Below, one piece after another: positions 1 to 64,000 of a stretch of DNA of 64,000 nt. Made by a program: the position numbers and the translations under genes. Source of the stretch: Chthonomonas sp. (GTDB taxonomy: Bacteria > Armatimonadota > Fimbriimonadia > Fimbriimonadales > Fimbriimonadaceae); the NCBI GenBank assembly GCA_016788115.1, contig JAEURR010000006.1, positions 62,001 to 126,000 on the forward strand, in the 5' to 3' direction. Every line of letters starts with the position of its first letter. Within the stretch, counting starts at the first letter, position 1. Under the pieces are notes generated by a model that was not told where the DNA came from, searched no databases, and saw only the letters and a program-made list of their open reading frames with translations.

Positions 1-1
1 C

Positions 2-676
2 ATTTTCAAGGCGAGCTTCGACAAGGCGAACCGAACTTCCATCACCACCACGCGCGGTGCGGGCCTCGAATCGGGCCTCGAGATTCTTCGCAACGTCGCG
101 GCCAATTTCGGGCTGCCGACCACCACCGACGTGCATCTGCCCGACCAGGCCGCCGTAGTGGCGGGCAGCGTCGATCTTCTGCAGATCCCTGCCTTTCTGT
201 GCCGTCAGACCGACCTACTCCAAGCTGCCGCGGAAACGGGCAAGCCAGTCAACGTCAAGAAGGGACAGTTCCTTGCCCCAGGCGACACGCTGAACATCGT
301 TGAGAAGCTGCGCACATTCAAGGCGAGCGGCATCATGCTCTGCGAGCGAGGCACCAGCTTCGGTTATAACACGCTCATCGTCGATATGCCCGGGCTGGAA
401 ATCATGCGATCCTTTGGCGTTCCCGTGTGCTTCGACGCGACGCACTCCGCGCAGCGCCCCGGTGGGGCGGGCACATCGACAGCGGGCAATCGCGAATCAA
501 TCCCGGCCATGGCCCGAGCGGCGGCAGCGGTGGGGCTCGACGCCCTGTTTTTAGAGGTTCACCCGGACCCAGCAAGGGCCCTCTCGGACTCCGCCACACA
601 ATGGCCGCTTGATCATGCACGGAGCCTGCTTACGAGCGTCAAGCGGATTCGAGACGCCGCACTCGCGCAGCCCTAA
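2..676 (+). CDS. kdsA: 3-deoxy-8-phosphooctulonate synthase (Kdo-8-P synthase), 5' truncated by window edge
   Basis: Cytoplasmic enzyme that condenses phosphoenolpyruvate with arabinose-5-phosphate to give Kdo-8-phosphate, the precursor of the LPS inner-core sugar. The frame is open from base 2 with no start, so the N-terminal part lies outside the window. Visible family motifs are TDVH, the [15 protein letters not shown] stretch, [22 protein letters not shown], the [11 protein letters not shown] loop and FLEVHPDP near the C-terminus. About 224 residues of the usual roughly 270-280 are present. Its presence implies an LPS-bearing outer membrane. Identification is secure; only the start is unknown. 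Confidence 0.95.
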
Positions 677-881
677 AGCGAAAGCGCGCCCGTGCGTCGC
701 GTGCGCACATCCGATGAAGAGAGTTCGCCGGTTAGAGCGATCCGACGCGTCTTGCCGCAAATTCGTCGCTGCAGAGACGGCAAGCTGTCAGCTTGGCTGA
801 GGGGGATGCAGAGACAGGCCAGCTAGTTGCTGACGTTGCAGATTTCTAATCCAATCAACATGGCACCCTGAATCAAAATGT

Positions 882-957
882 TGGTAGTCCGGACGGGATT
901 CGAACCCGCGACCTCCGCCGTGAAAGGGCGGCATCCTAACCGCTAGACGACCGGACC
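882..957 (-). tRNA. tRNA-Glu (anticodon TTC)
   Basis: Read on the minus strand, a full cloverleaf is visible. The acceptor stem is GGTCCGG paired with CCGGACT, with a G-U first pair. The anticodon stem CCGCC/GGCGG carries the loop CTTTCAC, giving anticodon TTC. The T arm is GCGGG-TTCGAAT-CCCGT. Discriminator A at 885 is followed by an encoded CCA at 884-882. The 205 bases between kdsA and this gene show nothing else recognisable. Confidence 0.96.
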
Positions 958-998
958 GCGAAGCTAAATTATGGCCCGACTTGAACCTATAAATCAAG

Positions 999-1028
999 CG
1001 ACCCCCTGAGATCCATCTCAGGAGGTCG
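999..1028 (-). terminator. Terminator hairpin of the LysM/NlpC gene
   Basis: Two 14-base arms (999-1012 and 1015-1028) pair with a single C-A mismatch around a CC loop. It lies 24 bases past the minus-strand stop of the wall hydrolase and is followed in that direction by a T-rich stretch (CTTGATTT). It also separates that gene from the tRNA. Confidence 0.75.
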
Positions 1029-1051
1029 CGACATTCGCCTTCGTTTCGAAG

Positions 1052-2341
1052 TTACTTGATCACTTCGTCAGCGCCCGGTCGAACCTTAAGCTCTGGTGAG
1101 TCGGCCGGTACGGGAAGCTCTCCCGTCTCCTCAAGAACGCGCCGAACATCCTCGACCGCACGACTCACGTCATCGAAATTTCCAACTCGGCGGCCAGTGA
1201 CGTACCGCGAGCTGTAGTACTTCTCGTTGAGGTAGTTGATCCGGACGCGTCCGCTCCCGCTCGAAGCGTGAATGAACTGTCCCTTCCCGATGAAGATGCC
1301 GACATGGCTGATGCGGCTTCCACGCGTATTGAAGAACACCAGGTCTCCGCGTTGCAGCGATGCCCGCGCAACGAATGTGCCTCGGGTCGCCTGCTCGCTC
1401 GAAGTGCGAGGAAGATTGATGCCTGCCTTGCGCATCACGTAGCCGACGAATCCGCTGCAATCGAAGCCACCGCGCGAAGTACCACCCCAGACGTAGCGGG
1501 TGCCGAGCAACTCCTTGGCGTTGTCGATCAATCGATCGGCACTGCCGCCGCTCTTGACGTTGCGCTTCTTGGGCTCGTCCTTCTTCGGTTCGGGCTTCTT
1601 CTGGGAAGCCTCCTGCGACTTGTTGGAAAGCGCAACCACCTCGGTACTGGTGGAGCGTCGCGCCACTTCCGCTTGAAGTCGAGCGACTTCCGCCGCACTG
1701 ATTCCCTTCACGAGGTCCTTGCGAATCCAGCCTGCGACGTCATTGAACTGTACGTACAACCACTCGCCCTGCTGGCGTAGCACCTTGCCGTAGTCCCTTA
1801 CATCGACGCTTCCCAGCCGCGAAGAGTCCGTTGTGGGGTTCGAGCGGACTCGAACGTCATCCCCGGACACGCGGACGTAGGTGGACTTAAACTTTGCGAC
1901 CGCTTTAGTCATCGTCGATTGACGAACAACTTTTGCCGGTGCCTTGGCGACGGTCTTGGGTGCCGGAACTCGAATCTTGTCGCCGGGACGAATTCGAGTC
2001 AGATCGCGACCACCATTCATGCGCGAAAGCTCGGCTACGGAGATGCCGTATCGCTTCGCGAGGTCCCAGTTGTTATCGCCCGAACGGACGGTGTAGTTAC
2101 CGCTACCGGCCGAACTGCGCCCGCTCGTCGAGCGCTGAGAACTGGAAAGCCGAATCTCCTTGCCGATCTGGAGACGAGTTTCGCTCAGTCCCGGATTGGC
2201 TTTACGGATTTCAGACGCAGAGACGCCGGTCTTTCGAGCAATCTTCTCGACCGTATCCCCTGCTTTGATTGTATATGTGTTGCCGAAAGACGCGCTCGCC
2301 GCTAGCAAGCAGGCCCATAAGGCTAATGTCCTTACGTTCAA
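1052..2341 (-). CDS. Secreted LysM-LysM-SH3-NlpC/P60 peptidoglycan endopeptidase
   Basis: Predicted exported cell-wall hydrolase cutting peptide cross-links or stems of peptidoglycan. A signal peptide covers residues 1-20. Two LysM modules (about 22-66 and 82-127) bind glycan, and an SH3b-like domain follows (about 155-212). A Lys/Pro/Glu-rich linker (about 235-265) leads to an NlpC/P60 domain (about 268-385) with the catalytic triad visible: Cys295 in DCSGF, His346 in SHVGIF and His358 in FIHAS. The start is taken as TTG at 2341 because AGGAGG sits 8 bases upstream; another TTG two codons earlier is too close to that site. It is a single-gene unit with its own terminator. Substrate bond specificity cannot be read from sequence. 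Confidence 0.9.
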   Translation of the reverse strand: MNVRTLALWACLLAASASFGNTYTIKAGDTVEKIARKTGVSASEIRKANPGLSETRLQIGKEIRLSSSQRSTSGRSSAGSGNYTVRSGDNNWDLAKRYGISVAELSRMNGGRDLTRIRPGDKIRVPAPKTVAKAPAKVVRQSTMTKAVAKFKSTYVRVSGDDVRVRSNPTTDSSRLGSVDVRDYGKVLRQQGEWLYVQFNDVAGWIRKDLVKGISAAEVARLQAEVARRSTSTEVVALSNKSQEASQKKPEPKKDEPKKRNVKSGGSADRLIDNAKELLGTRYVWGGTSRGGFDCSGFVGYVMRKAGINLPRTSSEQATRGTFVARASLQRGDLVFFNTRGSRISHVGIFIGKGQFIHASSGSGRVRINYLNEKYYSSRYVTGRRVGNFDDVSRAVEDVRRVLEETGELPVPADSPELKVRPGADEVIK

Positions 2342-2514
2342 GGGCAATTCCTCCTCTGGTGCCTGGGAACATCGCGCTGAACTTCAGCGGTCCCTGACAA
2401 GGCTTAAGATACCTGCGCTGGCCCCCGTAAGTCAACCGGCTCAGTATCCGCCACTTGTATTATCGGACGGTGAAGCTGCATTCTTTGGTGCGACTAAATC
2501 AAGGCTGAAACGGC

Positions 2515-3285
2515 TCACTCAAACGATGCCACCACGAACGTGTGATCGCTCGGCCTTTCCGCGAGCCTGGGTTCAATGTCGATCCAGCACTCGGTGCACC
2601 GGGAAGCCAATGCGCTCGTCGCGTACAAGTGGTCGATTCGCCACCCGAGCTTGCGCTGTACTGCGTTCTTAATGAAGAAGTCCCAGTATGTATAGTGTCC
2701 GCCCTCAGTGTGATGCTGGCGGAAGAGGTCCCTGAATCCCAGATCCACCAGCCGTGCCAGCCGTGAGAACTCGTCGGGATGGTGGCCTACCTGGCCCAGC
2801 AGCTTGGGCGAATCGTAAACGTCCGCGGGAGCAGGCGCGATATTGATGTCCCCCATCCACAGCACGTGCTTGCTGCGCGAGCGCGCCGCCTCTAGCAGCG
2901 AGACGAAGTTCTCAAGCCACGCCATCTTGTACTCCCATTTCTCGGAGCCCACCTTGTTTCCGTTCGGGACGTAGGTGTTCACGATGCAAATGTCGTCCAG
3001 AGTCGCCATCACGATGCGTCGATCGTCGACCAGACCTGGATTCAGCATCCCCTTGTGCACCTGGGTGAGCGGTGCGCGAGAGAGCAGAGCCACGCCGTTG
3101 TAGCTCTTCTGCCCATGGACGATGGCGTGATAGCCAATGTCCTCAAAGTCGCTCAGCGGAAACTGGTGATCTTCGCACTTGATCTCCTGCAATCCCAGAA
3201 CATCGGGCTGATGCGTGGCCAACCAGTCCAGCAGGATCGGAAGTCTGACGCGCACTGAATTCGTGTTGAAGGTGGCAATCTTCAC
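2515..3285 (-). CDS. xthA: Exodeoxyribonuclease III
   Basis: Mg-dependent AP endonuclease and 3'-5' exonuclease of base-excision repair, 256 residues, the usual length. The EEP-fold catalytic residues are visible: Glu34 in LQEIKC, the GDINIAP motif (Asp, Asn), RIDHLY near the end and the terminal SDHTFV Asp-His pair. The start is GTG at 3285, giving MKIATFNTNS, the canonical family N-terminus. It diverges from the zinc-ribbon gene at 3319 across about 33 bases, so promoters of both genes must overlap or lie inside coding sequence. Confidence 0.95.
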   Translation of the reverse strand: MKIATFNTNSVRVRLPILLDWLATHQPDVLGLQEIKCEDHQFPLSDFEDIGYHAIVHGQKSYNGVALLSRAPLTQVHKGMLNPGLVDDRRIVMATLDDICIVNTYVPNGNKVGSEKWEYKMAWLENFVSLLEAARSRSKHVLWMGDINIAPAPADVYDSPKLLGQVGHHPDEFSRLARLVDLGFRDLFRQHHTEGGHYTYWDFFIKNAVQRKLGWRIDHLYATSALASRCTECWIDIEPRLAERPSDHTFVVASFE

Positions 3286-3318
3286 GCGTCTATCCTACCG
3301 CCCGGTACACTCGCCTGC

Positions 3319-3534
3319 GTGGATCGCGAGACCGCCGCTGGCATTCCCCGAAGTTCGTTCTTGTGGGCGTTATCGCGTCCGGACATCGTCCAGCAGTATC
3401 GCAAGATCAATCTCTGCATGCTCTGTCGCCGCGAGGGTGTCAACGCCGCTGGGATCTGCGACAACTGCTACCACGTGCTCAACTCGCCGGAGATCGACGC
3501 GGTCCAGCGGTGGCTGTCTGGAGTCGGTCCCTAA
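3319..3534 (+). CDS. Small zinc-ribbon-like protein of unknown function
   Basis: A 71-residue protein starting at GTG. Its central part carries CMLC followed 14 residues later by CDNC and then YH, a pattern suited to binding one zinc ion. No membrane segment or signal peptide is seen. Its stop codon directly abuts the GTG of the next gene (TAA-GTG), so it probably heads a three-gene transcript with the membrane-anchored unknown and hisF. I do not recognise a named family; regulator, chaperone-like adaptor or ribosome-associated protein are all possible. Confidence 0.6.
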   Translation: MDRETAAGIPRSSFLWALSRPDIVQQYRKINLCMLCRREGVNAAGICDNCYHVLNSPEIDAVQRWLSGVGP

Positions 3535-4386
3535 GTGCAGCAGCTACTTTTCGTTGTCGCCCTGATCGCGATCCTCGTCATCGGTATTCGTGCGATGCGC
3601 CATTCAGTTCGCGCCGGGATCCATCGTACGCAGATCCCCGCGCAGGTGGAGTATTGGATCTATTTGCCTACCGAGCGGGCACCGCTACAGGACGACTTGA
3701 TGAAGATCATGGTGGCGACCAACTCCGCCGACCCCAACAGACCCACCGCCATTACCGCGCGCGAGGGCATGATTTTCAGCGACATCCGTCTTCTCATCGA
3801 GCTAACTCTGCGTTCGCGCTCCCCGCATGTTTTTCGCCCAGACCTCCTGATGTCCCTCAGCGGCACCGATTCTGGCAACATCAATGGCCTGGCGGCGGCC
3901 CAATCGATGCTGAGGGTGCGATACGTCAGTCGCGAACAACTGGCCGACTATCGGCACCTCACCTTTATGCCGTATCTTGCGCACGCCAGCATGAAACTGG
4001 GCGATGGGATCGCCGTACTCGACGTCGGACGGCAGCGCCTCATGGATCCCGACCAGTTCACCCGCTGGCTCACAGCGACCACCAATCTCGAATCGTTCGA
4101 ATCGAATGTCACCATCCAGGTCGTCGAGGATGACGAGTACCGTCGCATCGTCACCACGGGCATGGTCACCATTGGGCTTCGAGAGCTTCGCACGTTGCCG
4201 CTTCAGGCCGATGCCGAGACCGTCGCGAAGCAGGTAGTCGAGGAGCTTGCGCGACGCTGCTGGGACCAGCGGACGGAGATCGAAGACATGATGGTCGACC
4301 TCGAATTTGATTCCTTCCGGGGCTACGTTCAAGGGCGCACCGCCGACACCTGCGAGTTGCGCATCCAGCGGATCACCAAGTCATGA
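3535..4386 (+). CDS. Membrane-anchored protein of unknown function
   Basis: A 283-residue protein with one N-terminal transmembrane helix (about residues 3-21, [15 protein letters not shown]) and a soluble remainder that shows no motif I recognise. It begins with GTG immediately after the preceding stop; GGAG lies about 11 bases upstream. Its TGA overlaps the hisF start in ATGA, so translation is probably coupled to hisF. A histidine-pathway role is not implied by the sequence; the coupling may only reflect a shared transcript. Confidence 0.6.
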
Positions 4387-5159
4387 GATCGATTCGGGTC
4401 ATTCCCTGTTTGGATATCAAGGACGGTCGCGTCGTGAAGGGCGTCAACTTCGTCGGACTCCGCGATGCAGGTGACCCTGTCGAACTTGCGCGACTCTACA
4501 ACGATCAGGGCGCAGACGAGCTTGTTTTCCTCGACATCAATGCCTCAAGCGATGCCCGAACCCCGGTCATCGACCTTGCGGAGAGGGTCGCCAATGAGAT
4601 CTTCATCCCGTTCACAGTCGGCGGGGGCATCCGATCGGTCGAGCAGATCAAAGAGGCCCTGCGGGCAGGTGCGGACAAGGTGAGTCTGAACACCGCCGCA
4701 GTAAACAACCCCGATTTGATTTCGGAAGCCGCGGAACGGTTCGGCACCCAGTGCGTCGTGCTAGCTCTCGATGCCCACGCGTGGGAGGGTGAGCCCGGAA
4801 AGTGGGAAGTCGTCATTCACGGTGGACGGACGCGCACGGGGCTTGACGTCGTCGAATGGGCCATGCACGCCGAACGCCTGGGAGCAGGTGAGATTCTTCT
4901 CACGAGCATGGACGGCGACGGGACCCTGGGTGGGTACGACCTCGCGGTGACCCGCGCGGTCTCCGATGCAGTACAGGTTCCGGTCATCGCGAGCGGTGGC
5001 GCAGGCATGCCAGAGCACCTGGTCGAGGCGGTCACCCAAGGGCACGCGGACGCGGTCCTGCTCGCAAGTATCGTCCACGACGGGACCTATCACCTGGCCG
5101 ACCTGAAGAAATTCATGCACGACGCCGGAATTCCTACGAGAATCGCGAACAAATTCTGA
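4383..5159 (+). CDS. hisF: Imidazole glycerol phosphate synthase cyclase subunit
   Basis: Cyclase half of the HisF-HisH enzyme of histidine biosynthesis. It uses ammonia from HisH to turn PRFAR into imidazole-glycerol phosphate and AICAR. The 258-residue (beta/alpha)8 barrel begins with [17 protein letters not shown], with the catalytic Asp in CLDIKDGR. Phosphate-binding loops follow (VGGGIRS, ASGGAG) and the second catalytic Asp is in [10 protein letters not shown]. Its ATG overlaps the upstream stop by four bases. No hisH or other his gene lies in the window, so the pathway genes are dispersed here. A strong terminator follows at 5244. Confidence 0.97.
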
Positions 5160-5238
5160 ATTGGCACGTCGAATGCTTTACTCCGAGAACGGAGGCTGAA
5201 CTTCAGCTTCCGAGATAGGAGAATCCGTTCATTCTAAT

Positions 5239-6054
5239 TTAGGCCGCTGGATTTCCAGCGGTCTTTTCTTTTGCCTTGACCAGCATCGTCAGCGCCCGGA
5301 CCACGTTGATCCGTTGCGGAGACAGCGGCAGGTAAGGAGACCGGCAGTCCCCCATCTCCAAGTCGAAGTTTGGATATGCGCACTTGAGCACGCGCAGCGG
5401 TCCGAAGTCGCGCATCGTCATGCTCCAAGTCTTCAGGAGTGCAAGATCAAGCTTTGGAGAAATCCGCCCAAAGATCCCGGCGAGCGGCGAGCAAAGGACG
5501 CCTCCCGTCACCCACTCGTAAGTCGTTACCGTGCTCGATGTCTGGGGTCCGTCGGGCCAAACGGTCGAGAGCGCATGCGCGATGGTCACCCGTGGAAACT
5601 GCTGAATTTCTAGTACGGCCTGCTTCGACAGGCGGCCCAACTGGTCGACCACGATGAGCGGCAATGCGGCGTAGCTCGCGATCGTCTTGAAGTGTCCGAC
5701 AAATTCGGCCTCAGTGAAATCGCCGTAGTAGGGCGGCATGATGAGCGCGGCCCGAGCACCGTGGCGTTGAGCGTGCTGCGCCAAGTCCAAGCTAGCACCG
5801 GAATTCAGCGTCGTACAGTTCGCCACCAGCGGAATCGCTCCCCGGGTCTCGCGGCAGACGATCTCCATCACCGCTTTGCGTTCGCTGAAGCTCGTCGAGG
5901 TGAACTCGCCCACGTCGGTATTCAGCACGAGCCCTTCGATGTGGCGCTCGGTCAACCATCGAACGATCCGCGCGATGCGCACCTCGCTCAGCGATTTCCC
6001 ATCATCGGTGAAGGGCGTGATCAAGGGCGCAAAAGATCCAGTTAGGTCAAGCAT
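5239..6054 (-). CDS. DapA/NanA-family aldolase homologue lacking the Schiff-base lysine
   Basis: A 271-residue (beta/alpha)8 protein of the dihydrodipicolinate synthase / N-acetylneuraminate lyase superfamily, recognisable by NTDVGE (for the usual GTTGE), the IMPPYYGDFTE loop and overall spacing. The lysine that forms the Schiff base in active members is replaced: the segment RVTIAHAL puts Ala159 where IK is expected. The tyrosine of the YN pair is Val136, and the two threonines of GTTGE are Asp and Val. Tyr110 of PYY remains. Classical aldolase chemistry is therefore unlikely; a ligand-binding or altered role is inferred. The start is ATG 6054, with GGTGGAG upstream. It is last in a run with the methyltransferase and guaA. 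Confidence 0.7.
   Translation of the reverse strand: MLDLTGSFAPLITPFTDDGKSLSEVRIARIVRWLTERHIEGLVLNTDVGEFTSTSFSERKAVMEIVCRETRGAIPLVANCTTLNSGASLDLAQHAQRHGARAALIMPPYYGDFTEAEFVGHFKTIASYAALPLIVVDQLGRLSKQAVLEIQQFPRVTIAHALSTVWPDGPQTSSTVTTYEWVTGGVLCSPLAGIFGRISPKLDLALLKTWSMTMRDFGPLRVLKCAYPNFDLEMGDCRSPYLPLSPQRINVVRALTMLVKAKEKTAGNPAA
5244..5272 (+). terminator. Rho-independent terminator of hisF, inside the convergent gene
   Basis: Perfect 7-bp stem CCGCTGG/CCAGCGG with an ATTT loop (5244-5261), followed by TCTTTTCTTTT on the plus strand. It sits inside the last codons of the convergent DapA-like gene (stop at 5239-5241). Between hisF and this hairpin (5160-5243) are two further small inverted repeats, CTCCG-AGAA-CGGAG at 5181-5194 and GCTGAA/TTCAGC at 5195-5207. 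Confidence 0.85.
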
Positions 6055-6096
6055 AGTTGCTCCACCGTTCATTCTCGGTAGATCCAAGCAACGTTG

Positions 6097-6852
6097 CTAG
6101 GGTCGGGCGGCAAGAAGGGCGATCTGGTGTAGCCGGAAGGTGAGCGTCTCGCCCTCACCGGTTGGCCTCAGATAGTCGCGGAGCCAGCCCTCGCTGTAGA
6201 TGATGCTGTGGAGCGTACGGGTCCGAACCGGCTCTTGCACGCTCATCCGATCGAGCCAATCGTAAGCGTTGTGGGGATTCGAATGGGTTTCCACGTGCAC
6301 GATCTTGTAACCCGCCTTCTCGGTCATCGCGCGCCACTCCGTCTCCGTGTAGTTCCGCACATGGCTCGGATCGCGCAGCGTTTCGACCAACTGCAACTCT
6401 TCGTTAGCAGCCGGATCCTCAATGCCGATTGTATCGACGATCAGGAGCCAGCCTCCCGATTCGGTCACTCGCCACGCCTCAGCTAGAAACTTGGGCACGC
6501 TCTGGAAGTGGTGGGCGGCGATGCGACTTGCCACCCCTTCAAACGCGCCGTCCTCGAAGTTCAGCTCCTCGGCAAAGCCGAGGAGCGTCTCGATCTGATC
6601 GAGCCCGCGCTCGGTTGCGGTCCGGGCAGTAACTTGCAACATTTCTGGGGTTGGATCAAGCGCGACCACCTTTCTTGCGTGAGGCGCGAACGCGTAGGCC
6701 AAGTGCCCAGCCCCCGTTCCGACATCCAATACTGCCCCGCCGCGAGGCTGAGCAAGCTCAACGCACCGAGCGAGCGCGGCCTCGTTCGCGTGGGCACCGC
6801 TGGTCAGATACCGCTCGGCCGCAGGTCCAAACTGGTCGCGCGGATCGGCCAT
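6097..6852 (-). CDS. Class I SAM-dependent methyltransferase (UbiE/Methyltransf_11-like)
   Basis: A 251-residue soluble methyltransferase with the SAM-binding motif I AVLDVGTGAGHLAYAF (about residues 40-55), motif II acidic ALDPTPEML, and the later FEGVASRIAAHHFQS segment typical of Methyltransf_11 proteins. The substrate cannot be deduced; UbiE-like C-methylation and small-molecule O- or N-methylation are both possible. Its ATG overlaps the stop of the upstream exported protein by one base (TAATG), so the two are probably translationally coupled. The DapA-like gene follows 42 bases later. Confidence 0.8.
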   Translation of the reverse strand: MADPRDQFGPAAERYLTSGAHANEAALARCVELAQPRGGAVLDVGTGAGHLAYAFAPHARKVVALDPTPEMLQVTARTATERGLDQIETLLGFAEELNFEDGAFEGVASRIAAHHFQSVPKFLAEAWRVTESGGWLLIVDTIGIEDPAANEELQLVETLRDPSHVRNYTETEWRAMTEKAGYKIVHVETHSNPHNAYDWLDRMSVQEPVRTRTLHSIIYSEGWLRDYLRPTGEGETLTFRLHQIALLAARP

Positions 6853-8129
6853 TACCGAATAACCAAGTACGTCGTGCTTGAAACTGTGCGGTCGCCGATC
6901 TGAGCCCGGAACGCAATCGGGATCACTCCGCGTGCATTCTGCGGCGCGATCAGGTCGATGGGGATCTTAGCGGTTCCGCGCGAATGGTAGATGATGAACT
7001 TCTTCTCGCGGTTCCGGGCGACGCTCCAGTCGTCGGGAACTCCGACCGTAAAGACCCCGTCCACCCGCCGAAGAGTATTCGACCGCAAGATCACGTTCCC
7101 CTTGAGGACTCGGCTATCCTTCTCGGTCACCAATCCGTTTGGCAGCGTCACCTCGAAATCGACGATATCGCTGATGCGGTAGCTGGTCTGCAGCACTGCA
7201 TCCTCCAGTCCGCTCGACTTCAAGGTCGTGCGCAAGATACGGAATCCCCGCGTCGCATCCGGGGCGACGCTGGTCTCGTAGTCGATGAACGACCGGCCCT
7301 TGCGATCGAACGCCGGGAACGGCAACTCGACTCGCTTGGTGAAAGCCGCAGCGAGCCCTTCGGTTCGCATCTCTGCGCGGTTAATCTCTGTCCCACCGGT
7401 GCGCCTCATGGTCATGCGGACCTTGATCGCTTCACCGGGAACCACGGTTCGCGCTTTGTACTCGCTTGCCCACTCGATCCCACCCGGAATATTACGCCCG
7501 CGCTCGTAACGCAAGAAGACAAGCGTGCACGAGCGCGGCATAAAAGCTTCGGGGCTCGGCTGATCTCGCGCGACGTCATCTGAGCGAATCCCTAACGTTC
7601 GACCGAGGACAAATGGTTGCTCGCTTACCGCCGGAACTGCCATCTCCAGGGTCCAGCGGTCCCCTTCTTGGATTCCAGCGCTTCGAATCATCCCTTCCAG
7701 GAAAGGCTGCTCGATCCAAAGCGGCATGCTCCGGTTCATGGCGTCCATTCGCCGGGCACGCACGATCGGGGCTCCATCGCCCCAGCTCACGCGCAATTCG
7801 ACGTTGTCGTCCCCGACCAACCAGCCGTCGCCATTGAGGTCCAGCGAGAAAATGATGTCTCGGCCCACCGGAACGACGGCACCCAGGAACAGCTTGTTCG
7901 GCTCCCATTGCATCGTCGTCGGGGCATTGACCGAGGTATTCAGGCCGTCCCACTCTTCCTGGTCGAACCGCCCGTCAATCTGCGGAGTCAACGCAAGTCG
8001 CTGAGTCGAGGCGACTTCGTACCGACTGAACATCGGCGATTCAGAAGGTTGAACATCGGTGGAAACGCTATTCGCGAACGCAAAAACGCCCCCCGCAAGG
8101 GTCCAAAAACTGGCCATAAGGCTAAGCAT
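6852..8129 (-). CDS. Exported protein with CBM9/DOMON-like beta-sandwich, function unknown
   Basis: A 425-residue protein with an N-terminal hydrophobic export signal (about 1-20). Residues about 45-190 look like the CBM9/DOMON type of sugar- or haem-binding sandwich: IDGRFDQEEWDG at its start and LDLNGDGWLVGDDNVELRV in the core. The remaining 230 residues look all-beta with no catalytic motif I recognise. It lies between guaA and the methyltransferase gene. Binding of a carbohydrate or wall polymer at the cell surface is the most conservative inference; no enzymatic role is supported. Confidence 0.6.
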   Translation of the reverse strand: MLSLMASFWTLAGGVFAFANSVSTDVQPSESPMFSRYEVASTQRLALTPQIDGRFDQEEWDGLNTSVNAPTTMQWEPNKLFLGAVVPVGRDIIFSLDLNGDGWLVGDDNVELRVSWGDGAPIVRARRMDAMNRSMPLWIEQPFLEGMIRSAGIQEGDRWTLEMAVPAVSEQPFVLGRTLGIRSDDVARDQPSPEAFMPRSCTLVFLRYERGRNIPGGIEWASEYKARTVVPGEAIKVRMTMRRTGGTEINRAEMRTEGLAAAFTKRVELPFPAFDRKGRSFIDYETSVAPDATRGFRILRTTLKSSGLEDAVLQTSYRISDIVDFEVTLPNGLVTEKDSRVLKGNVILRSNTLRRVDGVFTVGVPDDWSVARNREKKFIIYHSRGTAKIPIDLIAPQNARGVIPIAFRAQIGDRTVSSTTYLVIR

Positions 8130-8178
8130 GCTGTCTTTACAGACGTGCGAAACTCGGGAAGGGATGCGGTCGCCGACC

Positions 8179-9708
8179 CTATTCCCACTCGATCGTGGCC
8201 GGAGGTTTGCTGGTCAGATCGTACAGGACTCGGTTGACCCCTTCGACCTCGTTCACGATCCGATTCGCAACGTGTTCGAGCACATCAAACGGAATCGCAA
8301 CCGCCGTCGCGGTCATGGCATCTTCGCTCTGCACCGCGCGCAAAACGATCGGCTGCTGGTAGGTCCGTTCATCGCCCATGACTCCCACGCTGCGGACATC
8401 GAGCAGCGCGGCGTAGCTCTGCCAGATGAGCTTGTGGAGACCACGCGCACGCAGCTCGGCGCGGAAGATCGCGTCCGCCTCCTGCGTCATCTTCACGCGC
8501 TCTTCCGTGATTTCGCCAAGAATCCGTACCGCAAGTCCGGGACCCGGGAACGGTTCGCGATCCACCATGTGCTCCGGCAACCCCAGCGCACGTCCAACCT
8601 TGCGCACCTCGTCTTTGAAGAGCCACTTAACGGGCTCGATGACTTTGAGACTCATCCAATCAGGCAGCCCTCCCACGTTGTGGTGAGTCTTGATCTTGGA
8701 TGCGGTAGCCGATCCGGACTCGATGATGTCGGGATACAGCGTTCCCTGGGCCAAGAAGTCGCACCCCTGCAACTCCTCGGCATGCTCTTCGAAGCAGCGA
8801 ACGAATTCCGCCCCGATGATCTTTCGCTTCTGTTCCGGATCGGTTACTCCCTTGAGCGCGGTCAAGAATCGATCACGGGCATTGATCGCGATCAGCTTGG
8901 GGTGGAAGTGCTCTGTGAACTCGCGAATCACATCCTCGGCTTCGTTCTTGCGGAGAAGACCATGATCGATAAATACGCACGTAAGCTGATCTCCGATCGC
9001 TTGAGCCATCAGGGCGGCGACAACGCTGCTATCGACACCACCGCTCACCGCACAGAGAACTCTGCGGTCTCCAACCTCCTGGCGGATCGCCTCGATTGCT
9101 TCGTCGATGAAACTCTCGCTATTCCAATCGCCGCGGAGCTTAGCCTTGTCGAAGAGGAAACGACGCAGGATTTCCTGACCGCTCAGGGTGTGGGAGACTT
9201 CCGGGTGGAACTGCACACCGAACATCGGTCGATCGGTCCCTTCGAATGCAGCGACGGGGCACGACTCGGTCGAACCGGTCACTTGGAATCCTTTCGGCAA
9301 GTGCACCACCTGGTCGCCGTGGCTCATCCACACCTGCTTAGACTCGAGCCCACCGACCAACGAGTGCGGCGTCGCCTCGCTCAGGTTCCGGCGTCCGTAC
9401 TCTCGATCGGTCGCGCGGCGCACTTCCCCGCCCAGCGCATTCGCCAGATACTGCAAGCCGTAGCAGATTCCCAGGACGGGTGTCTCAGTTGGCAATGATG
9501 CCAGCGGGATATCGGGGGCACCCTCTTCGAGCACGCTGCGCGGACCACCGCTAAGGATGATCGCGCTCGGTCGCTTCTCCGCTATCGCGGCGGTGGCCGT
9601 CATCCACGGGACGAGTTCAGAAAAGACGCCTAGCTCCCGGACTCGGCGCACGATGAGCTGCGAGTACTGCCCGCCGAAGTCGATGACCAAGACGCTCTGG
9701 TGATCCAT
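8179..9708 (-). CDS. guaA: GMP synthase (glutamine-hydrolysing)
   Basis: Converts XMP to GMP with ATP and glutamine, the last step of guanine nucleotide synthesis. The 509-residue protein has a class I glutamine amidotransferase domain (about 1-190; nucleophile Cys82 in GICYGLQ, His in FHPEVSHT). Next comes the ATP-pyrophosphatase domain with the P-loop SGGVDSSV (about 220-240). The C-terminal dimerisation domain ends in DLTSKPPATIEWE, the hallmark family terminus. It follows glnB by 26 bases on the same strand and precedes the exported CBM9-like gene by 49 bases. Confidence 0.98.
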   Translation of the reverse strand: MDHQSVLVIDFGGQYSQLIVRRVRELGVFSELVPWMTATAAIAEKRPSAIILSGGPRSVLEEGAPDIPLASLPTETPVLGICYGLQYLANALGGEVRRATDREYGRRNLSEATPHSLVGGLESKQVWMSHGDQVVHLPKGFQVTGSTESCPVAAFEGTDRPMFGVQFHPEVSHTLSGQEILRRFLFDKAKLRGDWNSESFIDEAIEAIRQEVGDRRVLCAVSGGVDSSVVAALMAQAIGDQLTCVFIDHGLLRKNEAEDVIREFTEHFHPKLIAINARDRFLTALKGVTDPEQKRKIIGAEFVRCFEEHAEELQGCDFLAQGTLYPDIIESGSATASKIKTHHNVGGLPDWMSLKVIEPVKWLFKDEVRKVGRALGLPEHMVDREPFPGPGLAVRILGEITEERVKMTQEADAIFRAELRARGLHKLIWQSYAALLDVRSVGVMGDERTYQQPIVLRAVQSEDAMTATAVAIPFDVLEHVANRIVNEVEGVNRVLYDLTSKPPATIEWE

Positions 9709-9734
9709 GGAAGGTCAGAGTTTAGCACTCTCGG

Positions 9735-10076
9735 TCACTGGATCGCGGCCTCGCCGCGCTCTCCGGTGCGTACCCGAACCGCATCCAAAACCTCGCTGAC
9801 GAAGATCTTGCCATCCCCGATGTCGCCGGTGTGCGCCGCCTCCTGAATTGCTTCAATGGCCGTCTCCAGATCACCTTCGGCAACTACCAGCTCCACCTTG
9901 ATCTTGGGAACGAGGTTGAGCGCGTAGGTCGATCCGCGGTACTTATCCGTTTGGCCCTGCTGGCGACCGTATCCGCGCACCTGTTCCACGCTTAGGCCAT
10001 GGATTCCCGCGTCTTCGAGCGCATTCATGACTTCCTCAAGCTTGTTCAGCCGCACAAATGCCTCAATCCGTTTCAT
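9735..10076 (-). CDS. glnB: Nitrogen regulatory protein P-II
   Basis: Trimeric signal protein that senses ATP/ADP and 2-oxoglutarate and controls nitrogen metabolism by binding partners. From ATG 10076 it is 113 residues, the usual length; upstream in-frame sequence to 10220 is not PII-like. The T-loop GYGRQQGQTDKYRGSTY keeps the tyrosine that is uridylylated in enteric GlnB. The B-loop GDIGDGKIFV and C-loop VRVRTGERGEAAI are intact. It lies upstream of guaA rather than beside amtB or glnA, which may tie it to glutamine-using nucleotide synthesis here (inference). It diverges from the histidine kinase across about 48 bases. Confidence 0.96.
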   Translation of the reverse strand: MKRIEAFVRLNKLEEVMNALEDAGIHGLSVEQVRGYGRQQGQTDKYRGSTYALNLVPKIKVELVVAEGDLETAIEAIQEAAHTGDIGDGKIFVSEVLDAVRVRTGERGEAAIQ

Positions 10077-10124
10077 CGCGAGAAAGATTACCGAAAGAGC
10101 CAGCAACTGGCCACAATTAACTCT

Positions 10125-11378
10125 GTGCCTGAACAACGCTTGAACCGATGGCTTGTGGCGTGCTTCGTCGCGGCAGGAACCGCTGCCGCAGCCGCAACCG
10201 CGTTGGTTTTCACGCGCCACTCGTTCGCCGCGCTCGAACTGGTTGGAATCGGTGCCGGGGCCCTGGCCCTCTACGCTGTCTATCAGGTGCGCGAGGAGCT
10301 CTTAGAACTCCAAGACGAGGCCAAGAAGGCCGAGCGACGATCCGAGTTGTACGAACGCGAAATCCGGCGGCACCGCGAAGTCGTAGACGCCCTTGCGGAC
10401 GGACTCGAGGTCGGCATCTTCCTTTGCGATCCAAAGATGATCGTGGAGTACTCGAACAAGAAGGCGATAGAGCTCTTCCGGTACGACGTCCCCAAGGGCA
10501 GAAACATCCTGGCCGTCACCTTGAGCCATGAATTGGAAACCCTTGTCGGGGACGCAGTCCGCACGAGCGAGCCGACCTTCGGCGAGGTCGTCTTGCGCTA
10601 TCCAGACGAGCGAGTCTGCCTGGCGAAGGCGTGGGTCGATCCTATGGCCGGGGAGCGCGTTTTTCTGACTCTACAAGAGATCACCCATTTGCGGCGGCTC
10701 GAACGGATACGCCGCGATTTTGTCGCCAACGTCTCACACGAGCTTCGCACCCCCATGACCACGATACGCGCGATGGCCGAGACGCTGACCGAAACGGACG
10801 AAGAGGATATGAAGCATCTCGGGCCGAAGTACCTTAACCGGATCATTGCCGAAGTCGACCGCCTCAACCTCATCACCGAAGACTTACTTACGCTCAGCTC
10901 CGCCGAATCAAAGTCGGTCGAGAAGCGCCCGACCGACCTCTCAGCGATCGTCCGAGAGGCAGTGAGCGACCTCGCCGATAAGGCGGCTCAGAAGCAAATC
11001 GAGTTTGTCGTGACGGTTCCCCGGGAGGTGCTCATCGAAGCGAATCCCCATCAGCTCTCGCAAGTCCTGGTGAACCTGTTCGACAACGCGATCAACTACT
11101 CCAACGAGGGATCGGTCGAAGTCTCGCTCGATGAAGCGAACGACGGTTACGTCCAGTTGCGCGTCCAGGACCATGGCATCGGCATTCCCGCCGAGCACCA
11201 CCCGCGCATCTTCGAGCGGTTCTACCGCGTGGACAAGGGACGTTCGCGTGCTACCGGAGGTACCGGCCTCGGGCTGAGCATCGTCAAGCACATTGTAGAA
11301 TCGCACGGCGGCTCCGTGAGCCTGGTGAGCTTCCCGGGCGAAGGAAGCACCTTCACAATCCGTCTCCCTAAGACATAG
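10125..11378 (+). CDS. PhoR-like transmembrane PAS histidine kinase
   Basis: Sensor kinase of a two-component system, about 417 residues from GTG 10125. Two hydrophobic helices lie within residues 8-50, then a coiled linker (QVREELLELQDEAKKAERR) and a PAS-like domain (about 85-190). HisKA has the phospho-acceptor His in NVSHELRTPM. The HATPase_c boxes are complete: N box LFDNAINYS, G1 DHGIGIP, F box FERFYRVDK and G2 GGTGLGLSI. The layout resembles PhoR-type phosphate or envelope sensors. No response regulator lies beside it in the window, so its partner is unknown. The start is uncertain because SD sequence is weak. Confidence 0.85.
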   Translation: MPEQRLNRWLVACFVAAGTAAAAATALVFTRHSFAALELVGIGAGALALYAVYQVREELLELQDEAKKAERRSELYEREIRRHREVVDALADGLEVGIFLCDPKMIVEYSNKKAIELFRYDVPKGRNILAVTLSHELETLVGDAVRTSEPTFGEVVLRYPDERVCLAKAWVDPMAGERVFLTLQEITHLRRLERIRRDFVANVSHELRTPMTTIRAMAETLTETDEEDMKHLGPKYLNRIIAEVDRLNLITEDLLTLSSAESKSVEKRPTDLSAIVREAVSDLADKAAQKQIEFVVTVPREVLIEANPHQLSQVLVNLFDNAINYSNEGSVEVSLDEANDGYVQLRVQDHGIGIPAEHHPRIFERFYRVDKGRSRATGGTGLGLSIVKHIVESHGGSVSLVSFPGEGSTFTIRLPKT

Positions 11379-11414
11379 TGAAGCCTGCTGTGCGTTCTCA
11401 AAGCAGGCTTCACT
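11379..11414. terminator. Bidirectional terminator between kinase and secDF
   Basis: Perfect 12-bp stem GTGAAGCCTGCT/AGCAGGCTTCAC (11379-11390 and 11403-11414) around a 12-base loop. It starts at the base after the kinase stop codon and lies 18 bases past the secDF stop on the other strand, so it can serve both convergent genes. Confidence 0.8.
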
Positions 11415-11432
11415 TCGCTTGCGACCGTACGA

Positions 11433-13967
11433 TCAGTCGTCGATTTCGGACTTCGATCGGTCGATTGCCGAATCGCGCCGCTTCACCTGGCTGTAACCCC
11501 GGTTCGCACCGGACGCAGTGGAGGGACCACTCGCAACCTGAGTCTGCATCGCCTGAGCCCGGAGCCGATTCATCTCCGCGGTCGCTTCAGCAATGAGCGA
11601 ATGCTCTTCCCCGCGAGTTCGGGCGATGCGACGATCCCAAAGGTAGAGGATCGGCGCCGCGTTGAAGATCGACGAGTACGTTCCCGAGAGGATGCCGGTG
11701 AGCATCACCACGCAGAAGAACTTCAAGTCGATCGTGGGCGTTCCCATGATGACCAAGATCAAGAGCGTGACGATAACGGTCATCGACGTATTGATCGAGC
11801 GGGCAATGCTCTGGGTAATCGACCGGTTGCACAGGTTGCCAAAGTCTTCACCCTTCATCGGCTTGCGAAGATTCTCACGAATACGGTCGAAGATGACGAT
11901 CGTATCGTGTACGGAGAACCCGATAACGGTGAGCATCGAGGTGATGAACAGCGCGCTCAATTCCCACCCGGCAAAGAATCCCATGATGGCCGCCACGCCG
12001 AGCACGACGAAGATGTCGTGAACGAGGGCCAGGATCGCCGACATGCCGAACTTCAGTCCGTTGTGGAATCCGCCCATGCTCAAGCCGAAGCGGAGCGCGA
12101 GATAAAACACGATGAGCGCCGACGAGATGATCACCGCAAGAATCGCGTTACGGATCGACTCTTGCTGTACGGCGGGGCCGACGCTGGTGATACTCGTGAC
12201 CGGGAGTTTCGTGACCACACCCGCTGCTTGTGCGAGCGTGTTGTACGCGCCCGGGTCGTTCGACTTGAGCTTGTCGCTTGGCGGCACGGTGATCGCCACG
12301 TACTTCTCGCCCTTGTCGGTCGTAATCTTGGCGTTGCTACCCTTGAATCCCGCCGTCTCTAGGTTCTTGACCACCTCTGGCGTCGTTGCCCCTGCCTGGA
12401 GCTTGTACACCGCCTCAAAGCCGCCTTGGAACTCGACGTTCGGCTTGAGACCGCCCAGGAACACAAAGATGAGTCCCGGGATGATCGTCAGCAGCGAAAT
12501 CATGAAGTAGCGCCGAGAGTTGTTCACGACCTGCAGCGGCTTCTCGTGCGCCGTCGCCTCCAGCTTCTCGCCGAACCATCCGCGCTCAGCGGCGAAGAGC
12601 TTCTCGCTCTTGACGATGCCCGAGCTCACGAAGAAGACGAGCAACGAGCGTGTAATCGTCACGGCGGTGAAGAGCGAAATCGCAACACCAATGACGAGCG
12701 TCGTGGCAAATCCCTTGACGGGTCCTTGACCCAGTTGCATGAGAACGAGCGAGGTCAGGATCGTACAAGCGTTGGAGTCGATGATCGCGGGCAGAGCTCG
12801 TTTGAATCCGAGCTCGACCGCGGTCATCAGCGACCGACCATCGCGCATCTCTTCCTTCACGCGTTCGAAAACGAGGATGTTTGCGTCAACCGCCATGCCG
12901 ACGGACAGAATAAAACCAGCAATTGCGGCGAGCGAGAAGGTCGCGTTCAGCATCTTCATCGCCGTGATCGTGAATAGCACGTACAGACACAGCGCGATGA
13001 GGGCGACGAACCCTGGGAAGAAGTAATAGATGATCAAGAACAGCGCGGTGAACGCGAAGGCCGCGATACCGGCAGTGATCATTTGGCTCAGCGCGAACTT
13101 GCCGATCGTTGGGTCCACGACCTGGCTCGAAGTCTCCTCGAGCTCGACCGGCAGCGCACCGGCGTTCAGCAGCGATACCAGGTTATTGGCGTAGCTCGCG
13201 GTGAATTGGCCCGTAAGCACTGCGTGATCGGATAGGATGGCGTCACGCTGGACCGGAGCGATATTGAGGACTTTGCCATCCAAGACGAACGCAACGTTTT
13301 CCTGTTGGCCGCTGAATTGGCGGCTCCAAGCTTCGAGCTTACGCGCACCCTCCGATGAGAAGTTGAACATCGGTGTGACGCTGTTGTTTGGTCCGATCTC
13401 AACCATCGCCTTGGCGAGGTCGGTGCCTTCCAAAATCAGGGTCCACCCCTTGATCATGTTGAGGTACTCGGGATCGCCCGGCTTCAGGATTCGGTTCTGT
13501 GGATCGTTGCGCTTGGAGAAAGTCTGGACAGGGTCCGTGGTCGCGTCGTCTCGGCCGGCAATCACGTAGTCGCGAAACTTGATTCGCTCCGTGACAACGT
13601 TCTTCGCATGGTAGAGCTTGATGCTCGCCGTGCTGCTCATCGTCTGGCGGGCCATCTCAGCGTCCGTGAAGTTCGGGAGTTCGACGATCATCTCGTCCTC
13701 ACCCTTGCGCTGCACGTTGCCTTCGACGACGCCCAGCGAAGCCGAGGCACGACCACTCATGATGGTCTGCAGATTGTCCATGATCACGGGCAGGTTCCTG
13801 CGCTGATCTTCGGTGAGTTCCTTGACCTTGTACGTCAGGCGGACGCCGCCCTTGATGTCCAGGCCAAACTTGTAGTCGTACGCAGGCTGCTTGTACAGCC
13901 AACCCGAGAGCGCAGCGAGCGCAAGAACGACGACTAGAAAAAGATATCCCTTGTTTCCTGATTGCAA
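11433..13967 (-). CDS. secDF: Fused protein translocase subunits SecD-SecF
   Basis: Membrane RND-type motor that uses proton motive force to help pull proteins through SecYEG. The 844-residue protein joins SecD (N-terminal helix, then DYKFGLDIKGGVRLTYKV, a large P1 domain and six helices ending near residue 470) to SecF. SecF begins around NNSRRYFMISLLTIIPG, with NVEFQGGFEAVYKL, and ends in six helices with VHDTIVIFDRIREN. The C-tail is charged. TTG 13967 is chosen as start because AGGGAGG lies 7 bases upstream and the helix begins right after; the longer frame would overlap murB. A fused SecDF is known in several phyla. Confidence 0.95.
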   Translation of the reverse strand: MQSGNKGYLFLVVVLALAALSGWLYKQPAYDYKFGLDIKGGVRLTYKVKELTEDQRRNLPVIMDNLQTIMSGRASASLGVVEGNVQRKGEDEMIVELPNFTDAEMARQTMSSTASIKLYHAKNVVTERIKFRDYVIAGRDDATTDPVQTFSKRNDPQNRILKPGDPEYLNMIKGWTLILEGTDLAKAMVEIGPNNSVTPMFNFSSEGARKLEAWSRQFSGQQENVAFVLDGKVLNIAPVQRDAILSDHAVLTGQFTASYANNLVSLLNAGALPVELEETSSQVVDPTIGKFALSQMITAGIAAFAFTALFLIIYYFFPGFVALIALCLYVLFTITAMKMLNATFSLAAIAGFILSVGMAVDANILVFERVKEEMRDGRSLMTAVELGFKRALPAIIDSNACTILTSLVLMQLGQGPVKGFATTLVIGVAISLFTAVTITRSLLVFFVSSGIVKSEKLFAAERGWFGEKLEATAHEKPLQVVNNSRRYFMISLLTIIPGLIFVFLGGLKPNVEFQGGFEAVYKLQAGATTPEVVKNLETAGFKGSNAKITTDKGEKYVAITVPPSDKLKSNDPGAYNTLAQAAGVVTKLPVTSITSVGPAVQQESIRNAILAVIISSALIVFYLALRFGLSMGGFHNGLKFGMSAILALVHDIFVVLGVAAIMGFFAGWELSALFITSMLTVIGFSVHDTIVIFDRIRENLRKPMKGEDFGNLCNRSITQSIARSINTSMTVIVTLLILVIMGTPTIDLKFFCVVMLTGILSGTYSSIFNAAPILYLWDRRIARTRGEEHSLIAEATAEMNRLRAQAMQTQVASGPSTASGANRGYSQVKRRDSAIDRSKSEIDD

Positions 13968-14005
13968 AGAATTCGCCTCCCTGGCGATGCCAGACTCGCC
14001 CGATT

Positions 14006-14956
14006 CTACCCGAGCACCGGCTCCCAACCCGACCAGTCTCCCAAGTACAAGACCTCTTCCTCAAGCTCGGCACCGTACTCCTCGAACACACGCTTACGAG
14101 CCAGCGATGCTAGACTCCGAATGTCCGAGGCGGTCGCCCCCGCGACGTTTAGCATGAAGTTCGCATGTCGGGTGGCGAACATCGCGCCGCCGAGTCGGTG
14201 GCCCGCGAGCTTTGCTTCCTGGATCAGATAGCCTGCAGGCACCAACCCAATCTTCTTTAAGTTGGGCGGGAGCGTCTCCAAACGCTCGGCAAGCGCTGCA
14301 TCGTGAACGTTCTTGAAGAAGCTCCCGGCGCTGGCTGGTGGCGGCTGCTTGCCGATCCGCTGGCGCTGGTAATCGCGGGCCTCATCGTAGATCGCCTTCG
14401 GATCGCCGGGCTCAAGCTTCATCCGGATCTGGAGCAACGTGCAACGCACGGGGTCCGGGCGTCGCAATCTCGAGTCCCGGTAACTGAACTCCATCCACGA
14501 CGGATCAACCCACTGCTGCACCCCCTCGAATACGATCTCGATCCCGGTCAAAAACTCGCTGATGTTGCTTCGATACGCTCCCGCATTGCTCACCAGCGCG
14601 CCGCCGACTGTCCCTGGGATTCCCACCGCGTACTCGAGTCCCTTCAGACCAGCCTGCGCCGTCTTGAGGAACAGTTCCTGGAACCCAACTCCCGAGTCGC
14701 ACTGGACGTCGCCAGCCGGAGTCAGCTCAATGTTTGAGGTCGAATTCTGAAGAACGAAACCCGGGACGCCTGCATCGCTCGGTAGCACGTTACTCCCCCA
14801 ACCCAACGTCGTCACTTCGAGATCGTGCGACTGCGCCCAGATCGCCATGTCGGCCAAGTCCGCGAGGCTAAAAGCACGAGCGAACTTCGCTGCCCGGCCA
14901 CCGGCGCGCAGCGTCGTGCACGAGTGGAGGGAGACGTTCTCCCGGATGTCGAGCAT
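14006..14956 (-). CDS. murB: UDP-N-acetylenolpyruvoylglucosamine reductase
   Basis: FAD/NADPH enzyme that reduces UDP-GlcNAc-enolpyruvate to UDP-MurNAc, the second committed peptidoglycan step. The roughly 316-residue protein shows the FAD-binding LGWGSNVLPSD and YAVGIPGTVGGALVSNAGAY motifs. The active-site SAGSFFKN serine and a Glu near the C-terminus (ELEEEV) are present. The start is ATG 14956 or the in-frame GTG one codon upstream; both overlap the tsaB stop (GTGATG). It lies in a same-strand run of GAF kinase, unknown, tsaB, murB, secDF. Confidence 0.95.
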   Translation of the reverse strand: MLDIRENVSLHSCTTLRAGGRAAKFARAFSLADLADMAIWAQSHDLEVTTLGWGSNVLPSDAGVPGFVLQNSTSNIELTPAGDVQCDSGVGFQELFLKTAQAGLKGLEYAVGIPGTVGGALVSNAGAYRSNISEFLTGIEIVFEGVQQWVDPSWMEFSYRDSRLRRPDPVRCTLLQIRMKLEPGDPKAIYDEARDYQRQRIGKQPPPASAGSFFKNVHDAALAERLETLPPNLKKIGLVPAGYLIQEAKLAGHRLGGAMFATRHANFMLNVAGATASDIRSLASLARKRVFEEYGAELEEEVLYLGDWSGWEPVLG

Positions 14957-15510
14957 CACGCGGGGGGCGCCCCGAACGCACTCTTAGGCAGGGAGATGCT
15001 CGGAGCGACCAAGTACTTCGGCACCAACACCATCGGGTCGGTCCACTCAAGCTCGGACCACACTTCCCCACACCGCTCCGCCAAAGGATACGTCGGCTCT
15101 GCCACCTCGGGTCCGTACCCCACCGCTCCATCCGGAAACTCCGTGACGAACAGCGGTTGCTGGCCGGGCAGCACCGAGAACCACTCTCCGCGCTTATTCG
15201 GCAAGACGACAGCCCGTTGGGCCGACACCAACCGGTAGCTGGGAACTCCCGCCACTTGTACTCCCCGCAGAACGCCCCACGTCTTCGCCATCATCACGCC
15301 GACACGAACCCCAGTAAAACTGCCTGGCCCCGTATCCGCAATGAAGCCCTCTACACCCTCCAGCGTCGGGCAGACCGACGGCATCATTTCCATGAGGGCT
15401 GCGCCGGCGGATCGGGGTGCGTGCCGATGCGCAGCGGCCAGACACTGGCCATCGGGCGAGAACAGGGCGAGGCTTGCGACTGGAGAGGAAGTACTGATCG
15501 CAAGAATCAA
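14956..15510 (-). CDS. tsaB: tRNA threonylcarbamoyladenosine biosynthesis protein TsaB
   Basis: Non-catalytic ASKHA-fold partner of TsaD in making the t6A37 modification of ANN-decoding tRNAs. About 184 residues from TTG 15510, giving the canonical start ILAISTSS. The family signature GFIADTGPGSFTGVRVGVMMAKT (about residues 62-84) is clear. TTG is supported by GGAG 8 bases upstream and overlaps the preceding stop (TTGA). The C-terminal half is variable, as in the family. tsaD, tsaC and tsaE are not in the window. Confidence 0.92.
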   Translation of the reverse strand: MILAISTSSPVASLALFSPDGQCLAAAHRHAPRSAGAALMEMMPSVCPTLEGVEGFIADTGPGSFTGVRVGVMMAKTWGVLRGVQVAGVPSYRLVSAQRAVVLPNKRGEWFSVLPGQQPLFVTEFPDGAVGYGPEVAEPTYPLAERCGEVWSELEWTDPMVLVPKYLVAPSISLPKSAFGAPPA

Positions 15511-16616
15511 GTTCGAGGCTCCAAGAGCAATCCCTGAAGCAACGACTCCCACAACTTCTGCTGCTCTTTGGTCAGTGCGGCAGTCGCGACCCGGCTCCGG
15601 ACCGCCCAGTAGGTGTCGCCTCGCTCCCCGGTCGCAAGTAACTCAACGACTGCACCGCTTTCCAGGGAGCCTAGGCGAGTCACCACGTTTACGAGCGCGC
15701 CCGCAGAAGACGTGAACGGCTTGCGGTCCTCGCGCCGGTCGATGGTTTTGAACTCGCCGATCGTGCTACCGCTCATCTTCGTCAGCTTGTCCGCGGGCTT
15801 GGCAGAATCGAGGACTGAAAGCGGCTCTAGTGTGATCGTCGAGGGCCACTGAGGATGGCGCAGTGCAAACCCATCGCCCTCAACTTCGAGGGTCCATGCC
15901 TGCGGAACGAACAGCCAGAGTTGCGCACCGCCGGCTGAGGTCTCGACCGCCTGCGTATCCCTCGGACGCTTCGCGGGCAGTTTGTTGGGATCGTTCGAGA
16001 AAACGACCGTCTTGCGCGGCCGATCCGGCGACTGCTCAAGCGGGACTGAGATCGGCTTGTTCGCCTTAGGATTCTTCACCGGCTCGGCAGCGGGCGTACG
16101 GCCAGGGATCTCCGGGAGCAACGCCTCGCCGTCGATCGTCGCCAAAGAAAGCATCACCGTTCGCCACTGGGCGTCTACATCGGGAAACACCGCCGGGTTC
16201 GTGGCCAAACGGAAGAAAAGCTTGTGGTTGGTGCGACTGTAGAGTAGGCCGGTAAGCGAAACTCGCTCTGCTCCGGCGCGATCCCGGGTTCGGGTCTGGG
16301 TCAACAGCAGGGGAACTCCCATCAGGTCCTCTTGCCACTGGCGATCGAGGGTACGGCCCGAGCCCTGCACCGCCTCACGTTGGTAGGTCTGCCACTGGTC
16401 GGTGGATTCAAAAAATGTCATGTCTAGAAGCTCGATGGTGGCCGCGCGTCGATCCTTGCCTACCGGCACCGTGATGAGCGTCTTCTTCTTCTGGGTCTTC
16501 ACGTCCCAAAGGGCCGGGTGGTTGAACTTGAGCCCGAGATTCGGGTCAATGAAGACCTTCATCTTGGGTGGTGTCGTCAAGACACAAAAGAGGACAGAGG
16601 CAGTCAACATCGACAT
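15507..16616 (-). CDS. Exported protein of unknown function with duplicated PsbP/MOG1-like module
   Basis: A 369-residue protein with a short hydrophobic N-terminus (about 1-14) that may be a signal peptide. Residues about 20-160 and 225-369 look like two copies of one module. Each has a phrase of the type LGLKFNHPALWDV or DGFALRHPQWPST, then a beta-rich stretch and a terminal helix. The two are joined by a Pro/Lys/Arg-rich linker (about 165-225). The pattern resembles the PsbP/MOG1 fold, but this is inference from the look of the sequence. The stop overlaps the tsaB start; the GAF kinase is 10 bases upstream. Confidence 0.5.
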   Translation of the reverse strand: MSMLTASVLFCVLTTPPKMKVFIDPNLGLKFNHPALWDVKTQKKKTLITVPVGKDRRAATIELLDMTFFESTDQWQTYQREAVQGSGRTLDRQWQEDLMGVPLLLTQTRTRDRAGAERVSLTGLLYSRTNHKLFFRLATNPAVFPDVDAQWRTVMLSLATIDGEALLPEIPGRTPAAEPVKNPKANKPISVPLEQSPDRPRKTVVFSNDPNKLPAKRPRDTQAVETSAGGAQLWLFVPQAWTLEVEGDGFALRHPQWPSTITLEPLSVLDSAKPADKLTKMSGSTIGEFKTIDRREDRKPFTSSAGALVNVVTRLGSLESGAVVELLATGERGDTYWAVRSRVATAALTKEQQKLWESLLQGLLLEPRT

Positions 16617-16626
16617 AGGACCTTAG

Positions 16627-18348
16627 TTACGGACGGGCTTGACACGGCACGAGCATCACAAAGCGTGCGCCTTTTCCTTGGACCCCAGATTCGATGACCT
16701 GGCCGCCGTGTGCCTCCAGGATACCTTTCACGATGCTTAGTCCCAGGCCCATCCCCTTCACGCGTGAGCTGTAAAACGGCGTGAAGATCAAATTCTTGCG
16801 CTCGAATTCGATGCCTGGCCCCTGGTCTTCAATGACGACTTCAACGTACTTACGGCTACGATCGAGACGCGCCTGGGCGACGACCTCCGCATTGGCCCAG
16901 TCAGTCGTCACCGTCAACTCCCCTTCCTCGACGAAGTTCAGAGAATTCTCGACGATCTCGCTGACCGCACGCCGGAACTTTGCGGCGTCGAGCACCACCT
17001 GAGGCAAGTCCGCCGTCAGCCGGAACACGAGCCGAACCGGCGTTCGGCGAGGAAACACTTCTTCGACCGCTTCCCTAACAATCGCATTGAAGTCGGCTGG
17101 TGCCTTGCTCAGTTGTGTCGCCGAAACGAAATCTCGGAATTCCTGAAGAATCTCTTCGAGCCGCGAGATCTGCACGCGAAGGCTCCCGTGGACATCTTGC
17201 AGCGCTTTGCGGTCCAGCTCGGGTTCACCCAAGAGATGGCCGATCTCATTGGCATCACCCTGGATCGCAAATACGCGATTGCCGATCATGTGGCTACTCT
17301 TTGCGGAGAGCTCGCCCCAGGCGGCCATGCGCTCGATGCTGATGATTCGCCGCATTGCCCGGATTCCTTCCAGTCCATACGCGACCTCTTCGGCGATCGC
17401 GCCCAGAATCCGCTGATCGTCTTCGGTGAACCGGTTGTCGTGATAAGGGTTCTCGCTCGCGCGGCGGATGACCCGGACAACCCCAATGCAGTCGCCGCGC
17501 GAGATAACTGGAACGGCGAGATAGCTCGCGATCTGCTCGCCGGGGATTTCCAGGAGTCTGCCGCGCCAGCGCGGATCCGTCTGCGGCTGATTCAGCCGGA
17601 GCGGTGTCGCCTCGCGAGCAACCCAACCCGTCAAGCCGTCCCCTGGTTCGTATCCGACCAGTCCCACTCGATCCGCTAAGATGCCGGTCGCCGCCCGCAG
17701 GACAAAACTGCCGTCCGCCGCCGAGCGCAAGAAGATTGCGCAGGAAGTGAAACGCAGCTTGTCATCCGCAATTCGGAGGAGCTGCTCCAGGAGCTCGTCT
17801 TCGGTCGTCGCCTGCTCGACTGCCGTGCTGATCTCGATCAAGGCGTCCGTCTGATCCCGGAGCGCTGCACGCGCAATGACGTGTCCCGCCAGCGCAGCGA
17901 CCCCTTCGGCGATGTCGACCTCCTCTTCGCCGTACCAATCAGGCTGGTCGCTTTCGACATTCAAAACCGCGCGAATGCGGCCAAATCGATCTTGAATGGG
18001 AATCGCGACCTCACTTTTGCTGCTGCTGAAGAGGTCCTGATACAGCGGCTCCTCATCGACGTTGGCGGCGACGTAGCTCGCCCCTTTCGCCGCGACATAG
18101 CCCACGATGCCGCCCCCCTGCTTCGCTCCCAGCTTGATGAGCTTGCCCAGAATCTCATCGCTGATGTCCTTCCCCGCGCCGTGAGTTAGGATCATCGCGC
18201 CGAGCTCATCGTTCATGCGCGCGAGTAGAACGTTGCGCGAACGAGTGAGCGCAACCGCCCCCGCGCACAGCAACTGCAGCGCCTCGTGCGTGCTCGGTTC
18301 TCGGTTCACCTGCAAAGACAGTTCGGTCAGACTTCGGAGCGACCCCAT
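16627..18348 (-). CDS. Soluble GAF-GAF sensor histidine kinase
   Basis: A 573-residue cytoplasmic kinase with no membrane helix. Two GAF domains (about 18-165 and 180-330) are followed by a divergent dimerisation/phosphoacceptor helix (about 345-405). There the His sits in SSHMIGNRVF rather than HE-x-RNP, so the acidic residue normally after the His is Met. HATPase_c is complete: N box EIVENSLNF, G1 EDQGPGIEF, F box FTPFYSS and G2 KGMGLGLSIV. It heads the run into tsaB and murB. Signal and partner regulator are unknown. It diverges from the SIS gene by about 45 bases. Confidence 0.85.
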   Translation of the reverse strand: MGSLRSLTELSLQVNREPSTHEALQLLCAGAVALTRSRNVLLARMNDELGAMILTHGAGKDISDEILGKLIKLGAKQGGGIVGYVAAKGASYVAANVDEEPLYQDLFSSSKSEVAIPIQDRFGRIRAVLNVESDQPDWYGEEEVDIAEGVAALAGHVIARAALRDQTDALIEISTAVEQATTEDELLEQLLRIADDKLRFTSCAIFLRSAADGSFVLRAATGILADRVGLVGYEPGDGLTGWVAREATPLRLNQPQTDPRWRGRLLEIPGEQIASYLAVPVISRGDCIGVVRVIRRASENPYHDNRFTEDDQRILGAIAEEVAYGLEGIRAMRRIISIERMAAWGELSAKSSHMIGNRVFAIQGDANEIGHLLGEPELDRKALQDVHGSLRVQISRLEEILQEFRDFVSATQLSKAPADFNAIVREAVEEVFPRRTPVRLVFRLTADLPQVVLDAAKFRRAVSEIVENSLNFVEEGELTVTTDWANAEVVAQARLDRSRKYVEVVIEDQGPGIEFERKNLIFTPFYSSRVKGMGLGLSIVKGILEAHGGQVIESGVQGKGARFVMLVPCQARP

Positions 18349-18393
18349 GAACCTGGATGCTACCTTTTGGCTTCACCGAGTAACCTTAGGCCG

Positions 18394-19341
18394 ATGAACG
18401 GCACCCTCATGGAATCGGAAATTTACCAGCAACCAGAGCAACTGGCGCACAATGCTGCCGCGTACTTCGATAGCGTCCGCGAGGGGCTCAAGGGTCATGA
18501 CTACCAGATGGTGCTGCTCGCCGCGCGCGGTTCGAGCGACAATGCCGCCCTGTACGCGCGGTATCTCATCGAAATCCATCTCCGCATCCCGGTTTCGCTC
18601 GCCGCTCCGTCGGTCATTACCAAGTTCGGCTCGGACATGCGCTTCCCCAAGTGTCTGGCTGTGGGCATCTCGCAATCGGGTGCGGCTCCGGACGTCGCGG
18701 AAGTCCTGAACTTCATGCGTGCGAGCGGACATGGCACACTCGCCATCACCAACACGCCCGGCTCGCGATTGACCGAAGAGGCCGAACACACGATCCTGCT
18801 CAACGTAGACGCCGAGAAGAGCGTGGCCGCCACCAAGACTTACACGGCATCGCTGCTCGCGCTTTACCAAGCGGTCCGTGCACTGGGTGCGAATCTGCCC
18901 GACCCGGCCGGTCATCTGCCCGACGCCTCCTGGCTGCAACGGACCCGCGACGAGGCCGAGGAGGCGTTCGGCATCCTCAATCGACAGACTGTCCGATTCT
19001 CGCTCGGACGGGGATTCAGCTTCGCGACCTGCTGCGAGAGCGCGCTGAAGCTCATGGAATGCGCCCTGCTTCCCTGCAAGGCATACTCCACCGCGGATTT
19101 TCAGCACGGCCCCAAGGCGCTCGCTGGACCGGAGAGCACCGCCATTGTCTACGGCGAAGCCCCCAGCGGACTGACTGACTTCGGATGCGTGCCCATCTAC
19201 GCACCACAGAGCGACCGTGCCGAGCTCGCGCCCCTGTCGGATGTACTCTTTGGACAGTGGCTCGCGCTCTTCACCGCACGCTCACGCAACCTTGATCCGG
19301 ATACGCCGCGCAACCTCAGCAAAGTGACGCTGACGTTGTAA
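18394..19341 (+). CDS. Double SIS-domain sugar-phosphate isomerase/deaminase (NagB-II-like)
   Basis: A 315-residue cytoplasmic protein made of two SIS domains and lacking the glutaminase domain of GlmS. The first carries AARGSSDNAALYARYLIE and GISQSGAAPDV; the second has the SVAATKTYTASL linker, LGRGFSF and QHGPKAL. The GlmS catalytic Glu before HGP is not conserved (STADFQHGP). That pattern fits NagB-II/AgaS-type glucosamine-6-phosphate deaminases better than GlmS. ATG 18394 is chosen over the longer frame because of family length. It converges with dnaB with two bases between the stops. Confidence 0.8.
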   Translation: MNGTLMESEIYQQPEQLAHNAAAYFDSVREGLKGHDYQMVLLAARGSSDNAALYARYLIEIHLRIPVSLAAPSVITKFGSDMRFPKCLAVGISQSGAAPDVAEVLNFMRASGHGTLAITNTPGSRLTEEAEHTILLNVDAEKSVAATKTYTASLLALYQAVRALGANLPDPAGHLPDASWLQRTRDEAEEAFGILNRQTVRFSLGRGFSFATCCESALKLMECALLPCKAYSTADFQHGPKALAGPESTAIVYGEAPSGLTDFGCVPIYAPQSDRAELAPLSDVLFGQWLALFTARSRNLDPDTPRNLSKVTLTL

Positions 19342-19343
19342 GG

Positions 19344-20708
19344 TTAGTCCTTGCGGAGGTTTACGAACCGGGCATAGCTGGGCTGGAACCCAAGCACGAC
19401 TTTGCCGGTCGGGCCGTTGCGGTGCTTGGCGATGATGACTTCAGATTCTTCGACACGGTCGGCATCAAAATTCTCCTCCGCGCCCTCTTCCTTGGCCTTG
19501 TAGTAAGAGTCGCGGTAGATAAACATGACGAGGTCGGCTTCTGCTTCGATCGATCCCGACTCGCGGATGTCGCTGAGCATCGGTCGCTTGTCCTCGCGAG
19601 CTTCAACACCGCGGCTAAGCTGACTGAGCGCGACCACCGGAACCTCAAGCTCCTTCGCAAGCGCTTTGAGCCCGCGCGCGATCTCACTCACCTCTTGCAC
19701 GCGGTTCTCCGCCCGACGGCTGGAACGCATGAGCTGCAAATAGTCCACCACGACCATCGCCAAACCGCCATCCTGCTTCAACCGGCGACACTTCCCACGC
19801 ATCTCCATCGGCGAGATTTCGCTGGAGTCGTCGATGAAGATCGGCAACGTATACAGCGACTCACACGCGTCGGCAAGCTTCTGGTAGGTCTCGTCGGGTA
19901 GCCGATCCCGCTTCAAGACTCCCATACTGACGCGGCTGATCATCGAGAGCATTCGGCGCACCAACTGTTGAGCACCCATTTCGATCGAGAAGATCGCCAC
20001 GTTCCCCTTGTTCTCGCGGGCAACATTGAGCGCAAAGTTGAGCGCAAGCGACGTCTTTCCCATCGAGGGGCGCGCGGCCAGCACGGTAAAGTCTCCCCCG
20101 TAAAAGCCGCCGGTCATCTTGTCCAGGTCGAAGAACCCGCTCGGGTGACCCAGCACTGCCTGGCCGGTCTCAAAGAACTCATCGATCTGGATGAAGAAGT
20201 CCTTCGCGACCGATCGGATCGGCTGGAGCTCCTTGCCGAGGCGTTGACGTCCGACTTGGAAAATGAGCCCCTCGGCTTGGTCTACCTTCTCGTTCGCCGT
20301 CGCCTCGCCGTCATGAGTGAGCTGAACGATTTGGTGGCCCGCATCCTCCAATCTTCGCAGCGTCGCTTTGTCCAGGACGATTCCCGCGTAATGCTCGGCG
20401 TTGCTCGCGCTCGGGACGCTCTCGGCGATCTGAATAAGATAGTCCGTTCCACCTACATTGGGAAGCAGGCCACGTTCTTGGAGCTCGTTCTTGACCGTGA
20501 CGAGGTCAACCGCCCGAGAGTGTGAGGCGAGTTGATAGATGGACTTGAAGATCTCGCGATGCGCGGGCGAGTAGAAATCACCGTCCTTGAGCATGCCAAT
20601 GACGTCGTCGCACGCCTTCTCATTGAGGAGCATGGCACCCAGCGCGCACATCTCCGCCTCAAGGCTGTGGGGCGGGACATAGTCGTCAAAGCGGGTCACT
20701 GCGGCCAT
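19344..20708 (-). CDS. dnaB: Replicative DNA helicase
   Basis: Hexameric 5'-3' helicase at the replication fork, 454 residues, standard length without an intein. The N-terminal primase-interacting domain starts PPHSLEAEMCALGAMLL, and the RecA-like domain has Walker A AARPSMGKTSLALN. Walker B falls in VVVDYLQLM, and the SDIRESGSIEAEADLVMFIYRD motif follows. The 75 bases upstream contain TTATCCCCA at 20751, one mismatch from a DnaA box, which is too little to call a site. It is monocistronic as far as visible. Confidence 0.97.
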   Translation of the reverse strand: MAAVTRFDDYVPPHSLEAEMCALGAMLLNEKACDDVIGMLKDGDFYSPAHREIFKSIYQLASHSRAVDLVTVKNELQERGLLPNVGGTDYLIQIAESVPSASNAEHYAGIVLDKATLRRLEDAGHQIVQLTHDGEATANEKVDQAEGLIFQVGRQRLGKELQPIRSVAKDFFIQIDEFFETGQAVLGHPSGFFDLDKMTGGFYGGDFTVLAARPSMGKTSLALNFALNVARENKGNVAIFSIEMGAQQLVRRMLSMISRVSMGVLKRDRLPDETYQKLADACESLYTLPIFIDDSSEISPMEMRGKCRRLKQDGGLAMVVVDYLQLMRSSRRAENRVQEVSEIARGLKALAKELEVPVVALSQLSRGVEAREDKRPMLSDIRESGSIEAEADLVMFIYRDSYYKAKEEGAEENFDADRVEESEVIIAKHRNGPTGKVVLGFQPSYARFVNLRKD

Positions 20709-20783
20709 TGGAAGACACTATTATGGAGCCCCCTCAAGCCTCCGTTTGGGTTATCCCCAGGTTACACAGAAAATTCGTGTGGA

Positions 20784-22889
20784 CTACTCGCCAGGGACCG
20801 CTTGTTTGAACGTGAGGGTGAGATTCGCGGGGCACTTGGCGGTAGACCAAATCGATCCCCGCAACTGCCCGAACGATGGAATCCCCAAGCGTCCCTTCCC
20901 TTGCGACCGAAACTCGAAACTCGCGGGCTTTCCAGGTTGACGCGGCCGGAGTTTCAGCGTCACGCGGTTCGTTTTTCGATCGAACCTCGCCGAATGAACG
21001 GTGACGTTCTCCAGCCGGGTTAGGTACCCCGGAGCGCGGCGGTTGGCAATCTCTGCGATGACGTTCGCGCCGACCCAAGCGTGCACGGGGTTTTTCATGG
21101 TGCCGCGCACCATCTCGGTCAACTTTGCGGTCGATTCACCCAGTCGCAACCTCGCATAGATATGGGGGAAGTTCACATATCCGGAGTTGCCATTGTAGGT
21201 GCACTGAAACGGGTACTTGTGGTTGCCGTCCTTCCAGTTCGGATAGGCCCGCTCGTAGTCGCTCAGGAACTGCTCCAGTCCGCGACGCCCATCGCTCAAG
21301 TACAGATCGAACATCTCGGGTTGTGCACCACTGCCGCTCAGGAGTGTCGTCGGTCCCCAAGGGTCGGTCGTCCCTTCGGGCACCCGGGTCACCCCCTCAC
21401 GCTCGTGGAAACCCAGTGCAACACTCGTCGGTCCGATCAATCCCCAATCGCGCGCGTACTTCGTGAATCCAAACCGAGCAATCGAGGCAATGCCGACATG
21501 GCATAATTGATTCAAGGCCTGGTTCTCGACCTTGGTGTCGCCGACCAATCTCGCAAGTTTCAGCCTCGCCGCGAGGCCCACGTAGTACGCGCACATGGGG
21601 TCGCCGGTGCCGGTCGAGTATCCGTGATCCGCGTTACAGGTGGTCATCCACGCCCAATCGGTCGCTGCATCCATGAACTCAAACACACGGTTCAGATCCG
21701 ACCAAACACCTTTCACGTCAATCGGCTCGGCGAGCGACCGCTGGTAGGTTCCGTACACCGGCAGCGCATTGCCCCACTCGATGTCGTACTTGTAGGGCCC
21801 TTCTCCATCGATCTTGTAAGTCCAAGGGTAGGTAAGCCCCGTAGATGGCTCAGTCTCAAGCATCCACGGGCGCACGGCCTGGTCGGTACGGTAAGGCGGC
21901 ATGGTAAAGACCTCGTTCCACCGAAGTGCAGCGAGCGCCTTGGTGCGCAGATCTCCCGGTAACAAATCACCCGCCATCACCGCCGGGGCGGCACGCGAGT
22001 AGCACAGATCCACCGCGTTTGTGGCCCACTTCATGTCGAGCGAACCAAAAATCTTGCGCATCCAGCCGGTTTCTTCGGCGGTAGGCTCAGGAGCGATCAG
22101 GACGCGATCGTCGATGGGCGGTATGGGCAGATCGTAGAGCAGCTCCGAGCCCCGCACGTACCAGAGTGGACCTGCGAGCGTGGGTCGGCCTGTCCTGTTG
22201 ACAGCGCCTAGAATCGTTGCCCGCGAGCCCGACTCGATGGCCTGCGCCAGCACCGGCGGAACGGCGATACGAGGGCCTTTGCCGATGATCTTGAATCGCT
22301 GAAACCCGGGTCGAGCCCCACTGACCATAACGGGTGCCGAGACCGGCGAGCTCCAGTCAAGGGGAAGCGCGGCCGCCGCATCCGGCTTCTGCTGCCGCAG
22401 ATCGAGTCCATAGGGGAACCCGATCTGAATCGTTGGCTCATGTCGTCCACTCAGGGTCACACGATCGCCATCGAATTCGATCCGGGTCCCATCCAGCGGA
22501 TGGATCCGGAGCGGAAGTTCCATCCCCGAGTCATGGAGCAACCAAACGTCTCCGCCCACCTTCTGCGCCCGGTAACCCGCGGGGAAGATGCGCAGATCTG
22601 ACCGGCCCTCGAACGAAACGCGCAGGTACGGCTCGGTCAAGTTCAGTTGAATCTCTCGAACTTGGCCCACTATCGGTGAGAACGAGAGGTGCTTGCGCGA
22701 GCGATCTATGGCCGTAACCTTTGGCTCGCCAGCTTGCCAAGCGACTTTCGTATGCCCAATTGCAATGGGGGCGGTGAACCCGGTCGGGTTCGTCAATAGG
22801 GTCAGCAGCCCGTCTTCGTGGATCCGGCCAAACCGGCCAAACTCAGCCGGTTGGGCCGCGAGCGATATTAAGAGGGCCACCGCAAACAT
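20784..22889 (-). CDS. Large secreted protein of unknown function
   Basis: A 701-residue protein with an N-terminal signal peptide (about 1-15, ending AAQPAEF). The first roughly 220 residues look beta-rich. The middle (about 300-600) is Trp/Tyr-rich and helical with phrases such as YPWTYKIDGEGPYKYDIEWG, reminiscent of secreted alpha/alpha-barrel carbohydrate-active proteins. I see no defining catalytic motif and do not assign a family. It ends in a small beta-sandwich-like tail (about 620-700). It shares its strand with the zinc-ribbon gene 20 bases upstream. Confidence 0.55.
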   Translation of the reverse strand: MFAVALLISLAAQPAEFGRFGRIHEDGLLTLLTNPTGFTAPIAIGHTKVAWQAGEPKVTAIDRSRKHLSFSPIVGQVREIQLNLTEPYLRVSFEGRSDLRIFPAGYRAQKVGGDVWLLHDSGMELPLRIHPLDGTRIEFDGDRVTLSGRHEPTIQIGFPYGLDLRQQKPDAAAALPLDWSSPVSAPVMVSGARPGFQRFKIIGKGPRIAVPPVLAQAIESGSRATILGAVNRTGRPTLAGPLWYVRGSELLYDLPIPPIDDRVLIAPEPTAEETGWMRKIFGSLDMKWATNAVDLCYSRAAPAVMAGDLLPGDLRTKALAALRWNEVFTMPPYRTDQAVRPWMLETEPSTGLTYPWTYKIDGEGPYKYDIEWGNALPVYGTYQRSLAEPIDVKGVWSDLNRVFEFMDAATDWAWMTTCNADHGYSTGTGDPMCAYYVGLAARLKLARLVGDTKVENQALNQLCHVGIASIARFGFTKYARDWGLIGPTSVALGFHEREGVTRVPEGTTDPWGPTTLLSGSGAQPEMFDLYLSDGRRGLEQFLSDYERAYPNWKDGNHKYPFQCTYNGNSGYVNFPHIYARLRLGESTAKLTEMVRGTMKNPVHAWVGANVIAEIANRRAPGYLTRLENVTVHSARFDRKTNRVTLKLRPRQPGKPASFEFRSQGKGRLGIPSFGQLRGSIWSTAKCPANLTLTFKQAVPGE

Positions 22890-22909
22890 GGTGGCCTCAG
22901 TTTAACTCG

Positions 22910-23224
22910 CTAGGCGCTCAGGTCGAGCGGGCGGTGCTTGCGCTTTCGCAAGACCCCGAACAACCGCGTCAAAATCGAGACTCGCTCTTCCGGCTCTCGG
23001 GCAATGATATCGATGATGGCCGGGCACTGGAGCACGATCTCGTGCAATGCGGTCATGATCGTGTCCGCGTCGGTATCGAACTCTCCGCGCCATCCACAGA
23101 CGAGGCATGAGCCGTTCCGTTTCGCATTGAGTGAGCCGCAAAGCGGACAGCACTTCAGGGCATGCAATGGCAAGCCAGGACTGACGGTGCGAATTGGAAG
23201 ATTCGGATGGCGTTTTGCTTGCAT
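22910..23224 (-). CDS. Small zinc-ribbon protein of unknown function
   Basis: A 104-residue protein with CPLCG and CLVCGW at about residues 26-45, a classic four-cysteine zinc ribbon. A helical segment (about 52-95) follows, with a very basic patch (RKRKHR) near the C-terminus. No export signal is seen. A nucleic-acid or protein-binding role is plausible, but nothing specific can be assigned. The start is ATG 23224. It is unrelated in sequence to the other small ribbon protein at 3319. Confidence 0.55.
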   Translation of the reverse strand: MQAKRHPNLPIRTVSPGLPLHALKCCPLCGSLNAKRNGSCLVCGWRGEFDTDADTIMTALHEIVLQCPAIIDIIAREPEERVSILTRLFGVLRKRKHRPLDLSA

Positions 23225-23264
23225 GCTACAGGTATAGAAGTCGGTAGATTGGGTTTAGTTCCCC

Positions 23265-23951
23265 ATGGCGACGCACGACGTTTTTCCGCACGGTCCGCTC
23301 CCTCCGCTCAACCCCGACCGCACCTGGACATTCGATCATGGTGACTGCCTGTATCGAAATGCCGACGGACACCGCGTAGTCGGCGACTGCGAGGCCACTC
23401 ACTACTTAGAATTCCGGTCTGCGAGTGAGCTCTGGCTGCGTGACGAGGCGAGTGGTGCCCGGACCGCGGTCGCAGTCGGGGAGGGTCGCGCGGAGGTCTC
23501 CCGCATTCCGCACTGTCGATGGGATGAATCGCAACTTGTCCCGCTGCGCGCGCTGGCTGCTGACGACTTGGGGTCTGCCAAAGCGGCCGGTCTGAGCGAA
23601 TGCCGAATGTTGTCCTCAGGCGGCAAGACCCATGCACACCGACAGCACCTAGGCCGCTTGGAGTGGGTACTGGAAGTACCAGAACGCTGCAACGGGTTAC
23701 GGCTGGCTCGACTTTACGATCGCTTCCACGGACGGCAACGGGCCCGCGTGCTTATCGATGGCGAGGAAATCGCTTGGTGGTACGAGCCCGAAGAAGACCG
23801 GATCGACCGGTGGGCGGTCAGCGTTCTCGACGTCCGATGCTGGCTCAGCGGGCCGGTCAATCTCACGCTGGATCCACCCGCGGGAGCCACGCTTTGGGAC
23901 TTCGCCGCGCTCGCGGTCTGGGCTGCTTGTGAGCTAGACTCTGAGCGATGA
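23265..23951 (+). CDS. Protein of unknown function, first gene of a seven-gene run
   Basis: A 228-residue soluble protein, mostly beta by appearance, with no signal peptide or familiar motif. The C-terminal half includes LARLYDRFHGRQRARVLIDGE, which recalls a beta-sandwich with galactose-binding-like topology, but I do not assign a family. Its stop overlaps the CBS gene start in ATGA (23948-23951). It heads the tightly spaced plus-strand series running to natB at 28.3 kb. Confidence 0.5.
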   Translation: MATHDVFPHGPLPPLNPDRTWTFDHGDCLYRNADGHRVVGDCEATHYLEFRSASELWLRDEASGARTAVAVGEGRAEVSRIPHCRWDESQLVPLRALAADDLGSAKAAGLSECRMLSSGGKTHAHRQHLGRLEWVLEVPERCNGLRLARLYDRFHGRQRARVLIDGEEIAWWYEPEEDRIDRWAVSVLDVRCWLSGPVNLTLDPPAGATLWDFAALAVWAACELDSER

Positions 23952-24355
23952 TCCTGCAAGAAGTGCTCCATGCCCACATCCCGGTGCTGACTCAGCAGAG
24001 CACGTTGCGCGACGCCATCGACAAGATGGACATCTACCAGTTTCCTGCGCTGGTGATTGTCGACCAAGGTCCCTCGCCAGTGGCCGTCATCACCGAAGGC
24101 GACATTGCCCGGGCCGTTCAGGGTGTGGGCAACCTCACAAGCCTCGCGGCCCTGCCCGCCATCGGCTACGGAACTGCGAACCCGACCACTGCGCCGATCG
24201 GAATGGAGATCTCCGACGCGCTTCACCTCATGCTCATGAGCGGCCTCACCATCCTGCCGGTCGTCGATGGCGATATCTTCCGAGGTGTGGTGCTGCGGGT
24301 GGACCTGATGCAGGCCGTGCTGCTGGATGGCAATATCCCCGAGCCCAAGAGCTAA
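23948..24355 (+). CDS. CBS-domain pair protein
   Basis: A 135-residue protein made almost entirely of two CBS motifs. The first (about 5-60) contains VLTQQSTLRDAIDKM and VAVITEGDIARAV; the second (about 75-130) contains ISDALHLMLMSGLTILPVV and VVLRVDLMQAV. Such pairs usually bind adenine nucleotides and act as energy or ionic sensors. No partner domain is fused, so its target is unknown. It overlaps the upstream gene by four bases. Confidence 0.85.
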   Translation: MILQEVLHAHIPVLTQQSTLRDAIDKMDIYQFPALVIVDQGPSPVAVITEGDIARAVQGVGNLTSLAALPAIGYGTANPTTAPIGMEISDALHLMLMSGLTILPVVDGDIFRGVVLRVDLMQAVLLDGNIPEPKS

Positions 24356-24395
24356 GCGCAGCGATCTTCGTCGTCCGCCTCACGTAGAAACACCT

Positions 24396-24869
24396 ATGAA
24401 CACCGTCGTTGCGCTCACCGTTGGACAAAAGTTTCCCGAATTTTCGCTGCTAGACCAAGACGGAAACACCGTAGGCCCAGCCGATCTCGCCGGCGCACCT
24501 GCAATCATCTACTTCTATCCCAAGGACGACACCTCGGGCTGCACTGCCGAGGCTTGCGACTTCCGTGATTCGCTCCCTCGATTCCAAGGCGCGCGAGTCA
24601 TCGGGGTATCCCCGGACTCCGTCCGCTCACACAAGAAGTTCGCCGAGAAGTACGCGCTCCCCTTCACGCTCCTGGCCGATCCGGAGCACGCCCTGCTGCA
24701 AGCCGCTGGCGTTTGGGTCGAAAAGTCGATGTACGGACGCAAGTACATGGGTGTCGAGCGCACGACCGTGTTGGTGGATGCCAATGGCACAGTGGTGAGA
24801 GTCTGGAGCAAGGTGAAAGTGCCCGGCCACGCGACCGAGGTTCAGGAAGCTGTCGCTTCGTTGGGCTGA
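24396..24869 (+). CDS. bcp: Thioredoxin-dependent peroxiredoxin, BCP type
   Basis: Reduces hydrogen and organic peroxides using thioredoxin. From ATG 24396 it is 157 residues. The family core LPADLAGAPAII-YFYPKDDTSGCT is clear (here PADLAGAPAIIYFYPKDDTS). The peroxidatic Cys49 lies in TSGCTAEACDF with the resolving Cys54 five residues later, the atypical 2-Cys arrangement. It sits between the CBS gene and accB in the plus-strand run, which may be simple co-transcription. Confidence 0.95.
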   Translation: MNTVVALTVGQKFPEFSLLDQDGNTVGPADLAGAPAIIYFYPKDDTSGCTAEACDFRDSLPRFQGARVIGVSPDSVRSHKKFAEKYALPFTLLADPEHALLQAAGVWVEKSMYGRKYMGVERTTVLVDANGTVVRVWSKVKVPGHATEVQEAVASLG

Positions 24870-24892
24870 CCCAGTGTCATAATGCTCGTACC

Positions 24893-25345
24893 GTGAGCGA
24901 CCTAAAGACACAGATCACTGAGTTGGCGCACCTGATGGAGGAGTTCGGCCTCGATCAGGCTAAGCTGAAGGGCGAGGACTGGAAGATCGAGTTCTCGCGG
25001 CTGGGTCCCGCCGCGGTTGCACCGGTGTCCGCCGCGACGCCAACCCAGGACGCTCCCCGCGCCGCGCGCCAAGCGGAGCGTCCGAAGCCAGCTCCCAAGG
25101 CTGCCCCGGCAGGAACACCCATCACGAGCCCGATGATGGGGATTTATTACTCCTCGCCCAGTCCAGGAACGCCACCCTTCGTGAAGCTGGGAGACACAGT
25201 CACCGCCGGGCAGGTCATCGGTCTGATCGAAGCCATGAAGGTCTTCAACGAGATCACCGCCACCGCCAGCGGCACAGTGCTGGCGACGCCTGCCGAGAAT
25301 GGTCAGCTCGTGCAGCCCGGCGACACGCTCATCACCGTCGGCTAA
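24893..25345 (+). CDS. accB: Biotin carboxyl carrier protein of acetyl-CoA carboxylase
   Basis: Carries the carboxybiotin used to make malonyl-CoA for fatty acid synthesis. From GTG 24893 it is 150 residues. The N-terminal part resembles AccB (SDLKTQITELAHLMEEFGLDQ). An Ala/Pro-rich linker (about 38-75) follows, then the biotinyl domain (about 76-150) with the modified Lys116 in EAMKVFNEI. accC is not adjacent, which departs from the common accBC order. Its TAA overlaps the hom ATG by one base (TAATG). Confidence 0.95.
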   Translation: MSDLKTQITELAHLMEEFGLDQAKLKGEDWKIEFSRLGPAAVAPVSAATPTQDAPRAARQAERPKPAPKAAPAGTPITSPMMGIYYSSPSPGTPPFVKLGDTVTAGQVIGLIEAMKVFNEITATASGTVLATPAENGQLVQPGDTLITVG

Positions 25346-26379
25346 TGGCGACGCGACTCGGCCTCCTCGGATTCGGAACCGTCGGTGCCGGTGTATGGGA
25401 CATGATCCTGCGTCAAGGCTACGCAGATTCGCTCACAATCGGCTCGATCGGAGTCCGCGATACGAGCAAGCCCCGCACTGCACCCGCTGAGCTATTCACC
25501 ACGGACCTTGCGCGGGTCGTTGAAGATTGCGATGTGGTCGTCGAGGTGATGGGCGGTTTAGACCCAGCCTTTGACCTCCTCGCTCAGGCCTCCCGTGCGG
25601 GCAAGCCCATCGTCACCGCAAACAAGGAGCTTATGGCCAAACGCGGTCATGAGCTTTTTGCCATGGGAGCGGCACCCATCCGTTTTGAAGCGGCGGTGGG
25701 AGGGGCGATCCCCGTCGTCGGCACCGTTGCGCGGAGCATCGAGCCGCACCAGATCCAACGGATCGTCGGCGTTCTGAACGGCACTTCGAACTACATCTTG
25801 AACCAGATGCGCGAGTTGGGAATCTCATTCGGCGAAGCTCTCGCGGAGGCCCAAGCTCTGGGCTACGCCGAAGCGGACCCGACCCACGACGTAGACGGCT
25901 ACGACTCGCTGTTCAAGATTGCCATTCTCAGCGCTTTGGTGACCGGCAAGCGACCCAACCTCGATGCGGCTACTCGTCAAGGAATCCGTGAAGTCTCATC
26001 GCAGAACATCGCCGACGCTGAGGCCGTCGGTGGTCGGTGGCGACTCGTCGCTTCCGCCCGCTTTGCCGGGACGGCTGTTTCGCTGGAAGTGCGCCCGAAA
26101 CTGGTCGGGCCTGCCCACCCGCTCTTCGAACTGCCCGGAGGGACAAACTCCGTCATGATCAGAGGAACCCACAGCGGCGACGTGAGTCTTCGCGGCCCAG
26201 GTGCAGGCGCGGGTCCCACCGCCAGCGCGGTCCTTGGCGACATCCTGGAAATCGTGCGGGATCCGCATCAACTTCGTCGGGAATGGTCCGTGAACCATGC
26301 GCCTGCGGTCCCAGAGGGTCCCGGCCCCTCGGACGAGCTCGGTGCACACTTTGCATCGGATGTGCTTTGGGAGGATTAA
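25345..26379 (+). CDS. hom: Homoserine dehydrogenase, short form without ACT domain
   Basis: NAD(P)-dependent reduction of aspartate semialdehyde to homoserine, on the way to threonine and methionine. At 344 residues it has the Rossmann motif GLLGFGTVGAGV and VTANKELMAK. The catalytic region NGTSNYILNQM and EADPTHDVDGYDSLFKIAIL is present, and so is the final RGPGAGAGPTASAVLGDI. It stops where longer homologues carry a regulatory ACT domain, so feedback control by threonine through that domain is not expected. It overlaps accB and is followed by natA after three bases. Confidence 0.94.
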   Translation: MATRLGLLGFGTVGAGVWDMILRQGYADSLTIGSIGVRDTSKPRTAPAELFTTDLARVVEDCDVVVEVMGGLDPAFDLLAQASRAGKPIVTANKELMAKRGHELFAMGAAPIRFEAAVGGAIPVVGTVARSIEPHQIQRIVGVLNGTSNYILNQMRELGISFGEALAEAQALGYAEADPTHDVDGYDSLFKIAILSALVTGKRPNLDAATRQGIREVSSQNIADAEAVGGRWRLVASARFAGTAVSLEVRPKLVGPAHPLFELPGGTNSVMIRGTHSGDVSLRGPGAGAGPTASAVLGDILEIVRDPHQLRREWSVNHAPAVPEGPGPSDELGAHFASDVLWED

Positions 26380-26382
26380 CCC

Positions 26383-27132
26383 TTGGTTGTTGTAGAGAAC
26401 TTGTCAAAAAACTTCGCTGATCCCAAGAAGGGGGTCGTTCGAGCGGTTCAAGACGTTTCGTTCGTCGCCAAACCGGGTCAGACCTTTGGATTGCTCGGCG
26501 CGAACGGCGCGGGAAAGACCACCACGCTGCGGATGCTCAGCACGGTGATCCAGCCAACATCGGGCTCGGCTACGGTGAACGGTTTCGATGTCGTCCGCGA
26601 TTCCAGATCCGTACGAGCCAACATCGGTTTCCTTTCCACATCGACGGCCCTCTACCAGCGCCTGAACCCGGTCGAGATGCTTCGCTATTTCGGCGAACTC
26701 TACGGCATGAGCAAGGCCGACACCGAGCGCCGGATTGAGGAGATCGTGGCCAAGCTGAACATCGGTGAGTTTATGGATCGGCTGTGCGATAAGCTCTCAA
26801 CCGGTCAGAAGCAGCGCGTCAGCATCGCCCGAGCGATCCTGCACGATCCCCCCATCTTGTTCTTCGACGAGCCGACCGCGGGACTCGACGTCGTGACAAG
26901 CCAGACGATTCTGGAGTTCATCGAGGATTGCCGCAACTCCGGCAAGACCGTCATCTTCAGCACGCACATCATGGCGGAAACAGAGCGACTCTGCGACCAC
27001 GTGGCCGTCATTCACGAAGGCAAGATGCGCGCCCAAGGGACGGTCGAAGGGCTAAAGGCCGAGTACCAAGCCGAGTCATTCGAACAGGCGTTCTTGAAGA
27101 TCGTCGACTACCGCTCGGAGGTGAACGCATGA
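26383..27132 (+). CDS. natA: ABC transporter ATP-binding protein, NatA-like
   Basis: ATPase of a two-component export ABC system with the following permease. It has 249 residues with Walker A GANGAGKTT, signature LSTGQKQRVSIARAI, Walker B ILFFDEPTAGLD and the switch His in IFSTHIM. The start is TTG 26383; GGAGG lies 8 bases upstream within the end of hom. The stop overlaps the permease start (ATGA). In Bacillus, NatAB exports sodium, but members of this group are diverse, so the substrate is open. Confidence 0.88.
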   Translation: MVVVENLSKNFADPKKGVVRAVQDVSFVAKPGQTFGLLGANGAGKTTTLRMLSTVIQPTSGSATVNGFDVVRDSRSVRANIGFLSTSTALYQRLNPVEMLRYFGELYGMSKADTERRIEEIVAKLNIGEFMDRLCDKLSTGQKQRVSIARAILHDPPILFFDEPTAGLDVVTSQTILEFIEDCRNSGKTVIFSTHIMAETERLCDHVAVIHEGKMRAQGTVEGLKAEYQAESFEQAFLKIVDYRSEVNA

Positions 27133-28304
27133 AGTCCGTCTTCCTAAAAGAGCTTCGGGAGATGCTGCGCGACCGCCGGGTGATCGTCGGCGCCTTTGTC
27201 ATGCCCATTTTGGTCGTCATGATGATGATCCGTCTTTTCGGGACAATCGGAGCGTCGCTGGGTGATGAGAAGGCAACCCAGATCGGAGTCTTAAAGGGCA
27301 CGAAGCCCAACATGCTCGTGCAAGCTCTGAAGCAAACGCCGGGATTCACAATTGTCGAAGTATCCAACGCCGACGAGGGCAAGGCTCAGGTCAGCAAAGG
27401 CAAGCTCAAAACGCTGCTCGTGATGCCGGATATCGACATTGCGACGGCCAAACAGGTCCCGATCAGCGCCTACTACCAGTCCGACGAAAGCACCAGTACC
27501 ATCGCTCTGCGAAAGATCGAACACTTCTTCGACGAGTTCAATCGCCAAGCGCTCCAGGTCGTCCTCAAAGAGCAAGGCATTCCCGCTTCCTCAGCCGAAT
27601 TCGTGAAGATGTCCTCTGAAGACATCTCGACAAGCAAGGGAGCTGGCGAAAGCTTGCTGGTCTCATTTCTCCCGTACCTGGTCGTCCTCTTCATGTTCGC
27701 CGGAGGCATGAGCATCGCCAGCGACCTAGTCGCAGGCGAGAAAGAGCGCGGGACGCTGGAGACCCTGCTGATCTCGCCGCTCACTAGAACGCAGATCGCA
27801 CTAGGCAAGCTCGGCGCACTCACCGTCTTTGCGATCATGTCGGGGCTCACGACCGTCATCGCGCTCATCGTCGCGGGTCAATCCGACCCATCGGCACGCA
27901 AGATGATTTTTGCGGGCAACTTTCATATCGGGCCCGTCCAGATTGCGGCGGCGCTGCTGCTGGTGGCGAGCCTGGCTGGAATGTTCGCGGCGACCTTGCT
28001 GGCAATCTCGGCCTGGGCCAAGAACATGCGGGAGGCGCAGACCTACATGGGTGTCGCGAACTTCCTCGTGATCCTGCCCGCGGTCTTCAGCCAGATCATC
28101 GGGTTCACCGACGCGGGCCAGCAACTCTGGGTCCGCTTGATGCCGATTCTCAGCACAGCGATGGGATTGCGGGAGATCCTGCTGGGCAAAGCCACCGCCG
28201 CAAACATCGGTTTGGCCATCGCGCTGAATCTGGTGCTGGCCGCGCTTTTGGTGTTGGCGACGATGCGAATGTTTGCCAAAGAGAAGATCCTCACCCGAGC
28301 CTAG
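27129..28304 (+). CDS. natB: ABC-2 type transporter permease, NatB-like
   Basis: Membrane partner of the NatA-like ATPase, 391 residues from ATG 27129. It shows the ABC-2/NatB layout: an N-terminal helix (about 22-42) after KELREMLRDRR, a large extracytoplasmic domain (about 45-190), then five or six helices (about 195-375). The signature SDLVAGEKERGTLETLLISPL lies in the cytoplasmic loop. It closes the seven-gene run. Its stop codon falls in the loop of a terminator hairpin shared with the convergent glycosyltransferase. Confidence 0.9.
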   Translation: MKSVFLKELREMLRDRRVIVGAFVMPILVVMMMIRLFGTIGASLGDEKATQIGVLKGTKPNMLVQALKQTPGFTIVEVSNADEGKAQVSKGKLKTLLVMPDIDIATAKQVPISAYYQSDESTSTIALRKIEHFFDEFNRQALQVVLKEQGIPASSAEFVKMSSEDISTSKGAGESLLVSFLPYLVVLFMFAGGMSIASDLVAGEKERGTLETLLISPLTRTQIALGKLGALTVFAIMSGLTTVIALIVAGQSDPSARKMIFAGNFHIGPVQIAAALLLVASLAGMFAATLLAISAWAKNMREAQTYMGVANFLVILPAVFSQIIGFTDAGQQLWVRLMPILSTAMGLREILLGKATAANIGLAIALNLVLAALLVLATMRMFAKEKILTRA

Positions 28305-28316
28305 CCGCTCGGGTGA
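28291..28316. terminator. Hairpin containing both stop codons of a convergent gene pair
   Basis: Perfect 10-bp stem TCACCCGAGC/GCTCGGGTGA (28291-28300 and 28307-28316) with loop CTAGCC. The loop CTAG holds the plus-strand TAG of natB and the minus-strand TAG of the glycosyltransferase. No long T-run follows on either side, so termination efficiency is uncertain. Confidence 0.65.
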
Positions 28317-29236
28317 CTCGCGTCCGCCGGTAACGCGGGGCCCTGGATCGGTGCAAAAAGCACCCTACAGAACCACCCGAGTCTCTGGCGGGCACTGCTC
28401 CACATGCCAAGCGTCGCGATCGTAGCGAGAAGCCAGCTCACCGTGCGTAGAAGCGCGCCGAGTCGATTGATCAGCCACGCGATCACGGCCCAAAACAGCC
28501 CGCGAGACTTTAGGAAGTACAGTTCCTTCCCGCGGTTGTACATGGCGACCGACCAGTCTCGCCGCCCCTCGGAGCTCGCTCCAAGCGCATGCAAGAATCG
28601 GGCACGCGGCTCGTACCAGATCTGACCTCTTTTCGCCAGCCGCCAGCACAGCTCAGTGTCCTCGCAGTACAAGAAGAACTCCTCGTCAAACTCCGCCTCA
28701 CCCCGCACCATCAGGCATGCGCCCATGACTTGCCCGACCTGCGAAGGGCGATCCGACGCGAGCCAACGGTTGAGCCAGTAGCCATTGAACAGGCGACTCT
28801 TGGCAAAGAGCTTCTCCAACAGCAACTGCTCACAGAAGAGTCTCCACAAAGTAAGTTCGGAACAGCACGAAGGCTGGATATGACCCGCGTCATTTACCAA
28901 CGCTCCGCCTGCGGCAATCACATTCAGATCGTCAAAGCAGGCTAGCAGCGACGCAAGGGCTCCCGGCTCGGCTGCGGCATCGGAGTTGAGGAGCAACCGG
29001 ATCGGATTCTTAGCCAGCCTGAGGCCGAGGTTGTTCGCCTTGCCAAACCCAACGTTTGTCGAGCTGCGAATGAGCACGAAATGAGGAAACTCGGACTCCA
29101 CCACCTCAGCCGATCCGTCGCGGCTGGCATTGTCCACGACGATCACCTCGTCCACTTCGTGCAGCGATGATAGACAGCGCCGCAACAGATCGCGGGTGTT
29201 GTACGAGACGACAATGACGGTCAGCGGCAGTGACAT
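28301..29236 (-). CDS. Family 2 glycosyltransferase (rhamnosyltransferase-like)
   Basis: A 311-residue inverting GT-A enzyme. The N-terminal PLTVIVVSYNTRDLLRRCL and VDNASRDGS bind the nucleotide sugar, and LLLNSDAA is the DxD-equivalent. FFLYCEDTELCWRLAKRG is the acceptor and catalytic segment, typical of the WbbL/rhamnosyltransferase-like subgroup. Two hydrophobic stretches near the C-terminus (about 250-295) suggest membrane association. A role in cell-surface polysaccharide or lipid-linked glycan is inferred. It overlaps natB by four bases at the 3' end. Confidence 0.88.
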   Translation of the reverse strand: MSLPLTVIVVSYNTRDLLRRCLSSLHEVDEVIVVDNASRDGSAEVVESEFPHFVLIRSSTNVGFGKANNLGLRLAKNPIRLLLNSDAAAEPGALASLLACFDDLNVIAAGGALVNDAGHIQPSCCSELTLWRLFCEQLLLEKLFAKSRLFNGYWLNRWLASDRPSQVGQVMGACLMVRGEAEFDEEFFLYCEDTELCWRLAKRGQIWYEPRARFLHALGASSEGRRDWSVAMYNRGKELYFLKSRGLFWAVIAWLINRLGALLRTVSWLLATIATLGMWSSARQRLGWFCRVLFAPIQGPALPADASHPSG

Positions 29237-29275
29237 TCGAGCTCGGCAGGGGCCGTGCTACAATGATAGCTTCCC

Positions 29276-29746
29276 ATGGCGAACGAAATTCTGCTTTCCA
29301 AGGCCGGATATGACATGCTCAGCGCTGAGCTCGTGCGTCTCAAGACCGTCGATCGCAAGATCGTCGCCGAGGCCATCCGCGAAGCCAAATCGCACGGCGA
29401 CCTGCGCGAAAACGCAGCCTATCACGAGGCAAAACTCAACCAGACCCGACTGGAAGGGCGCATTGCTGATCTTGAGAAGGTGGTTGAGTACGCGACGATC
29501 GTGGATCGCCCCGACTCGGACGGGACCACGGCGCACCTGGGCTCAAGGGTGAAGCTGAAGGACCTCGAATGGAAGGACGAACTGGAGATCTCGCTCGTGG
29601 GGAGCTTTGAGGCCGACCCGGCGAACGATCTGATCTCGATCACTTCCCCGCTTGGAAGTGCGGTTCTCGGTAAAGTAGCAGGAGATGAAGTCGAAGTTGA
29701 AGCTCCGGCCGGTCGCCAACGATATCAGATTCTGGACGTCAGCTAG
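29276..29746 (+). CDS. greA: Transcription elongation factor GreA
   Basis: Rescues backtracked RNA polymerase by stimulating transcript cleavage. It has 156 residues. An N-terminal coiled coil (about 1-75) holds the acidic-tip region SHGDLRENAAYHEAKLNQ, and a C-terminal FKBP-like domain holds the phrase SPLGSAVLGKVAGDEVEVEAP. It diverges from the glycosyltransferase across 39 bases. The next gene may start 62 bases before its stop. Confidence 0.96.
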   Translation: MANEILLSKAGYDMLSAELVRLKTVDRKIVAEAIREAKSHGDLRENAAYHEAKLNQTRLEGRIADLEKVVEYATIVDRPDSDGTTAHLGSRVKLKDLEWKDELEISLVGSFEADPANDLISITSPLGSAVLGKVAGDEVEVEAPAGRQRYQILDVS

Positions 29747-30407
29747 TTCGCTGGGGTTACTGCTGGCACTCGCCGGGTGCAGCGCGAACGGATCAGCGGG
29801 TCCCGCGACCCTTGCTCCGGAGGAAGTCGCTGAGAAACCTCGCGTCACCATCTCCGTCCCCATCCCGCCCCAGGCGGGCGACCTTGGGCTCGTCCACAGC
29901 GGCGAACTCATTCGGCTTGGCGACTCAAAGGCCAGTGCATGGCAAGTCGTGCCGAAACCGAAAGGGGCTTACGAATTCACTGAAGACCCCCCAGTCCTGA
30001 ATGAGTCGATGCAGGCCAGTGTTTGGGAATCCAGAGACCAGTCGTTCGGGCTCATCACGATGAAGGGCAAGGTCGTGCTCGCGATCCACGCTTGGGAGAA
30101 CGTCGACGACGCAACGCTGAACAGCATCGTCGCCGACCACGAGAGCGCGTTTGGCCCTGCGCCGAATCGGGCGCAGTACCCTCTCACGGATTACTGGTTC
30201 TGGGCCAAGGGCCAGAGTCGGTTGATGGTGGTCGTCGCTACGGATTCGCGGCAACGACGTACCGTGAGCGCAGTGATTGGGCAGTACGAGCTCATGGATG
30301 CGCTGCGTATGTCGCTGCAGTCTGCCGAAGACGATGCCAAGGCGGCGCAAGCTCGACTGGACAAACTCTTCGGTGCTAAGAAGGCTACGTCCACTGAAAA
30401 GAAGTAA
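29685..30407 (+). CDS. Predicted lipoprotein of unknown function
   Basis: A 240-residue protein with a basic N-terminus (MKSKLKLRP), a hydrophobic stretch and the lipobox LALAGC (Cys32), so it is probably exported and lipidated. The mature part has no domain I recognise; its end is helical and Lys/Ala-rich (about 205-240). ATG 29685 lies inside greA, giving a 62-base overlap, and the upstream AGGAG abuts the ATG with no spacer. A start slightly downstream at TTG 29697 is possible. No function is assigned. Confidence 0.6.
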   Translation: MKSKLKLRPVANDIRFWTSASSLGLLLALAGCSANGSAGPATLAPEEVAEKPRVTISVPIPPQAGDLGLVHSGELIRLGDSKASAWQVVPKPKGAYEFTEDPPVLNESMQASVWESRDQSFGLITMKGKVVLAIHAWENVDDATLNSIVADHESAFGPAPNRAQYPLTDYWFWAKGQSRLMVVVATDSRQRRTVSAVIGQYELMDALRMSLQSAEDDAKAAQARLDKLFGAKKATSTEKK

Positions 30408-30456
30408 GGGCCCGACGACGGTGCAAGCGGCGGCAGAGCACCACGCGTACGGGCCC
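30408..30456. repeat. Nested inverted repeat downstream of the lipoprotein gene
   Basis: Outer arms GGGCCCG (30408-30414) and CGGGCCC (30450-30456) enclose inner arms GGTGC and GCACC. The structure begins directly after the lipoprotein stop, so it may act as a terminator, but no T-run follows. Confidence 0.4.
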
Positions 30457-30527
30457 GAGTTCTCTGTTCCGTATAGGACTGCTGGACAATCCTGGCATTC
30501 CTACCTGCTCCAACCGGTAACATCTGG

Positions 30528-31697
30528 TTGTTGGATCAAACTTCGCTACTCGACTTTGGCTCTCGCCACTTTGAAAGCCAGTTCGGGTCAAAACCGCAGA
30601 CAGTCGCCATCTCTCCCGGAAGAGTCAATCTGATCGGGGAGTATCTCGATTTGAACGGAGGCCCGGTGCTACCCGTCGCGATATCGCGCTGGGTATGTGT
30701 CTTCGCTTCCTTGTCCACCGGAAGCGAACACCTCACGGTCAGCGACGACGATGTCCAGCCACAGGCCAACCCGTTCGCTCAGGCGGTGCTGAACGCGATC
30801 ACGCCCGGGATCTCGTACAAGAGCCTCGTCATTTCGAACCTCCCCGTCGGCTCGGGGCTCAGTAGCAGCGCCGCGTTCTCGACCGCCTATGCAGTCATCG
30901 CGAATCGCTACGCCGACACTCCGCGCCCTCCGATGGAACTCGCCAAGATATGCCAGCAAGCCGAGCACGACGTCCTCGGAGTCCCTTGTGGGCTCATGGA
31001 CCCCGTCGCTTGCCTCTGCGGTCGGGCGGAGCAAGCCGTGCTCTTCAACACCCAGTTCAAAACGCGGCATGTGGTGCGCATCCCGCCCAAGTGGCAGATC
31101 GTTCTCATGAACTCCGGCGTTCCGCGCACGCTCGGTGCGAGCGCCTATTCACAGCGTGCTGCGGAGTGCAAGCTCGCGGCACAACAGTTGGGGGTGCGCT
31201 GGCTGGCCGACGCGTCACTCAAGCTCCTCATGCGGGAGGCTGAGATGCTCGACCCTGTCGCCTTTCGCCGCGCCAGACATGTGGTGACTGAAACAAAGCG
31301 TGTGCAGGATTTTGAACGCGCGCTCGACACGCATGATTCGCTCGCGGCAGGCGAGGTCATGCAACAAAGCCACGACAGCCTGCGCGACGACCTCGAGGTG
31401 AGTTGCTTGGAACTCGATACGCTCGTTCGCATCGCTCAAGGTACGGAGGGGTGTATCGGCGCACGCATGACAGGGGCAGGTTTCGGTGGACACGCGGTCG
31501 CACTCGTGTGGCGGGAGCGCGTGGCGACATTTTGCCAATCGGTCGATGACCAATACCGCGCGGCGACCCACCGCAATTCAGAATGCATGGCTGTAGAGGC
31601 CGTTCATGGAGCTCAAGTGGGGACCCCAGACGAAATTCGCAGCCAAATCGTGTGCACCAGGGAACAAACAAGCCCCATTGCACGCACAAACAACTAA
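30528..31697 (+). CDS. galK: Galactokinase-like GHMP kinase
   Basis: Phosphorylates a sugar C1 with ATP; galactose is the best guess. It has 389 residues starting at TTG 30528. GHMP motifs are present: GRVNLIGEYLDLNGGPVLPVA (motif I), VGSGLSSSAAFSTAYA (motif II, ATP loop) and ARMTGAGFGGHAVAL (motif III). The catalytic Asp is in GLMDPV. In motif I the usual GEHTDY reads GEYLDL, so the sugar-contacting His and Tyr are changed while Arg, Glu and Asp remain. In the catalytic loop MDQ is MDP. It could therefore act on another hexose. No galT, galE or transporter is nearby. Confidence 0.8.
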   Translation: MLDQTSLLDFGSRHFESQFGSKPQTVAISPGRVNLIGEYLDLNGGPVLPVAISRWVCVFASLSTGSEHLTVSDDDVQPQANPFAQAVLNAITPGISYKSLVISNLPVGSGLSSSAAFSTAYAVIANRYADTPRPPMELAKICQQAEHDVLGVPCGLMDPVACLCGRAEQAVLFNTQFKTRHVVRIPPKWQIVLMNSGVPRTLGASAYSQRAAECKLAAQQLGVRWLADASLKLLMREAEMLDPVAFRRARHVVTETKRVQDFERALDTHDSLAAGEVMQQSHDSLRDDLEVSCLELDTLVRIAQGTEGCIGARMTGAGFGGHAVALVWRERVATFCQSVDDQYRAATHRNSECMAVEAVHGAQVGTPDEIRSQIVCTREQTSPIARTNN

Positions 31698-31871
31698 TCC
31701 GAAAGGGAGGATCTTAACGCTTGACTCAATCGCTTGTAGTGTCGCAGAAGAGGAACGTGGGGACGGAATTGCCCGGAATTATGCAGTTTCGTGTTTCTCA
31801 ATCTCAAAATTGCGGGTGGGCATGGAAGAAGACAACTGGCGGCAACAAAGAAAAACGACAGGGGTGGGTTC

Positions 31872-32147
31872 ATGGCAATGCCTAGCACAACGAGATCTGA
31901 TATGCCTCCTCGCGGAGTTCGACTGACTCCGACAGAGGTTAAAGTACTTAGCTTGATCGCGCAAGGTCACAGTAGCAAGGAAGCAGCTGAAAAGCTGGTC
32001 GTCTCCAAGCGAACGGTGGACTTCCATTTGGCTAACATCTACGACAAGCTTCAAGTGAATAACCGAGTTCAAGCTCTGCGAATGGCGACACGATTGGGTC
32101 TCATTCCGTTCGAGCCGATCTTCGGCCATGGCTTCGGCGAAGCCTAA
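31872..32147 (+). CDS. Stand-alone LuxR/GerE-type helix-turn-helix regulator
   Basis: A 91-residue protein that is almost only a GerE-like DNA-binding domain. LTPTEVKVLSLIAQGHSSKEAAEKL and SKRTVDFHLANIYDKLQV form the four-helix motif (about residues 17-78). It has no receiver or ligand domain, like GerE itself. ATG 31872 is chosen; AGGGGTGG lies a few bases upstream. A longer in-frame start at GTG 31791 exists but adds a low-complexity extension. The 174 bases between galK and this gene hold no other gene, and a strong terminator follows. Confidence 0.85.
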   Translation: MAMPSTTRSDMPPRGVRLTPTEVKVLSLIAQGHSSKEAAEKLVVSKRTVDFHLANIYDKLQVNNRVQALRMATRLGLIPFEPIFGHGFGEA

Positions 32148-32170
32148 GTCAACGAAGCACCGAAAGGTTT

Positions 32171-32211
32171 GCGCCGTTCACCTGATGGGTGAACGGCGCT
32201 CTTTCATTTTG
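32171..32211 (+). terminator. Rho-independent terminator of the LuxR-type gene
   Basis: Perfect 12-bp stem GCGCCGTTCACC/GGTGAACGGCGC (32171-32182 and 32188-32199) with a five-base loop, followed by TCTTTCATTTT. It is the clearest intrinsic terminator in the window. Confidence 0.93.
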
Positions 32212-32227
32212 GGACCACAATAGTGCG

Positions 32228-32869
32228 ATGGAGTCGCTGTGGGAGCTCCTACTCGCAACCATCTATCCGCGTAGGTGCTCGCTTTGCGACACGCTCGGGA
32301 CGCCGCCCATTTGCGCGGTGTGCCTCGGTGAGTTCCCGAAGCATCCCAACCCTCACTTGACCTTCGCGACCGACAGCCCCCTGCATGAAGCGGCCTTTGG
32401 CTACGACTATGCGGGTCGTGCGCGACAGGCAGTTCTGAGGCTCAAGATGGAACGTGCGCGTGCTCTGGCCCCGCCGCTCGCCCACCTGGTCGCCACTCAC
32501 CTGACCGAACTCGGTTTCCTGAATGACCTCGATGCGATAGTCCCGATCCCCATCCATTGGCGTCGGTGGTGCGAGCGAGGATTCAACCAGTCAGAGTTGC
32601 TTTGCGCTTCCCTGTCGAAGGAGCATGTGCGTCCCGAGTTGCTCGTCCGCACCCGGCATACGGTCCCGCAAATGAAGCTGAACGCAGTCGAGCGGCAGAG
32701 CAACTTGAACGGTGCCTTCCGTGCCCACCCTGATGTGCGCGGCAAGCGAATCCTGCTCGTGGACGATGTCTACACTTCTGGCGCAACAGCGCGAGAATGT
32801 GCTCACACCCTCGTGCAGGCGGGTGCTCAACAAGTGCGGGTGTACGCGCTTACTCACGGTGGAGGCTGA
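32228..32869 (+). CDS. ComF-family phosphoribosyltransferase-like protein
   Basis: A 213-residue protein with the ComF/GntX layout. An N-terminal zinc ribbon (CSLCDTLGTPPICAVC, about 17-32) leads to a type I phosphoribosyltransferase fold with the PRPP loop ILLVDDVYTSGATA (about 173-186). The QSELLCASLSKEH and ERQSNLNGAF segments are also typical. In competent bacteria ComF helps bring in transforming DNA; related proteins occur widely without competence, so uptake is not established here. The start is ATG 32228, just after the preceding terminator. Confidence 0.85.
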   Translation: MESLWELLLATIYPRRCSLCDTLGTPPICAVCLGEFPKHPNPHLTFATDSPLHEAAFGYDYAGRARQAVLRLKMERARALAPPLAHLVATHLTELGFLNDLDAIVPIPIHWRRWCERGFNQSELLCASLSKEHVRPELLVRTRHTVPQMKLNAVERQSNLNGAFRAHPDVRGKRILLVDDVYTSGATARECAHTLVQAGAQQVRVYALTHGGG

Positions 32870-32878
32870 CAAAGAAGA

Positions 32879-32902
32879 GGGGGTACCCGATCGGATACCC
32901 CC
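32879..32902 (+). terminator. Terminator-like hairpin after the ComF-like gene
   Basis: Arms GGGGGTACCC and GGATACCCCC pair with one mismatch around a short loop, ten bases past the ComF-like stop. Downstream bases are moderately T/A rich (GTTCTATAT). Confidence 0.65.
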
Positions 32903-32951
32903 GTTCTATATCCAAAGCAACTCAGCAGGCCCCTCAACCTGCAGTCTGCAC

Positions 32952-33425
32952 TTAGTGCAGCAGTGCTGCCTCGTTGGCCAAATAAGCTGTGAGCTGTTCG
33001 AAGTGATACACGTCGTGCGAGACAATCGACATCGCATACGTGAGCACATCAATCTGATCCCCGTTCGGGGCAACGCATGCGGTGTGCAACTGTGCATCCG
33101 TCAGTTCGCGCAAGTAGTTCAAAGTGATCTCGCGGCGAGACTCGAAGACTTCCGCCTCGTGATAGACCTCTTTGGTTGCGTAGTGGTGCTCGATGGCCTG
33201 GTTCTCGGAATCAAATCCGACCATCTTGTAACCGGGTTCGCTGACGGCTTTCCGAAGCCGAGCGAGGTGGATAACCTCGACATCCGCGAGGTGGGCAATG
33301 ACTTCTCGCGCAGTAAAGCGATTTGAGTCCAGTTTTTCGTCCAGGCGGTCGCTTGGGAAGACGCGAAGTAGTCGGGCGATCGCCTTAGGACCCGACTCCA
33401 GCGAATGGAAGATGTATCGCTTCAT
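32952..33425 (-). CDS. DinB-like metal-binding four-helix protein
   Basis: A 157-residue protein of the DinB/YfiT fold. The three metal-binding histidines expected of the family can be placed at His45 (EVIAHLADVE), His137 (VSHDVY) and His141 (YHFEQL). Family members include thiol-transferases for bacillithiol or mycothiol and proteins of unknown role, so no reaction is assigned. The start is ATG 33425. It converges with the ComF-like gene and is followed by fliD on the same strand. Confidence 0.8.
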   Translation of the reverse strand: MKRYIFHSLESGPKAIARLLRVFPSDRLDEKLDSNRFTAREVIAHLADVEVIHLARLRKAVSEPGYKMVGFDSENQAIEHHYATKEVYHEAEVFESRREITLNYLRELTDAQLHTACVAPNGDQIDVLTYAMSIVSHDVYHFEQLTAYLANEAALLH

Positions 33426-33483
33426 CTCCCATAGCTTACGCCATTTTCGCTTCCGTGTGCGGGGCCTCTGGAATTTTCAGCCA

Positions 33484-35736
33484 CTACCTGGGGAGCATCG
33501 CGGACAGCCGCTGTTGCTGCTGCTGCGCGGCGCTGATCGCCTGCTCCATCGCCAGAAACTTCTGCCGCAAATTGGACTCCTTAGCGGTGAGTTGCTTGTC
33601 CAGATTGGCCAGGGTGTCGTCGAAGTCGTCAATCTGCGCTTGCAATGCGTTTTCGTTCGCGGTCAATAGGCCGTTCGTCGTCGCGGTGAATGAATCGAGC
33701 CGCTCGTTCATGAGCGCCGCGAGACCTTTTGTAAATCCTAGTGAACCTACCTGCCCCGTCGCGCTGCCGGTGTACATGATCTGCAAGCCGTAGGTTTTGG
33801 GGTTCGTGGTCGCGTTGGACGCGCCCGTGAGGAACTGCCCGACGCCCGTTGCCGGTTCGCCGTTGATCGTACCAGCCACGTCCTTGCCCGCAACGGTCAC
33901 TGCCTGACCGGTCGTACCGATGCCGCTGTTCGTTCCTCCAGCCGCGAGAGTGCTCGTGACGGTGAAGTTGCCGGGGGTACCAAATCGATTTGAAGTGAGC
34001 ACGAGCTTTCCGCTAGACTGCGATGCCGTGACCAGATCCTTCAGCTTCGAATCAGCATTGATCTGATTCACGATATCCGTTAGCGAACGCCCGGCTTCAA
34101 TATTGATGCTTACCGAACCCGAACCAAAGCCGCCGCCGGTAAACGACAAGATTTCCAGCGTGGTGGTATTGCCTGCGAGGGCCGCCGCCGCGGTGACCGT
34201 TTGCTTCGTAGCCGCCTGGGTGATGTTGACCGAGTACGAACCCGTTCCGGACGCCTTGGTTTCGGTGGTGCTGCCAACGTACGAGATGTCAGTCGTGCTG
34301 CCCGCGCCATAGGCTCGGAACATCTTTTGCACGGCCATCGGGTCAGCCTTGAGGGCCTTATCGAAGACTGCGGTGTCGAACTTCACGGTGCCGTCGGTAT
34401 TGAAGCTCAATCCCGCGGCGGCCGCATTGTTCGATCCGATCGACAGACCCGGGATGTTCCCTTGCAGAGTCGACTGCAGGTCGCTCATGACTTGGCGCGC
34501 GGTCGCATCACCAAACAGTGGACCGGATGCGAAGGAGTCCTTATCAAACTTGCTGTTGTCCGCCACAAAGCCGGCGACATTGTTGTAAGCCGCGACAAAC
34601 GCCTGAATCTTGCTCTTGATCGCCGAGCCATCCCGGGTCAGCGTCAAGGTCGTTTCCTTTCCGGTGGTCTTGTCCGCCTGCAGCAGGGTGACTGTCGAGC
34701 CAGGGATCGCGCCCGTCACCGCGTTGGTCGAACTGCGCAAGGCGATTCCGTCCAGGCTATTCAGCGCATCCTGTGCGGCAACCAATTCGTTCGATCGCCT
34801 CGTGACGCCGAGGTCAACGAGCATGTTGTTCGAATCGGACATCGACGGAGTGAACGACCCGCCCTTGATCTCAACGCGATACGTTGTGCGCCCCATCTCT
34901 GTGACCGGGACAACCGTCGCAGTCACCTCATCGATGTCGTCGATCTTCGAAGCGAGTGTGGTGAGGGTGTCCGAGTTCGGGTCGACGGTGATCGTTTGGC
35001 CGTTGATCGTGATGTTCGTCGGCCCGGTAGCGGTAAAGCCAAACAGGTCGGCGAGCTTTGTGGTCGCGCTGTCTGCGGCAAAGGTTCGGTAGCCGTCGGT
35101 GACCGGTTCGCGCACAGTTGTGCCGGCGAATCCAAGTGAACTCAGGACCGATCCCGATACATCGGTGAGCTTGAGATTTCCCTTGGTGCCCGATTCGCCT
35201 GAGGTCAAGTTCAAATAGGCCTTGTTCGCACCACCATCGATGATGCTCGCAACGACGGTGCCGCCAGAGGTGTTGATCTTCTCGGCGAGAGTCTTAAGCG
35301 TGTCGGTTGCGACGACCGCGATCTCCTTGTCGTTAACCTTGATGGTGCCCGCGAGCCCGAGCGCGGTGTCGATACCCGCCTGAGCGTTAGAACCGACCTT
35401 GTGGCTTTGCGCTAACTGGAAGGTTTTGAGTGCGTAGGTACCCGGCACGGATGCATCCCCCGCGATCAGGGTCGCCACCGCGGAATCACTCACATTCGAA
35501 GTGATCGAGTTGAACGCACCGAGGTTGTTCAGTGCACCCGAAGCCGAGCGGAATGCCGCAACGTGCGTTTTGAGCTCACCGTAGATCCCCTTCTTCTCGT
35601 TGATGGTTGCCTTGCGCTGCTGAAGCGTCACCGACTGCCGGCGTTCAAGCTGCATCAAACGAGTGACGATCGACTCGGTATCAATACCGCTGCCGATTCC
35701 GCTGAACGTAACACCTGATGTACTTCCGAAGCTCAC
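33484..35736 (-). CDS. fliD: Flagellar hook-associated protein 2 (filament cap)
   Basis: Cap at the tip of the flagellar filament that folds incoming flagellin. It has 750 residues, long for a FliD. The N-terminal domain FSGIGSGIDTESIVTRLMQLER begins the export/coiled region. Several repeated beta-rich stretches with phrases like TINGQTITVDPNSDTLTTLA occupy the middle, and the C-terminal coiled coil (about 680-745) reads LQAQIDDFDDTLANLDKQL. The start is GTG 35736 with AGGAGG six bases upstream. It is downstream of the HDOD, cheA and cheW genes on one strand. fliS and fliC are not in the window. Confidence 0.93.
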   Translation of the reverse strand: MSFGSTSGVTFSGIGSGIDTESIVTRLMQLERRQSVTLQQRKATINEKKGIYGELKTHVAAFRSASGALNNLGAFNSITSNVSDSAVATLIAGDASVPGTYALKTFQLAQSHKVGSNAQAGIDTALGLAGTIKVNDKEIAVVATDTLKTLAEKINTSGGTVVASIIDGGANKAYLNLTSGESGTKGNLKLTDVSGSVLSSLGFAGTTVREPVTDGYRTFAADSATTKLADLFGFTATGPTNITINGQTITVDPNSDTLTTLASKIDDIDEVTATVVPVTEMGRTTYRVEIKGGSFTPSMSDSNNMLVDLGVTRRSNELVAAQDALNSLDGIALRSSTNAVTGAIPGSTVTLLQADKTTGKETTLTLTRDGSAIKSKIQAFVAAYNNVAGFVADNSKFDKDSFASGPLFGDATARQVMSDLQSTLQGNIPGLSIGSNNAAAAGLSFNTDGTVKFDTAVFDKALKADPMAVQKMFRAYGAGSTTDISYVGSTTETKASGTGSYSVNITQAATKQTVTAAAALAGNTTTLEILSFTGGGFGSGSVSINIEAGRSLTDIVNQINADSKLKDLVTASQSSGKLVLTSNRFGTPGNFTVTSTLAAGGTNSGIGTTGQAVTVAGKDVAGTINGEPATGVGQFLTGASNATTNPKTYGLQIMYTGSATGQVGSLGFTKGLAALMNERLDSFTATTNGLLTANENALQAQIDDFDDTLANLDKQLTAKESNLRQKFLAMEQAISAAQQQQQRLSAMLPR

Positions 35737-35800
35737 TGCAACCTCCTGGTTCTAGCGCCCCTCATGGGCTGTGATCTCATCTTCCTTATGCCCGGTTAAA

Positions 35801-35812
35801 CGGCGTACGCCG
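35801..35812. repeat. 12-base perfect palindrome between the HDOD gene and fliD
   Basis: CGGCGTACGCCG is self-complementary and sits in the 113-base gap upstream of fliD. It could be a small hairpin in the transcript or a symmetrical protein-binding site; nothing decides between them. Confidence 0.35.
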
Positions 35813-35849
35813 CTCCGCAAGAATACGAGACCCATCCCACGGGCGGCCG

Positions 35850-36728
35850 CTATCCGAACAGATTCAACATGTCTGATGCGGCCTCAAGCTTGAGAAGGGT
35901 CTCTTCCTTTGCCTTGGCAAAAGTCGCGTCGTCAAAACCGAGCCAGTCGGTGACGGCTGGATCGATGTGCAGGACCTCATCGGTCCATTGATCGCGTGGC
36001 TTACACACGACCGAGGCAATGCGATCGCCGGCGTGGACGGCATACAAACTCGGCACCGGATCACCCTCGAACGGACCTTCATGCCGACCGAGCATGATGC
36101 AGAGGTTCTCCGGGAACTTCCACATGACACCCAATTGCTGGCCGATCTCAGCGTGCGTTGTGTTGAACGACTTGGTTTCCATCTCCGAAAGGTTCTGGTT
36201 GTCGTTCGTGTGCTTGTCGTAAATCAGCGTATAGGGCTTGGTGAACTGAGCCGCGAGGAACAATGCGCCGACATTCGATAACAGTCCTCCTGAGAAAACC
36301 AAGTCTAGATCTTTGTGCTCTAGGTGCTTGCGACGGGCAATGAATTGCGCCGCAGCGGCCGAGGCGAACGCATGCCGCCACAACTGCAAGTGCAGCTCTT
36401 TCACCGCCGGACTGCTCGAGTCGAACACCTTTGTCGTGCCGAGACTGAGCACCAAGTTTCGAATCTGGTCGAACCCGAGGATGAGCACGGCCTGACTCAT
36501 GCTGGCGACCTGACCACTCACTCCAAAGTAGGGCGAATTCACCACGCGCAGCACCTTGGTGCTGATCGCCTGGTCGGTGATGATGAACTTTTCAAGCTCC
36601 TCAGCACGGCTGTTCTGATCGCCTGTGAGCACCAGAATTTTCGCGACTGCGGTCGGCAGTGGCGGCAAATCCTTCATCGCTCGATCGAGCGTGACGATTT
36701 GAGGACTTTTCTTTACTGCTTCACCCAT
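35850..36728 (-). CDS. HDOD-domain signalling protein
   Basis: A 292-residue protein consisting of an HDOD domain (about 15-210), recognisable from LPPLPTAVAKILVLTGD, ISTKVLRVVNSPYFG and SMSQAVLILGFDQIRNLVLSL. HDOD domains are HD-related helical modules without the metal-binding HD pair, used in signalling and motility control. No GGDEF, EAL or receiver domain is fused. It follows cheA by seven bases, so it is likely part of the same chemosensory transcript and may be a partner or output of CheA (inference). Confidence 0.88.
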   Translation of the reverse strand: MGEAVKKSPQIVTLDRAMKDLPPLPTAVAKILVLTGDQNSRAEELEKFIITDQAISTKVLRVVNSPYFGVSGQVASMSQAVLILGFDQIRNLVLSLGTTKVFDSSSPAVKELHLQLWRHAFASAAAAQFIARRKHLEHKDLDLVFSGGLLSNVGALFLAAQFTKPYTLIYDKHTNDNQNLSEMETKSFNTTHAEIGQQLGVMWKFPENLCIMLGRHEGPFEGDPVPSLYAVHAGDRIASVVCKPRDQWTDEVLHIDPAVTDWLGFDDATFAKAKEETLLKLEAASDMLNLFG

Positions 36729-36735
36729 TGTTAAT

Positions 36736-38817
36736 TCACTTCACCAATCCGTTGATATCCATAATGAGGGCCACGTTGCCGTCGCCCAAAATTGTCGCGC
36801 CAGAGATTCCTCGCGCATCGCCACAGAAGCGGCTGAGCGATTTGATGACCACCTCTTGCTCGCCGATCAGTCGATCCACAACCAGACCAAATCGTTGCTC
36901 GGCAATCCCGACGATCACCACGTAAAGCTGCTCGGATTCCTGCTTTTCTACAAAGTCACGCGATTGGAAGACCTGGCGCATCCGCATCAGCGGCGTCGTC
37001 ATCCCTCGAATCACGATCACTTCCTGTTTGTTCACGTGTTGGATCTGGTCGTCCGTGATCTGTAGCGTTTCGATCACGTTACCAAGCGGGATCACGTAGA
37101 CCACCCCGCTGACCTTCACCAGCAAGCCGCGAATGATCGCGAGCGTGAGTGGCAACCGAAGGCTAAACTTCGTGCCTGCTCCCAGCTCGGTCTCCAAATC
37201 GATAATGCCGCCTAGCTTCTGGATGTTGGAGCGGACGATGTCCATTCCAACCCCTCGGCCCGACACTTCGCTCACCTCTGAGGCGGTGCTCAGACCGCTT
37301 GCAAAGATGAACTGCAGAATCTCTCGTTCCGTCATGCGATCCAGCGACTCTTTCGTCGCCAGCCCGCTTTCGAGAACCTTCGCCTTTATCTTGTTGGCAT
37401 CGATTCCGCGTCCATCATCCGTAATTTCAATGACAATGTAGTTTTCTTGGTGGCGTGCGCTGACCACGACCTTGCCTTCGACCGGCTTGCCCGCTGCGAG
37501 ACGCTGTTCCGGCATTTCCAGTCCGTGGTCGACAGAGTTCCGGAGGATGTGCAGCAGTGGGTCGCCGATGACCTCAATCACGCTTCGGTCGAGTTCGGTG
37601 TCTCCGCCGACCAACTCCAACTTCACGTCCTTGCCAAGCTTCTGCGCCAGATCCCGCACGACTCGTGGGAACCGGTTCATGACCGTTTCAATCGGCATCA
37701 TGCGTGCCTTCATGATTTGGTCTTGCAGGTCGCTCGTCGTTCGGGCAATGTGCCCAACCGTTTCGGCAAGCGCTTCGATGCACGGGTGATCGTAGGTTGC
37801 GCTCAGTTCAGCACCGAGCTGGGCCATGCGGGTGCGGTCGATGACAAGTTCGCCGACCAAATTCATCAGCGTATCGAGTCGGCTCACATCGACGCGAACC
37901 GTCTGGCCTGACTCCGTCTTGCGCACTTCATTCGTCGCTGCGCGGGTGGTCGCGGCCGCCGCTGGCGCAGCGGGAGTCGATGCTACCGCGGATGGAGTGG
38001 CCTCGACGACTGCCTCTGCCGCCTTCTCCGATGGTGACTCGTCCTCTTCCGAGGTTCCGACTTCCCCGTCCCATGGTGCGACGGACTGCCAGTCGACTTC
38101 GCTGACGCCTTCCAACTGCGTCTTCAGATCCTCAAAATCGCTGCTGACTTGGAAGAACACTTCGAAGTTTCGGTCGAACTTCTCTTCCTCGAGCGCTTCT
38201 CGGTCCGGAACGCAAACCAGCAGTTCGCCCACATTTTCGATGAGCGAAGTCACCATGAACGCGCGAACATACTTGAGTACGCAGTCGGCAGATAAAGTGA
38301 ACTGGCCCCGATAAATCGTTCCCTGAACGGCGGCCTCTCGCAGAGCGTCCGCCATGTCGGCTGGCAATCCCGAAGCAAATCCGCTGGACGAGACGTCGAG
38401 CGGTGCGCCAGCCTCATCCTCTGCGGGCGCGACGCCCACGAAGCTCTGCAACTCTTGCACGAGGCTCGGATTCTCGACCGCGTCCCCGTTTCCATTGCGA
38501 ATCGAGGTCGTCATGTCACACAGCGTGTCCAGACAGTTCAGCAACGCATTTGCGATCGGTGTCGTCACCGATAGATTGCCCTGACGCAGGTTATCGAGGA
38601 CGTTCTCCATCTCGTGCGTCAGCTCGGCCATTTTCTGGAAGCCCATCGCGCGGCTACTCCCTTTCAAGGTGTGCGCAGCGCGGAAGATGATCTGAAGCCG
38701 ATCCTGCGAGGGATCTTGCTCCAGTTTCAAGGTCTCTTGCTCGAGAATTTCGAGTTGCTCATCGGCCTCTTGCACGAAGAGGTCGAGGTATTGCCCCATA
38801 TCTAGGTCGTTACTCAT
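36736..38817 (-). CDS. cheA: Chemotaxis histidine kinase CheA
   Basis: Kinase that reads chemoreceptors through CheW and phosphorylates CheY. It has 693 residues. The Hpt domain has phospho-acceptor His49 in RAAHTLKGSSRAMG. A region at about 155-240 may be the regulator-binding P2-like part. An Ala/Thr-rich linker (about 265-300) follows. The dimerisation helices contain MNLVGELVIDRTRM, and HATPase_c has ILRNSVDHGLEMPEQR and DDGRGID. The CheW-like domain (about 555-690) carries SGVVYVIPLGNVIETL. cheW lies 17 bases upstream. No cheY, cheB, cheR or receptor gene is seen nearby. Confidence 0.96.
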   Translation of the reverse strand: MSNDLDMGQYLDLFVQEADEQLEILEQETLKLEQDPSQDRLQIIFRAAHTLKGSSRAMGFQKMAELTHEMENVLDNLRQGNLSVTTPIANALLNCLDTLCDMTTSIRNGNGDAVENPSLVQELQSFVGVAPAEDEAGAPLDVSSSGFASGLPADMADALREAAVQGTIYRGQFTLSADCVLKYVRAFMVTSLIENVGELLVCVPDREALEEEKFDRNFEVFFQVSSDFEDLKTQLEGVSEVDWQSVAPWDGEVGTSEEDESPSEKAAEAVVEATPSAVASTPAAPAAAATTRAATNEVRKTESGQTVRVDVSRLDTLMNLVGELVIDRTRMAQLGAELSATYDHPCIEALAETVGHIARTTSDLQDQIMKARMMPIETVMNRFPRVVRDLAQKLGKDVKLELVGGDTELDRSVIEVIGDPLLHILRNSVDHGLEMPEQRLAAGKPVEGKVVVSARHQENYIVIEITDDGRGIDANKIKAKVLESGLATKESLDRMTEREILQFIFASGLSTASEVSEVSGRGVGMDIVRSNIQKLGGIIDLETELGAGTKFSLRLPLTLAIIRGLLVKVSGVVYVIPLGNVIETLQITDDQIQHVNKQEVIVIRGMTTPLMRMRQVFQSRDFVEKQESEQLYVVIVGIAEQRFGLVVDRLIGEQEVVIKSLSRFCGDARGISGATILGDGNVALIMDINGLVK

Positions 38818-38834
38818 TCTTTGGGTTCCGAAGG

Positions 38835-39326
38835 TTAGGCCGCAATCGCCTTGTCGAGCTCAAGCAAAGTGATCAAACCGGTTTCGTGCTTGGCGACGCC
38901 TCGAACGAACTCAGCGCTTAGTTCCTGCACGATCGAAGGGGTGGCGTCGATGCACGCTGGGTCCAAAGTGACCACCTCACGGACCGCGTCGACGACAATG
39001 CCGACGTTGCCGTGTTCCGAGTCCACGACGATGATCCGCGTACTCTCGGTGTCGGGCACTTCGCTGAGTCCAAGGCGGGTCCCCAGCGCGATGACCGGGA
39101 TCGTCTTGCCACGGAGGTTCACCAGCCCACGAATGTGGTTCTCCACACGGGGTAAGGAGGTGATTTCGCGCATACGGATGATCTCATTCACGCGGAAGAT
39201 ATCGATACCGTAGCTCTCCGCTCCGAGCAAGAAAATGACGGATTGGTTGGGGGACTGGGACGCGTCGGCGTCGGTCGTCGAATTCAAATCAATGGGTTCA
39301 GTCGTTTTCGTCGCTTCGGTAGACAT
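38835..39326 (-). CDS. cheW: Chemotaxis coupling protein CheW
   Basis: Adaptor linking receptors to CheA. It is 163 residues from ATG 39326 (an in-frame GTG three codons earlier is possible). After a short Thr/Ser-rich extension (about 1-28) comes the CheW domain: VIFLLGAESYGIDIFRVNEIIRM, LPRVENHIRGLVNLRGKTIPVI and GIVVDAVREVVTL. It starts the run cheW-cheA-HDOD-fliD and diverges from the HAD phosphatase gene. Confidence 0.95.
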   Translation of the reverse strand: MSTEATKTTEPIDLNSTTDADASQSPNQSVIFLLGAESYGIDIFRVNEIIRMREITSLPRVENHIRGLVNLRGKTIPVIALGTRLGLSEVPDTESTRIIVVDSEHGNVGIVVDAVREVVTLDPACIDATPSIVQELSAEFVRGVAKHETGLITLLELDKAIAA

Positions 39327-39406
39327 GATGTTCACTCACAGAATCTGCTACCTTCCTTATTGGCGGCTGGGTCCAGTAACTTTATGGAACGGACCGCACT
39401 TCCCAC

Positions 39407-40201
39407 ATGGCAAACATTCGACTCGCCGCGATCGATATGGATGGCACTGCGCTCCGCGGTGACCGGTCATTGCACCCCGAGAACATCGCGGCGATCCACC
39501 GGGCAACGGAACGCGGGATCCAAGTCGCACTCGCAAGCGGGCGGATGTTTCTCAGCTTGCGCAGGTTCGCCGACGACATTGGGCTTGAGATGCCCATCGT
39601 CAGCAGCAACGGTGCCTACGTAGTGGACGACAGCGCGCAGATTGTCCTGAACGCGACCGTGTCCGATTCCATCGCACTGGCAATCCTCGACTATTGCGAG
39701 TCCCACCAACTGCATGTGAACCTCTATACTGGCTCGGGGATCGCCTGTGTTCGCGAGACGAGTTGGCTGGTCACCTACGCCGAGCGAGTGCAGAACTTCT
39801 CTCCTGAGCCGCTGGGTCTGGATGCGTGCCGAGAGATCTCGCCGAACAAGATGCTCATCTTCGCTGAGCCGGAGGACCTCGATACCCACGGCCGAACCCT
39901 GCGCGACATGGTTCCACCCGGGCTTGGAACCTGGGTGCGATCCGAGCCCGACTTTTTGGAACTGCTCCCACCGGATGTCACCAAAGGCTACGGCCTGAGC
40001 CGGCTCGCCGCGCATATGGACGTCCCACCGGTCGAGGTCGCGGCGATCGGCGACTACCTCAACGACCTGGAGATGTTGGAGTGGGCGGGGACGGCAGCGG
40101 CCGTAGCCAATGCCCACCCAAAGATTCTTGAGACTGCGGGGGTGGTTTATCCGTCCAATGAAGAGGCGGGGGTAGCGGCCTTCCTTGACGCGCTAGGTTA
40201 A
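39407..40201 (+). CDS. HAD superfamily sugar-phosphatase, Cof type
   Basis: A 264-residue cytoplasmic HAD-IIB (Cof-like) phosphohydrolase. Motif I is AIDMDGTAL (nucleophile Asp in DMDGT), motif II is VALASGRMF, and motif III lies near VTKGYGLSRLAAHM. Motif IV is AAIGDYLNDLEML, with ND where many members have GDNxND. Substrates in this family include flavin and sugar phosphates and cannot be told apart here. It precedes the exported trio by 42 bases. Confidence 0.9.
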   Translation: MANIRLAAIDMDGTALRGDRSLHPENIAAIHRATERGIQVALASGRMFLSLRRFADDIGLEMPIVSSNGAYVVDDSAQIVLNATVSDSIALAILDYCESHQLHVNLYTGSGIACVRETSWLVTYAERVQNFSPEPLGLDACREISPNKMLIFAEPEDLDTHGRTLRDMVPPGLGTWVRSEPDFLELLPPDVTKGYGLSRLAAHMDVPPVEVAAIGDYLNDLEMLEWAGTAAAVANAHPKILETAGVVYPSNEEAGVAAFLDALG

Positions 40202-40243
40202 AACCTGCGAAAATAGAGCATTCCGACGAGACTACTGACACTT

Positions 40244-41215
40244 ATGAAAGGAATTCGAATTGCGTTGATGTGTGCCGTACTGATTGGGACACAAGCCTTT
40301 GCCCAGTTCTCGGTGACAAGCCCCAACAGTGGTGACACTCTCGGCAAGACCAACACCATCCGATTTCTGATCGAGAACATTACGAGCCAAGCGCGCGTGG
40401 TGGCGACGGCGACCAACAACGCCAAGCCGAACATCCGCATCTCGACCGAAGCGCTTTTGGATCCAGACGCCGACAAGCGCATCCTCGGCACGCTCGACCT
40501 CAATTTTGATGAAACCACTGAATCCGGAACGTACACCCTGCAGGTGCAGTATCTGACTCAGGGCGTGGTCCGCGACACGCGCACCATCACGAACCTGACC
40601 ATTGATACTAAGAATCCGAAGTTCCGTAACGTAACTCCGCGCAGCGGCTCGTTCGTCTCGGTTCTCGTCCCTGTCCGCGCCGAAGTCGAAGAGCCGGGGC
40701 TTGATCGCTGGAGAGTGCGCGTGAACGATCGCGACATCCCGAACAATTCTGGCTCGACGACCGATATCGCTGTGGATTGGACTACGAGCAACATCGAGAA
40801 CGATGGTCCCGCCTCGATCACCATTAAGGTCGATGACAAGGCCCGAAACAGCGCGACGAAGACGATCAACGTGACCCTGGACCGGGTTTCGCCTTCGAGC
40901 CAGGTGAAGAGCCCCGCAGGCGTGAGCTACCGTCCCACGTCGATCATCCCTGTGGTGATCGAGATTGCCGACCAATACGAAGGTTCGGTGATCGCAGGTG
41001 GAGTCAACGCAAGCCTGTACACCATGGATGGTCAGTACATCGGCCGAGTCGCACGTCGTTCCGCGACGAACTCAGGCGCAACTTTGCGGTGGGTTGGCCG
41101 GATCAAAGGAACCAGCCGCCTCCCGAAACAGTTTAAGATGGTCGTTACCGCGATTGACCGAGCTGGGAATCGCGCGGTGGACCAGACCGTAACCGTCAAC
41201 ATCTCCGGAAGGTAA
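40244..41215 (+). CDS. Secreted Ig-like-domain protein, first gene of the PorV/caspase-fold trio
   Basis: A 323-residue protein with a clear signal peptide (MKGIRIALMCAVLIGTQAFA, cleavage about residue 20). The rest looks like three beta-sandwich modules (about 22-125, 126-215, 216-323). Phrases such as ITIKVDDKARNSATKTINVTL and MVVTAIDRAGNRAVDQTVTV are the C-terminal strands typical of bacterial Ig-like repeats. No catalytic motif, cell-wall anchor or T9SS-type C-terminal domain is evident. It is followed by the PorV-like gene after 29 bases. A surface or periplasmic adhesive or scaffold role is inferred. Confidence 0.65.
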   Translation: MKGIRIALMCAVLIGTQAFAQFSVTSPNSGDTLGKTNTIRFLIENITSQARVVATATNNAKPNIRISTEALLDPDADKRILGTLDLNFDETTESGTYTLQVQYLTQGVVRDTRTITNLTIDTKNPKFRNVTPRSGSFVSVLVPVRAEVEEPGLDRWRVRVNDRDIPNNSGSTTDIAVDWTTSNIENDGPASITIKVDDKARNSATKTINVTLDRVSPSSQVKSPAGVSYRPTSIIPVVIEIADQYEGSVIAGGVNASLYTMDGQYIGRVARRSATNSGATLRWVGRIKGTSRLPKQFKMVVTAIDRAGNRAVDQTVTVNISGR

Positions 41216-41244
41216 AGTATCCGCAAGCGAGGAAAAGCACCATC

Positions 41245-42405
41245 GTGACAATTGCAAGGAAGCTCATCAACGTAACGTTTATCACCGCTTTGGCCATGCC
41301 AGCAGCGTTTGCACAAATTCCCGATCTGCTCACTTCGTTCGATGCAGGCGGTCGCGCCATGGGCATGGGTGGCGGCATTGGAGTCTCAGGCTCGGATACG
41401 AACTCCACGCTCAGCAACCCAGCGGGCCTGGCCCACGCGCGAAAGAAGACGCTCTCAGTCGTCATCCGCAACATGCCTCAATCCAAGACTTCGCTGTCGA
41501 GCAGCTTCAATAACCCCGTCTTGACGACCAGATCGGAAGTAGGCGCAAACGGACTGAGCCATGCCGGTTTGACTCTGCCCCTGGGAACGGACGACAACCC
41601 GCGCGGCACGGTCGGCATCAGCTACACCATCGGTGGGTTCATTCGCGATAGCCGAACCAATAATGGCCAGCTTCCCATCGACGCTTCGAGCAGCGTCAAC
41701 AACTATAACGAACTTTTGAAGGCCAAGACTGAGTTCTTCACCATCGGCTATGGCTGGGGGAACGCGGACAACTCGCTCACACTGGGAGCGAGCCTCATCC
41801 TGGCCGGTCAGTACGTGCTGAACCGCCAATCGTACGACATCGTGCCCGCGGGAGGAACCGCGATCACCAATCCGCCGCTTGATCTGAGCAACCAAAGCTA
41901 CGGAGTTGGTGCGGTCGTCGGTGTCCAACTGATTCCAAAGGGCAGCCCCAACACCAGCATCGGTTTTGCCGTTCGAACCCCGATCAATATCTCGGGCAAC
42001 AAGAACACCGCAACCTACTACGACACGATCCCCGGCAAGATTTCTGTGGGCTTCGCCCATCGCAAGGATGGCCTTCGCGGTGGCCGCGACTTCGTGGTCT
42101 TCGGCGCACAGATCGACACGTTTTACAAGAATGAGCGCGGGGCCGCATTCGCACGGAAGCGTGCGGTGAACGTGGGTGCGGGTGCCGAGTACAACTTGCT
42201 TCGCGGCGCAGCGCGCATCCCCATTCGACTTGGCTTCACCGCCGTTCCTGAAGCGGGTAATGGATTCCGCGATCGCAACGCGCTCACTTTCGGGGTCGGA
42301 TATCGACCTTTCACTCGTCCTTACTCCATCGACCTGAACTTTGCGGCTCCCTCTTCCGGAAGCGGATTTGATGCCGCCCTGCAGCTTAACTACCGCCTGA
42401 AATAA
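41245..42405 (+). CDS. PorV/PorQ-like outer-membrane beta-barrel protein
   Basis: A 386-residue protein starting at GTG with a signal peptide ending AFAQ (about residue 23). The N-terminal phrase DAGGRAMGMGGGIGVSGSD, followed by SNPAGLA, is the signature of PorV/PorQ-family and FadL-like barrels. Alternating beta strands continue to the end, and the last strand ends LQLNYRLK. In Bacteroidota, PorV is the shuttle of the type IX secretion system; PorV-like proteins also occur in phyla without it, so type IX secretion is not demonstrated. Neighbours are the Ig-like gene and the pseudo-caspase gene 16 bases downstream. Confidence 0.7.
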   Translation: MTIARKLINVTFITALAMPAAFAQIPDLLTSFDAGGRAMGMGGGIGVSGSDTNSTLSNPAGLAHARKKTLSVVIRNMPQSKTSLSSSFNNPVLTTRSEVGANGLSHAGLTLPLGTDDNPRGTVGISYTIGGFIRDSRTNNGQLPIDASSSVNNYNELLKAKTEFFTIGYGWGNADNSLTLGASLILAGQYVLNRQSYDIVPAGGTAITNPPLDLSNQSYGVGAVVGVQLIPKGSPNTSIGFAVRTPINISGNKNTATYYDTIPGKISVGFAHRKDGLRGGRDFVVFGAQIDTFYKNERGAAFARKRAVNVGAGAEYNLLRGAARIPIRLGFTAVPEAGNGFRDRNALTFGVGYRPFTRPYSIDLNFAAPSSGSGFDAALQLNYRLK

Positions 42406-42421
42406 CAGAACCCAGCACCGT

Positions 42422-44071
42422 ATGAATACATCAAGGATGATCTCGATCGGGACTCTCATTGCCGCTTGCGCCCTCGCAAGCGCGCAAGCGTGGAGTGATT
42501 CATATGCTAAGGCGCTGGATGCGCTGAAGGCAGAGCGATTTGCCGTAGCTCGAACGCTGTTCAAGCAGGCTGCCAGCCTGCGTGCCGATGACTTCTCCGG
42601 TCCGACCTCCCTCAAGGGTGGATCGGTCACCGAGCCGAAGCTATGGCGCGATGGCGAAAGCTACTCGCCGAATTTCGCGGCCGCATACGCTGCGTACAAA
42701 CTCGCGCTGAAGACGGCCGATGATGCTGAGCGCAACGCGCTGTTGAGGGTCTGCACCGCCGAATTCAAGGCGCTCATGGCCAAGGGCCAGCGTAGCCGAG
42801 AGGTCTACTACTTCCAGAACGTGGTCCTGAACTTGCTTCGCGATGACGCAGAAGTCGCTGCGCTGGCGACTAATGCCGCCGCAAACGCGGACAAGATGAA
42901 CTGGAAGATCGACTCCGAACTATTGTCGATCGAAGAGCGCGCCGCAATCTTTGGAGTCGTCGCTCAGGGCAAGCCAAAGCCAGAGGCACCCAAGATTGTT
43001 GAGCCGAAGCCGGATCCAAAGCCCGCACCCAAGGAACCGGTTGCGAACAAGACCGAGGCCGCAAAGCCCGAGCCCAAGAAGCCGGAGCCAGAGAAGCCTG
43101 GACCTGCGCCGGTGAAGTCACCTGCTTCGACGGACGAAAAGCCAGTCGTCACAACGAACGAGCCCAAGAAGACCGAAGAACCCAAGAAGGAGACCGCCAA
43201 GGAGGAGCCCAAAACTCCCAAGAAACCGGTCAAGAATCCCACCACCGATGACGGACCGCCGGTCCTACCCGCCGATAGCAATAAGCCAAAGCCTGCTCCT
43301 GCAGGCACAGCGACAAACCCAGTCGTTTCCCGTGACGAGTACATGCTCGATGCGAACGGCAACGTCATTGCTCTGGACAACAAGTACGCCCTGATCATCG
43401 GGAATTCCGAATCGGCTATGGTCGGAGGGGGCCTGAGCTTCGCCGTAAACGACGCTCGGTACCTGGAGCAGAACCTCGTCAAGCTCGGTGGGTACAAGGC
43501 CGAGAACATCTTGGTCCTGACCGACGTGACCGCGCAAGAAATGCTTGAAGGCGCCGCATCGCTCGCTGAGCGGGTGCCGGAGAATGGCGTTGTGATGCTC
43601 TACTTCTCGGGAGTCGGCGTCAATCTTGAAGGCAAGGACTACCTCGGTGGAGTGGACACGGCTATGCCGACCGATCAGACGACGATGGTCGCCAAGACCG
43701 ATCTCTTCCAGCAGTTCATGAACCGCGGAGCCCGAATCTTCAGCTTCTTCCAGGTTAGCCGTCCGATGCTGGGTGGTCGGTACTTCGGCCAAGAGGCCCT
43801 TCAGCTTGGAGCGATCTCCCAGATGCAAGCCACGATCCCGGGCGGAGTCGTCTCCGGAGGAATGGTTGGCGGCGAACAGCTAGGCTTGTTCACCAGTGCG
43901 ATGGGCCGCGTACTCAACGAGTTCAAATCGAACCGAATCCCCATCCTAGAGTTCGGTTGGCAAGTCTTTGACAAGATTCGCGGTGGCGAACGGGGCAAGG
44001 GAGCCGGTGGCGCGACTCAGGTACCCACCCTGCCACAACTCACGAATCTGGCACCCGACTCGCGTTTCTAA
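42422..44071 (+). CDS. Exported caspase-fold protein with both catalytic residues replaced
   Basis: A 549-residue protein. Residues 1-22 are a signal peptide and about 25-180 a helical repeat-like region. About 183-312 form a long Lys/Pro/Glu linker, and about 318-510 match the peptidase C14 (caspase/metacaspase) fold. Fold marks are KYALIIGNSE, AVNDARYLEQNLVKLGGY and LYFSGVGV (where active members have YFSGHG). IFSFFQVSRP stands where DACxSG is expected, and GLFTSAMGRVL is last. The catalytic His is thus Val398 and the Cys position is Phe443, so it is predicted to be proteolytically inactive and more likely a binding or scaffold protein. It is third in the trio with the PorV-like barrel. Confidence 0.75.
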   Translation: MNTSRMISIGTLIAACALASAQAWSDSYAKALDALKAERFAVARTLFKQAASLRADDFSGPTSLKGGSVTEPKLWRDGESYSPNFAAAYAAYKLALKTADDAERNALLRVCTAEFKALMAKGQRSREVYYFQNVVLNLLRDDAEVAALATNAAANADKMNWKIDSELLSIEERAAIFGVVAQGKPKPEAPKIVEPKPDPKPAPKEPVANKTEAAKPEPKKPEPEKPGPAPVKSPASTDEKPVVTTNEPKKTEEPKKETAKEEPKTPKKPVKNPTTDDGPPVLPADSNKPKPAPAGTATNPVVSRDEYMLDANGNVIALDNKYALIIGNSESAMVGGGLSFAVNDARYLEQNLVKLGGYKAENILVLTDVTAQEMLEGAASLAERVPENGVVMLYFSGVGVNLEGKDYLGGVDTAMPTDQTTMVAKTDLFQQFMNRGARIFSFFQVSRPMLGGRYFGQEALQLGAISQMQATIPGGVVSGGMVGGEQLGLFTSAMGRVLNEFKSNRIPILEFGWQVFDKIRGGERGKGAGGATQVPTLPQLTNLAPDSRF

Positions 44072-44128
44072 ACTTGGCCTGGAATACATTGCGGCGTGGG
44101 TGAATGAACCGGCGCCGCGATCGAATGC

Positions 44129-44989
44129 ATGAACCGAACTGTGACCAACCAACCCGACCTGCATCCAGACGTTCTCGCGGTCTTTGAGAGCATCGCAGAG
44201 GAGTGGGGCGAGAAGTACTTCAGCGAATTTCTGCTGCCTTCATTGCAGACCCAGGGGCGCGCAGCCAGCGCGAAGCTCGAAGACGTCGTTGTTGCGCTCC
44301 AGAGCCCGTTTCGGTGCTTACACGCGTTCTTTGGACACTACGCGTTTGCCCGCCGAGGTCGCGACCGAGATGACCTCTCGCAGCTTGCCTGCCTCGCGCT
44401 GCGCCGTCTTGCGGCGGAGGACACCTTCACGGAGTTTCTGGAGCAATCCGACGGAGATGCGCTCTGGGACCAGTTCTGCCAGGTGTGCACCGAGCGAAAC
44501 CACAAGATTTCGGAGCAGCTCAATCGCGGTGTCATCGCAGGCATGCTGGAGCTCTCTCAAGAGATCTATCGCCTTGATGGGATCGGGAGTATCGCGGGCT
44601 GGGCGATCAAAGGAATTGAGAAGACGCGCCGAGTCGAGCCGCAATTCATGCGCATCGTCGATATCCGAGGCGTGGGCCCAAAAACCACCGCGACCTTCCT
44701 GCGCGATCTGATCGCGATGTTCGAGGTCGAGGATTCGCTCGAGAACGTCGACCGCCTCTACGTCCAGCCCATCGACCGTTGGACGCGCATGTTCGCTTAC
44801 GCCCTCATCGACGAGTTTGAGGACCGCGAGGCCGCGGATTGGGTCGTTGCAGGAAAGCTTTCGAAGTACTGCCGGTGGGCGAATGTCAGCGGCTTGCGGT
44901 TCAACATGGGAGCGACACTCTTCGGGACGAAACAGGTCCGGGATCCGCAGCGGTTCCACAGCTGCCTTGAGCGTCTCATCACGAACTAG
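44129..44989 (+). CDS. Helix-hairpin-helix protein, possibly DNA-glycosylase-like
   Basis: A 286-residue cytoplasmic, mostly helical protein. MRIVDIRGVGPKTTATFLRDL (about residues 171-191) matches the helix-hairpin-helix of HhH-GPD DNA glycosylases (LPGVGPKTA). About 20 residues on, PIDRWTRMFAYAL resembles the segment with the catalytic Asp (VDTHVxRV in EndoIII). No iron-sulphur cluster cysteines follow. A DNA-binding or base-excision function is a reasonable inference, but the N-terminal 150 residues match nothing I know. Its TAG overlaps the coaX stop on the other strand within CTAG. Confidence 0.5.
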   Translation: MNRTVTNQPDLHPDVLAVFESIAEEWGEKYFSEFLLPSLQTQGRAASAKLEDVVVALQSPFRCLHAFFGHYAFARRGRDRDDLSQLACLALRRLAAEDTFTEFLEQSDGDALWDQFCQVCTERNHKISEQLNRGVIAGMLELSQEIYRLDGIGSIAGWAIKGIEKTRRVEPQFMRIVDIRGVGPKTTATFLRDLIAMFEVEDSLENVDRLYVQPIDRWTRMFAYALIDEFEDREAADWVVAGKLSKYCRWANVSGLRFNMGATLFGTKQVRDPQRFHSCLERLITN

Positions 44990-45744
44990 AGCGCTGCGAA
45001 CAGCCGCAGGCCTTCCAACGTCATCATCGGCTCGTACGCCTCAAGACTCGGGCAAACACCCATAAATGTTCCGCCGAGCCCCCCGGTCGCAATCACCCGC
45101 GGCTTGGAAGGGAGCTCCTGGGAGAGGTGCTTCACGAGCGCTTCGACCGAGCCTGCATACCCAAGCACGATTCCGCTCTGAAGCGCGCTCACGGTATTGG
45201 TGCCGATGGCCTTCGAGGGAGGCGACAGCGGAATCTGCGGCAACTTGGCAGCTCGTGCGAAAAGGGCCGCCATCGAGATTTCCACGCCCGTCATGATTGC
45301 GCCGCCAAGGTAGTCGCCTTCGACACTGAGAACGTCGAACGTCGTGGCGGTCCCGAAATCGACCAAGATGTACGGCCCCGGCCCCTGGTCACGAGCCCAG
45401 AGCGTATTGGCGATACGGTCTGCGCCAACCGACTCTACCGGACTGTAGTGAACCTTCACGCCGACAGTAGGGCCAGGACCCAAGAACTCCGGCTCGCACT
45501 GCAACCAGCGGCGTCCAAGTCGTCCAAGCAACGAATCCATGGCCGGCACGACTGAGGCGACCACCACTCGATCGGCGGCGAAGTCGAGCCCGGTCTGCTT
45601 GCAGAGGGACCTCAGGCTCGCCGCGAGATCGTCTTCCGTCGTGCGACCCGGGTCCGTAGCGATCCGAAACGTCTGCTTCCAAGACTGCCCGCCCCACAAT
45701 CCAAAGACAGTGTGCGTGTTCCCGACGTCAATCGCCCAAAGCAT
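44986..45744 (-). CDS. coaX: Type III pantothenate kinase
   Basis: First step of coenzyme A synthesis, phosphorylating pantothenate. It has 252 residues of ASKHA fold. The N-terminal motif AIDVGNTHTVFGL binds phosphate. GADRIANTLWA and ILVDFGTATTFDVLS are the substrate and metal-binding motifs, and VIATGGLGGTF is the late adenosine motif. It overlaps the end of glmM by 17 bases. Type III enzymes are not feedback-inhibited by CoA. Confidence 0.96.
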   Translation of the reverse strand: MLWAIDVGNTHTVFGLWGGQSWKQTFRIATDPGRTTEDDLAASLRSLCKQTGLDFAADRVVVASVVPAMDSLLGRLGRRWLQCEPEFLGPGPTVGVKVHYSPVESVGADRIANTLWARDQGPGPYILVDFGTATTFDVLSVEGDYLGGAIMTGVEISMAALFARAAKLPQIPLSPPSKAIGTNTVSALQSGIVLGYAGSVEALVKHLSQELPSKPRVIATGGLGGTFMGVCPSLEAYEPMMTLEGLRLFAAL

Positions 45745-47104
45745 GGGTCAAATCTACCTGCCCTTCGATCTCGCCGCCTGCATGCTGAGCCAAGACTTCG
45801 AGCAAAGTGCTGCTGACCGCATCGCGGAGTTCGTAGGTTTCCGCCTCGACCATGAGTCGGACGACGGGCTGCGTCCCGCTGGGTCTGAGATTCACCCGGC
45901 CCGCGGTGCCAAGTCGCTCGCTCGCGTGCACCACTGCTTGCTGGATTGGCTCGGAGTTGGCAACCGCCTCCTTGCTCGTCACGCGCAGGTTCACAAGTAG
46001 CTGGGGCCAATACACATAGTCGCCGTAAAACTCACTGGCGGCACGGCCTGATCGCTTCAAAACTCGAAGGACTTCGAGAGCGGTGATGAGGCCGTCGCCG
46101 GTGGGCCCACGCTCGCTGAAGATCAAGTGACCGCTTTGCTCGCCGCCCACCAGGCCGCCGAGTTCGCACATCTTCGCGCTCACGTACTTATCGCCAACCG
46201 AGGTTCGCTCCAGACGGATGCCTTGAGACTCCAGGTATCGCTCAAACCCGGTGTTGCTCATGACGGTCCCTACTGCCACGGGCGGGTCCAAGTCCGCTTT
46301 CCAGTGGCCGCACCACAGCGCGATCGTCCGGTCTCCGTTGATCAGTCTTCCCTGCTCGTCGCTGAAAACCGCTCGGTCCGCGTCTCCATCGAACGCCACG
46401 CCGATGTGCGCACCAATGCTCTTGGTGAACTCCTGGATGGTGTGAGGCTTGGTCGCGCCGCCCTCAGCGTTGATATTCATGCCATCCGGCTCAACACCGA
46501 TCGTATGGACTTCGGCCCCCAGTCGCCGGAAGATCTCTGGCCCCAATTCGTGACCCGCCCCGTGGCTGCCATCGACCGCGATGCGCAGGCCGCTCAGGCC
46601 CTCAGGCACGATCGGTTCCAGGTCGGTCATGTACCGCTCCAGCGGCTCGCGCGTTTGGACTAGACGACCGATCTGGCCACCGCTAACCCGGGCTTCTGGC
46701 AGTGAATGCATGACTGCCTCGACGCGTGCCTCGAATTCTTCGCTGACCTTGCGCCCATCGTGGGCGATGAGCTTGATCCCGTTGTCTGGAGCGGGGTTAT
46801 GGCTTGCCGAGATGACCGCCGCGAGCCCAAAATCGCCGACGCGGGCCGCATGGCTGATCGCACCGGTCGGTGCGACACCCAACGAGACCGCTTCCACGCC
46901 AGCAGAGCAGAATCCTGCCGCGAGGGCCGCGCCAAGCATCGTTCCGCTCAGGCGCGTGTCTCGACCCAGCACAGCCCGCGGTGTGAGGCCGTCCTCAAGC
47001 ATCGCCTTGCCCGCGGCGTACCCGATGCCCAAGCATAAGTCCGGAGTCAAATCGCGATTGGCGACCCCACGGATACCGTCCGTTCCAAACCGCTTGCCGC
47101 TCAC
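45728..47104 (-). CDS. glmM: Phosphoglucosamine mutase
   Basis: Converts glucosamine-6-phosphate to glucosamine-1-phosphate for UDP-GlcNAc, peptidoglycan and LPS. It has 458 residues. RFGTDGIRG begins the protein, the phosphoserine loop is AVISASHNPAPDNGIK, the metal loop is FDGDADRAVF and sugar-binding GGEQSGHLI follows. The terminal phosphate loop is RPSGTQPVVRLMVEA. The GTG start overlaps the grpE stop (GTGA). Together with murB and the SIS enzyme, it marks amino-sugar metabolism scattered through the window. Confidence 0.97.
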   Translation of the reverse strand: MSGKRFGTDGIRGVANRDLTPDLCLGIGYAAGKAMLEDGLTPRAVLGRDTRLSGTMLGAALAAGFCSAGVEAVSLGVAPTGAISHAARVGDFGLAAVISASHNPAPDNGIKLIAHDGRKVSEEFEARVEAVMHSLPEARVSGGQIGRLVQTREPLERYMTDLEPIVPEGLSGLRIAVDGSHGAGHELGPEIFRRLGAEVHTIGVEPDGMNINAEGGATKPHTIQEFTKSIGAHIGVAFDGDADRAVFSDEQGRLINGDRTIALWCGHWKADLDPPVAVGTVMSNTGFERYLESQGIRLERTSVGDKYVSAKMCELGGLVGGEQSGHLIFSERGPTGDGLITALEVLRVLKRSGRAASEFYGDYVYWPQLLVNLRVTSKEAVANSEPIQQAVVHASERLGTAGRVNLRPSGTQPVVRLMVEAETYELRDAVSSTLLEVLAQHAGGEIEGQVDLTHALGD

Positions 47105-47667
47105 TTCGCGACCCGCACTCGGGCTGGCCTGATGATTCGTTCGCCCAGCATGTAACCTGGCTCAACCTCAGCGGTCACGGTGCCCGCAGGTTGGCCGCTC
47201 GCTTCGTCGGTCGCGATCGCTTCGTGGCGATCGGGATCGAACGACATGCCCGTTGCATGGATGCGCACCAAGGAGACGGAGTTGAGCGCGGTTCGAAGTT
47301 GGCGGTCGATCATGCGCACCCCTTCGACGAGCGCTTCCATCGACGCGCCGCACTCAGATGCTGCTACGGTCCGCTCAAAGTTGTCGAGCACGGGCAGGAG
47401 TTCGCGTACGAGGTTTTCGGTCGCGTACCGGCGCAATTCTTCCTTCTCCTGCTGAACCCGGCGGCGGAAGTTCTGGAAGTCTGCCATCGTCCGCATGACC
47501 AGGTTCTTGGACTCTTCGAGCTCCTGGGTAAGCGTATCGATGATGTCGCTTGTGGCGTCCGACTCCTCCATCTCCTCGGGATCATAGGCCGCATCGGCGA
47601 GCACGTCGTCGTTCAGCGTATCGCCGAGATTGTCAGGAGAAAGTGGATCAGAATCAAGTGGGGTCAA
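47101..47667 (-). CDS. grpE: Nucleotide exchange factor GrpE
   Basis: Co-chaperone that releases ADP from DnaK. It has 188 residues. An acidic N-terminus and long coiled coil (about 40-100; MADFQNFRRRVQQEKEEL) precede the beta domain containing PDRHEAIATDEASGQPAGTV and the terminal GYMLGERIIRPARVRVAK, the family signature. The start is TTG 47667 with GGAGG 8 bases upstream. It is first of the overlapping series grpE-glmM-coaX. dnaK and dnaJ are not adjacent. Confidence 0.94.
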   Translation of the reverse strand: MTPLDSDPLSPDNLGDTLNDDVLADAAYDPEEMEESDATSDIIDTLTQELEESKNLVMRTMADFQNFRRRVQQEKEELRRYATENLVRELLPVLDNFERTVAASECGASMEALVEGVRMIDRQLRTALNSVSLVRIHATGMSFDPDRHEAIATDEASGQPAGTVTAEVEPGYMLGERIIRPARVRVAK

Positions 47668-47737
47668 AGGGTATGCCTCCGCTCAGGAACTGGGTTGGGA
47701 AGACCCAATTATACCAGCCTCTACCCCACACGAACGA

Positions 47738-47764
47738 GGCGGCGGGACCGAGGTCCACGCCGCC
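47738..47764 (-). terminator. GC-rich hairpin after the Gly-rich lipoprotein gene
   Basis: GGCGGCG-GGACC pairs with GGTCC-A-CGCCGCC, 12 base pairs with one bulged A and a GA loop. It lies about 28 bases past the minus-strand lipoprotein stop and upstream of grpE. No T-run follows, so it could alternatively fold in a grpE leader on either side. Confidence 0.55.
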
Positions 47765-47792
47765 ACGTGAGTGCATGACTTGAAGCAGAGTC

Positions 47793-49229
47793 CTACTTCG
47801 ACATGCTTTGGATCGCGGCCGAAGGATCAAACGTGTTGTACATGTTGAACTCTCCGACCGATCCCAAGTCCGTATTGTAGAGGTTGAGCGAGACGCGACC
47901 GTCGTGAATCTGACCCGCTCCCGAGCCCACTCCCTGGGTGCCGGGAATGATGTACTTGAAGTGGAACGTGCCGTCCGGATTGACGCGGCCAAAGCCGATC
48001 TTGACTTGCTCGGTCGGCTCGAACGATTCTGCTCGGAAGAACAGCTGCCCCTCGTTGCCGATCATTGCATAGGCGATGCCCGCATAGTGTGCGCTGCTGG
48101 ACATCAGCCCTGCGTAAAGGCCCGCGAACGGATTGGTCGCGCGGCGAAGGCGCCAGACGCCCGTTTCGATCTCGCCATCCCGCTCCGAGCGCCACGTACC
48201 GACACCCTTATCACCCAGGACGAAGCCCTGAATCTTCAGGTGGCCGTCGGCGCTTTCAGCGCGGACAATTCCAGTGCCGTCAATGCCGCCGAGGATGAGC
48301 TCAGTGCCGTATTCGTTCGGGTTGACCGTGCTACCGCCGCCACCGTTTCCTTCGCCATTGCCTTCGCCCGAGCCCTCACCATTGCCTAGGTCGCCGCCGG
48401 TAGTGCCTGCGCCGTCACCGCCGGCACCGCCGTCACCGCCGCCAACCGTTCCACCGCCGTCGCCCTCGCCTTCTCGGAAGTTCGTGACATCCCGGGCCTT
48501 GTCAAGTTCACGATCATTCAAGCCGATGATCGCAAACGTGCCGTCTTTGATGATTGCGGCGATCTTGCCGTGGCTGTCGCCCTCGAATCCACCGAGGTAG
48601 TTTCCGTCCGGAGAGAGTTGCTGGAGCAGTTCATTCTTGCGGCGCTCGCGCTCTTCCGGAGAGTGCTGATCTCCCGCACCGAAGTTCGGGCGGGCCTTCT
48701 CTTCCAGCTCGCGCCGGACGTCTTCGAGGTTGCCGGGCTTGAAGTCCGGGTCGGCCTGTCGACCTGCTTCCCACTGATCGAGGGCAGCATCACTAGCCAC
48801 CGTGGTGACAGGATCGCAATCGTTGTCTTCAGCCGACTTGCCCTGATCGTCCGTCGTGACGATCGTCGTCACAACCACCGATTCGCCGTCCCGCTCTGCC
48901 CGGGCCTCGACCTTGTAGTCGGTGTTGGGCTCGACGCCCTCCGTAAACTGGTAATCGCCATCGGCATCCGTGGTGGTCGTAGCAACCGTATCGCCCGTTT
49001 CAACGTCAATGAGGCTTACGTCCGCCGAGCTCACTGGCTCGTAATCATCAGCCCGCGAGGCAGCCGTGACCGCCGGCATCAAAACTGTTCCCTGGATCGC
49101 TGCGGGTAGCACGGTCGTCGAACCGGACGACGCACCTCCACCACCGCCGCAGCCCGCCAAGACGACCGCGGCAATCACTGCGACAAGACCTTTACGCCAC
49201 AACGGCGTTGCTGCATTCACAAAATTCAT
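47793..49229 (-). CDS. Surface lipoprotein with carboxypeptidase-regulatory-like domain and Gly-rich linker
   Basis: A 478-residue protein with a signal peptide and lipobox VLAGC (Cys27) followed by a Gly run. Residues about 42-125 resemble a carboxypeptidase-regulatory/SpaA-like beta-sandwich (ADVSLIDVETGDTVATTTTD-ADGDYQFT type). Residues about 150-250 are charged and helical. About 253-303 form a Gly/Asp/Glu-rich low-complexity linker. The C-terminal 170 residues are beta-rich with aromatic phrases (NPFAGLYAGLMSSSAHYAGI) but no family I know. It is probably anchored in the outer membrane. Function unknown. Confidence 0.65.
   Translation of the reverse strand: MNFVNAATPLWRKGLVAVIAAVVLAGCGGGGGASSGSTTVLPAAIQGTVLMPAVTAASRADDYEPVSSADVSLIDVETGDTVATTTTDADGDYQFTEGVEPNTDYKVEARAERDGESVVVTTIVTTDDQGKSAEDNDCDPVTTVASDAALDQWEAGRQADPDFKPGNLEDVRRELEEKARPNFGAGDQHSPEERERRKNELLQQLSPDGNYLGGFEGDSHGKIAAIIKDGTFAIIGLNDRELDKARDVTNFREGEGDGGGTVGGGDGGAGGDGAGTTGGDLGNGEGSGEGNGEGNGGGGSTVNPNEYGTELILGGIDGTGIVRAESADGHLKIQGFVLGDKGVGTWRSERDGEIETGVWRLRRATNPFAGLYAGLMSSSAHYAGIAYAMIGNEGQLFFRAESFEPTEQVKIGFGRVNPDGTFHFKYIIPGTQGVGSGAGQIHDGRVSLNLYNTDLGSVGEFNMYNTFDPSAAIQSMSK
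48322..48473 (-). repeat. Low-complexity Gly/Asp/Glu-coding stretch
   Basis: Repeated GGN triplets encode GDGGG, GAGGDG and GEGNGEG-type units inside the lipoprotein gene. Approximate bounds. Such tracts are prone to length change by slippage. Confidence 0.6.
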
Positions 49230-49311
49230 TCAGGATCCTCCGTTCGTCGCACTCGCACTCAGAGCGCACTATTCGAAGATTGTTGGCAAGACCGCAACGG
49301 GGCTTCACCTG

Positions 49312-51399
49312 TTAATGCCACTGGATTCCGTTCCATTCGTCGGTACGAAAGGGAGAAGCCGGTAATCCTGCCCGATTGAGGAGGTTGCAGTCGGGATTGT
49401 CGGCCCAGCCGTACCGGACTGCGACCGGCTCAGGAACGAGCGGCGACGAGACAAGCACGGACTCATTCTCGATGATCGCCTGCGCAGGCGCAAAGCGCCG
49501 ATCCGGCCCCGCTACGATGAACCCGCGCAGGGCGGCGTTGCTATCGGTCATGAGCCCACCGGCCGTGTTCTTGAAGTACAGCCGGATCGTGTTCCCTTCG
49601 ATTTTGAATCCGTCTATCGTGGGGCTCAGGCCACGGACGGTCGTGTAGTAGACCAGTTGGCGAGCTGCTTCGGCGAGCCGCTGGCCCACGGGGATCTTGT
49701 TTCGGGGATGGATGTCGTTCGCATCGCCGAGGTCGATGGTCACGGCCAACCCCACCCTTGGAAGCTTAGTTGCCAAGCGCTGTGCCTCCCGGATCTCCGC
49801 CCATTCGGAGTCTTTTGGCTGAGTAGTTCGCGCACGATAACCGGGCAACTGTACGATCAAGAACGGCAGGTCACCCTGAGTGAACTCGTTGCGCCACGAT
49901 TGGATCAGCTTGGGAAGAAGTACCGTGTATTGCTTTCCGCGTCCGGCGTTTGTTTCGCCCTGGTACCACGCCACTCCGGTCAGGCTAAACGGCGCAAGCG
50001 GCTTGATCATGCCGTTGAACAAGTTGCTCGGCGCGCGCGGATGCCCGGGGCCGAATGGGATTTCCAGCGGCTTGATCAGGCTGGGATCCAACGGAGTCTC
50101 CACCTTGACTCTCCAATCTCCCGCCAGCGGCATGGGCACCAGACTCGCGACGCTGCGGATCTTCATGTCACCGGGGTCGCTGGCAAATCCGCCCTTCCCT
50201 TCCCGATTGAACACGCGAATGGCAATCACATTTGCACCCGCGCGGACCAACCGAGGGTGAACAACGTACCGACGCACCAGACCCGCCGGATCGATCTCAC
50301 CGGCAACGGTAAACCCGACCTGCACCCCGTTCCAGTACACATTGTCCAGATCCGCTATCTGCCCCAGATGGAGCGTGAGCTCGTGGTCGTCAAACTCATG
50401 CGGAAGATTGATGACCCGGCGGTACCAGACCACTCCATCGATCTGCATTTTGGGGTCGAGGTCCTCCCAGTAGCCAGGGACCTTCAGCTTGCTCCAGTTC
50501 CGGTCGTCGAACTTAGGCGAATGGTAGCCGAGCGCAAACCCGCGGTTCCCTGGATCAGACTGTACGGTCGGACGCGGGATTCGGGAACGCTGACGATACT
50601 GTTCGATCTCTTCACGGTTGATCGTCTTCGCGCGGTCGTAGCTCTCAAGCAGCGGCTTCAGCTCGGGATCGAATGAGAGCGCGCGTCGCGGCGTCCACGC
50701 CTCGCCTGACGAGCCACCCCAGCTGGATTCGATGATCCCGATGGGCACCTTCTCTTCGATGAGTAGCTCGCGGGCAAATCCATAGGCAACTGCGCTGAAG
50801 CTGCCCGCGACCGAGGGTGTGCAGGTCCGCCAAACTCCGCGGACATCCATCGCTGGCTCATCAGCCGCGTTGAATCCGACTTTAAAGAAGCGAATGTTTG
50901 GGTGGTCCGCGGCGTCGATCTCGGAGCTTGAATTCTTGGCTTGGCTGAGCGGGAACGCCATGTTTGACTGGCCGCTGCACAGCCAGACGTCACCAACGAG
51001 AACATTCGCAAGGACGAGTTCATCGACATCGTCAAAGATCCCCATCTCGCCCGGACCTCCGGCGGTCATCGGCGCGAGGGTCACCATCCACTTGCCCTTC
51101 CCATCGACGATGGTCGATTCTGCTTGACCGCGGAACGTCACGCTGACGCGCACACCGGGCGTACCCCAACCCCAAACGGGCACTGGACGATCGCGCTGCA
51201 GCACCATGCCATGGCCAAACAACCCTGCGGTGCGCAGACGAGTGCGACCCGGCGTGACAGGCACCGCCTGAACGAACTCGCGCGCGGGGGATCGGGCGCC
51301 GAGCTTTCCGGGTGGCTGCGCGCTCGGTCCGGCGAACGCCAGGCTCGCGGCACCGGCCACGGCCCACCCGATCGCTAGCCTAAAAATTGCGCGCCCCAA
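49312..51399 (-). CDS. Secreted sialate O-acetylesterase-like SGNH hydrolase
   Basis: Predicted esterase removing O-acetyl groups from sialic acids or other sugars. The 695-residue protein has a signal peptide (about 1-23, SLAFAGPS). A beta domain starts FGHGMVLQRDRPVPVWGWG. The SGNH nucleophile Ser is in WLCSGQSNMAFPL, and IIESSWGGSSGEAW carries the oxyanion Gly block. An inserted galactose-binding-like jelly roll (about 290-420) precedes the second half with FSLTGVAWYQGETNAGRGKQ. A late Asp-His pair lies near DANDIHPRNK. The start TTG 51399 gives a good signal peptide but weak SD. It follows the isomerase-like gene by 10 bases. Confidence 0.85.
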   Translation of the reverse strand: MGRAIFRLAIGWAVAGAASLAFAGPSAQPPGKLGARSPAREFVQAVPVTPGRTRLRTAGLFGHGMVLQRDRPVPVWGWGTPGVRVSVTFRGQAESTIVDGKGKWMVTLAPMTAGGPGEMGIFDDVDELVLANVLVGDVWLCSGQSNMAFPLSQAKNSSSEIDAADHPNIRFFKVGFNAADEPAMDVRGVWRTCTPSVAGSFSAVAYGFARELLIEEKVPIGIIESSWGGSSGEAWTPRRALSFDPELKPLLESYDRAKTINREEIEQYRQRSRIPRPTVQSDPGNRGFALGYHSPKFDDRNWSKLKVPGYWEDLDPKMQIDGVVWYRRVINLPHEFDDHELTLHLGQIADLDNVYWNGVQVGFTVAGEIDPAGLVRRYVVHPRLVRAGANVIAIRVFNREGKGGFASDPGDMKIRSVASLVPMPLAGDWRVKVETPLDPSLIKPLEIPFGPGHPRAPSNLFNGMIKPLAPFSLTGVAWYQGETNAGRGKQYTVLLPKLIQSWRNEFTQGDLPFLIVQLPGYRARTTQPKDSEWAEIREAQRLATKLPRVGLAVTIDLGDANDIHPRNKIPVGQRLAEAARQLVYYTTVRGLSPTIDGFKIEGNTIRLYFKNTAGGLMTDSNAALRGFIVAGPDRRFAPAQAIIENESVLVSSPLVPEPVAVRYGWADNPDCNLLNRAGLPASPFRTDEWNGIQWH

Positions 51400-51409
51400 G
51401 GTCGTGAGT

Positions 51410-52396
51410 TTACTCTTTCGCCCAGAACATGGGACCCGGTTTCTCCTCGACCACCGCCTCGCGCAAGGTCGAAACTGCCCGTCGCAGGCCCTCCATCGTG
51501 GACATCAGGCCGTCCTCATGCTCGATGCTCAGAACGTCGTCGTATCCATGCGCGAGTAGCACCGAAACGAAACTGCGCCACCACTCAACGCCATGACCGA
51601 ACCCCACGCTCCGGAATACCCACGAGCGGTTGGCGATGTCACCGTAGCTCTTGGTGTCCAAGTTGCCGTTGAGCGTTGAGTTGGCGGAATCGATGCGCAG
51701 GTCCTTGGCGTGGCAATGGTAGAACGCCCCTTTGCGCAGCAACTCTCGCGCGGCAGCGATCGGGTCGATGCCCTGCCACCACAGGTGCGAGGGGTCAAAG
51801 TTCGCCCCGATCCGATCCTCGAGTTTCGAGCCCATGGCCCGGCGCAATCTCAGAAGCGTGTCGTTCGAGTACACCACGAATCCGGGGTGCATTTCGATGC
51901 AGAACTTCACGTTGAAAATCGACAGCTGCTTGGCCTGCGCGCGCCAATACGGAATCACTCGCCGCTCCCACTGCCAATCAAGAATGGTGCGAAATTCGTC
52001 TGGCCATGCACAAGTCACCCAGTTCGGATTCTTGGCACGCGCCGAGTCTCCCGGACAACCGCTGAAGCCGTTGACGCGCTCGATCCCGAGGGCGTTGGCG
52101 AGCTTGACCGCTTTGACAAACGCGTTGTGATGATCCTCGGCGATCGCGCGGTTCGGATGGAGGGGATTTCCGTGGACACTGATGGCAGAAAGAGTGATCT
52201 TTCGCCGGTCCAGTTCGGACAATAGTCGGTCGCGGGCAGCCTTGCTCTCCAGCAGAGCGTCCACTTCCAGGTGCGGCGACCCAGGGTACGCACCCGCACC
52301 AAGCTCAACGGCTTCGATTCCTTCGGCCTGAACCGTGTCCAGCACCTGCTCAAACGATTTGTCGCCAAATAGCGCGGTGAAAATTCCGATCTTCAT
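51410..52396 (-). CDS. Sugar phosphate isomerase/epimerase-like TIM-barrel protein
   Basis: A 328-residue AP-endonuclease-2/xylose-isomerase-like barrel. Family phrases are MKIGIFTALFGDKSFEQVL, AISVHGNPLHPN, IEMHPGFVVYSN (metal-binding Glu/His), ANFDPSHLWWQGIDP, FYHCHAKDLRID and LSIEHEDGLMS (final metal Glu). The likely reaction is isomerisation or epimerisation of a sugar or inositol derivative. It is paired with the sialate O-acetylesterase-like gene, suggesting use of a decorated sugar (inference). Substrate unknown. Confidence 0.85.
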   Translation of the reverse strand: MKIGIFTALFGDKSFEQVLDTVQAEGIEAVELGAGAYPGSPHLEVDALLESKAARDRLLSELDRRKITLSAISVHGNPLHPNRAIAEDHHNAFVKAVKLANALGIERVNGFSGCPGDSARAKNPNWVTCAWPDEFRTILDWQWERRVIPYWRAQAKQLSIFNVKFCIEMHPGFVVYSNDTLLRLRRAMGSKLEDRIGANFDPSHLWWQGIDPIAAARELLRKGAFYHCHAKDLRIDSANSTLNGNLDTKSYGDIANRSWVFRSVGFGHGVEWWRSFVSVLLAHGYDDVLSIEHEDGLMSTMEGLRRAVSTLREAVVEEKPGPMFWAKE

Positions 52397-52418
52397 CTAG
52401 CCAGTATTCTATCGGAGC

Positions 52419-52955
52419 ATGGCGCAGGAATACCGGATCCGACAGGCGACCCAAGCGGACTCCCCTCAAGTGGTGGAGTGCATCCGTACTGTCTACGACG
52501 AGTACGGCTTCACGTGGGAAGCCGATGGTTACCACGCAGACCTGTACGATCTCGAACGACACTACGCAGCACCGGACAAATTCTGGGTCGCCGAGTCAGA
52601 TGGCCTGGTGATGGGGACCACTGCGCTCGAGGTTTTCGATGAGATCACGGGTCAGCCCGGCGGGCTGACCTGGATCGACGGACTACCGCGAGCGGTCGGC
52701 ACGACATGTGGGCTGATGCGGCTCTACGTACGCAAGGAAGGGCGCGGAAACGGACTCGGGCGTCGGCTCTATGAAACTGTCATCGCCGAGGCACGTGCAC
52801 AGGGACACACGTGGATGGAGATTTGGAGCGATCTTCGCTTCACTGCCGCGCACGGTCTCTACACCGCTTCAGGAGCGGAACTCCTTGGCGAGCGCAAGCT
52901 CATCACCGACCCCGATCAGAGCATCGAGGCCGGTTTTCGCCTGAGACTCAAGTAA
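52419..52955 (+). CDS. GNAT-family N-acetyltransferase
   Basis: A 178-residue acetyltransferase. It starts YRIRQATQADSPQVVECI. The acetyl-CoA loop LYVRKEGRGNGLGRRLYETVIAEA holds the R/Q-x-x-G-x-G/A motif. FTAAHGLYTASGAELLG is motif B. The substrate cannot be read. The ATG lies 22 bases from the divergent isomerase gene. Confidence 0.88.
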   Translation: MAQEYRIRQATQADSPQVVECIRTVYDEYGFTWEADGYHADLYDLERHYAAPDKFWVAESDGLVMGTTALEVFDEITGQPGGLTWIDGLPRAVGTTCGLMRLYVRKEGRGNGLGRRLYETVIAEARAQGHTWMEIWSDLRFTAAHGLYTASGAELLGERKLITDPDQSIEAGFRLRLK

Positions 52956-52956
52956 A

Positions 52957-52986
52957 CGAGGCCGGATCGTTTCCGATCCGACCTCG
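52957..52986. terminator. Terminator between the GNAT gene and the Spy-like gene
   Basis: CGAGG-c-CGGATCG and CGATCCG-a-CCTCG form a 12-bp stem with one internal mismatch and a TTTC loop, starting two bases after the GNAT stop. CTTGGTCTTTCT follows on the plus strand. It can serve both convergent genes. Confidence 0.82.
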
Positions 52987-53007
52987 CTTGGTCTTTCTAG
53001 GTTAGCC

Positions 53008-53535
53008 TTAGAGCGGGCCGCCTGGGCCTTCGCCCGGACCGTCACCCGGTCCACCGCCGGGGCCACCCGGGCCGCCTCGACCAGGACCTCGGCCTTCACC
53101 GCGCTCCTTGCGAGCCTTTTCCATTTCTTCCTTCATGAGCTTCTTGAACTCTTCGCGCTGCTCGGCAGTCAGGATCTTCTCCAGGCCGGTGCGATAGCCC
53201 TCCATCACGTCGCGCATCTTCTTGCGATCTTCGTCCGAAGGCGGATTGCCCTGTCCGCCGCCCTTGCCGCGGAGTTCGTCCATGGCCTTCTTCGTCTTCT
53301 CGCGCAGGGCCTTGATCTCTGCCTTCTGCTTGTCGCTCAGGTTCAGTTGGGCGAGAACCTTGTCCTCAATCTTCTGCTGGCGCTGGGCCATGCCGCCACC
53401 GGGGCCTCGCTCTCGGCCGCCACCTTGACCTTGGCCGGGACCAGGACCGGGGCCACCGCCTGGCTGGGCGAGGACCGGGGTCAAAAGACCGATGCCGAGT
53501 ACGGCAGTGAATACAAGCGTTGTGAGTTTCTTCAT
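53008..53535 (-). CDS. Periplasmic Spy/CpxP-like protein, Gly/Pro-rich ends (paralogue A)
   Basis: A 175-residue protein with a signal peptide (about 1-23) and a Gly/Pro/Gln-rich stretch (about 25-48). A helical, highly charged core (about 50-145) has two LTxxQ-like motifs: LNLSDKQKAEIKALRE and LTAEQREEFKKLM. The tail is Gly/Pro-rich. This is the layout of Spy/CpxP periplasmic chaperone-like proteins. Spy binds unfolded proteins and CpxP dampens the Cpx kinase, but neither role is shown here. A related gene lies at 61497. It diverges from the cupin gene across 100 bases. Confidence 0.75.
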   Translation of the reverse strand: MKKLTTLVFTAVLGIGLLTPVLAQPGGGPGPGPGQGQGGGRERGPGGGMAQRQQKIEDKVLAQLNLSDKQKAEIKALREKTKKAMDELRGKGGGQGNPPSDEDRKKMRDVMEGYRTGLEKILTAEQREEFKKLMKEEMEKARKERGEGRGPGRGGPGGPGGGPGDGPGEGPGGPL

Positions 53536-53635
53536 CGATTTGCCTCCTGTGAGTGCGGCTCAGTAAGGACCGACGGAGGCGCAAAACGATTGTTCACCGC
53601 AGGCGAGAAAAAAGTCAGCCAAGTACGATATCGAC

Positions 53636-53998
53636 ATGGCTCGACTGATTACCGGACCCACCGTCATCGCCGCACACGGCAACCAACCCAAGCGCATTGA
53701 AGAGTTCTTTGGAGCCGTAAACTCAGGCGACGGTGCAGTTAGCGTCGCTCGAATGAGCAGCCCGCAGGGCTGGACCGAGCCCGGCCAGACGCCAGAGTTT
53801 GACGAGTACACGGTGGTGCTGTCAGGGTGTCTTACGGTCGAAACGCGGGACGGCGTCCACGAAGTCCGCGCGGGGCAAGCGATCCACACCCCTGCCGGCG
53901 AGTGGGTGCGTTACTCCACCCTAAACGGAGCGACCCAGTACGTGGCGGTTTGTTTTCCCGCGTTCACACCTGGGTCGGTCCATCGAGACGATGACTAA
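53636..53998 (+). CDS. Small cupin-domain protein
   Basis: A 120-residue single cupin barrel. Motif 1 is degenerate around GQTPEFDEYTVVLSGCLTVE, with a Glu but few histidines. Motif 2 reads AGQAIHTPAGEWVRYS with one His. A metal may still bind, but the usual three-His-one-Glu set is incomplete. Function unknown; such proteins can be isomerases, dioxygenases or sensors. It converges with the HAF-repeat gene with a four-base gap. Confidence 0.8.
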   Translation: MARLITGPTVIAAHGNQPKRIEEFFGAVNSGDGAVSVARMSSPQGWTEPGQTPEFDEYTVVLSGCLTVETRDGVHEVRAGQAIHTPAGEWVRYSTLNGATQYVAVCFPAFTPGSVHRDDD

Positions 53999-54002
53999 GC
54001 GA

Positions 54003-55043
54003 CTAGGGACTGAGAAGGCAGGAGTGGTCTTGTCCGCCCACCCGCATCGTCGAAACGATCGTGCCAGCATTGGTAATGTCGCGTGCGACACTCAGCACTG
54101 CGCCGGAAGGCAGCGCAGACCTGAGCTTGGTGTTCAAATCGAACCCTTCCCCTCCGCGCCAAAGATACGCGTAATTGACTCCCGAGATGGTGACGCAACC
54201 CACGATATCATCGTTGTCGTTGATGGCGAAGGCGACACCCTCGGTCGCCCCCGTTGGCAGCGGTAGCGGGACAATCGAGTTGGCAGTCGCGACGAACGGG
54301 ACCTGTGCGCCGCTGAAAACGTAAGCACCCACCACCGTGCCCTTCGTATTGATATCCCAGCCTTGGGCGAAACTGCCAGGTCCAGAACCGATGCTGACCA
54401 GGGCGTTGCCGACGCTGCGGAAAGCGTGGTTCTTTCCATCGGTCGAAGGAGCAACCCCGGTCATCACGCCAGCATTGTTGATTGCCTGGATGGAGATCGA
54501 GCCAGTTCCGCCCAGCGTGGTGATGTCCGTCACCGTGCCCGCGACCGATCGCCATACCGAGTACGTGCTGCCGGTCCAGGTAACACCCGCGATGTTGCCC
54601 GCGTCGTTCACGGCCAACGCGGCCGAGTTCGTTCCGACGGCGAGGCCGAGATTGATCTCCAAGATGCCTGAGTCGTTGCTCTGGATGGCGCGCGTGTCGG
54701 CCCCGTTATCCGCACTTCCGTAGGCGATGCCGGTCGCACCGACGTCGAACCCGCGGCTCGCCGCTCCACCAAGCGTGCCGTACGTGGTGAAACCGTTGGG
54801 CAAACTCCAGGTGACCATGCGGTTGTCGCTGGTACCCACGGCCAGTCCGGATGCGCTGATGCGAACGATCTGGGTGTTCGTTGCGCTCGGCTTTTGGATC
54901 GCGGTAGGAGTCCACTGCGTCGCGAGGGACGCCGTGGAGGACTTCTTGCCTCCACCGCAACCCGCGCCAGTCATCCCTACAGCCACCAGCGCCGCCAGCG
55001 CGAGCAGGCCTACACCACGTCCGGAAACTCGAGACACTTTCAT
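54003..55043 (-). CDS. Lipoprotein with HAF-type repeats
   Basis: A 346-residue protein with a signal peptide and lipobox-like TGAGC followed by GGGKK. From about residue 60 the chain is built of repeats with phrases such as DVGATGIAYGSADNGADTRAI, AVNDAGNIAG and AINNAGVMTGV, each with a short aromatic strand. This resembles HAF-repeat exported proteins, probably a beta-propeller. Function unknown. Its ATG overlaps the stop of the upstream lipoprotein (TAATG), implying coupled expression. Confidence 0.7.
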   Translation of the reverse strand: MKVSRVSGRGVGLLALAALVAVGMTGAGCGGGKKSSTASLATQWTPTAIQKPSATNTQIVRISASGLAVGTSDNRMVTWSLPNGFTTYGTLGGAASRGFDVGATGIAYGSADNGADTRAIQSNDSGILEINLGLAVGTNSAALAVNDAGNIAGVTWTGSTYSVWRSVAGTVTDITTLGGTGSISIQAINNAGVMTGVAPSTDGKNHAFRSVGNALVSIGSGPGSFAQGWDINTKGTVVGAYVFSGAQVPFVATANSIVPLPLPTGATEGVAFAINDNDDIVGCVTISGVNYAYLWRGGEGFDLNTKLRSALPSGAVLSVARDITNAGTIVSTMRVGGQDHSCLLSP

Positions 55044-55816
55044 TACTCTTCAGGACGATCTGGAAGAGTGATTTGCACTTGAGAGACGACGTTTGCCTCG
55101 ACAATTGTGCCGACGGGCGCAACGACCTGACGTGCCTTGAGCATGCGCCCGACCCGGTCGAATAGCGTGCCCGCAAGGCTCGAGACTTCCAACGACGCGG
55201 TTAGGTCACGCAGCCCGATGCGCTTGACGCTGCCGTCAAACACCTTGTCGAGCGCGGTGGCTGGCGGTTGGTGGAGCTTCTGCCAGTCCTCGGCGGTCAT
55301 CCCTCGCAGGCCCAGCTCCTCGAAGCGCTGCAACACGACTATCTGTTCGGACGACATGTTGACTTCACTGGCAAGCTTGGGGAGCGCAGACTTCATCGAT
55401 TCACGTTTAAACTCGTAGCGATCTCCCTCTTGCCGAATATCGACTCTCTCCAGAGAGGCTGCGTAGACATGGCTAAGAGTGACGGCGAGCCGCGCGGGTT
55501 CGTTGGAGACCGCCCCCATCGTGGTGCCGCGTCGAGACCAAACCACTTCACCCTCGCCTACTGCGCCAGCGGGGATGAGTACGTGCCCTTGGCGGTCCTT
55601 GACATCGGCGATGACCGCGACTGGAAATCGGTGCCCCTCCTCTGTCTTTCCCGATTCGAGAGCCTCAAGGAGAACGACGCTCACGGGCGTCCCGGCGACG
55701 AGCGTGACGACCACCGGCGGTTTGGGCGCAGCTGCGACGGGCTCGCCGGGTTTCGAGCAGCCGCTGAGCAGAAGGAGGCCGGCAAGGCAGACGAGTCCCA
55801 CGCGATTGGGCTTCAT
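55043..55816 (-). CDS. Predicted lipoprotein of unknown function
   Basis: A 257-residue protein with a short signal and the lipobox LLSGC (Cys20). Residues about 38-125 look beta-rich, with VLIPAGAVGEGEVVWSRRGTTMG recalling the TrbI/VirB10-like or DUF-type beta domains that follow a GTPVSVVLLEAL phrase. About 130-200 are helical. I do not assign a family with confidence. It sits in the run ridA, 'quinate dehydrogenase-like' gene, this gene, HAF lipoprotein. Confidence 0.6.
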   Translation of the reverse strand: MKPNRVGLVCLAGLLLLSGCSKPGEPVAAAPKPPVVVTLVAGTPVSVVLLEALESGKTEEGHRFPVAVIADVKDRQGHVLIPAGAVGEGEVVWSRRGTTMGAVSNEPARLAVTLSHVYAASLERVDIRQEGDRYEFKRESMKSALPKLASEVNMSSEQIVVLQRFEELGLRGMTAEDWQKLHQPPATALDKVFDGSVKRIGLRDLTASLEVSSLAGTLFDRVGRMLKARQVVAPVGTIVEANVVSQVQITLPDRPEE

Positions 55817-55848
55817 AATCGAAATCTACCTTGCCGCTCCAACTGGTG

Positions 55849-56757
55849 CTACGGTTCTTGCAATCGGAGGACGTTTGGCTTCCAATCCAACTCGGCCATC
55901 TTGGCCAAGTAATCCGCAGGAGTGATCTCTCCGACCGGCTTGCCGATCAGGCTGACAAGCACCCCCTCCATCACATTGGTGGCGAACGTCTCACCGCCAA
56001 AAACCGGGGTGGTGGTGATGAGCTGGGAGACTCCGGCCGAGCGCATCCACTCGACGTTTGCCTTGCGTACGCTCTGAGTGATGATCGTTTTCCCATCGAG
56101 TCGGTCCGGTGCGTATCGGTTGATGAACAGGGAGTCGCCCGCGATTACGGTGGCCCAGCCGAAGTCCGCCTGAAACTTCGGAGTCCGAACCTTTTGTTTG
56201 TCGCCGGTCGGATAGAACCACTGAAAAGGAAGCTGCGTAATGATCGGCAGCAGTATCGCACCGAGTCGCTGGACGCCCTTGTAGCTACGCACTCGAAGTG
56301 GTAGACCCACCCCGAACATTAGGTCCCCGTACAATACTTCAGGGCAAAGCTCGCTGAGCGACTGTGCCATGCCGTAGCGGTCCGCCGCGCTCATGAGGAG
56401 CACGCGCTGCTCTGCGAAGTTCACGGTTCCTTCCCTCTGGAGCCGCTGAATGGTCTCTCGTTCCAGCGTATGTTTAAGGCCGCTACCATCCACCACCGGG
56501 GTTGTTTTGGCTCCGCGTACTGCTCCGACAATCTCTCGGAAGGCGTACTTCCGGTCGCCAACGACCACGTAGATATCGCAACCACCTACCCCAAGCGCAG
56601 CGACCTGGCCATCAAGCTCGGTGAACATCGCGGCGAACCGCTTCATGTCGCCGTCGGTTCCGATCCGCTCAATCGAGAACTGCTCGCCGAGGATTTCGAC
56701 CTGGGTGGACTTATCCCGCTCGCTTGTCCCCAAGCTGATACTGACGACGCGCTTCAA
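55849..56757 (-). CDS. Member of a family auto-annotated as quinate 5-dehydrogenase; role uncertain
   Basis: A 302-residue soluble protein beginning VVSISLGTSERDKSTQVEIL. Phrases IERIGTDGDMKRF, ALGVGGCDIYV, TPVVDGSGLKHTLER and QLPFQWFYPTGDKQK recall a family common in Clostridia that databases label quinate 5-dehydrogenase. I recall it from memory and see no classic GxGxxG dinucleotide motif, so the enzymatic label is doubtful. FGGETFATNVMEGVLVSL lies near the end. It overlaps ridA by four bases upstream. The acyl-ACP-reductase-like gene 6 kb away belongs to a group I associate with the same genomes. Confidence 0.55.
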   Translation of the reverse strand: MKRVVSISLGTSERDKSTQVEILGEQFSIERIGTDGDMKRFAAMFTELDGQVAALGVGGCDIYVVVGDRKYAFREIVGAVRGAKTTPVVDGSGLKHTLERETIQRLQREGTVNFAEQRVLLMSAADRYGMAQSLSELCPEVLYGDLMFGVGLPLRVRSYKGVQRLGAILLPIITQLPFQWFYPTGDKQKVRTPKFQADFGWATVIAGDSLFINRYAPDRLDGKTIITQSVRKANVEWMRSAGVSQLITTTPVFGGETFATNVMEGVLVSLIGKPVGEITPADYLAKMAELDWKPNVLRLQEP

Positions 56758-57134
56758 TAGACGGCGATCCCTTCGATCTCAACGTCCACTCCGCGCGGGA
56801 GGCCCGCGGCCGCGACTGTCGACCTTGCTGGAGGTGCGCCCGAGAAGAGGGTCGCATAAACCTCGTTCACCGCCCCGAAGTGATCCATGCTGCTGAGAAA
56901 GATTGTGGTCTTGACGAGGTGGTCAGGGGTCAGGCCCGCGGCGGTGAGCACGGCGCGCATGTTCGCGACGACCTGCTCGCTTTGAGCCCGCACATCTCCG
57001 TCGACCAGCGTTCCATCGGGCCGCAAGGGGATCTGGCCACTCATGAAGAGGATGTTTCCCGAAGCCTTGATCGCCTGCGAATAGGGGCCGATGGCGGCGG
57101 GGGCTTGGTCCGTTGAAACGATCTCGCGCATCAT
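56754..57134 (-). CDS. ridA: RidA-family enamine/imine deaminase
   Basis: Hydrolyses reactive 2-aminoacrylate-type enamines released by PLP enzymes, protecting metabolism. It has 126 residues. The trimeric chorismate-mutase-like fold is shown by AIGPYSQAIKASGNILFMSGQIPL, LVKTTIFLSSMDHFGAVNEVY and PARSTVAAAGLPRGVDVEIEGIA, with the catalytic Arg in PARSTV. The next gene overlaps by four bases. Confidence 0.94.
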   Translation of the reverse strand: MMREIVSTDQAPAAIGPYSQAIKASGNILFMSGQIPLRPDGTLVDGDVRAQSEQVVANMRAVLTAAGLTPDHLVKTTIFLSSMDHFGAVNEVYATLFSGAPPARSTVAAAGLPRGVDVEIEGIAVY

Positions 57135-57162
57135 GACCGAAGGTTACCTGTCCCACAAAAGC

Positions 57163-57194
57163 GCGGTGGCCCAGCCGAACAGCCGAGCCACCGC
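57163..57194 (-). terminator. Hairpin downstream of flgE
   Basis: Eight-bp perfect stem GCGGTGGC/GCCACCGC with a 16-base loop, 22 bases after the flgE stop on the minus strand. The downstream side (toward ridA) reads TTTTGTGGGACA on that strand, giving a short T-run. Confidence 0.72.
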
Positions 57195-57215
57195 AACCCT
57201 AAGAACGATCAGCGC

Positions 57216-58532
57216 TTAACGCTTCATGTTGATCAGATCTTGAAGCATCTCGTCAACCGTCGTGACGACCTTGGTGTTCGCCTGGAATCCGCGTTGGGTG
57301 ATGATCAGATCGGTGAATTCCGAACCGATGTCCACGTTCGACTGCTCCAGAAAGCCCGAGTTGATCCCGCCACGGCCACCCGATCGTGGCTGACCGATGA
57401 CGGGGACGCCCGAGTTGTCCGAGTTTCGCCAGAGGTTGTTACCCGTTCGCTCCAGACCGCCGGGGTTCGGGAAGATCGCGGTCGCAATCTGCCCGAGTTC
57501 GCGGGTCAAACCGTTGGTAAACAGACCGGTGACGACGCCATCCTGGGTGACGCTGAAGCTCTGCAGCGATCCCGGAGGGAAACCGTTCTGGTAGTCCACC
57601 GTCACCTGCGAGGTCGGCGTATTGTTCTGCACAGTCTGCAACTGAGTGATCCCCGTGAAATCGAGGTTCACGGTGAAGTTCAGCGCGGCCGGGGTGACAC
57701 CTACTGTCACCTGTCGTGCTCCGCCCGGATCGATGGGCTGCCCGCCCGCGTCGAAATACAACGCCGTGGTCGGTGAGCTGGTGGTAAGCACCGCACCGGT
57801 GCTGTCCAGTGCCCGCCAGGTCCATCGTGAAACCGCCGAGGCCGTGCTCGGGGGTGCACCGGCGAGTGCGCCCGTCTCCTTGTTGTAGAACTGGAAGGTC
57901 ACGTCGTGTCCGCCACCCTGGGCATCGTAGAAGCGAGCGGTGGTGGTCCAGTCCGGGTTCGCGATCGTCGAGCCATTGGGTGTAGCACCGGAGAGGTTAC
58001 CGACCATCGAGGCCTGATCCGTAACCTGGACCGCATTCAGTCGGCCCAGAGGGATGTTCAGCGAGCTTGCAGGGGTGATGGGGCTCGTCGTCGTCGAGGC
58101 ACCGCTACGGACGAAGTCCCAACCCAGGACGCGCTCACCGGTTGCCCGGTGGACCAGGTCTCCTGCCGCATCAAGGTCGAACGAGCCGTCACGAGTGTAG
58201 GCCGCACGCATACCGTTGGAGGTCATGAAGAAGCCGTTGCCCTGGATCGCCATGTCCGTGGGTCGGTTCGTCGCATTCAACGAGCCCTGCTCATTGAAAA
58301 CGTCGGTTCCGGCGACGAGAACGCCGAGACCGAACTGGATCGGGTTCGTACCGCCAACTTCTCCAGAAGGTCGGCCCGCACCGCGGATCGTTTGCGCCAA
58401 CATGTCCTGGAACGTCACCCGGCTGCCCTTGTAGGCGGTCGTGTTAACGTTGGCAAGGTTGTTGCCGATAACGTTCATGCGCGTCTGTTGCGCTTTGATG
58501 CTGGCGACGCCAGCGAGCATAGCTTGTAGCAT
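57216..58532 (-). CDS. flgE: Flagellar hook protein FlgE (FlgE/F/G family)
   Basis: Builds the flexible hook. It has 438 residues from ATG 58532; a longer frame to 58595 lacks family sequence. The N-terminal rod-type helix contains VASIKAQQTRMNVIGNNLANVNTTAYKGSR and the C-terminal one TDLIITQRGFQANTKVVTTVDEMLQDLINMKR. These ends are shared with FlgF and FlgG, but the length and the neighbouring flgD and fliK favour FlgE. It is the last gene of the fliK-flgD-TIGR02530-like-flgE series. Confidence 0.9.
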   Translation of the reverse strand: MLQAMLAGVASIKAQQTRMNVIGNNLANVNTTAYKGSRVTFQDMLAQTIRGAGRPSGEVGGTNPIQFGLGVLVAGTDVFNEQGSLNATNRPTDMAIQGNGFFMTSNGMRAAYTRDGSFDLDAAGDLVHRATGERVLGWDFVRSGASTTTSPITPASSLNIPLGRLNAVQVTDQASMVGNLSGATPNGSTIANPDWTTTARFYDAQGGGHDVTFQFYNKETGALAGAPPSTASAVSRWTWRALDSTGAVLTTSSPTTALYFDAGGQPIDPGGARQVTVGVTPAALNFTVNLDFTGITQLQTVQNNTPTSQVTVDYQNGFPPGSLQSFSVTQDGVVTGLFTNGLTRELGQIATAIFPNPGGLERTGNNLWRNSDNSGVPVIGQPRSGGRGGINSGFLEQSNVDIGSEFTDLIITQRGFQANTKVVTTVDEMLQDLINMKR

Positions 58533-58691
58533 TGTGGTTGTTCCCTTGTTGGTTGCGGTCAGGGGAAGCGCACGTCGCCGAGGAACGGCCGCCATTTGGG
58601 CGGCTCGTCAAAGCCTTCGCAGCTCATCGCTACGATCCAGCCAATCGTTCTCGGTAAACGCGTCGCGTCCAGGTCCAAATTAGGGCAGTGA

Positions 58692-59072
58692 CTACACGAT
58701 CACTGCGCTGTCAATATTTGTGAATACATTCTCCTTGAGTGCCTGTCGATCCACGGCGGTGATCACGGTGCGGTTCTTCACGCTCACCACGAGCGCGACA
58801 TCGTCCATCAGCACCAGGCTCTCTTTCGAACCCTTTGCTGCGGCGCGATCCACTCCTCCGATCACCCGCTCCATCTCCGCAGGACCGAACTCAATGTCAC
58901 GACTCTTGAGTCGTGTTTGAGCGTGTCCGCTCAGCTTGAGCCGGTTATCGAGAATCGCAGCGAACTCAGGGGCATCGGACGGCTTGGGGGCAGTCGTCTG
59001 CGCGGTACCGCGAGGGTCTACCCTTGTGGTCAAGAGATCCTGGATTTTCGAGTTCTGAATCGGTCCGCTCAT
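58692..59072 (-). CDS. Flagellar operon protein, TIGR02530-like
   Basis: A 126-residue protein whose core LKLSGHAQTRLKSRDIEF and ALVVSVKNRTVITAVDRQALKENVFTNIDSAVIV matches the small conserved protein found between flgD and flgE in many flagellar operons. Its molecular role is not established; a part in hook assembly is inferred from position. It follows flgD by three bases. Confidence 0.85.
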   Translation of the reverse strand: MSGPIQNSKIQDLLTTRVDPRGTAQTTAPKPSDAPEFAAILDNRLKLSGHAQTRLKSRDIEFGPAEMERVIGGVDRAAAKGSKESLVLMDDVALVVSVKNRTVITAVDRQALKENVFTNIDSAVIV

Positions 59073-59075
59073 GGC

Positions 59076-59735
59076 TTAATCACTGAAGCTCTGCACATCA
59101 AGAAGGCTCACTTGGACATCTTTTCCGAGCCGATCTTGGATGGTGAAGTAGACCGAGCCTTTCTCAAAGCTCACCTTCTTCACTGCACCCGTTATCTTTT
59201 CGGGATTGTTAGAGCTATCTCTTAGGGTTGGGTGGTTCGCGGTGACCGTTTTTCCGATGAACTGGGCGGAGTTTGCCAGTGCGACGGCGGTATCCACTCG
59301 CGAATTCACGGCCGGTTCCCCGATGCTCTTGATGTTGCCGATCTTGACCTCGGCGATGCCTCCGTTAGCCTCTTGAACCTGGATCATGCGCTCGCCGTTC
59401 ACCATCGTCACGCCTTTGACGATGCCTTTGACGAACGCTTCCTGCCCCTGCAGTTCTTGTCCAGTCCGGACGGCGACGACCTCTTTGCCGATCATCGCGT
59501 TGGCCTGTTCGACCTCTGCTGAAGCCTTGAGCTGATCGATACCCTGCACGGTGCCCAACTGAGCCATCTGGGCGAAGAAGTCCCGATCGTTCATCGGTTC
59601 TAGCGGGTTCTGGTTCGAAAGCTGAGTCGTAAGCAGCCGCAGGAACGCCGCCATATCCAGGTCGCTCTTCGCCTTCTTGGGTGCGCCGGTACCGAAGAAA
59701 TCATTGCCATTTACAGGTGAAATTGCGGTATCCAT
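59076..59735 (-). CDS. flgD: Flagellar hook assembly protein FlgD
   Basis: Scaffold cap for hook polymerisation. It has 219 residues. The conserved N-terminal segment DMAAFLRLLTTQLSNQNPLEPMNDRDFFAQMAQLGTVQGI is clear. Beta-rich modules follow, ending VYFTIQDRLGKDVQVSLLDV. AGGAGG lies upstream of ATG 59735. It lies between fliK and the TIGR02530-like gene. Confidence 0.95.
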   Translation of the reverse strand: MDTAISPVNGNDFFGTGAPKKAKSDLDMAAFLRLLTTQLSNQNPLEPMNDRDFFAQMAQLGTVQGIDQLKASAEVEQANAMIGKEVVAVRTGQELQGQEAFVKGIVKGVTMVNGERMIQVQEANGGIAEVKIGNIKSIGEPAVNSRVDTAVALANSAQFIGKTVTANHPTLRDSSNNPEKITGAVKKVSFEKGSVYFTIQDRLGKDVQVSLLDVQSFSD

Positions 59736-59744
59736 AAGTTCCTC

Positions 59745-61313
59745 CTAGATCACCAAATCCATGCCGACTTTGCTCGACATCAAGAGCACTGCCGCCTGGC
59801 TGGAAGCTGGGTTGGGCACATTCGTCTCGCGCTGGGCGATCTGCTCGAAGTCCTGGCGCGTGAAGGTCTGGTCGGCAGGATTCTGCCCACCTCGACTTCC
59901 CGCATCCTGGCTGTTCACGTTTAGCGATCCGAGCGTGAGCCCCTTGGATTCGACTTGCTGCACCAGGTGGGTTCGACCCGCTTCCAAGTTCTCGCGAACG
60001 GCCGCATTGTCCGAACTGATGTCGGCGCTGACGGTGTTGCCCGAGAACTTGATGTTGAGGGTTAACGAACCCAGGTCTCGCGGCTCAAGGTGGACAACGA
60101 CGCTGCCCGATCGTCGAGTCGCGAGGAAGTACTCCGCTTGCTGGACGGCCTTGGCGTACGCTCGGTCGATCCGATTGTCCACGATGACCCCATGGTCCTT
60201 GTCGTTCCGATTGGAGTTCGGCACGGACTGTAGCACGGTCTGGGCGTTCGCCTCGTCGCCCGATTGGACGTTCTGAAGCTCGGTTGTGTCGGCCTCCAGG
60301 GTTTCATTGGGCTTGTGATTGACCTCGATTGGGCGGGCCTTGATGACCGTCTCTTCGATGCCAGATTGACCAGGTTTGCGGACCCGTGTCGTGTCTCCTG
60401 CGCCTGCCTTGGTGTCGGTCGGCACGCCCTTGACGGCGTCTTCACCCTTGCCTTTCTCGGTCGCCTCGCCGCCCTTGGTCGCCTTGGTTGTCTTCGCGCC
60501 GGTCTGGTTCTGGCCCTGGCCGGTGCTTGCATGGGCGTGGGCATTTCCCCGTGTCACGGTCACTTGCTGAGCGACCCCTTCGGCCGTGGTCGCGGGCTGA
60601 TCCGTGTCCGTGGCTCCGTCGGCATCGGTGTTCTTCGCAGGCTCAACCACAGCGGCGATTGCCGTCGGATTCAGAGCGTCAATGACCGTTGCCTCGGCGA
60701 TTTTTGTACCTTCGGCCTGCTTCACAGTTCCGCCCGCAACTTCGAGCGTCTTCGATTCACCAAGGCTTTTGGCCGCGGGGTCGATCGTGATCGGAGCGGA
60801 TTCCTCGACCAGCCCGTTCATGACGTCCGTTGACTCGAATGCTACATTCTGGAATGCAGCGTCGGTCTCGGTAAGGACCGTCAGAAGGGCTGTTGAATCA
60901 ATCGAATTGTCGCCCGTTGTGCCCGCCGGTGCCGTGTTCGCAATAGCTTGAACGGGCTCAAGGTTGTTGAGTACGTCCGCGCTGGCCACTGGAGCGACAT
61001 TGAGCGCAAAGATCGGGACGAACACCGGCAAGAATATTGGGTTCGTCGGTGACTCATCGGTGAGGCTGTCCTGGTTGGAGTCTTGGTCCAGCTTGTGCGT
61101 GGGTTCCGTCTTCGAGGGTTCTCCACTTGCTTCCTTGACTCGGTCAGGGGCCTCTGTATTTGTGTTGGGGTCCGGTGGTGCACCCGTCCCGCCGATCTGC
61201 TCATCCAGCGCGCCCTCGAACTCGCCCGGTTTCGGGTCCGTGTCTGGTCGCGTCGTCGTCGCAGCCGCCGTCTGAGGTGCCAACCCGAGCCCGCTTAAGG
61301 CGTCGATTAGCAT
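59745..61313 (-). CDS. fliK: Flagellar hook-length control protein FliK
   Basis: Exported ruler that measures the hook and switches export specificity. About 522 residues from ATG 61313 (ATG 61325 also possible). The long N-terminal part is low-complexity and rich in Thr, Ala, Asn and Asp, as usual for the ruler. The C-terminal switch domain (about 385-470) contains SGSVVVHLEPRDLGSLTLNIKFSGNTVSADIS and SKGLTLGSLNVNSQD. It heads the flagellar series with flgD nine bases downstream. Confidence 0.9.
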   Translation of the reverse strand: MLIDALSGLGLAPQTAAATTTRPDTDPKPGEFEGALDEQIGGTGAPPDPNTNTEAPDRVKEASGEPSKTEPTHKLDQDSNQDSLTDESPTNPIFLPVFVPIFALNVAPVASADVLNNLEPVQAIANTAPAGTTGDNSIDSTALLTVLTETDAAFQNVAFESTDVMNGLVEESAPITIDPAAKSLGESKTLEVAGGTVKQAEGTKIAEATVIDALNPTAIAAVVEPAKNTDADGATDTDQPATTAEGVAQQVTVTRGNAHAHASTGQGQNQTGAKTTKATKGGEATEKGKGEDAVKGVPTDTKAGAGDTTRVRKPGQSGIEETVIKARPIEVNHKPNETLEADTTELQNVQSGDEANAQTVLQSVPNSNRNDKDHGVIVDNRIDRAYAKAVQQAEYFLATRRSGSVVVHLEPRDLGSLTLNIKFSGNTVSADISSDNAAVRENLEAGRTHLVQQVESKGLTLGSLNVNSQDAGSRGGQNPADQTFTRQDFEQIAQRETNVPNPASSQAAVLLMSSKVGMDLVI

Positions 61314-61444
61314 GACTTTTTCCATTGGCGCTTTCGCCATTAGGATCGTCGGCATCTGCCACACGCACAATTAGCAGGTTTTTCGAAACCTAAAGTGGAT
61401 TGTCAATCGATGTCGCTCAAAGCTCAAGTGAAACGCAAAAGAAA

Positions 61445-61469
61445 GCCCGACCTGGGTTCCAGATCGGGC
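61445..61469 (-). terminator. Rho-independent terminator of Spy-like paralogue B
   Basis: GCCCGA-c-CTGG and CCAG-a-TCGGGC form a 10-bp stem with one mismatch and a GTT loop. On the minus strand it is followed by TTTCTTTTGCG, a good U-tract, 28 bases past the Spy-like stop and upstream of fliK. Confidence 0.88.
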
Positions 61470-61496
61470 AGTCAGAGGTGAGTTGGAAACTGGTTG

Positions 61497-61940
61497 TCAG
61501 GGTTTGGGAGTGGGCTTGCTACCCTTCTCGCCGCGCCGCTTCTCCATCTCCTTCTTGGCGGCTTCGCGCAGTTGAGTGAGCTTTGTGCGCTGAGCGGGGG
61601 TGAGGATCTTGTCAAGCGCGGTTTCGTACCTCTTCATGGCTTCTCGCATCTTGTTTCCGGTTTCCTCGCGCTTACTTGGATCGCGATCGCTCATGAGCTT
61701 CTTAAACGTTCGATCCCGAACATCCTGCAAAGCCTTGACCTTTGACTTCTGCTCCGCGGTGAGATTTAGCTTGGCGAGCATTTCGTTCTCTTTCTTACCA
61801 AGCATCATTCGATGCTGGCCATCGCCCTTCTTCCCGGGACCTCCAGGACCGCCGCGGGGTCCGCTGTTTTGCGCAAAGGCACCGGCGACGACACCCAAAA
61901 TGGCGACGAATGCTGCGAATGTTTTGACAAAATTCTTCAT
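61497..61940 (-). CDS. Periplasmic Spy/CpxP-like protein (paralogue B)
   Basis: A 147-residue exported protein with a signal peptide ending AFAQ (about residue 23) and a short Gly/Pro/Arg stretch. The charged helical core has LNLTAEQKSKVKALQDV and ILTPAQRTKLTQLREA motifs and a Lys/Pro tail. It resembles the protein at 53008 in order of motifs, and both have an aligned core ending in K-[MR]-x-x-A-x-x-R/K style helices. Chaperone or stress-sensor functions are known for the family, but not shown here. It is upstream of fliK, separated by a terminator. Confidence 0.75.
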   Translation of the reverse strand: MKNFVKTFAAFVAILGVVAGAFAQNSGPRGGPGGPGKKGDGQHRMMLGKKENEMLAKLNLTAEQKSKVKALQDVRDRTFKKLMSDRDPSKREETGNKMREAMKRYETALDKILTPAQRTKLTQLREAAKKEMEKRRGEKGSKPTPKP

Positions 61941-61999
61941 TGGTTAAAACGATCTCCACTAGGTGATACAAAGATGAAGACGCTTTGTATCCCGAATGT

Positions 62000-62746
62000 T
62001 CACTGATTGCCGGCGACTTCCAAGAATTTCTCAGATCGGGCCTTCTCGACCAGTTCTCGAATGCTCCCGGTTTGGGAGACCCGGAAATCCTCGGGTGTGC
62101 CCAAGAAGGCCAGCTCGCCGGACTCCAGGAACGCGATGCGGTCCGCGACGCGGAACACGCTCGATAGGTCGTGCGACACCACCACACTCGTCACTCCGAG
62201 GGCATCGCGCGTCTCCACGATCAACTGGTCGATGGCGTAGGCAGTAATGGGGTCGAGGCCGCTCGTGGGCTCGTCGTACAAGACGACTTCTGGATTCATC
62301 GCGAGGGCCCGGGCGAGTCCCACGCGTTTGCGCATGCCACCACTGAGTTCGCTCGGCATCAGGGTCTCGGAGCCCTCAAGATGCACAAGCTCTAGCATTG
62401 CCGCGACCATGCGGTCGATCTCGCTCGATTTGGCCCTCAGTTGGCGGCGCGAGCCGAAAGCGATGTTGTCGCGCACGTTCAGATAGTCGAACAGCGCGGC
62501 AGACTGGAAGACAAGCCCAAGCTTTTGGCGCGCGGCATCGGGATCCTTTCGGACGTCGATCCCGGAGACGTGGATACTCCCTTCCGTCGCCGTGATTAAG
62601 CCGGAAATGCAGCGCAAGAGCGTTGTCTTGCCCCCGCCCGAGCTGCCCATGATCGCGAGGATTTCGCCCTCTTGGACCTGTAGCGAGATGTCGGTCAGGA
62701 CTCGCTTCGGCCCGAACCAGTGCGACAGCTTCTCAACGCTGAGCAT
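62000..62746 (-). CDS. ABC transporter ATPase, MlaF-like (lipid transport)
   Basis: A 248-residue ATPase from ATG 62746. Walker A is GSSGGGKTT, signature LSGGMRKRVGLARAL, Walker B VVLYDEPTSGLDP and the switch His SHDLS. The FDYLNVRDNIAF and EIDRMVAAMLELVHLEGSETLMPSELSGGM phrases fit the MlaF/MkA group that energises phospholipid transport between the membranes. Partner MlaE, MlaD and MlaB genes are absent here; a membrane-protein fragment begins beyond the next gene. The start overlaps the upstream gene by 14 bases; a longer TTG form is possible. Confidence 0.85.
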   Translation of the reverse strand: MLSVEKLSHWFGPKRVLTDISLQVQEGEILAIMGSSGGGKTTLLRCISGLITATEGSIHVSGIDVRKDPDAARQKLGLVFQSAALFDYLNVRDNIAFGSRRQLRAKSSEIDRMVAAMLELVHLEGSETLMPSELSGGMRKRVGLARALAMNPEVVLYDEPTSGLDPITAYAIDQLIVETRDALGVTSVVVSHDLSSVFRVADRIAFLESGELAFLGTPEDFRVSQTGSIRELVEKARSEKFLEVAGNQ

Positions 62747-63812
62747 GCGAGAGGACCGGCGGAGTGTGGTCACGGCGAGCCTCTCTGGCTCGCTCAATGG
62801 CAGGCTCTTCGACGGCGCGCTCGAAGCTGCGGAACCCGGCGAGGCTGAAGCCGTGCTTCTCAGCCCACCCCTGAGTCTCCTTCACTTGTTCCAGGCTCAC
62901 GTCCTTGCCAAGCGTGAAACTCTCTGCCCGACCTTCGAGCGCCAAGAGCATGGTCTCGCTCATGCACGCATAGGCGGTCTTGGGCGGGAAACCGAAGTCA
63001 ATTCCAAAGGACACATCGCCGGGGACGGACACGACGCCACCTTCAATCACGAGCACGTCCGGACGCTCCTTCGCCACCCGCACACTCACGTCGCGGGGGC
63101 GAGCCACGTCGCAGACAATCGCGCCGCGGCGCAGGTGCTCGGGCAGAATGACTGCGGTCTCGCTGCTGGTGACGGTGATGACCACGTCTGCGTTCCGCAG
63201 CGCGCTCACCTCAGTGGTCGCTTCTGCCCGAGTCAGTTCACTCACCAATGCCTGGGTCCTTTCCGGATCGCGTCCGATGACGATCGTCGACGCAAAGAGC
63301 GGCGAAAGTGCGCGGGCACACGTCTTGCCAATCGATCCGGTAGCCCCCACAACCGCCAGCCGCGAGGAACTCGGCTCGACTCCAACGAGTTCGCAAGCTT
63401 TTAGTGCTCCCTCGATGCTCGTGGCGACCGTGTAGCTGTTCCCGGTCGTGACGGCGATGGGGGACGCCTTCTCCACCGTGATGCCGCCGTCTCCGACCAC
63501 GCTCGTGAATGCTCCGAGTCCAATGATCTCCGCCCCTTCACGTTTCGCGAGTTCGGTGCATTGGATGATCCGCTCGTAGACCCTGTCGAGATCCATCGAC
63601 ATCATCATCGCGGGGGTCAGCGGGCAGCCGATAAAGATCCCTTCGGCCGTCGCCCCCGTCTTGGAACGGATGCCGCTGATCTCGCTGACGACCATCGGTC
63701 GCTTGACCTTCAGGAAGCTCTCGATAACTGCGTCAGGAAAGAACTTCGCGATGGGGTACTTGCGCGCCGCGTCACGCGGGGTGATCGGGTGGATGACAAA
63801 CGCAAACTTCAT
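62733..63812 (-). CDS. Long-chain acyl-ACP reductase-like (AAR-type) dehydrogenase
   Basis: A 359-residue protein resembling the cyanobacterial fatty-aldehyde-forming acyl-ACP reductase. It carries IGLGAFTSVVG and TTGNSYTVATS (AAR has TTGNTHT). The Rossmann loop is VVGATGSIGKTCA (AAR has VCGATGDIG) and an EGGVVS segment follows. The AYACMSETMLLALEG block places Cys283 at the AAR active-site cysteine (ACFAEA), and EKHGF ends it. Homologues outside cyanobacteria have no settled role; shikimate-dehydrogenase-like labels are common. ATG 63812 gives MKFAFVIHPIT; the extra upstream frame is not conserved-looking. It overlaps the MlaF-like gene. Confidence 0.75.
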   Translation of the reverse strand: MKFAFVIHPITPRDAARKYPIAKFFPDAVIESFLKVKRPMVVSEISGIRSKTGATAEGIFIGCPLTPAMMMSMDLDRVYERIIQCTELAKREGAEIIGLGAFTSVVGDGGITVEKASPIAVTTGNSYTVATSIEGALKACELVGVEPSSSRLAVVGATGSIGKTCARALSPLFASTIVIGRDPERTQALVSELTRAEATTEVSALRNADVVITVTSSETAVILPEHLRRGAIVCDVARPRDVSVRVAKERPDVLVIEGGVVSVPGDVSFGIDFGFPPKTAYACMSETMLLALEGRAESFTLGKDVSLEQVKETQGWAEKHGFSLAGFRSFERAVEEPAIERAREARRDHTPPVLSHAQR

Positions 63813-63868
63813 AAGGCGTCTCGGTCCCAGACCGTGTGGGGGAAGGTACCCCAATTCTCATACGTCCC

Positions 63869-64000
63869 CTAGTCGACCTCGGTCGCCGAATGGATCCGGC
63901 CCGCGAGGGTTACAAACAGGAGACTGTAAGCGGCAGCGCAAAGCATCGCGAAAGGCAATTGCAGGGCCGAGGGTAGAGCGTAAATGCAGAATGTGAGCGG
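63869..64000 (-). CDS. C-terminal end of a membrane protein, truncated by the window
   Basis: The minus-strand frame is open from the window edge to TAG at 63869, giving 43 residues. A hydrophobic stretch (LPFAMLCAAAYSLLFVTLAG) ends in a short tail, so this is probably the last transmembrane helix of a larger protein. Nothing more can be assigned. Confidence 0.45.
   Translation of the reverse strand, partial: PLTFCIYALPSALQLPFAMLCAAAYSLLFVTLAGRIHSATEVD

Follow-up and report, generated by a model that had tools for sequence, protein, structure and literature searches.

A DapA-superfamily protein clade without the Schiff-base lysine, a probable pseudo-aldolase encoded with a putatively exported CBM9-like protein

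The window, that is, the whole stretch of 64,000 nucleotides analysed here, carries on its minus strand (5239..6054) a gene encoding a DapA-like protein without the Schiff-base lysine, which is labelled K0 in the following. The gene begins with an ATG at 6054 and encodes 271 amino acids plus the stop codon, and a Shine-Dalgarno-like GGTGGAG (6060..6066, minus strand) can be read from the sequence 5 nt upstream of the ATG. K0 is the third gene of a tight co-directional set. The first one (6852..8129, minus strand) encodes a probably exported protein of 425 amino acids, named EXP here, with a signal-like N-terminus as judged by eye, a predicted CBM9-like fold at about residues 41-227, and Ig-like domains after it. 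The second one (6097..6852, minus strand) encodes a SAM-dependent methyltransferase of 251 amino acids (PF08241) and is an optional middle gene of the set; the EXP stop codon and the methyltransferase ATG overlap by one base (TAATG). The guaA gene (8179-9708, minus strand) is located 49 bases upstream of the set. These neighbours are the ones given in the initial annotation, which placed K0 behind guaA and in the same direction as a methyltransferase and an exported sandwich protein.

On the other side, hisF (4383-5159, plus strand) is convergent with K0. The junction between both genes carries a terminator-like hairpin of 10 pairs with a T-rich tail (5241..5264, plus strand), which touches the K0 stop codon. 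This hairpin is weak on its own, with four terminator-like sites observed in 5100-9800 and 3.6 expected in shuffles. No promoter-like site was found in the same interval.

Regarding family membership, K0 matches PF00701 (E 1.7e-26; 93.1 bits against a gathering cut-off of 22.1) over residues 4-137 only, and the family is also recognised at E <= 0.01 in 20 of the 20 K0 members of the alignment A3. The second half of the protein is much diverged, but its C-terminal stretch is still recognisable (second stretch of the match between the A3 profile and 3hij, E 1.4e-4). E. coli DapA (b2478) shares with K0 the PF00701 domain over the first half, the predicted fold, the GE of the GTTGE loop, and a C-terminal K...G..R.P motif, and E. 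coli NanA (b3225), which presents the same fold, is among the best sequence matches. Nevertheless, K0 stays far below the cut-offs of the models built for these enzymes, with 67.1 bits for the dapA equivalog TIGR00674 (cut-off 206) and 65.3 and 76 bits for the NCBIfam nanA models (cut-offs 382, TIGR00683, and 281, respectively).

The AlphaFold2 model of K0, built with 20 sequences (pLDDT 94.5, pTM 0.92), shows a DapA-type (beta/alpha)8 barrel with C-terminal helices, a predicted fold that may be pulled towards the well-known family. The highest Z in VIA-align corresponds to 3na8, a putative dihydrodipicolinate synthetase from Pseudomonas aeruginosa (Z 28.8, 2.1 A over 243 residues, 18% identity with K0), and rows within 1 of this value are tied; 2rfg reaches a Z of 28.6 (2.3 A over 250 residues) and the DapA structures about 27-28. 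Where the relatives have beta7, alpha7 and beta8, the DSSP line of the K0 model has a single interrupted strand at 181-188 (181-183 and 185-188). Moreover, the alignment gaps show that roughly 30 residues are gone from the second half, and the K0 proteins are 233-273 amino acids long (24 proteins), whereas most canonical rows have about 290-310. Read together with the alignment, the DSSP line suggests that a strand was lost in the beta7-beta8 region, a segment that is shortened in comparison with DapA.

The class I aldolase mechanism of DapA and NanA requires the lysine. The catalytic positions were checked in an alignment of 24 K0 proteins, 65 canonical relatives, and E. coli DapA and NanA. 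In the column of the Schiff-base lysine (K161 in DapA, K165 in NanA) the window K0 presents His160, or Ala159 if the register shifts one residue; with beta6 predicted at 156-158, Ala159 is equally plausible at this position, and neither candidate is a lysine. The lysine is present in all 65 canonical relatives and in 0 of 24 K0 proteins. The same distribution was found for the relay tyrosine (Y133 in DapA, Tyr137 in NanA), which is Val136 in the window (tyrosine in 0/24 K0 proteins versus 65/65 canonical ones). The threonines T44 and T45 of the GTTGE loop are replaced by Asp47 and Val48, and the first of them is Asp or Glu in 17 of the 24 K0 proteins, whereas G46-E47 is retained as Gly49-Glu50. 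These data agree with the initial annotation, which had proposed that the lysine was lost, that the tyrosine had changed to Val136, and that the threonines had changed to Asp and Val. A conserved lysine at strand 6, named beforehand as the observation that would speak against this proposal, was sought by alignment and not found. Hence, K0 belongs to PF00701 and to the DapA/NanA superfamily by sequence and fold, but it is not a class I aldolase by its catalytic features. The same losses recur across the K0 members, so they are not the product of sequencing error or chance.

A second alignment with 42 distinct K0 rows places a lysine in the column in three of them, in a gappy and badly aligned stretch, and two of these rows (L061 and L039) share one genome, G009. 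None of the 42 rows has the tyrosine; 30 of them carry an acidic residue in place of T44, and the position of Glu50 is E or D in 42/42. A lysine relocated nearby is not conserved either, since it appears within 4 columns in only 6 of 23 rows. Lysine is found in at least 8 of the 24 K0 rows only at K60, in alpha2, and at K224, which is the ordinary C-terminal lysine of the canonical rows. Furthermore, the lysine is kept in 20 of 20 additional PF00701 paralogues taken from this family of organisms, which indicates that its loss is specific to K0.

The distribution of K0 was analyzed with a profile of the 24 K0 members (A1), taking E <= 1e-30 as the match threshold. K0 is present in 47 of the 85 genomes of the window's family, with one copy per genome; in G088 the gene appears in two pieces at contig ends. 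Outside this family, no K0 was found with this profile among the 113 genomes of the order and the 291 of the phylum searched, where the best nine candidates were scored per genome. The K0 profile matched nothing at 1e-4 in the 19 EXP stretches from K0-less genomes, and the idea that a diverged relative replaces K0 there was rejected. Among public records, 20 K0 members were found, 11 of them labelled Fimbriimonas, Fimbriimonadaceae or Fimbriimonadales, five Armatimonadetes or Armatimonadota, three Chthonomonas or Chthonomonadaceae, and one as an archaeon, probably by mislabelling. The last one (L095, JADZEW010000023.1, labelled Methanoregulaceae archaeon) carries a K0 protein 96% identical to that of the Fimbriimonadaceae locus L094, and its assembly probably carries a wrong label or mixes sequences of different organisms.

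In a tree of the first half of the protein (60 rows, 24 of them K0), K0 is monophyletic, being set off from the remaining rows by a branch with support 100/99, and this clade is separate from the three other PF00701 clades of the family. The dN/dS values are 0.02-0.13 for whole K0 genes and 0.01-0.14 for the C-terminal half; these come from 15 rows that correspond to 7 distinct gene pairs, some genomes being counted twice. Such low values indicate that K0 is under purifying selection. This bears on whether K0 could be a decaying or mis-called pseudogene, given that its catalytic residues are missing and its second half is shorter by roughly 30 residues. A gene kept once per genome in 47 genomes, without internal stops in the listed matches, with dN/dS <= 0.13 in the 7 pairs and with a conserved gene order, makes this explanation hardly credible, and a pseudogene or frameshift origin for the clade was rejected on the basis of the selection test and the open frames across it.

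The regions where conservation lies were compared at matched divergence, using 23 K0 proteins (mean pairwise identity 0.33) and 22 canonical ones (0.34) and structural classes drawn from the DSSP line of the K0 model. The catalytic face scores 0.552 for conservation in K0 versus 0.695 in the canonical set. On the contrary, alpha1-alpha3 reach 0.684 in K0 versus 0.471 in the canonical set (p 2.9e-8 for the column differences). Relative to its own mean, alpha1-alpha3 conservation is 1.32 in K0 versus 0.90-1.05 in three lysine-bearing paralogue clades (7-8 sequences each), and that of the catalytic face is 1.07 in K0 and 1.13-1.16 in the paralogue clades. The residues specific to K0, present in 19 to 24 of 24 rows, are E24, R26 and R32 in alpha1, K60, E64 and R68 in alpha2, D90, Q93, H94 and R97 in alpha3, and E117 at the start of alpha4. 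In the folded protein, the conserved helix residues may make up a single exposed patch, a network of internal salt bridges or an interface between subunits. Regarding the former catalytic positions, the columns of K161, Y133, R138, Y107 and T45 are at the 11th-49th percentile of K0 conservation, below the median, that of T44 is at the 60th, and G49 and E50 are at the 92nd. This relative shift of conservation off the catalytic face favours a pseudoenzyme.

Nevertheless, the E or D at position 50 in every row of the larger alignment and the frequent acidic residue at the T44 position argue against a pseudoenzyme, as they could belong to a reshaped working pocket. K0 could then be an enzyme with a changed chemistry, acting by acid-base catalysis with Asp47, Glu50 and Asp17/Asp18 on some compound that is not a 2-keto acid. 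In line with this, D17 and D18 are present in 24/24 K0 rows, the half that bears the pocket is also under purifying selection between near relatives, and the catalytic face still exceeds the K0 mean. However, D17, D18 and E50 are common in the canonical rows too (the frequency of D17 and D18 there is inflated, as the set was partly fetched by the TPFTDD pattern), and the percentiles of K161, Y133, R138, Y107, T45 and T44 given above would be unusual for a family of enzymes that carry out one reaction. Such a changed chemistry seems fairly unlikely. The initial annotation had left the choice between a pseudoenzyme and a changed chemistry; the loss of the Schiff-base residues holds across the clade and the conservation shift favours the former as the more probable of the two.

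The EXP protein, folded whole (425 residues), gave a model with a pLDDT of 84.5. The predicted structure of residues 41-227 has the CBM9 beta-sandwich fold, its best match being the CBM9 module 7nwn from Caldicellulosiruptor kristjanssonii (Z 14.6, 3.2 A over 149 residues), which differs from EXP in that the latter has additional Ig-like domains beyond this fold. The next structure match (Z 12.2) falls on a different part of the model. Foldseek matches to complement and macroglobulin chains were set aside because they reflect a shared Ig-like arrangement. No Pfam family matches the EXP of the window at 0.5, and among 14 members there are 5 that match NEW3 only, and weakly (best E 0.021). Four tryptophans (W60, W75, W103 and W138) do not vary across 14 sequences, and glycan binding is only a candidate role for this protein.

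EXP was found in 75 of the 85 genomes of the family, 74 of which give a single match, and, outside the family, in one more genome of the order. It is present in 47/47 genomes with K0 versus 28/38 without it (Fisher p 1.5e-4, or 1.1e-3 with the 70 better genomes only, in statistics that ignore shared ancestry). The 28 genomes that have EXP without K0 indicate that EXP does not require K0. K0 is downstream of EXP and co-directional with it in 41 of 47 genomes, and in the other 6 it is not beside EXP. In 22 genomes it comes directly after EXP, with 2-101 bases between the matched segments, and in 19 the spacing is 749-956 bases, a gap of the size of the methyltransferase. In fact, the methyltransferase profile matched in 18 of the 18 gapped loci scanned versus none of the 14 directly adjacent loci scanned. 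The methyltransferase is also beside EXP in 3 of 19 EXP loci from K0-less genomes (L170, L172 and L182), so it is not tied to K0. In two loci, L182 (genome G032, 3576-4282, profile positions 1-150 and 159-251) and L077 (G102), two frames share the match to the methyltransferase profile, owing to frameshifts or assembly errors.

The genes upstream of the pair vary: the window has guaA, 4 loci have an ftsZ-like gene, and 5 have genes resembling those of bL9 and MlaD (named by eye), which indicates that the EXP-K0 pair has been kept while its surroundings changed. The guaA gene is not among the ORF families common to at least 3 of the 24 loci compared. Other fixed partners were consequently rejected: the methyltransferase is optional, hisF is convergent in some loci only, and guaA is not recurrent. 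Of the co-directional set described in the initial annotation, the link with the exported protein is therefore the part that is conserved.

This neighbourhood also bears on another possible role, in which the barrel would bind a small sugar acid or a related molecule without turnover and would signal through its helices to a partner controlling the exported glycan-binding system. The NanA/DapA-type ancestry, the CBM9-type partner, the acidic replacement in the pocket, and the conserved outer helices are consistent with such a ligand sensor. However, the window K0 carries no DNA-binding or signalling domain in Pfam, none of the recurring neighbours examined was recognised as a regulator, and the conservation of the pocket is too low to suggest one ligand, which makes this role quite unlikely.

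Considering all these data, K0 is probably a lineage-specific pseudo-aldolase, retained for a binding or scaffolding role that would be exerted through alpha1-alpha3 and would serve the envelope system of EXP. We infer the absence of catalysis, the binding by the helical surface, the cytosolic location, and the functional link with EXP. K0 would descend from one ancestral full-length member of the DapA/NanA superfamily, whose Schiff-base lysine and relay tyrosine, as well as the Thr-Thr site for pyruvate, would have disappeared along with part of beta7-beta8. With the lysine, the tyrosine and the threonine pair lost, and an acidic residue at the site of the pyruvate carboxylate, the usual Schiff-base chemistry with a 2-keto acid is impossible. 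The protein would instead work by binding through the charged K0-specific residues of alpha1-alpha3 listed above, plus E117. It would probably be produced together with the cell-envelope system around the exported CBM9-like protein and would serve it; the presence of a CBM9-type protein next to K0 is a hint of an envelope or glycan context. No signal sequence was recognised in K0 by eye and the protein is presumably cytosolic, so any link with EXP would occur via regulation or from the cytosolic side.

As a wider and more tentative proposal, a class I aldolase barrel could have become, in one bacterial lineage, a non-catalytic protein-binding module. The catalytic site would have been given up and a portion of the barrel removed, and a conserved charged surface that arose anew on alpha1-alpha3 would dock a partner and serve a secreted CBM9/Ig envelope system. 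If this is true, the DapA/NanA superfamily would include a pseudoenzyme clade with an evolved second function. No description of a lysine-less DapA clade was found in full-text literature searches, judged by titles and the openings of abstracts and with thin coverage of subscription papers, and the passages available from PMC4207490 are not about such a clade; it is possible that it has been described elsewhere. The K0 clade can be seen as a natural experiment on what a barrel does once catalysis is gone. Moreover, the EXP-K0 pair offers a way to approach EXP, a probably exported CBM9-like protein that belongs to no Pfam family and is itself a good target.

Finally, the lysine pathway gives these proteins a practical side. 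Neither dapB (TIGR00036) nor a DapA above the TIGR00674 cut-off was found in the genome of the window, whereas lysA is present (C6:240256-241482). In the family, 14 of the 85 genomes have no dapB match and 68 exceed the cut-off; the genomes without dapB include G002, from the genus of the window, and all five of genus g22. A DapA over the TIGR00674 cut-off is present in 36 of the 47 K0 genomes and absent from 11, the window's genome included. K0 was rejected as the lysine-biosynthesis DapA of this genome, given that the catalytic residues are gone. Automatic annotation likely labels K0 proteins as DapA family enzymes because of their PF00701 score over the cut-off, and such labels would mislead pathway reconstruction, above all in the genome of the window, with neither dapB nor dapA found. 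The sole other PF00701 protein found in this genome (C6:224228-225037) keeps the lysine and the tyrosine, has GTNGE for GTTGE, and sits in a clade of the family apart from the DapA clade in the tree.

Follow-up and report, generated by a model that had tools for sequence, protein, structure and literature searches.

What does a compact set of three exported proteins contribute to the cell when one of them has the fold of a protease and neither of its catalytic residues? The question is raised by a locus in a stretch of 64,000 nucleotides (here called the window, meaning the whole of the DNA analysed) from a member of the Armatimonadota, in the little-studied order Fimbriimonadales. Three open reading frames on the + strand, separated by gaps of 29 and 16 bases, encode an Ig-like protein (IG), a PorV-like barrel (BARREL) and a caspase-fold protein (CASP). 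An earlier note on this DNA had reported this spacing and had read signal peptides on all three products; the coordinates and gaps were confirmed, and the signal-peptide-like N-termini recur in the relatives. The features of the locus and its flanks are as follows:

39407..40201, + strand: HAD hydrolase (HAD phosphatase; PF08282, E 1.7e-57)
40244..41215, + strand: IG, exported Ig-like protein of 323 aa (Big_13, E 3.6e-6)
40244..40306, + strand: signal-peptide-like N-terminus of IG, about residues 1-21, from reading the sequence; homologues alike
41245..42405, + strand: BARREL, predicted PorV-like / FadL-fold outer-membrane barrel of 386 aa with a GTG start (PorV_fam, AlphaFold2, Foldseek)
41326..41436, + strand: N-terminal hatch of BARREL, carrying the NPA motif at residues 58-60, from helices in the model and conservation
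42422..44071, + strand: CASP, exported pseudo-orthocaspase of 549 aa (PF00656, AlphaFold2 model, MALT1 fold match)
42488..42952, + strand: N-terminal helical, TPR-like domain of CASP, about residues 23-177 (all-helix AlphaFold2 model)
42959..43345, + strand: disordered Lys/Pro/Glu-rich linker of CASP, about residues 180-308 (pLDDT <50)
43373..43990, + strand: C14 caspase-fold domain of CASP, about residues 318-523 (PF00656, AlphaFold2 model, Foldseek)
43613..43615, + strand: Val398 codon of CASP, at the catalytic His position (alignment to SGHG of active C14 domains)
43754..43759, + strand: Val445-Ser446 codons of CASP, at the catalytic Cys position, Ser446 in the Arg-anchored register (profile alignments)
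44009..44068, + strand: conserved C-terminal tail of CASP, Q-x-PTLP ... D-x-R-F, with invariant final Phe549 (homologue alignment)
44129..44989, + strand: conserved downstream gene with no Pfam or NCBIfam match, found in 24 of 40 loci

The trio is embedded in a longer same-strand run. The HAD gene ends 42 bases upstream of IG and stands directly upstream of the trio in 25 of the 40 relatives' loci, and it is probably transcribed together with the trio as one unit; the conserved downstream gene starts 57 bases after CASP. Between positions 39200 and 45200 no terminator-like site was found on the + strand, and promoter-like matches did not exceed the number expected.

The third product had been described as carrying a peptidase C14-like domain, and both profile searches and structure prediction bear this out. 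CASP matches Peptidase_C14 (PF00656) with E 2.5e-10 and 40.9 bits, above the curated cut-off of 21.4, and in the fold comparison of the 549-residue protein, which the earlier note had proposed as a check, the best Foldseek match of the model is the MALT1 paracaspase (3v4o, 8v4x; E 2.8e-10, target TM 0.73). MALT1 is also the best profile match of the domain, and gingipain or other C25 entries are absent from the best 50 structural matches. Sequence and model thus suggest a caspase domain of the C14/paracaspase-like type rather than C25. MALT1 is an active eukaryotic protease, whereas in CASP the dyad is gone: the His of SGHG is Val398 (SGVG), just as the note had read it, and His occupies this position in none of 67 homologues. 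The Cys position, placed at Phe443 in the note, had to be moved. Aligned profile to profile with active C14 domains, CASP has Q444-V445-S446-R447 opposite their DACR, putting the Cys at Ser446, while the MALT1 profile alignment instead puts it at Val445; CASP has no Cys in either register, and the homologues have Cys at 445 in 4 of 67 cases and at 446 in none, so that the loss of both catalytic residues stands. The 67 dyad-less homologues form one supported clade in a tree of C14 domains, with Val or Ala plus Asn or Ser as the usual replacement pair. Within this clade Gly397, Asp406, Arg447, Phe455 and Gly456 are invariant, indicating that the fold has been kept without the dyad, and dN/dS for CASP is 0.02-0.05. 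CASP is accordingly a pseudo-orthocaspase, having a C14 p20 domain whose lack of the dyad is conserved across a clade, and from its sequence it is predicted to be incapable of acting as a His-Cys protease, the dyad being what defines an active C14 enzyme.

Known pseudo-orthocaspases come mostly from Alphaproteobacteria and Cyanobacteria and commonly show Tyr/Ser at the two positions, and the main text of the paper describing them makes no mention of Armatimonadota (PMC6426788). CASP resembles them in its bacterial C14 domain, in having no recognised p10 partner and in the replacement of His and Cys throughout a conserved clade, but differs in the identity of the replacing residues, in its signal-like N-terminus and N-terminal helical domain, and in being encoded with a PorV-like barrel. 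The helical domain is modelled with pLDDT mostly >85, and its TPR matches are weak and confined to a few homologues. The linker of about 130 residues that the earlier note had described is modelled as disordered, with pLDDT <50 over about residues 180-305. In its long, Lys/Pro/Glu-rich form it is a trait of CASP's own genus and a few neighbours; in most relatives it is short and different, varying in length and composition.

The description of the second product as a PorV-like barrel holds for its fold and its nearest sequence family, but not for formal membership. BARREL matches PorV_fam (NF033709) with E 4.4e-8, yet its 33.1 bits lie below the curated cut-off of 90 bits, and it likewise falls under the PorV and PorQ cut-offs. 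The same model is matched at E <0.01 by 27 of 28 close homologues, and trio barrels from other families score 31 to 57 bits against it. PorV is also the sole PDB sequence match of BARREL (E 0.014), and the hatch region, whose N58, P59 and A60 are each at least 90% conserved, aligns weakly with PorV 6h3i_F when a profile of distant trio barrels is used. By sequence, BARREL is nearest to PorV/PorQ, though below the curated cut-off. Its AlphaFold2 model (pLDDT 82.5, pTM 0.81) has 14 long strands and matches the FadL family in Foldseek with E 7.5e-10, which points to a 14-strand FadL-fold outer-membrane barrel with an N-terminal hatch, a predicted architecture that it would share with PorV.

As the best structural matches are FadL and the TodX/TbuX-type channels, and as the NPA motif is conserved in the hatch region, BARREL might simply be a FadL-type channel through which hydrophobic compounds pass, with auxiliary or unrelated neighbours. 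We regard this as quite unlikely, given that BARREL and 27 of its 28 homologues lie nearest to PorV_fam, that FadL and Toluene_X models find no match in the BARREL sequence, and that its co-occurrence with the Ig-like gene is perfect. A further possibility arises from the BamG-containing BAM structures 9hiv_F, 9n2d_B and 9hjm_F, which are among the better fold matches of BARREL, though weaker than FadL. BamG, itself homologous to FadL, holds its partner BamH through extracellular loops (PMC12578637), and BARREL could by comparison be a BAM accessory of this Bacteroidota type, with IG and CASP as an extracellular or periplasmic cap. Unlike BamG, BARREL has no match to the BamG family model (NF053685) up to E 10, the single weak match of that model being to a barrel of family f28, and some genera do without the trio: at least 10 good genomes of the family lack it entirely, which would be impossible for an essential part of BAM. 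This interpretation is therefore very improbable.

The identification of the first product as Ig-like is sustained, since Big_13 is matched in 24 of 25 homologues as well; IG is present in 66 of 85 family genomes (E 1e-20). A PorV-like barrel, an Ig-like domain and a caspase fold are together all three of the fold types of the PorV system, which favours reading the trio as a surface-attachment complex that is equivalent, or ancestral, to the PorV-PorU pair of type IX secretion; the earlier note had suggested an unrelated or ancestral surface-attachment complex. PorV, a FadL-fold barrel holding exported proteins, tethers PorU and the CTDs of cargo proteins (PMC5562754), and these CTDs have an Ig-like fold (PMC11285876). 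The trio's own genome nevertheless yielded none of the type IX components sought above cut-off. SprA/Sov is matched over only about 90 of 2319 positions (36.7 bits versus a cut-off of 200), in a short segment within open frames of 620-1200 aa that was rejected as a candidate and that recurs as the same partial match across the phylum. GldM/PorM gave no match; the type A CTD model (TIGR04183) gave a single one at E 0.045, below its cut-off, with several unrelated control genomes matching as well; and PorU-type C25 peptidases gave none, in a search without a positive control, the control genomes likewise giving none. Literature searches found no paper on PorV with Armatimonadetes and none joining type IX secretion, caspase, PorV and phyla. 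CASP resembles the PorU sortase in being exported, in its caspase fold and in its pairing with a PorV-like barrel; it differs in being C14 instead of C25, in lacking the catalytic residues and in having no CTD that could be found, so a PorU-like sortase reaction through His and Cys is excluded for its active site.

A point in favour of the PorV-PorU connection comes from two loci in f12, a distant family of Armatimonadota, where the same gene order runs from Ig through barrel to a third, caspase-domain gene in which His and Cys are both intact. The tree of C14 domains leaves these caspases unplaced (AU test p 0.33), and shared ancestry with CASP is neither supported nor rejected by it; the N-terminal domains of CASP and the f12 third gene show no more than weak homology (hhalign probability 10%). 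Hence the word "ancestral" has to be dropped. Around PorV-like barrels at 20 loci in other families of Armatimonadota, the profiles and motif used picked out no Ig or caspase-fold neighbours. A second PorV_fam-like match near the genome's active caspase was set aside as an SLH-domain porin-like protein that is divergently placed. On balance, an equivalent of, or ancestor to, the PorV-PorU pair is an unlikely description of the trio, which would resemble that pair by analogy without being a member of type IX secretion.

A survey of related genomes, another check that the earlier note had suggested, found the trio kept together across the order. The order IG-BARREL-CASP occurs in 39 of 40 loci of the family and also in three more families of Fimbriimonadales: f2, f4 and f5, the last with CASP truncated. 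Of the family genomes, 70 have a completeness of at least 90%. In these, IG and BARREL share one and the same distribution, occurring in 58 and missing from 12, and CASP is found in all 58 and in two that lack both. The trio is missing from the large-genome clade with G007. All three genes have dN/dS of 0.01-0.06, denoting strong purifying selection. Within the family, synteny extends to the wider neighbourhood (cheA, cheW, HAD, coaX, glmM), and the linkage of the trio there is thus partly general synteny; two genomes in which the trio and its downstream neighbour have a different orientation relative to coaX/glmM indicate that these genes move as a block. One deletion could remove all three trio genes together. 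An apparent barrel-caspase fusion in G001 (L041/L078) was discarded, being an assembly gap of N. From these sequence comparisons, it is strongly supported that the trio has been inherited vertically and has been jointly kept, lost and constrained in Fimbriimonadales. None of the three outcomes named beforehand as contrary (a predicted fold without a caspase-like domain, His/Cys positions elsewhere, separation of the three genes) came about.

The same survey contains evidence for separate roles, under which CASP would be a periplasmic or secreted pseudo-orthocaspase acting alone or with other partners, and IG and BARREL a two-protein unit sharing its transcript. Genera g8 (G028) and g19 (G051 and G052) keep an intact, full-length CASP without IG or BARREL, in g19 directly between the HAD gene and the conserved downstream gene, making CASP independent of the other two in these genera; IG and BARREL co-occur with zero exceptions in the 70 good genomes; and in f5 a second barrel precedes a protein whose similarity to CASP is limited to the N-terminal domain. 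Wholly separate roles are possible but rather doubtful, in view of the presence of CASP in every good genome with IG and BARREL and the adjacency of the trio across four families. The two lineages with CASP alone nevertheless suggest that it also has a barrel-independent role.

We prefer, with about an even chance of its being correct, to view the trio as a cell-envelope operon that builds one outer-membrane-associated assembly with the pseudo-orthocaspase as a non-catalytic subunit. BARREL would sit in the outer membrane as the anchor, and the Ig-like rod of IG and the pseudo-caspase would be exported partners docking on it. The caspase fold would serve in binding or scaffolding, perhaps still holding a peptide or CASP's own conserved C-terminal tail. 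Such an assembly would work in the manner of PorV holding PorU and Ig-fold CTD cargo, or of BamG holding BamH, and not as type IX secretion. No route across the outer membrane was found for IG and CASP, and both may remain in the periplasm. A more specific version is that of a type-IX-independent display system, in which the PorV-like barrel holds the Ig-like protein at the surface and the caspase-fold subunit, once a protease as in f12, was turned into a scaffold in Fimbriimonadales; this we consider improbable as it stands.

Descriptions of pseudo-orthocaspases have so far come mainly from phototrophic lineages, and a link with photosynthesis has been drawn. Here a clade of them with signal-peptide-like N-termini is fixed across an Armatimonadota order and associated with an outer-membrane barrel, which suggests a different use, related to the cell envelope. 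The occurrence of a PorV-like barrel with a caspase fold where type IX machinery was not found also implies that this pairing need not signify type IX secretion. Should shared ancestry with the f12 loci be shown, enzyme and pseudo-enzyme could be compared in nature, between lineages that have the gene order in common and differ in whether the catalytic residues are intact or lost. For the Fimbriimonadales themselves, the long joint inheritance of the three genes suggests that they build a cell-surface structure.

The three ORFs and the 29- and 16-base gaps described in the earlier note were recovered in an ORF check of the window, which sits on a 480-kb contig of a 2.4 Mb, 97% complete genome and whose relatives are named Fimbriimonadaceae, Chthonomonas-like or Armatimonadetes MAGs, which places it in Armatimonadota, order Fimbriimonadales. 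The trio belongs to a longer same-strand run, listed here with a further gene on the opposite strand:

39407-40201 (+), HAD hydrolase
40244-41215 (+), exported Ig-like protein, 323 aa
41245-42405 (+), PorV-like barrel, 386 aa
42422-44071 (+), exported pseudo-orthocaspase, 549 aa
44129-44989 (+), unnamed gene conserved 3' of the pseudo-orthocaspase in 24/40 loci, with zero matches in a Pfam and NCBIfam search
47793-49229 (-), 478-aa lipoprotein-like protein with VLAGCGGG near the N-terminus; it also has a Gly-rich stretch and a domain resembling SdrD_B

The Ig-like, PorV-like and C14-like identities first proposed are upheld respectively by matches to Big_13, PorV_fam (weak) and Peptidase_C14, and the N-termini of all three products, in the window and in relatives, resemble the cleavable signal peptides attributed to them.

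The AlphaFold2 model of the pseudo-orthocaspase, built on a 30-row alignment (pLDDT 79; 300 residues at least 90), begins with a helical domain, followed by a disordered linker and then an alpha/beta domain. MALT1 and caspases are its Foldseek matches, with no C25/gingipain entries among the best 50, while sequence-profile matches are to MALT1 and metacaspases. The assignment of the catalytic His position to Val398 holds, and none of the 67 homologues has the catalytic His. The Cys position had been placed at Phe443, which pairs with the hydrophobic residue preceding the Asp of DACR in profile-profile alignment against active C14 domains; this alignment, anchored on Arg447, puts the Cys slot at Ser446, and the MALT1 alignment prefers Val445, where 4/67 homologues have Cys. 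Gly397, Asp406, Arg447, Phe455 and Gly456 are invariant across the homologues. The fold is thus retained and the dyad gone in all examined sequences of the window's own family and families f2 and f4.

In the C14-domain tree the pseudo-caspases form one clade (support 100/99). Two genomes of f12, a distant Armatimonadota family, have genes for a long Ig protein and a related barrel (L144, L145), and next to these comes an open frame of 1378-1520 aa with AGHG and DACR in its C-terminal C14 domain; a third such locus (L143) is cut by a contig end. This caspase pair lies on a long branch, a tree forcing it together with the pseudo-caspases is not rejected (p-AU 0.33), and its N-terminal homology to the pseudo-orthocaspase is weak. 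An active ancestor whose dyad was lost is plausible. The window's own genome encodes a separate 1000-aa caspase (C3; L154:11625-14627) with a signal-like N-terminus, an intact dyad (YFSGHG, CDACRSG) and weak matches to TPR; its gene is placed divergently to one for a porin-like protein with an SLH domain. Known pseudo-orthocaspases are mainly from Alphaproteobacteria and Cyanobacteria (PMC6426788, whose main text does not mention Armatimonadota). The literature searched, of which coverage was partial, described no order-wide, signal-peptide-bearing clade whose genes accompany those for an Ig-like protein and a PorV-like barrel.

The gene order is kept in 39/40 fetched family loci, weaker evidence since the wider region is syntenic too. 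The block differs in orientation relative to coaX/glmM in two genomes, and the trio persists in f2, f4 and f5 (the f5 pseudo-caspase being cut by a contig end). With dN/dS of 0.014-0.064 in five close pairs, all three are not decaying genes. In f5 (L139, L140), a second barrel copy precedes a 1077-aa protein whose similarity to the pseudo-orthocaspase is confined to the N-terminal domain and which gives no C14 match. One record carrying this bacterial locus, 'Methanoregulaceae archaeon SJ84' (L085), is very close to a Fimbriimonadaceae locus (L091) and is apparently a mislabelled or mixed MAG.

The barrel model (pLDDT 82.5, pTM 0.81) shows 14 long strands, with helices forming a plug at the N-terminus; FadL, TodX/TbuX and BamG-containing complexes are its Foldseek neighbours. 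PorV_fam, below cut-off, is the nearest sequence family for the window barrel, 27/28 close homologues and the barrels of other trio loci; PorV (6h3i_F, E 0.014) is the sole PDB sequence match of the barrel profile. The earlier caution over type IX secretion was warranted: SprA gives only a partial match of ~90 residues in this genome, as in most relatives tested, GldM gives no match, no CTD scores above cut-off, and a C25 search gave zero matches here and in control genomes. Hence these searches do not support counting the trio as part of a type IX system. The SprA match (segment 197-289 against positions 592-686, E 3.5e-9) lies in an 867-aa protein of outer-membrane character with a signal-like N-terminus (L155:2645-5248; C5, about 268645-271248), which belongs to an unnamed family and could be related, as a small protein, to a single segment of SprA; 10/11 other Armatimonadota genomes tested have similar partial matches.

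We suggest that the barrel would anchor an assembly in the outer membrane, the Ig-like protein would provide an extended arm, and the pseudo-orthocaspase may be a docking subunit with no enzymatic role. Precedents include the tethering of PorU and cargo by PorV (PMC5562754), Ig-like cargo CTDs (described in PMC11285876) and BamH held by BamG (PMC12578637). In the 70 family genomes of 90% completeness or more, the Ig-like and barrel genes always occur together, 58 genomes having both and 12 neither; the pseudo-caspase is present in the same 58 and two more, G028 and G051. It stands without them in G028, and in genus g19 it lies between the HAD and downstream genes, the other two missing. Two genera thus keep it alone (L177, L178, L045), with the HAD gene directly 5' in L177 and L178. 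These genera are the main counter-evidence to the proposed assembly, and they imply a further role for the pseudo-orthocaspase.
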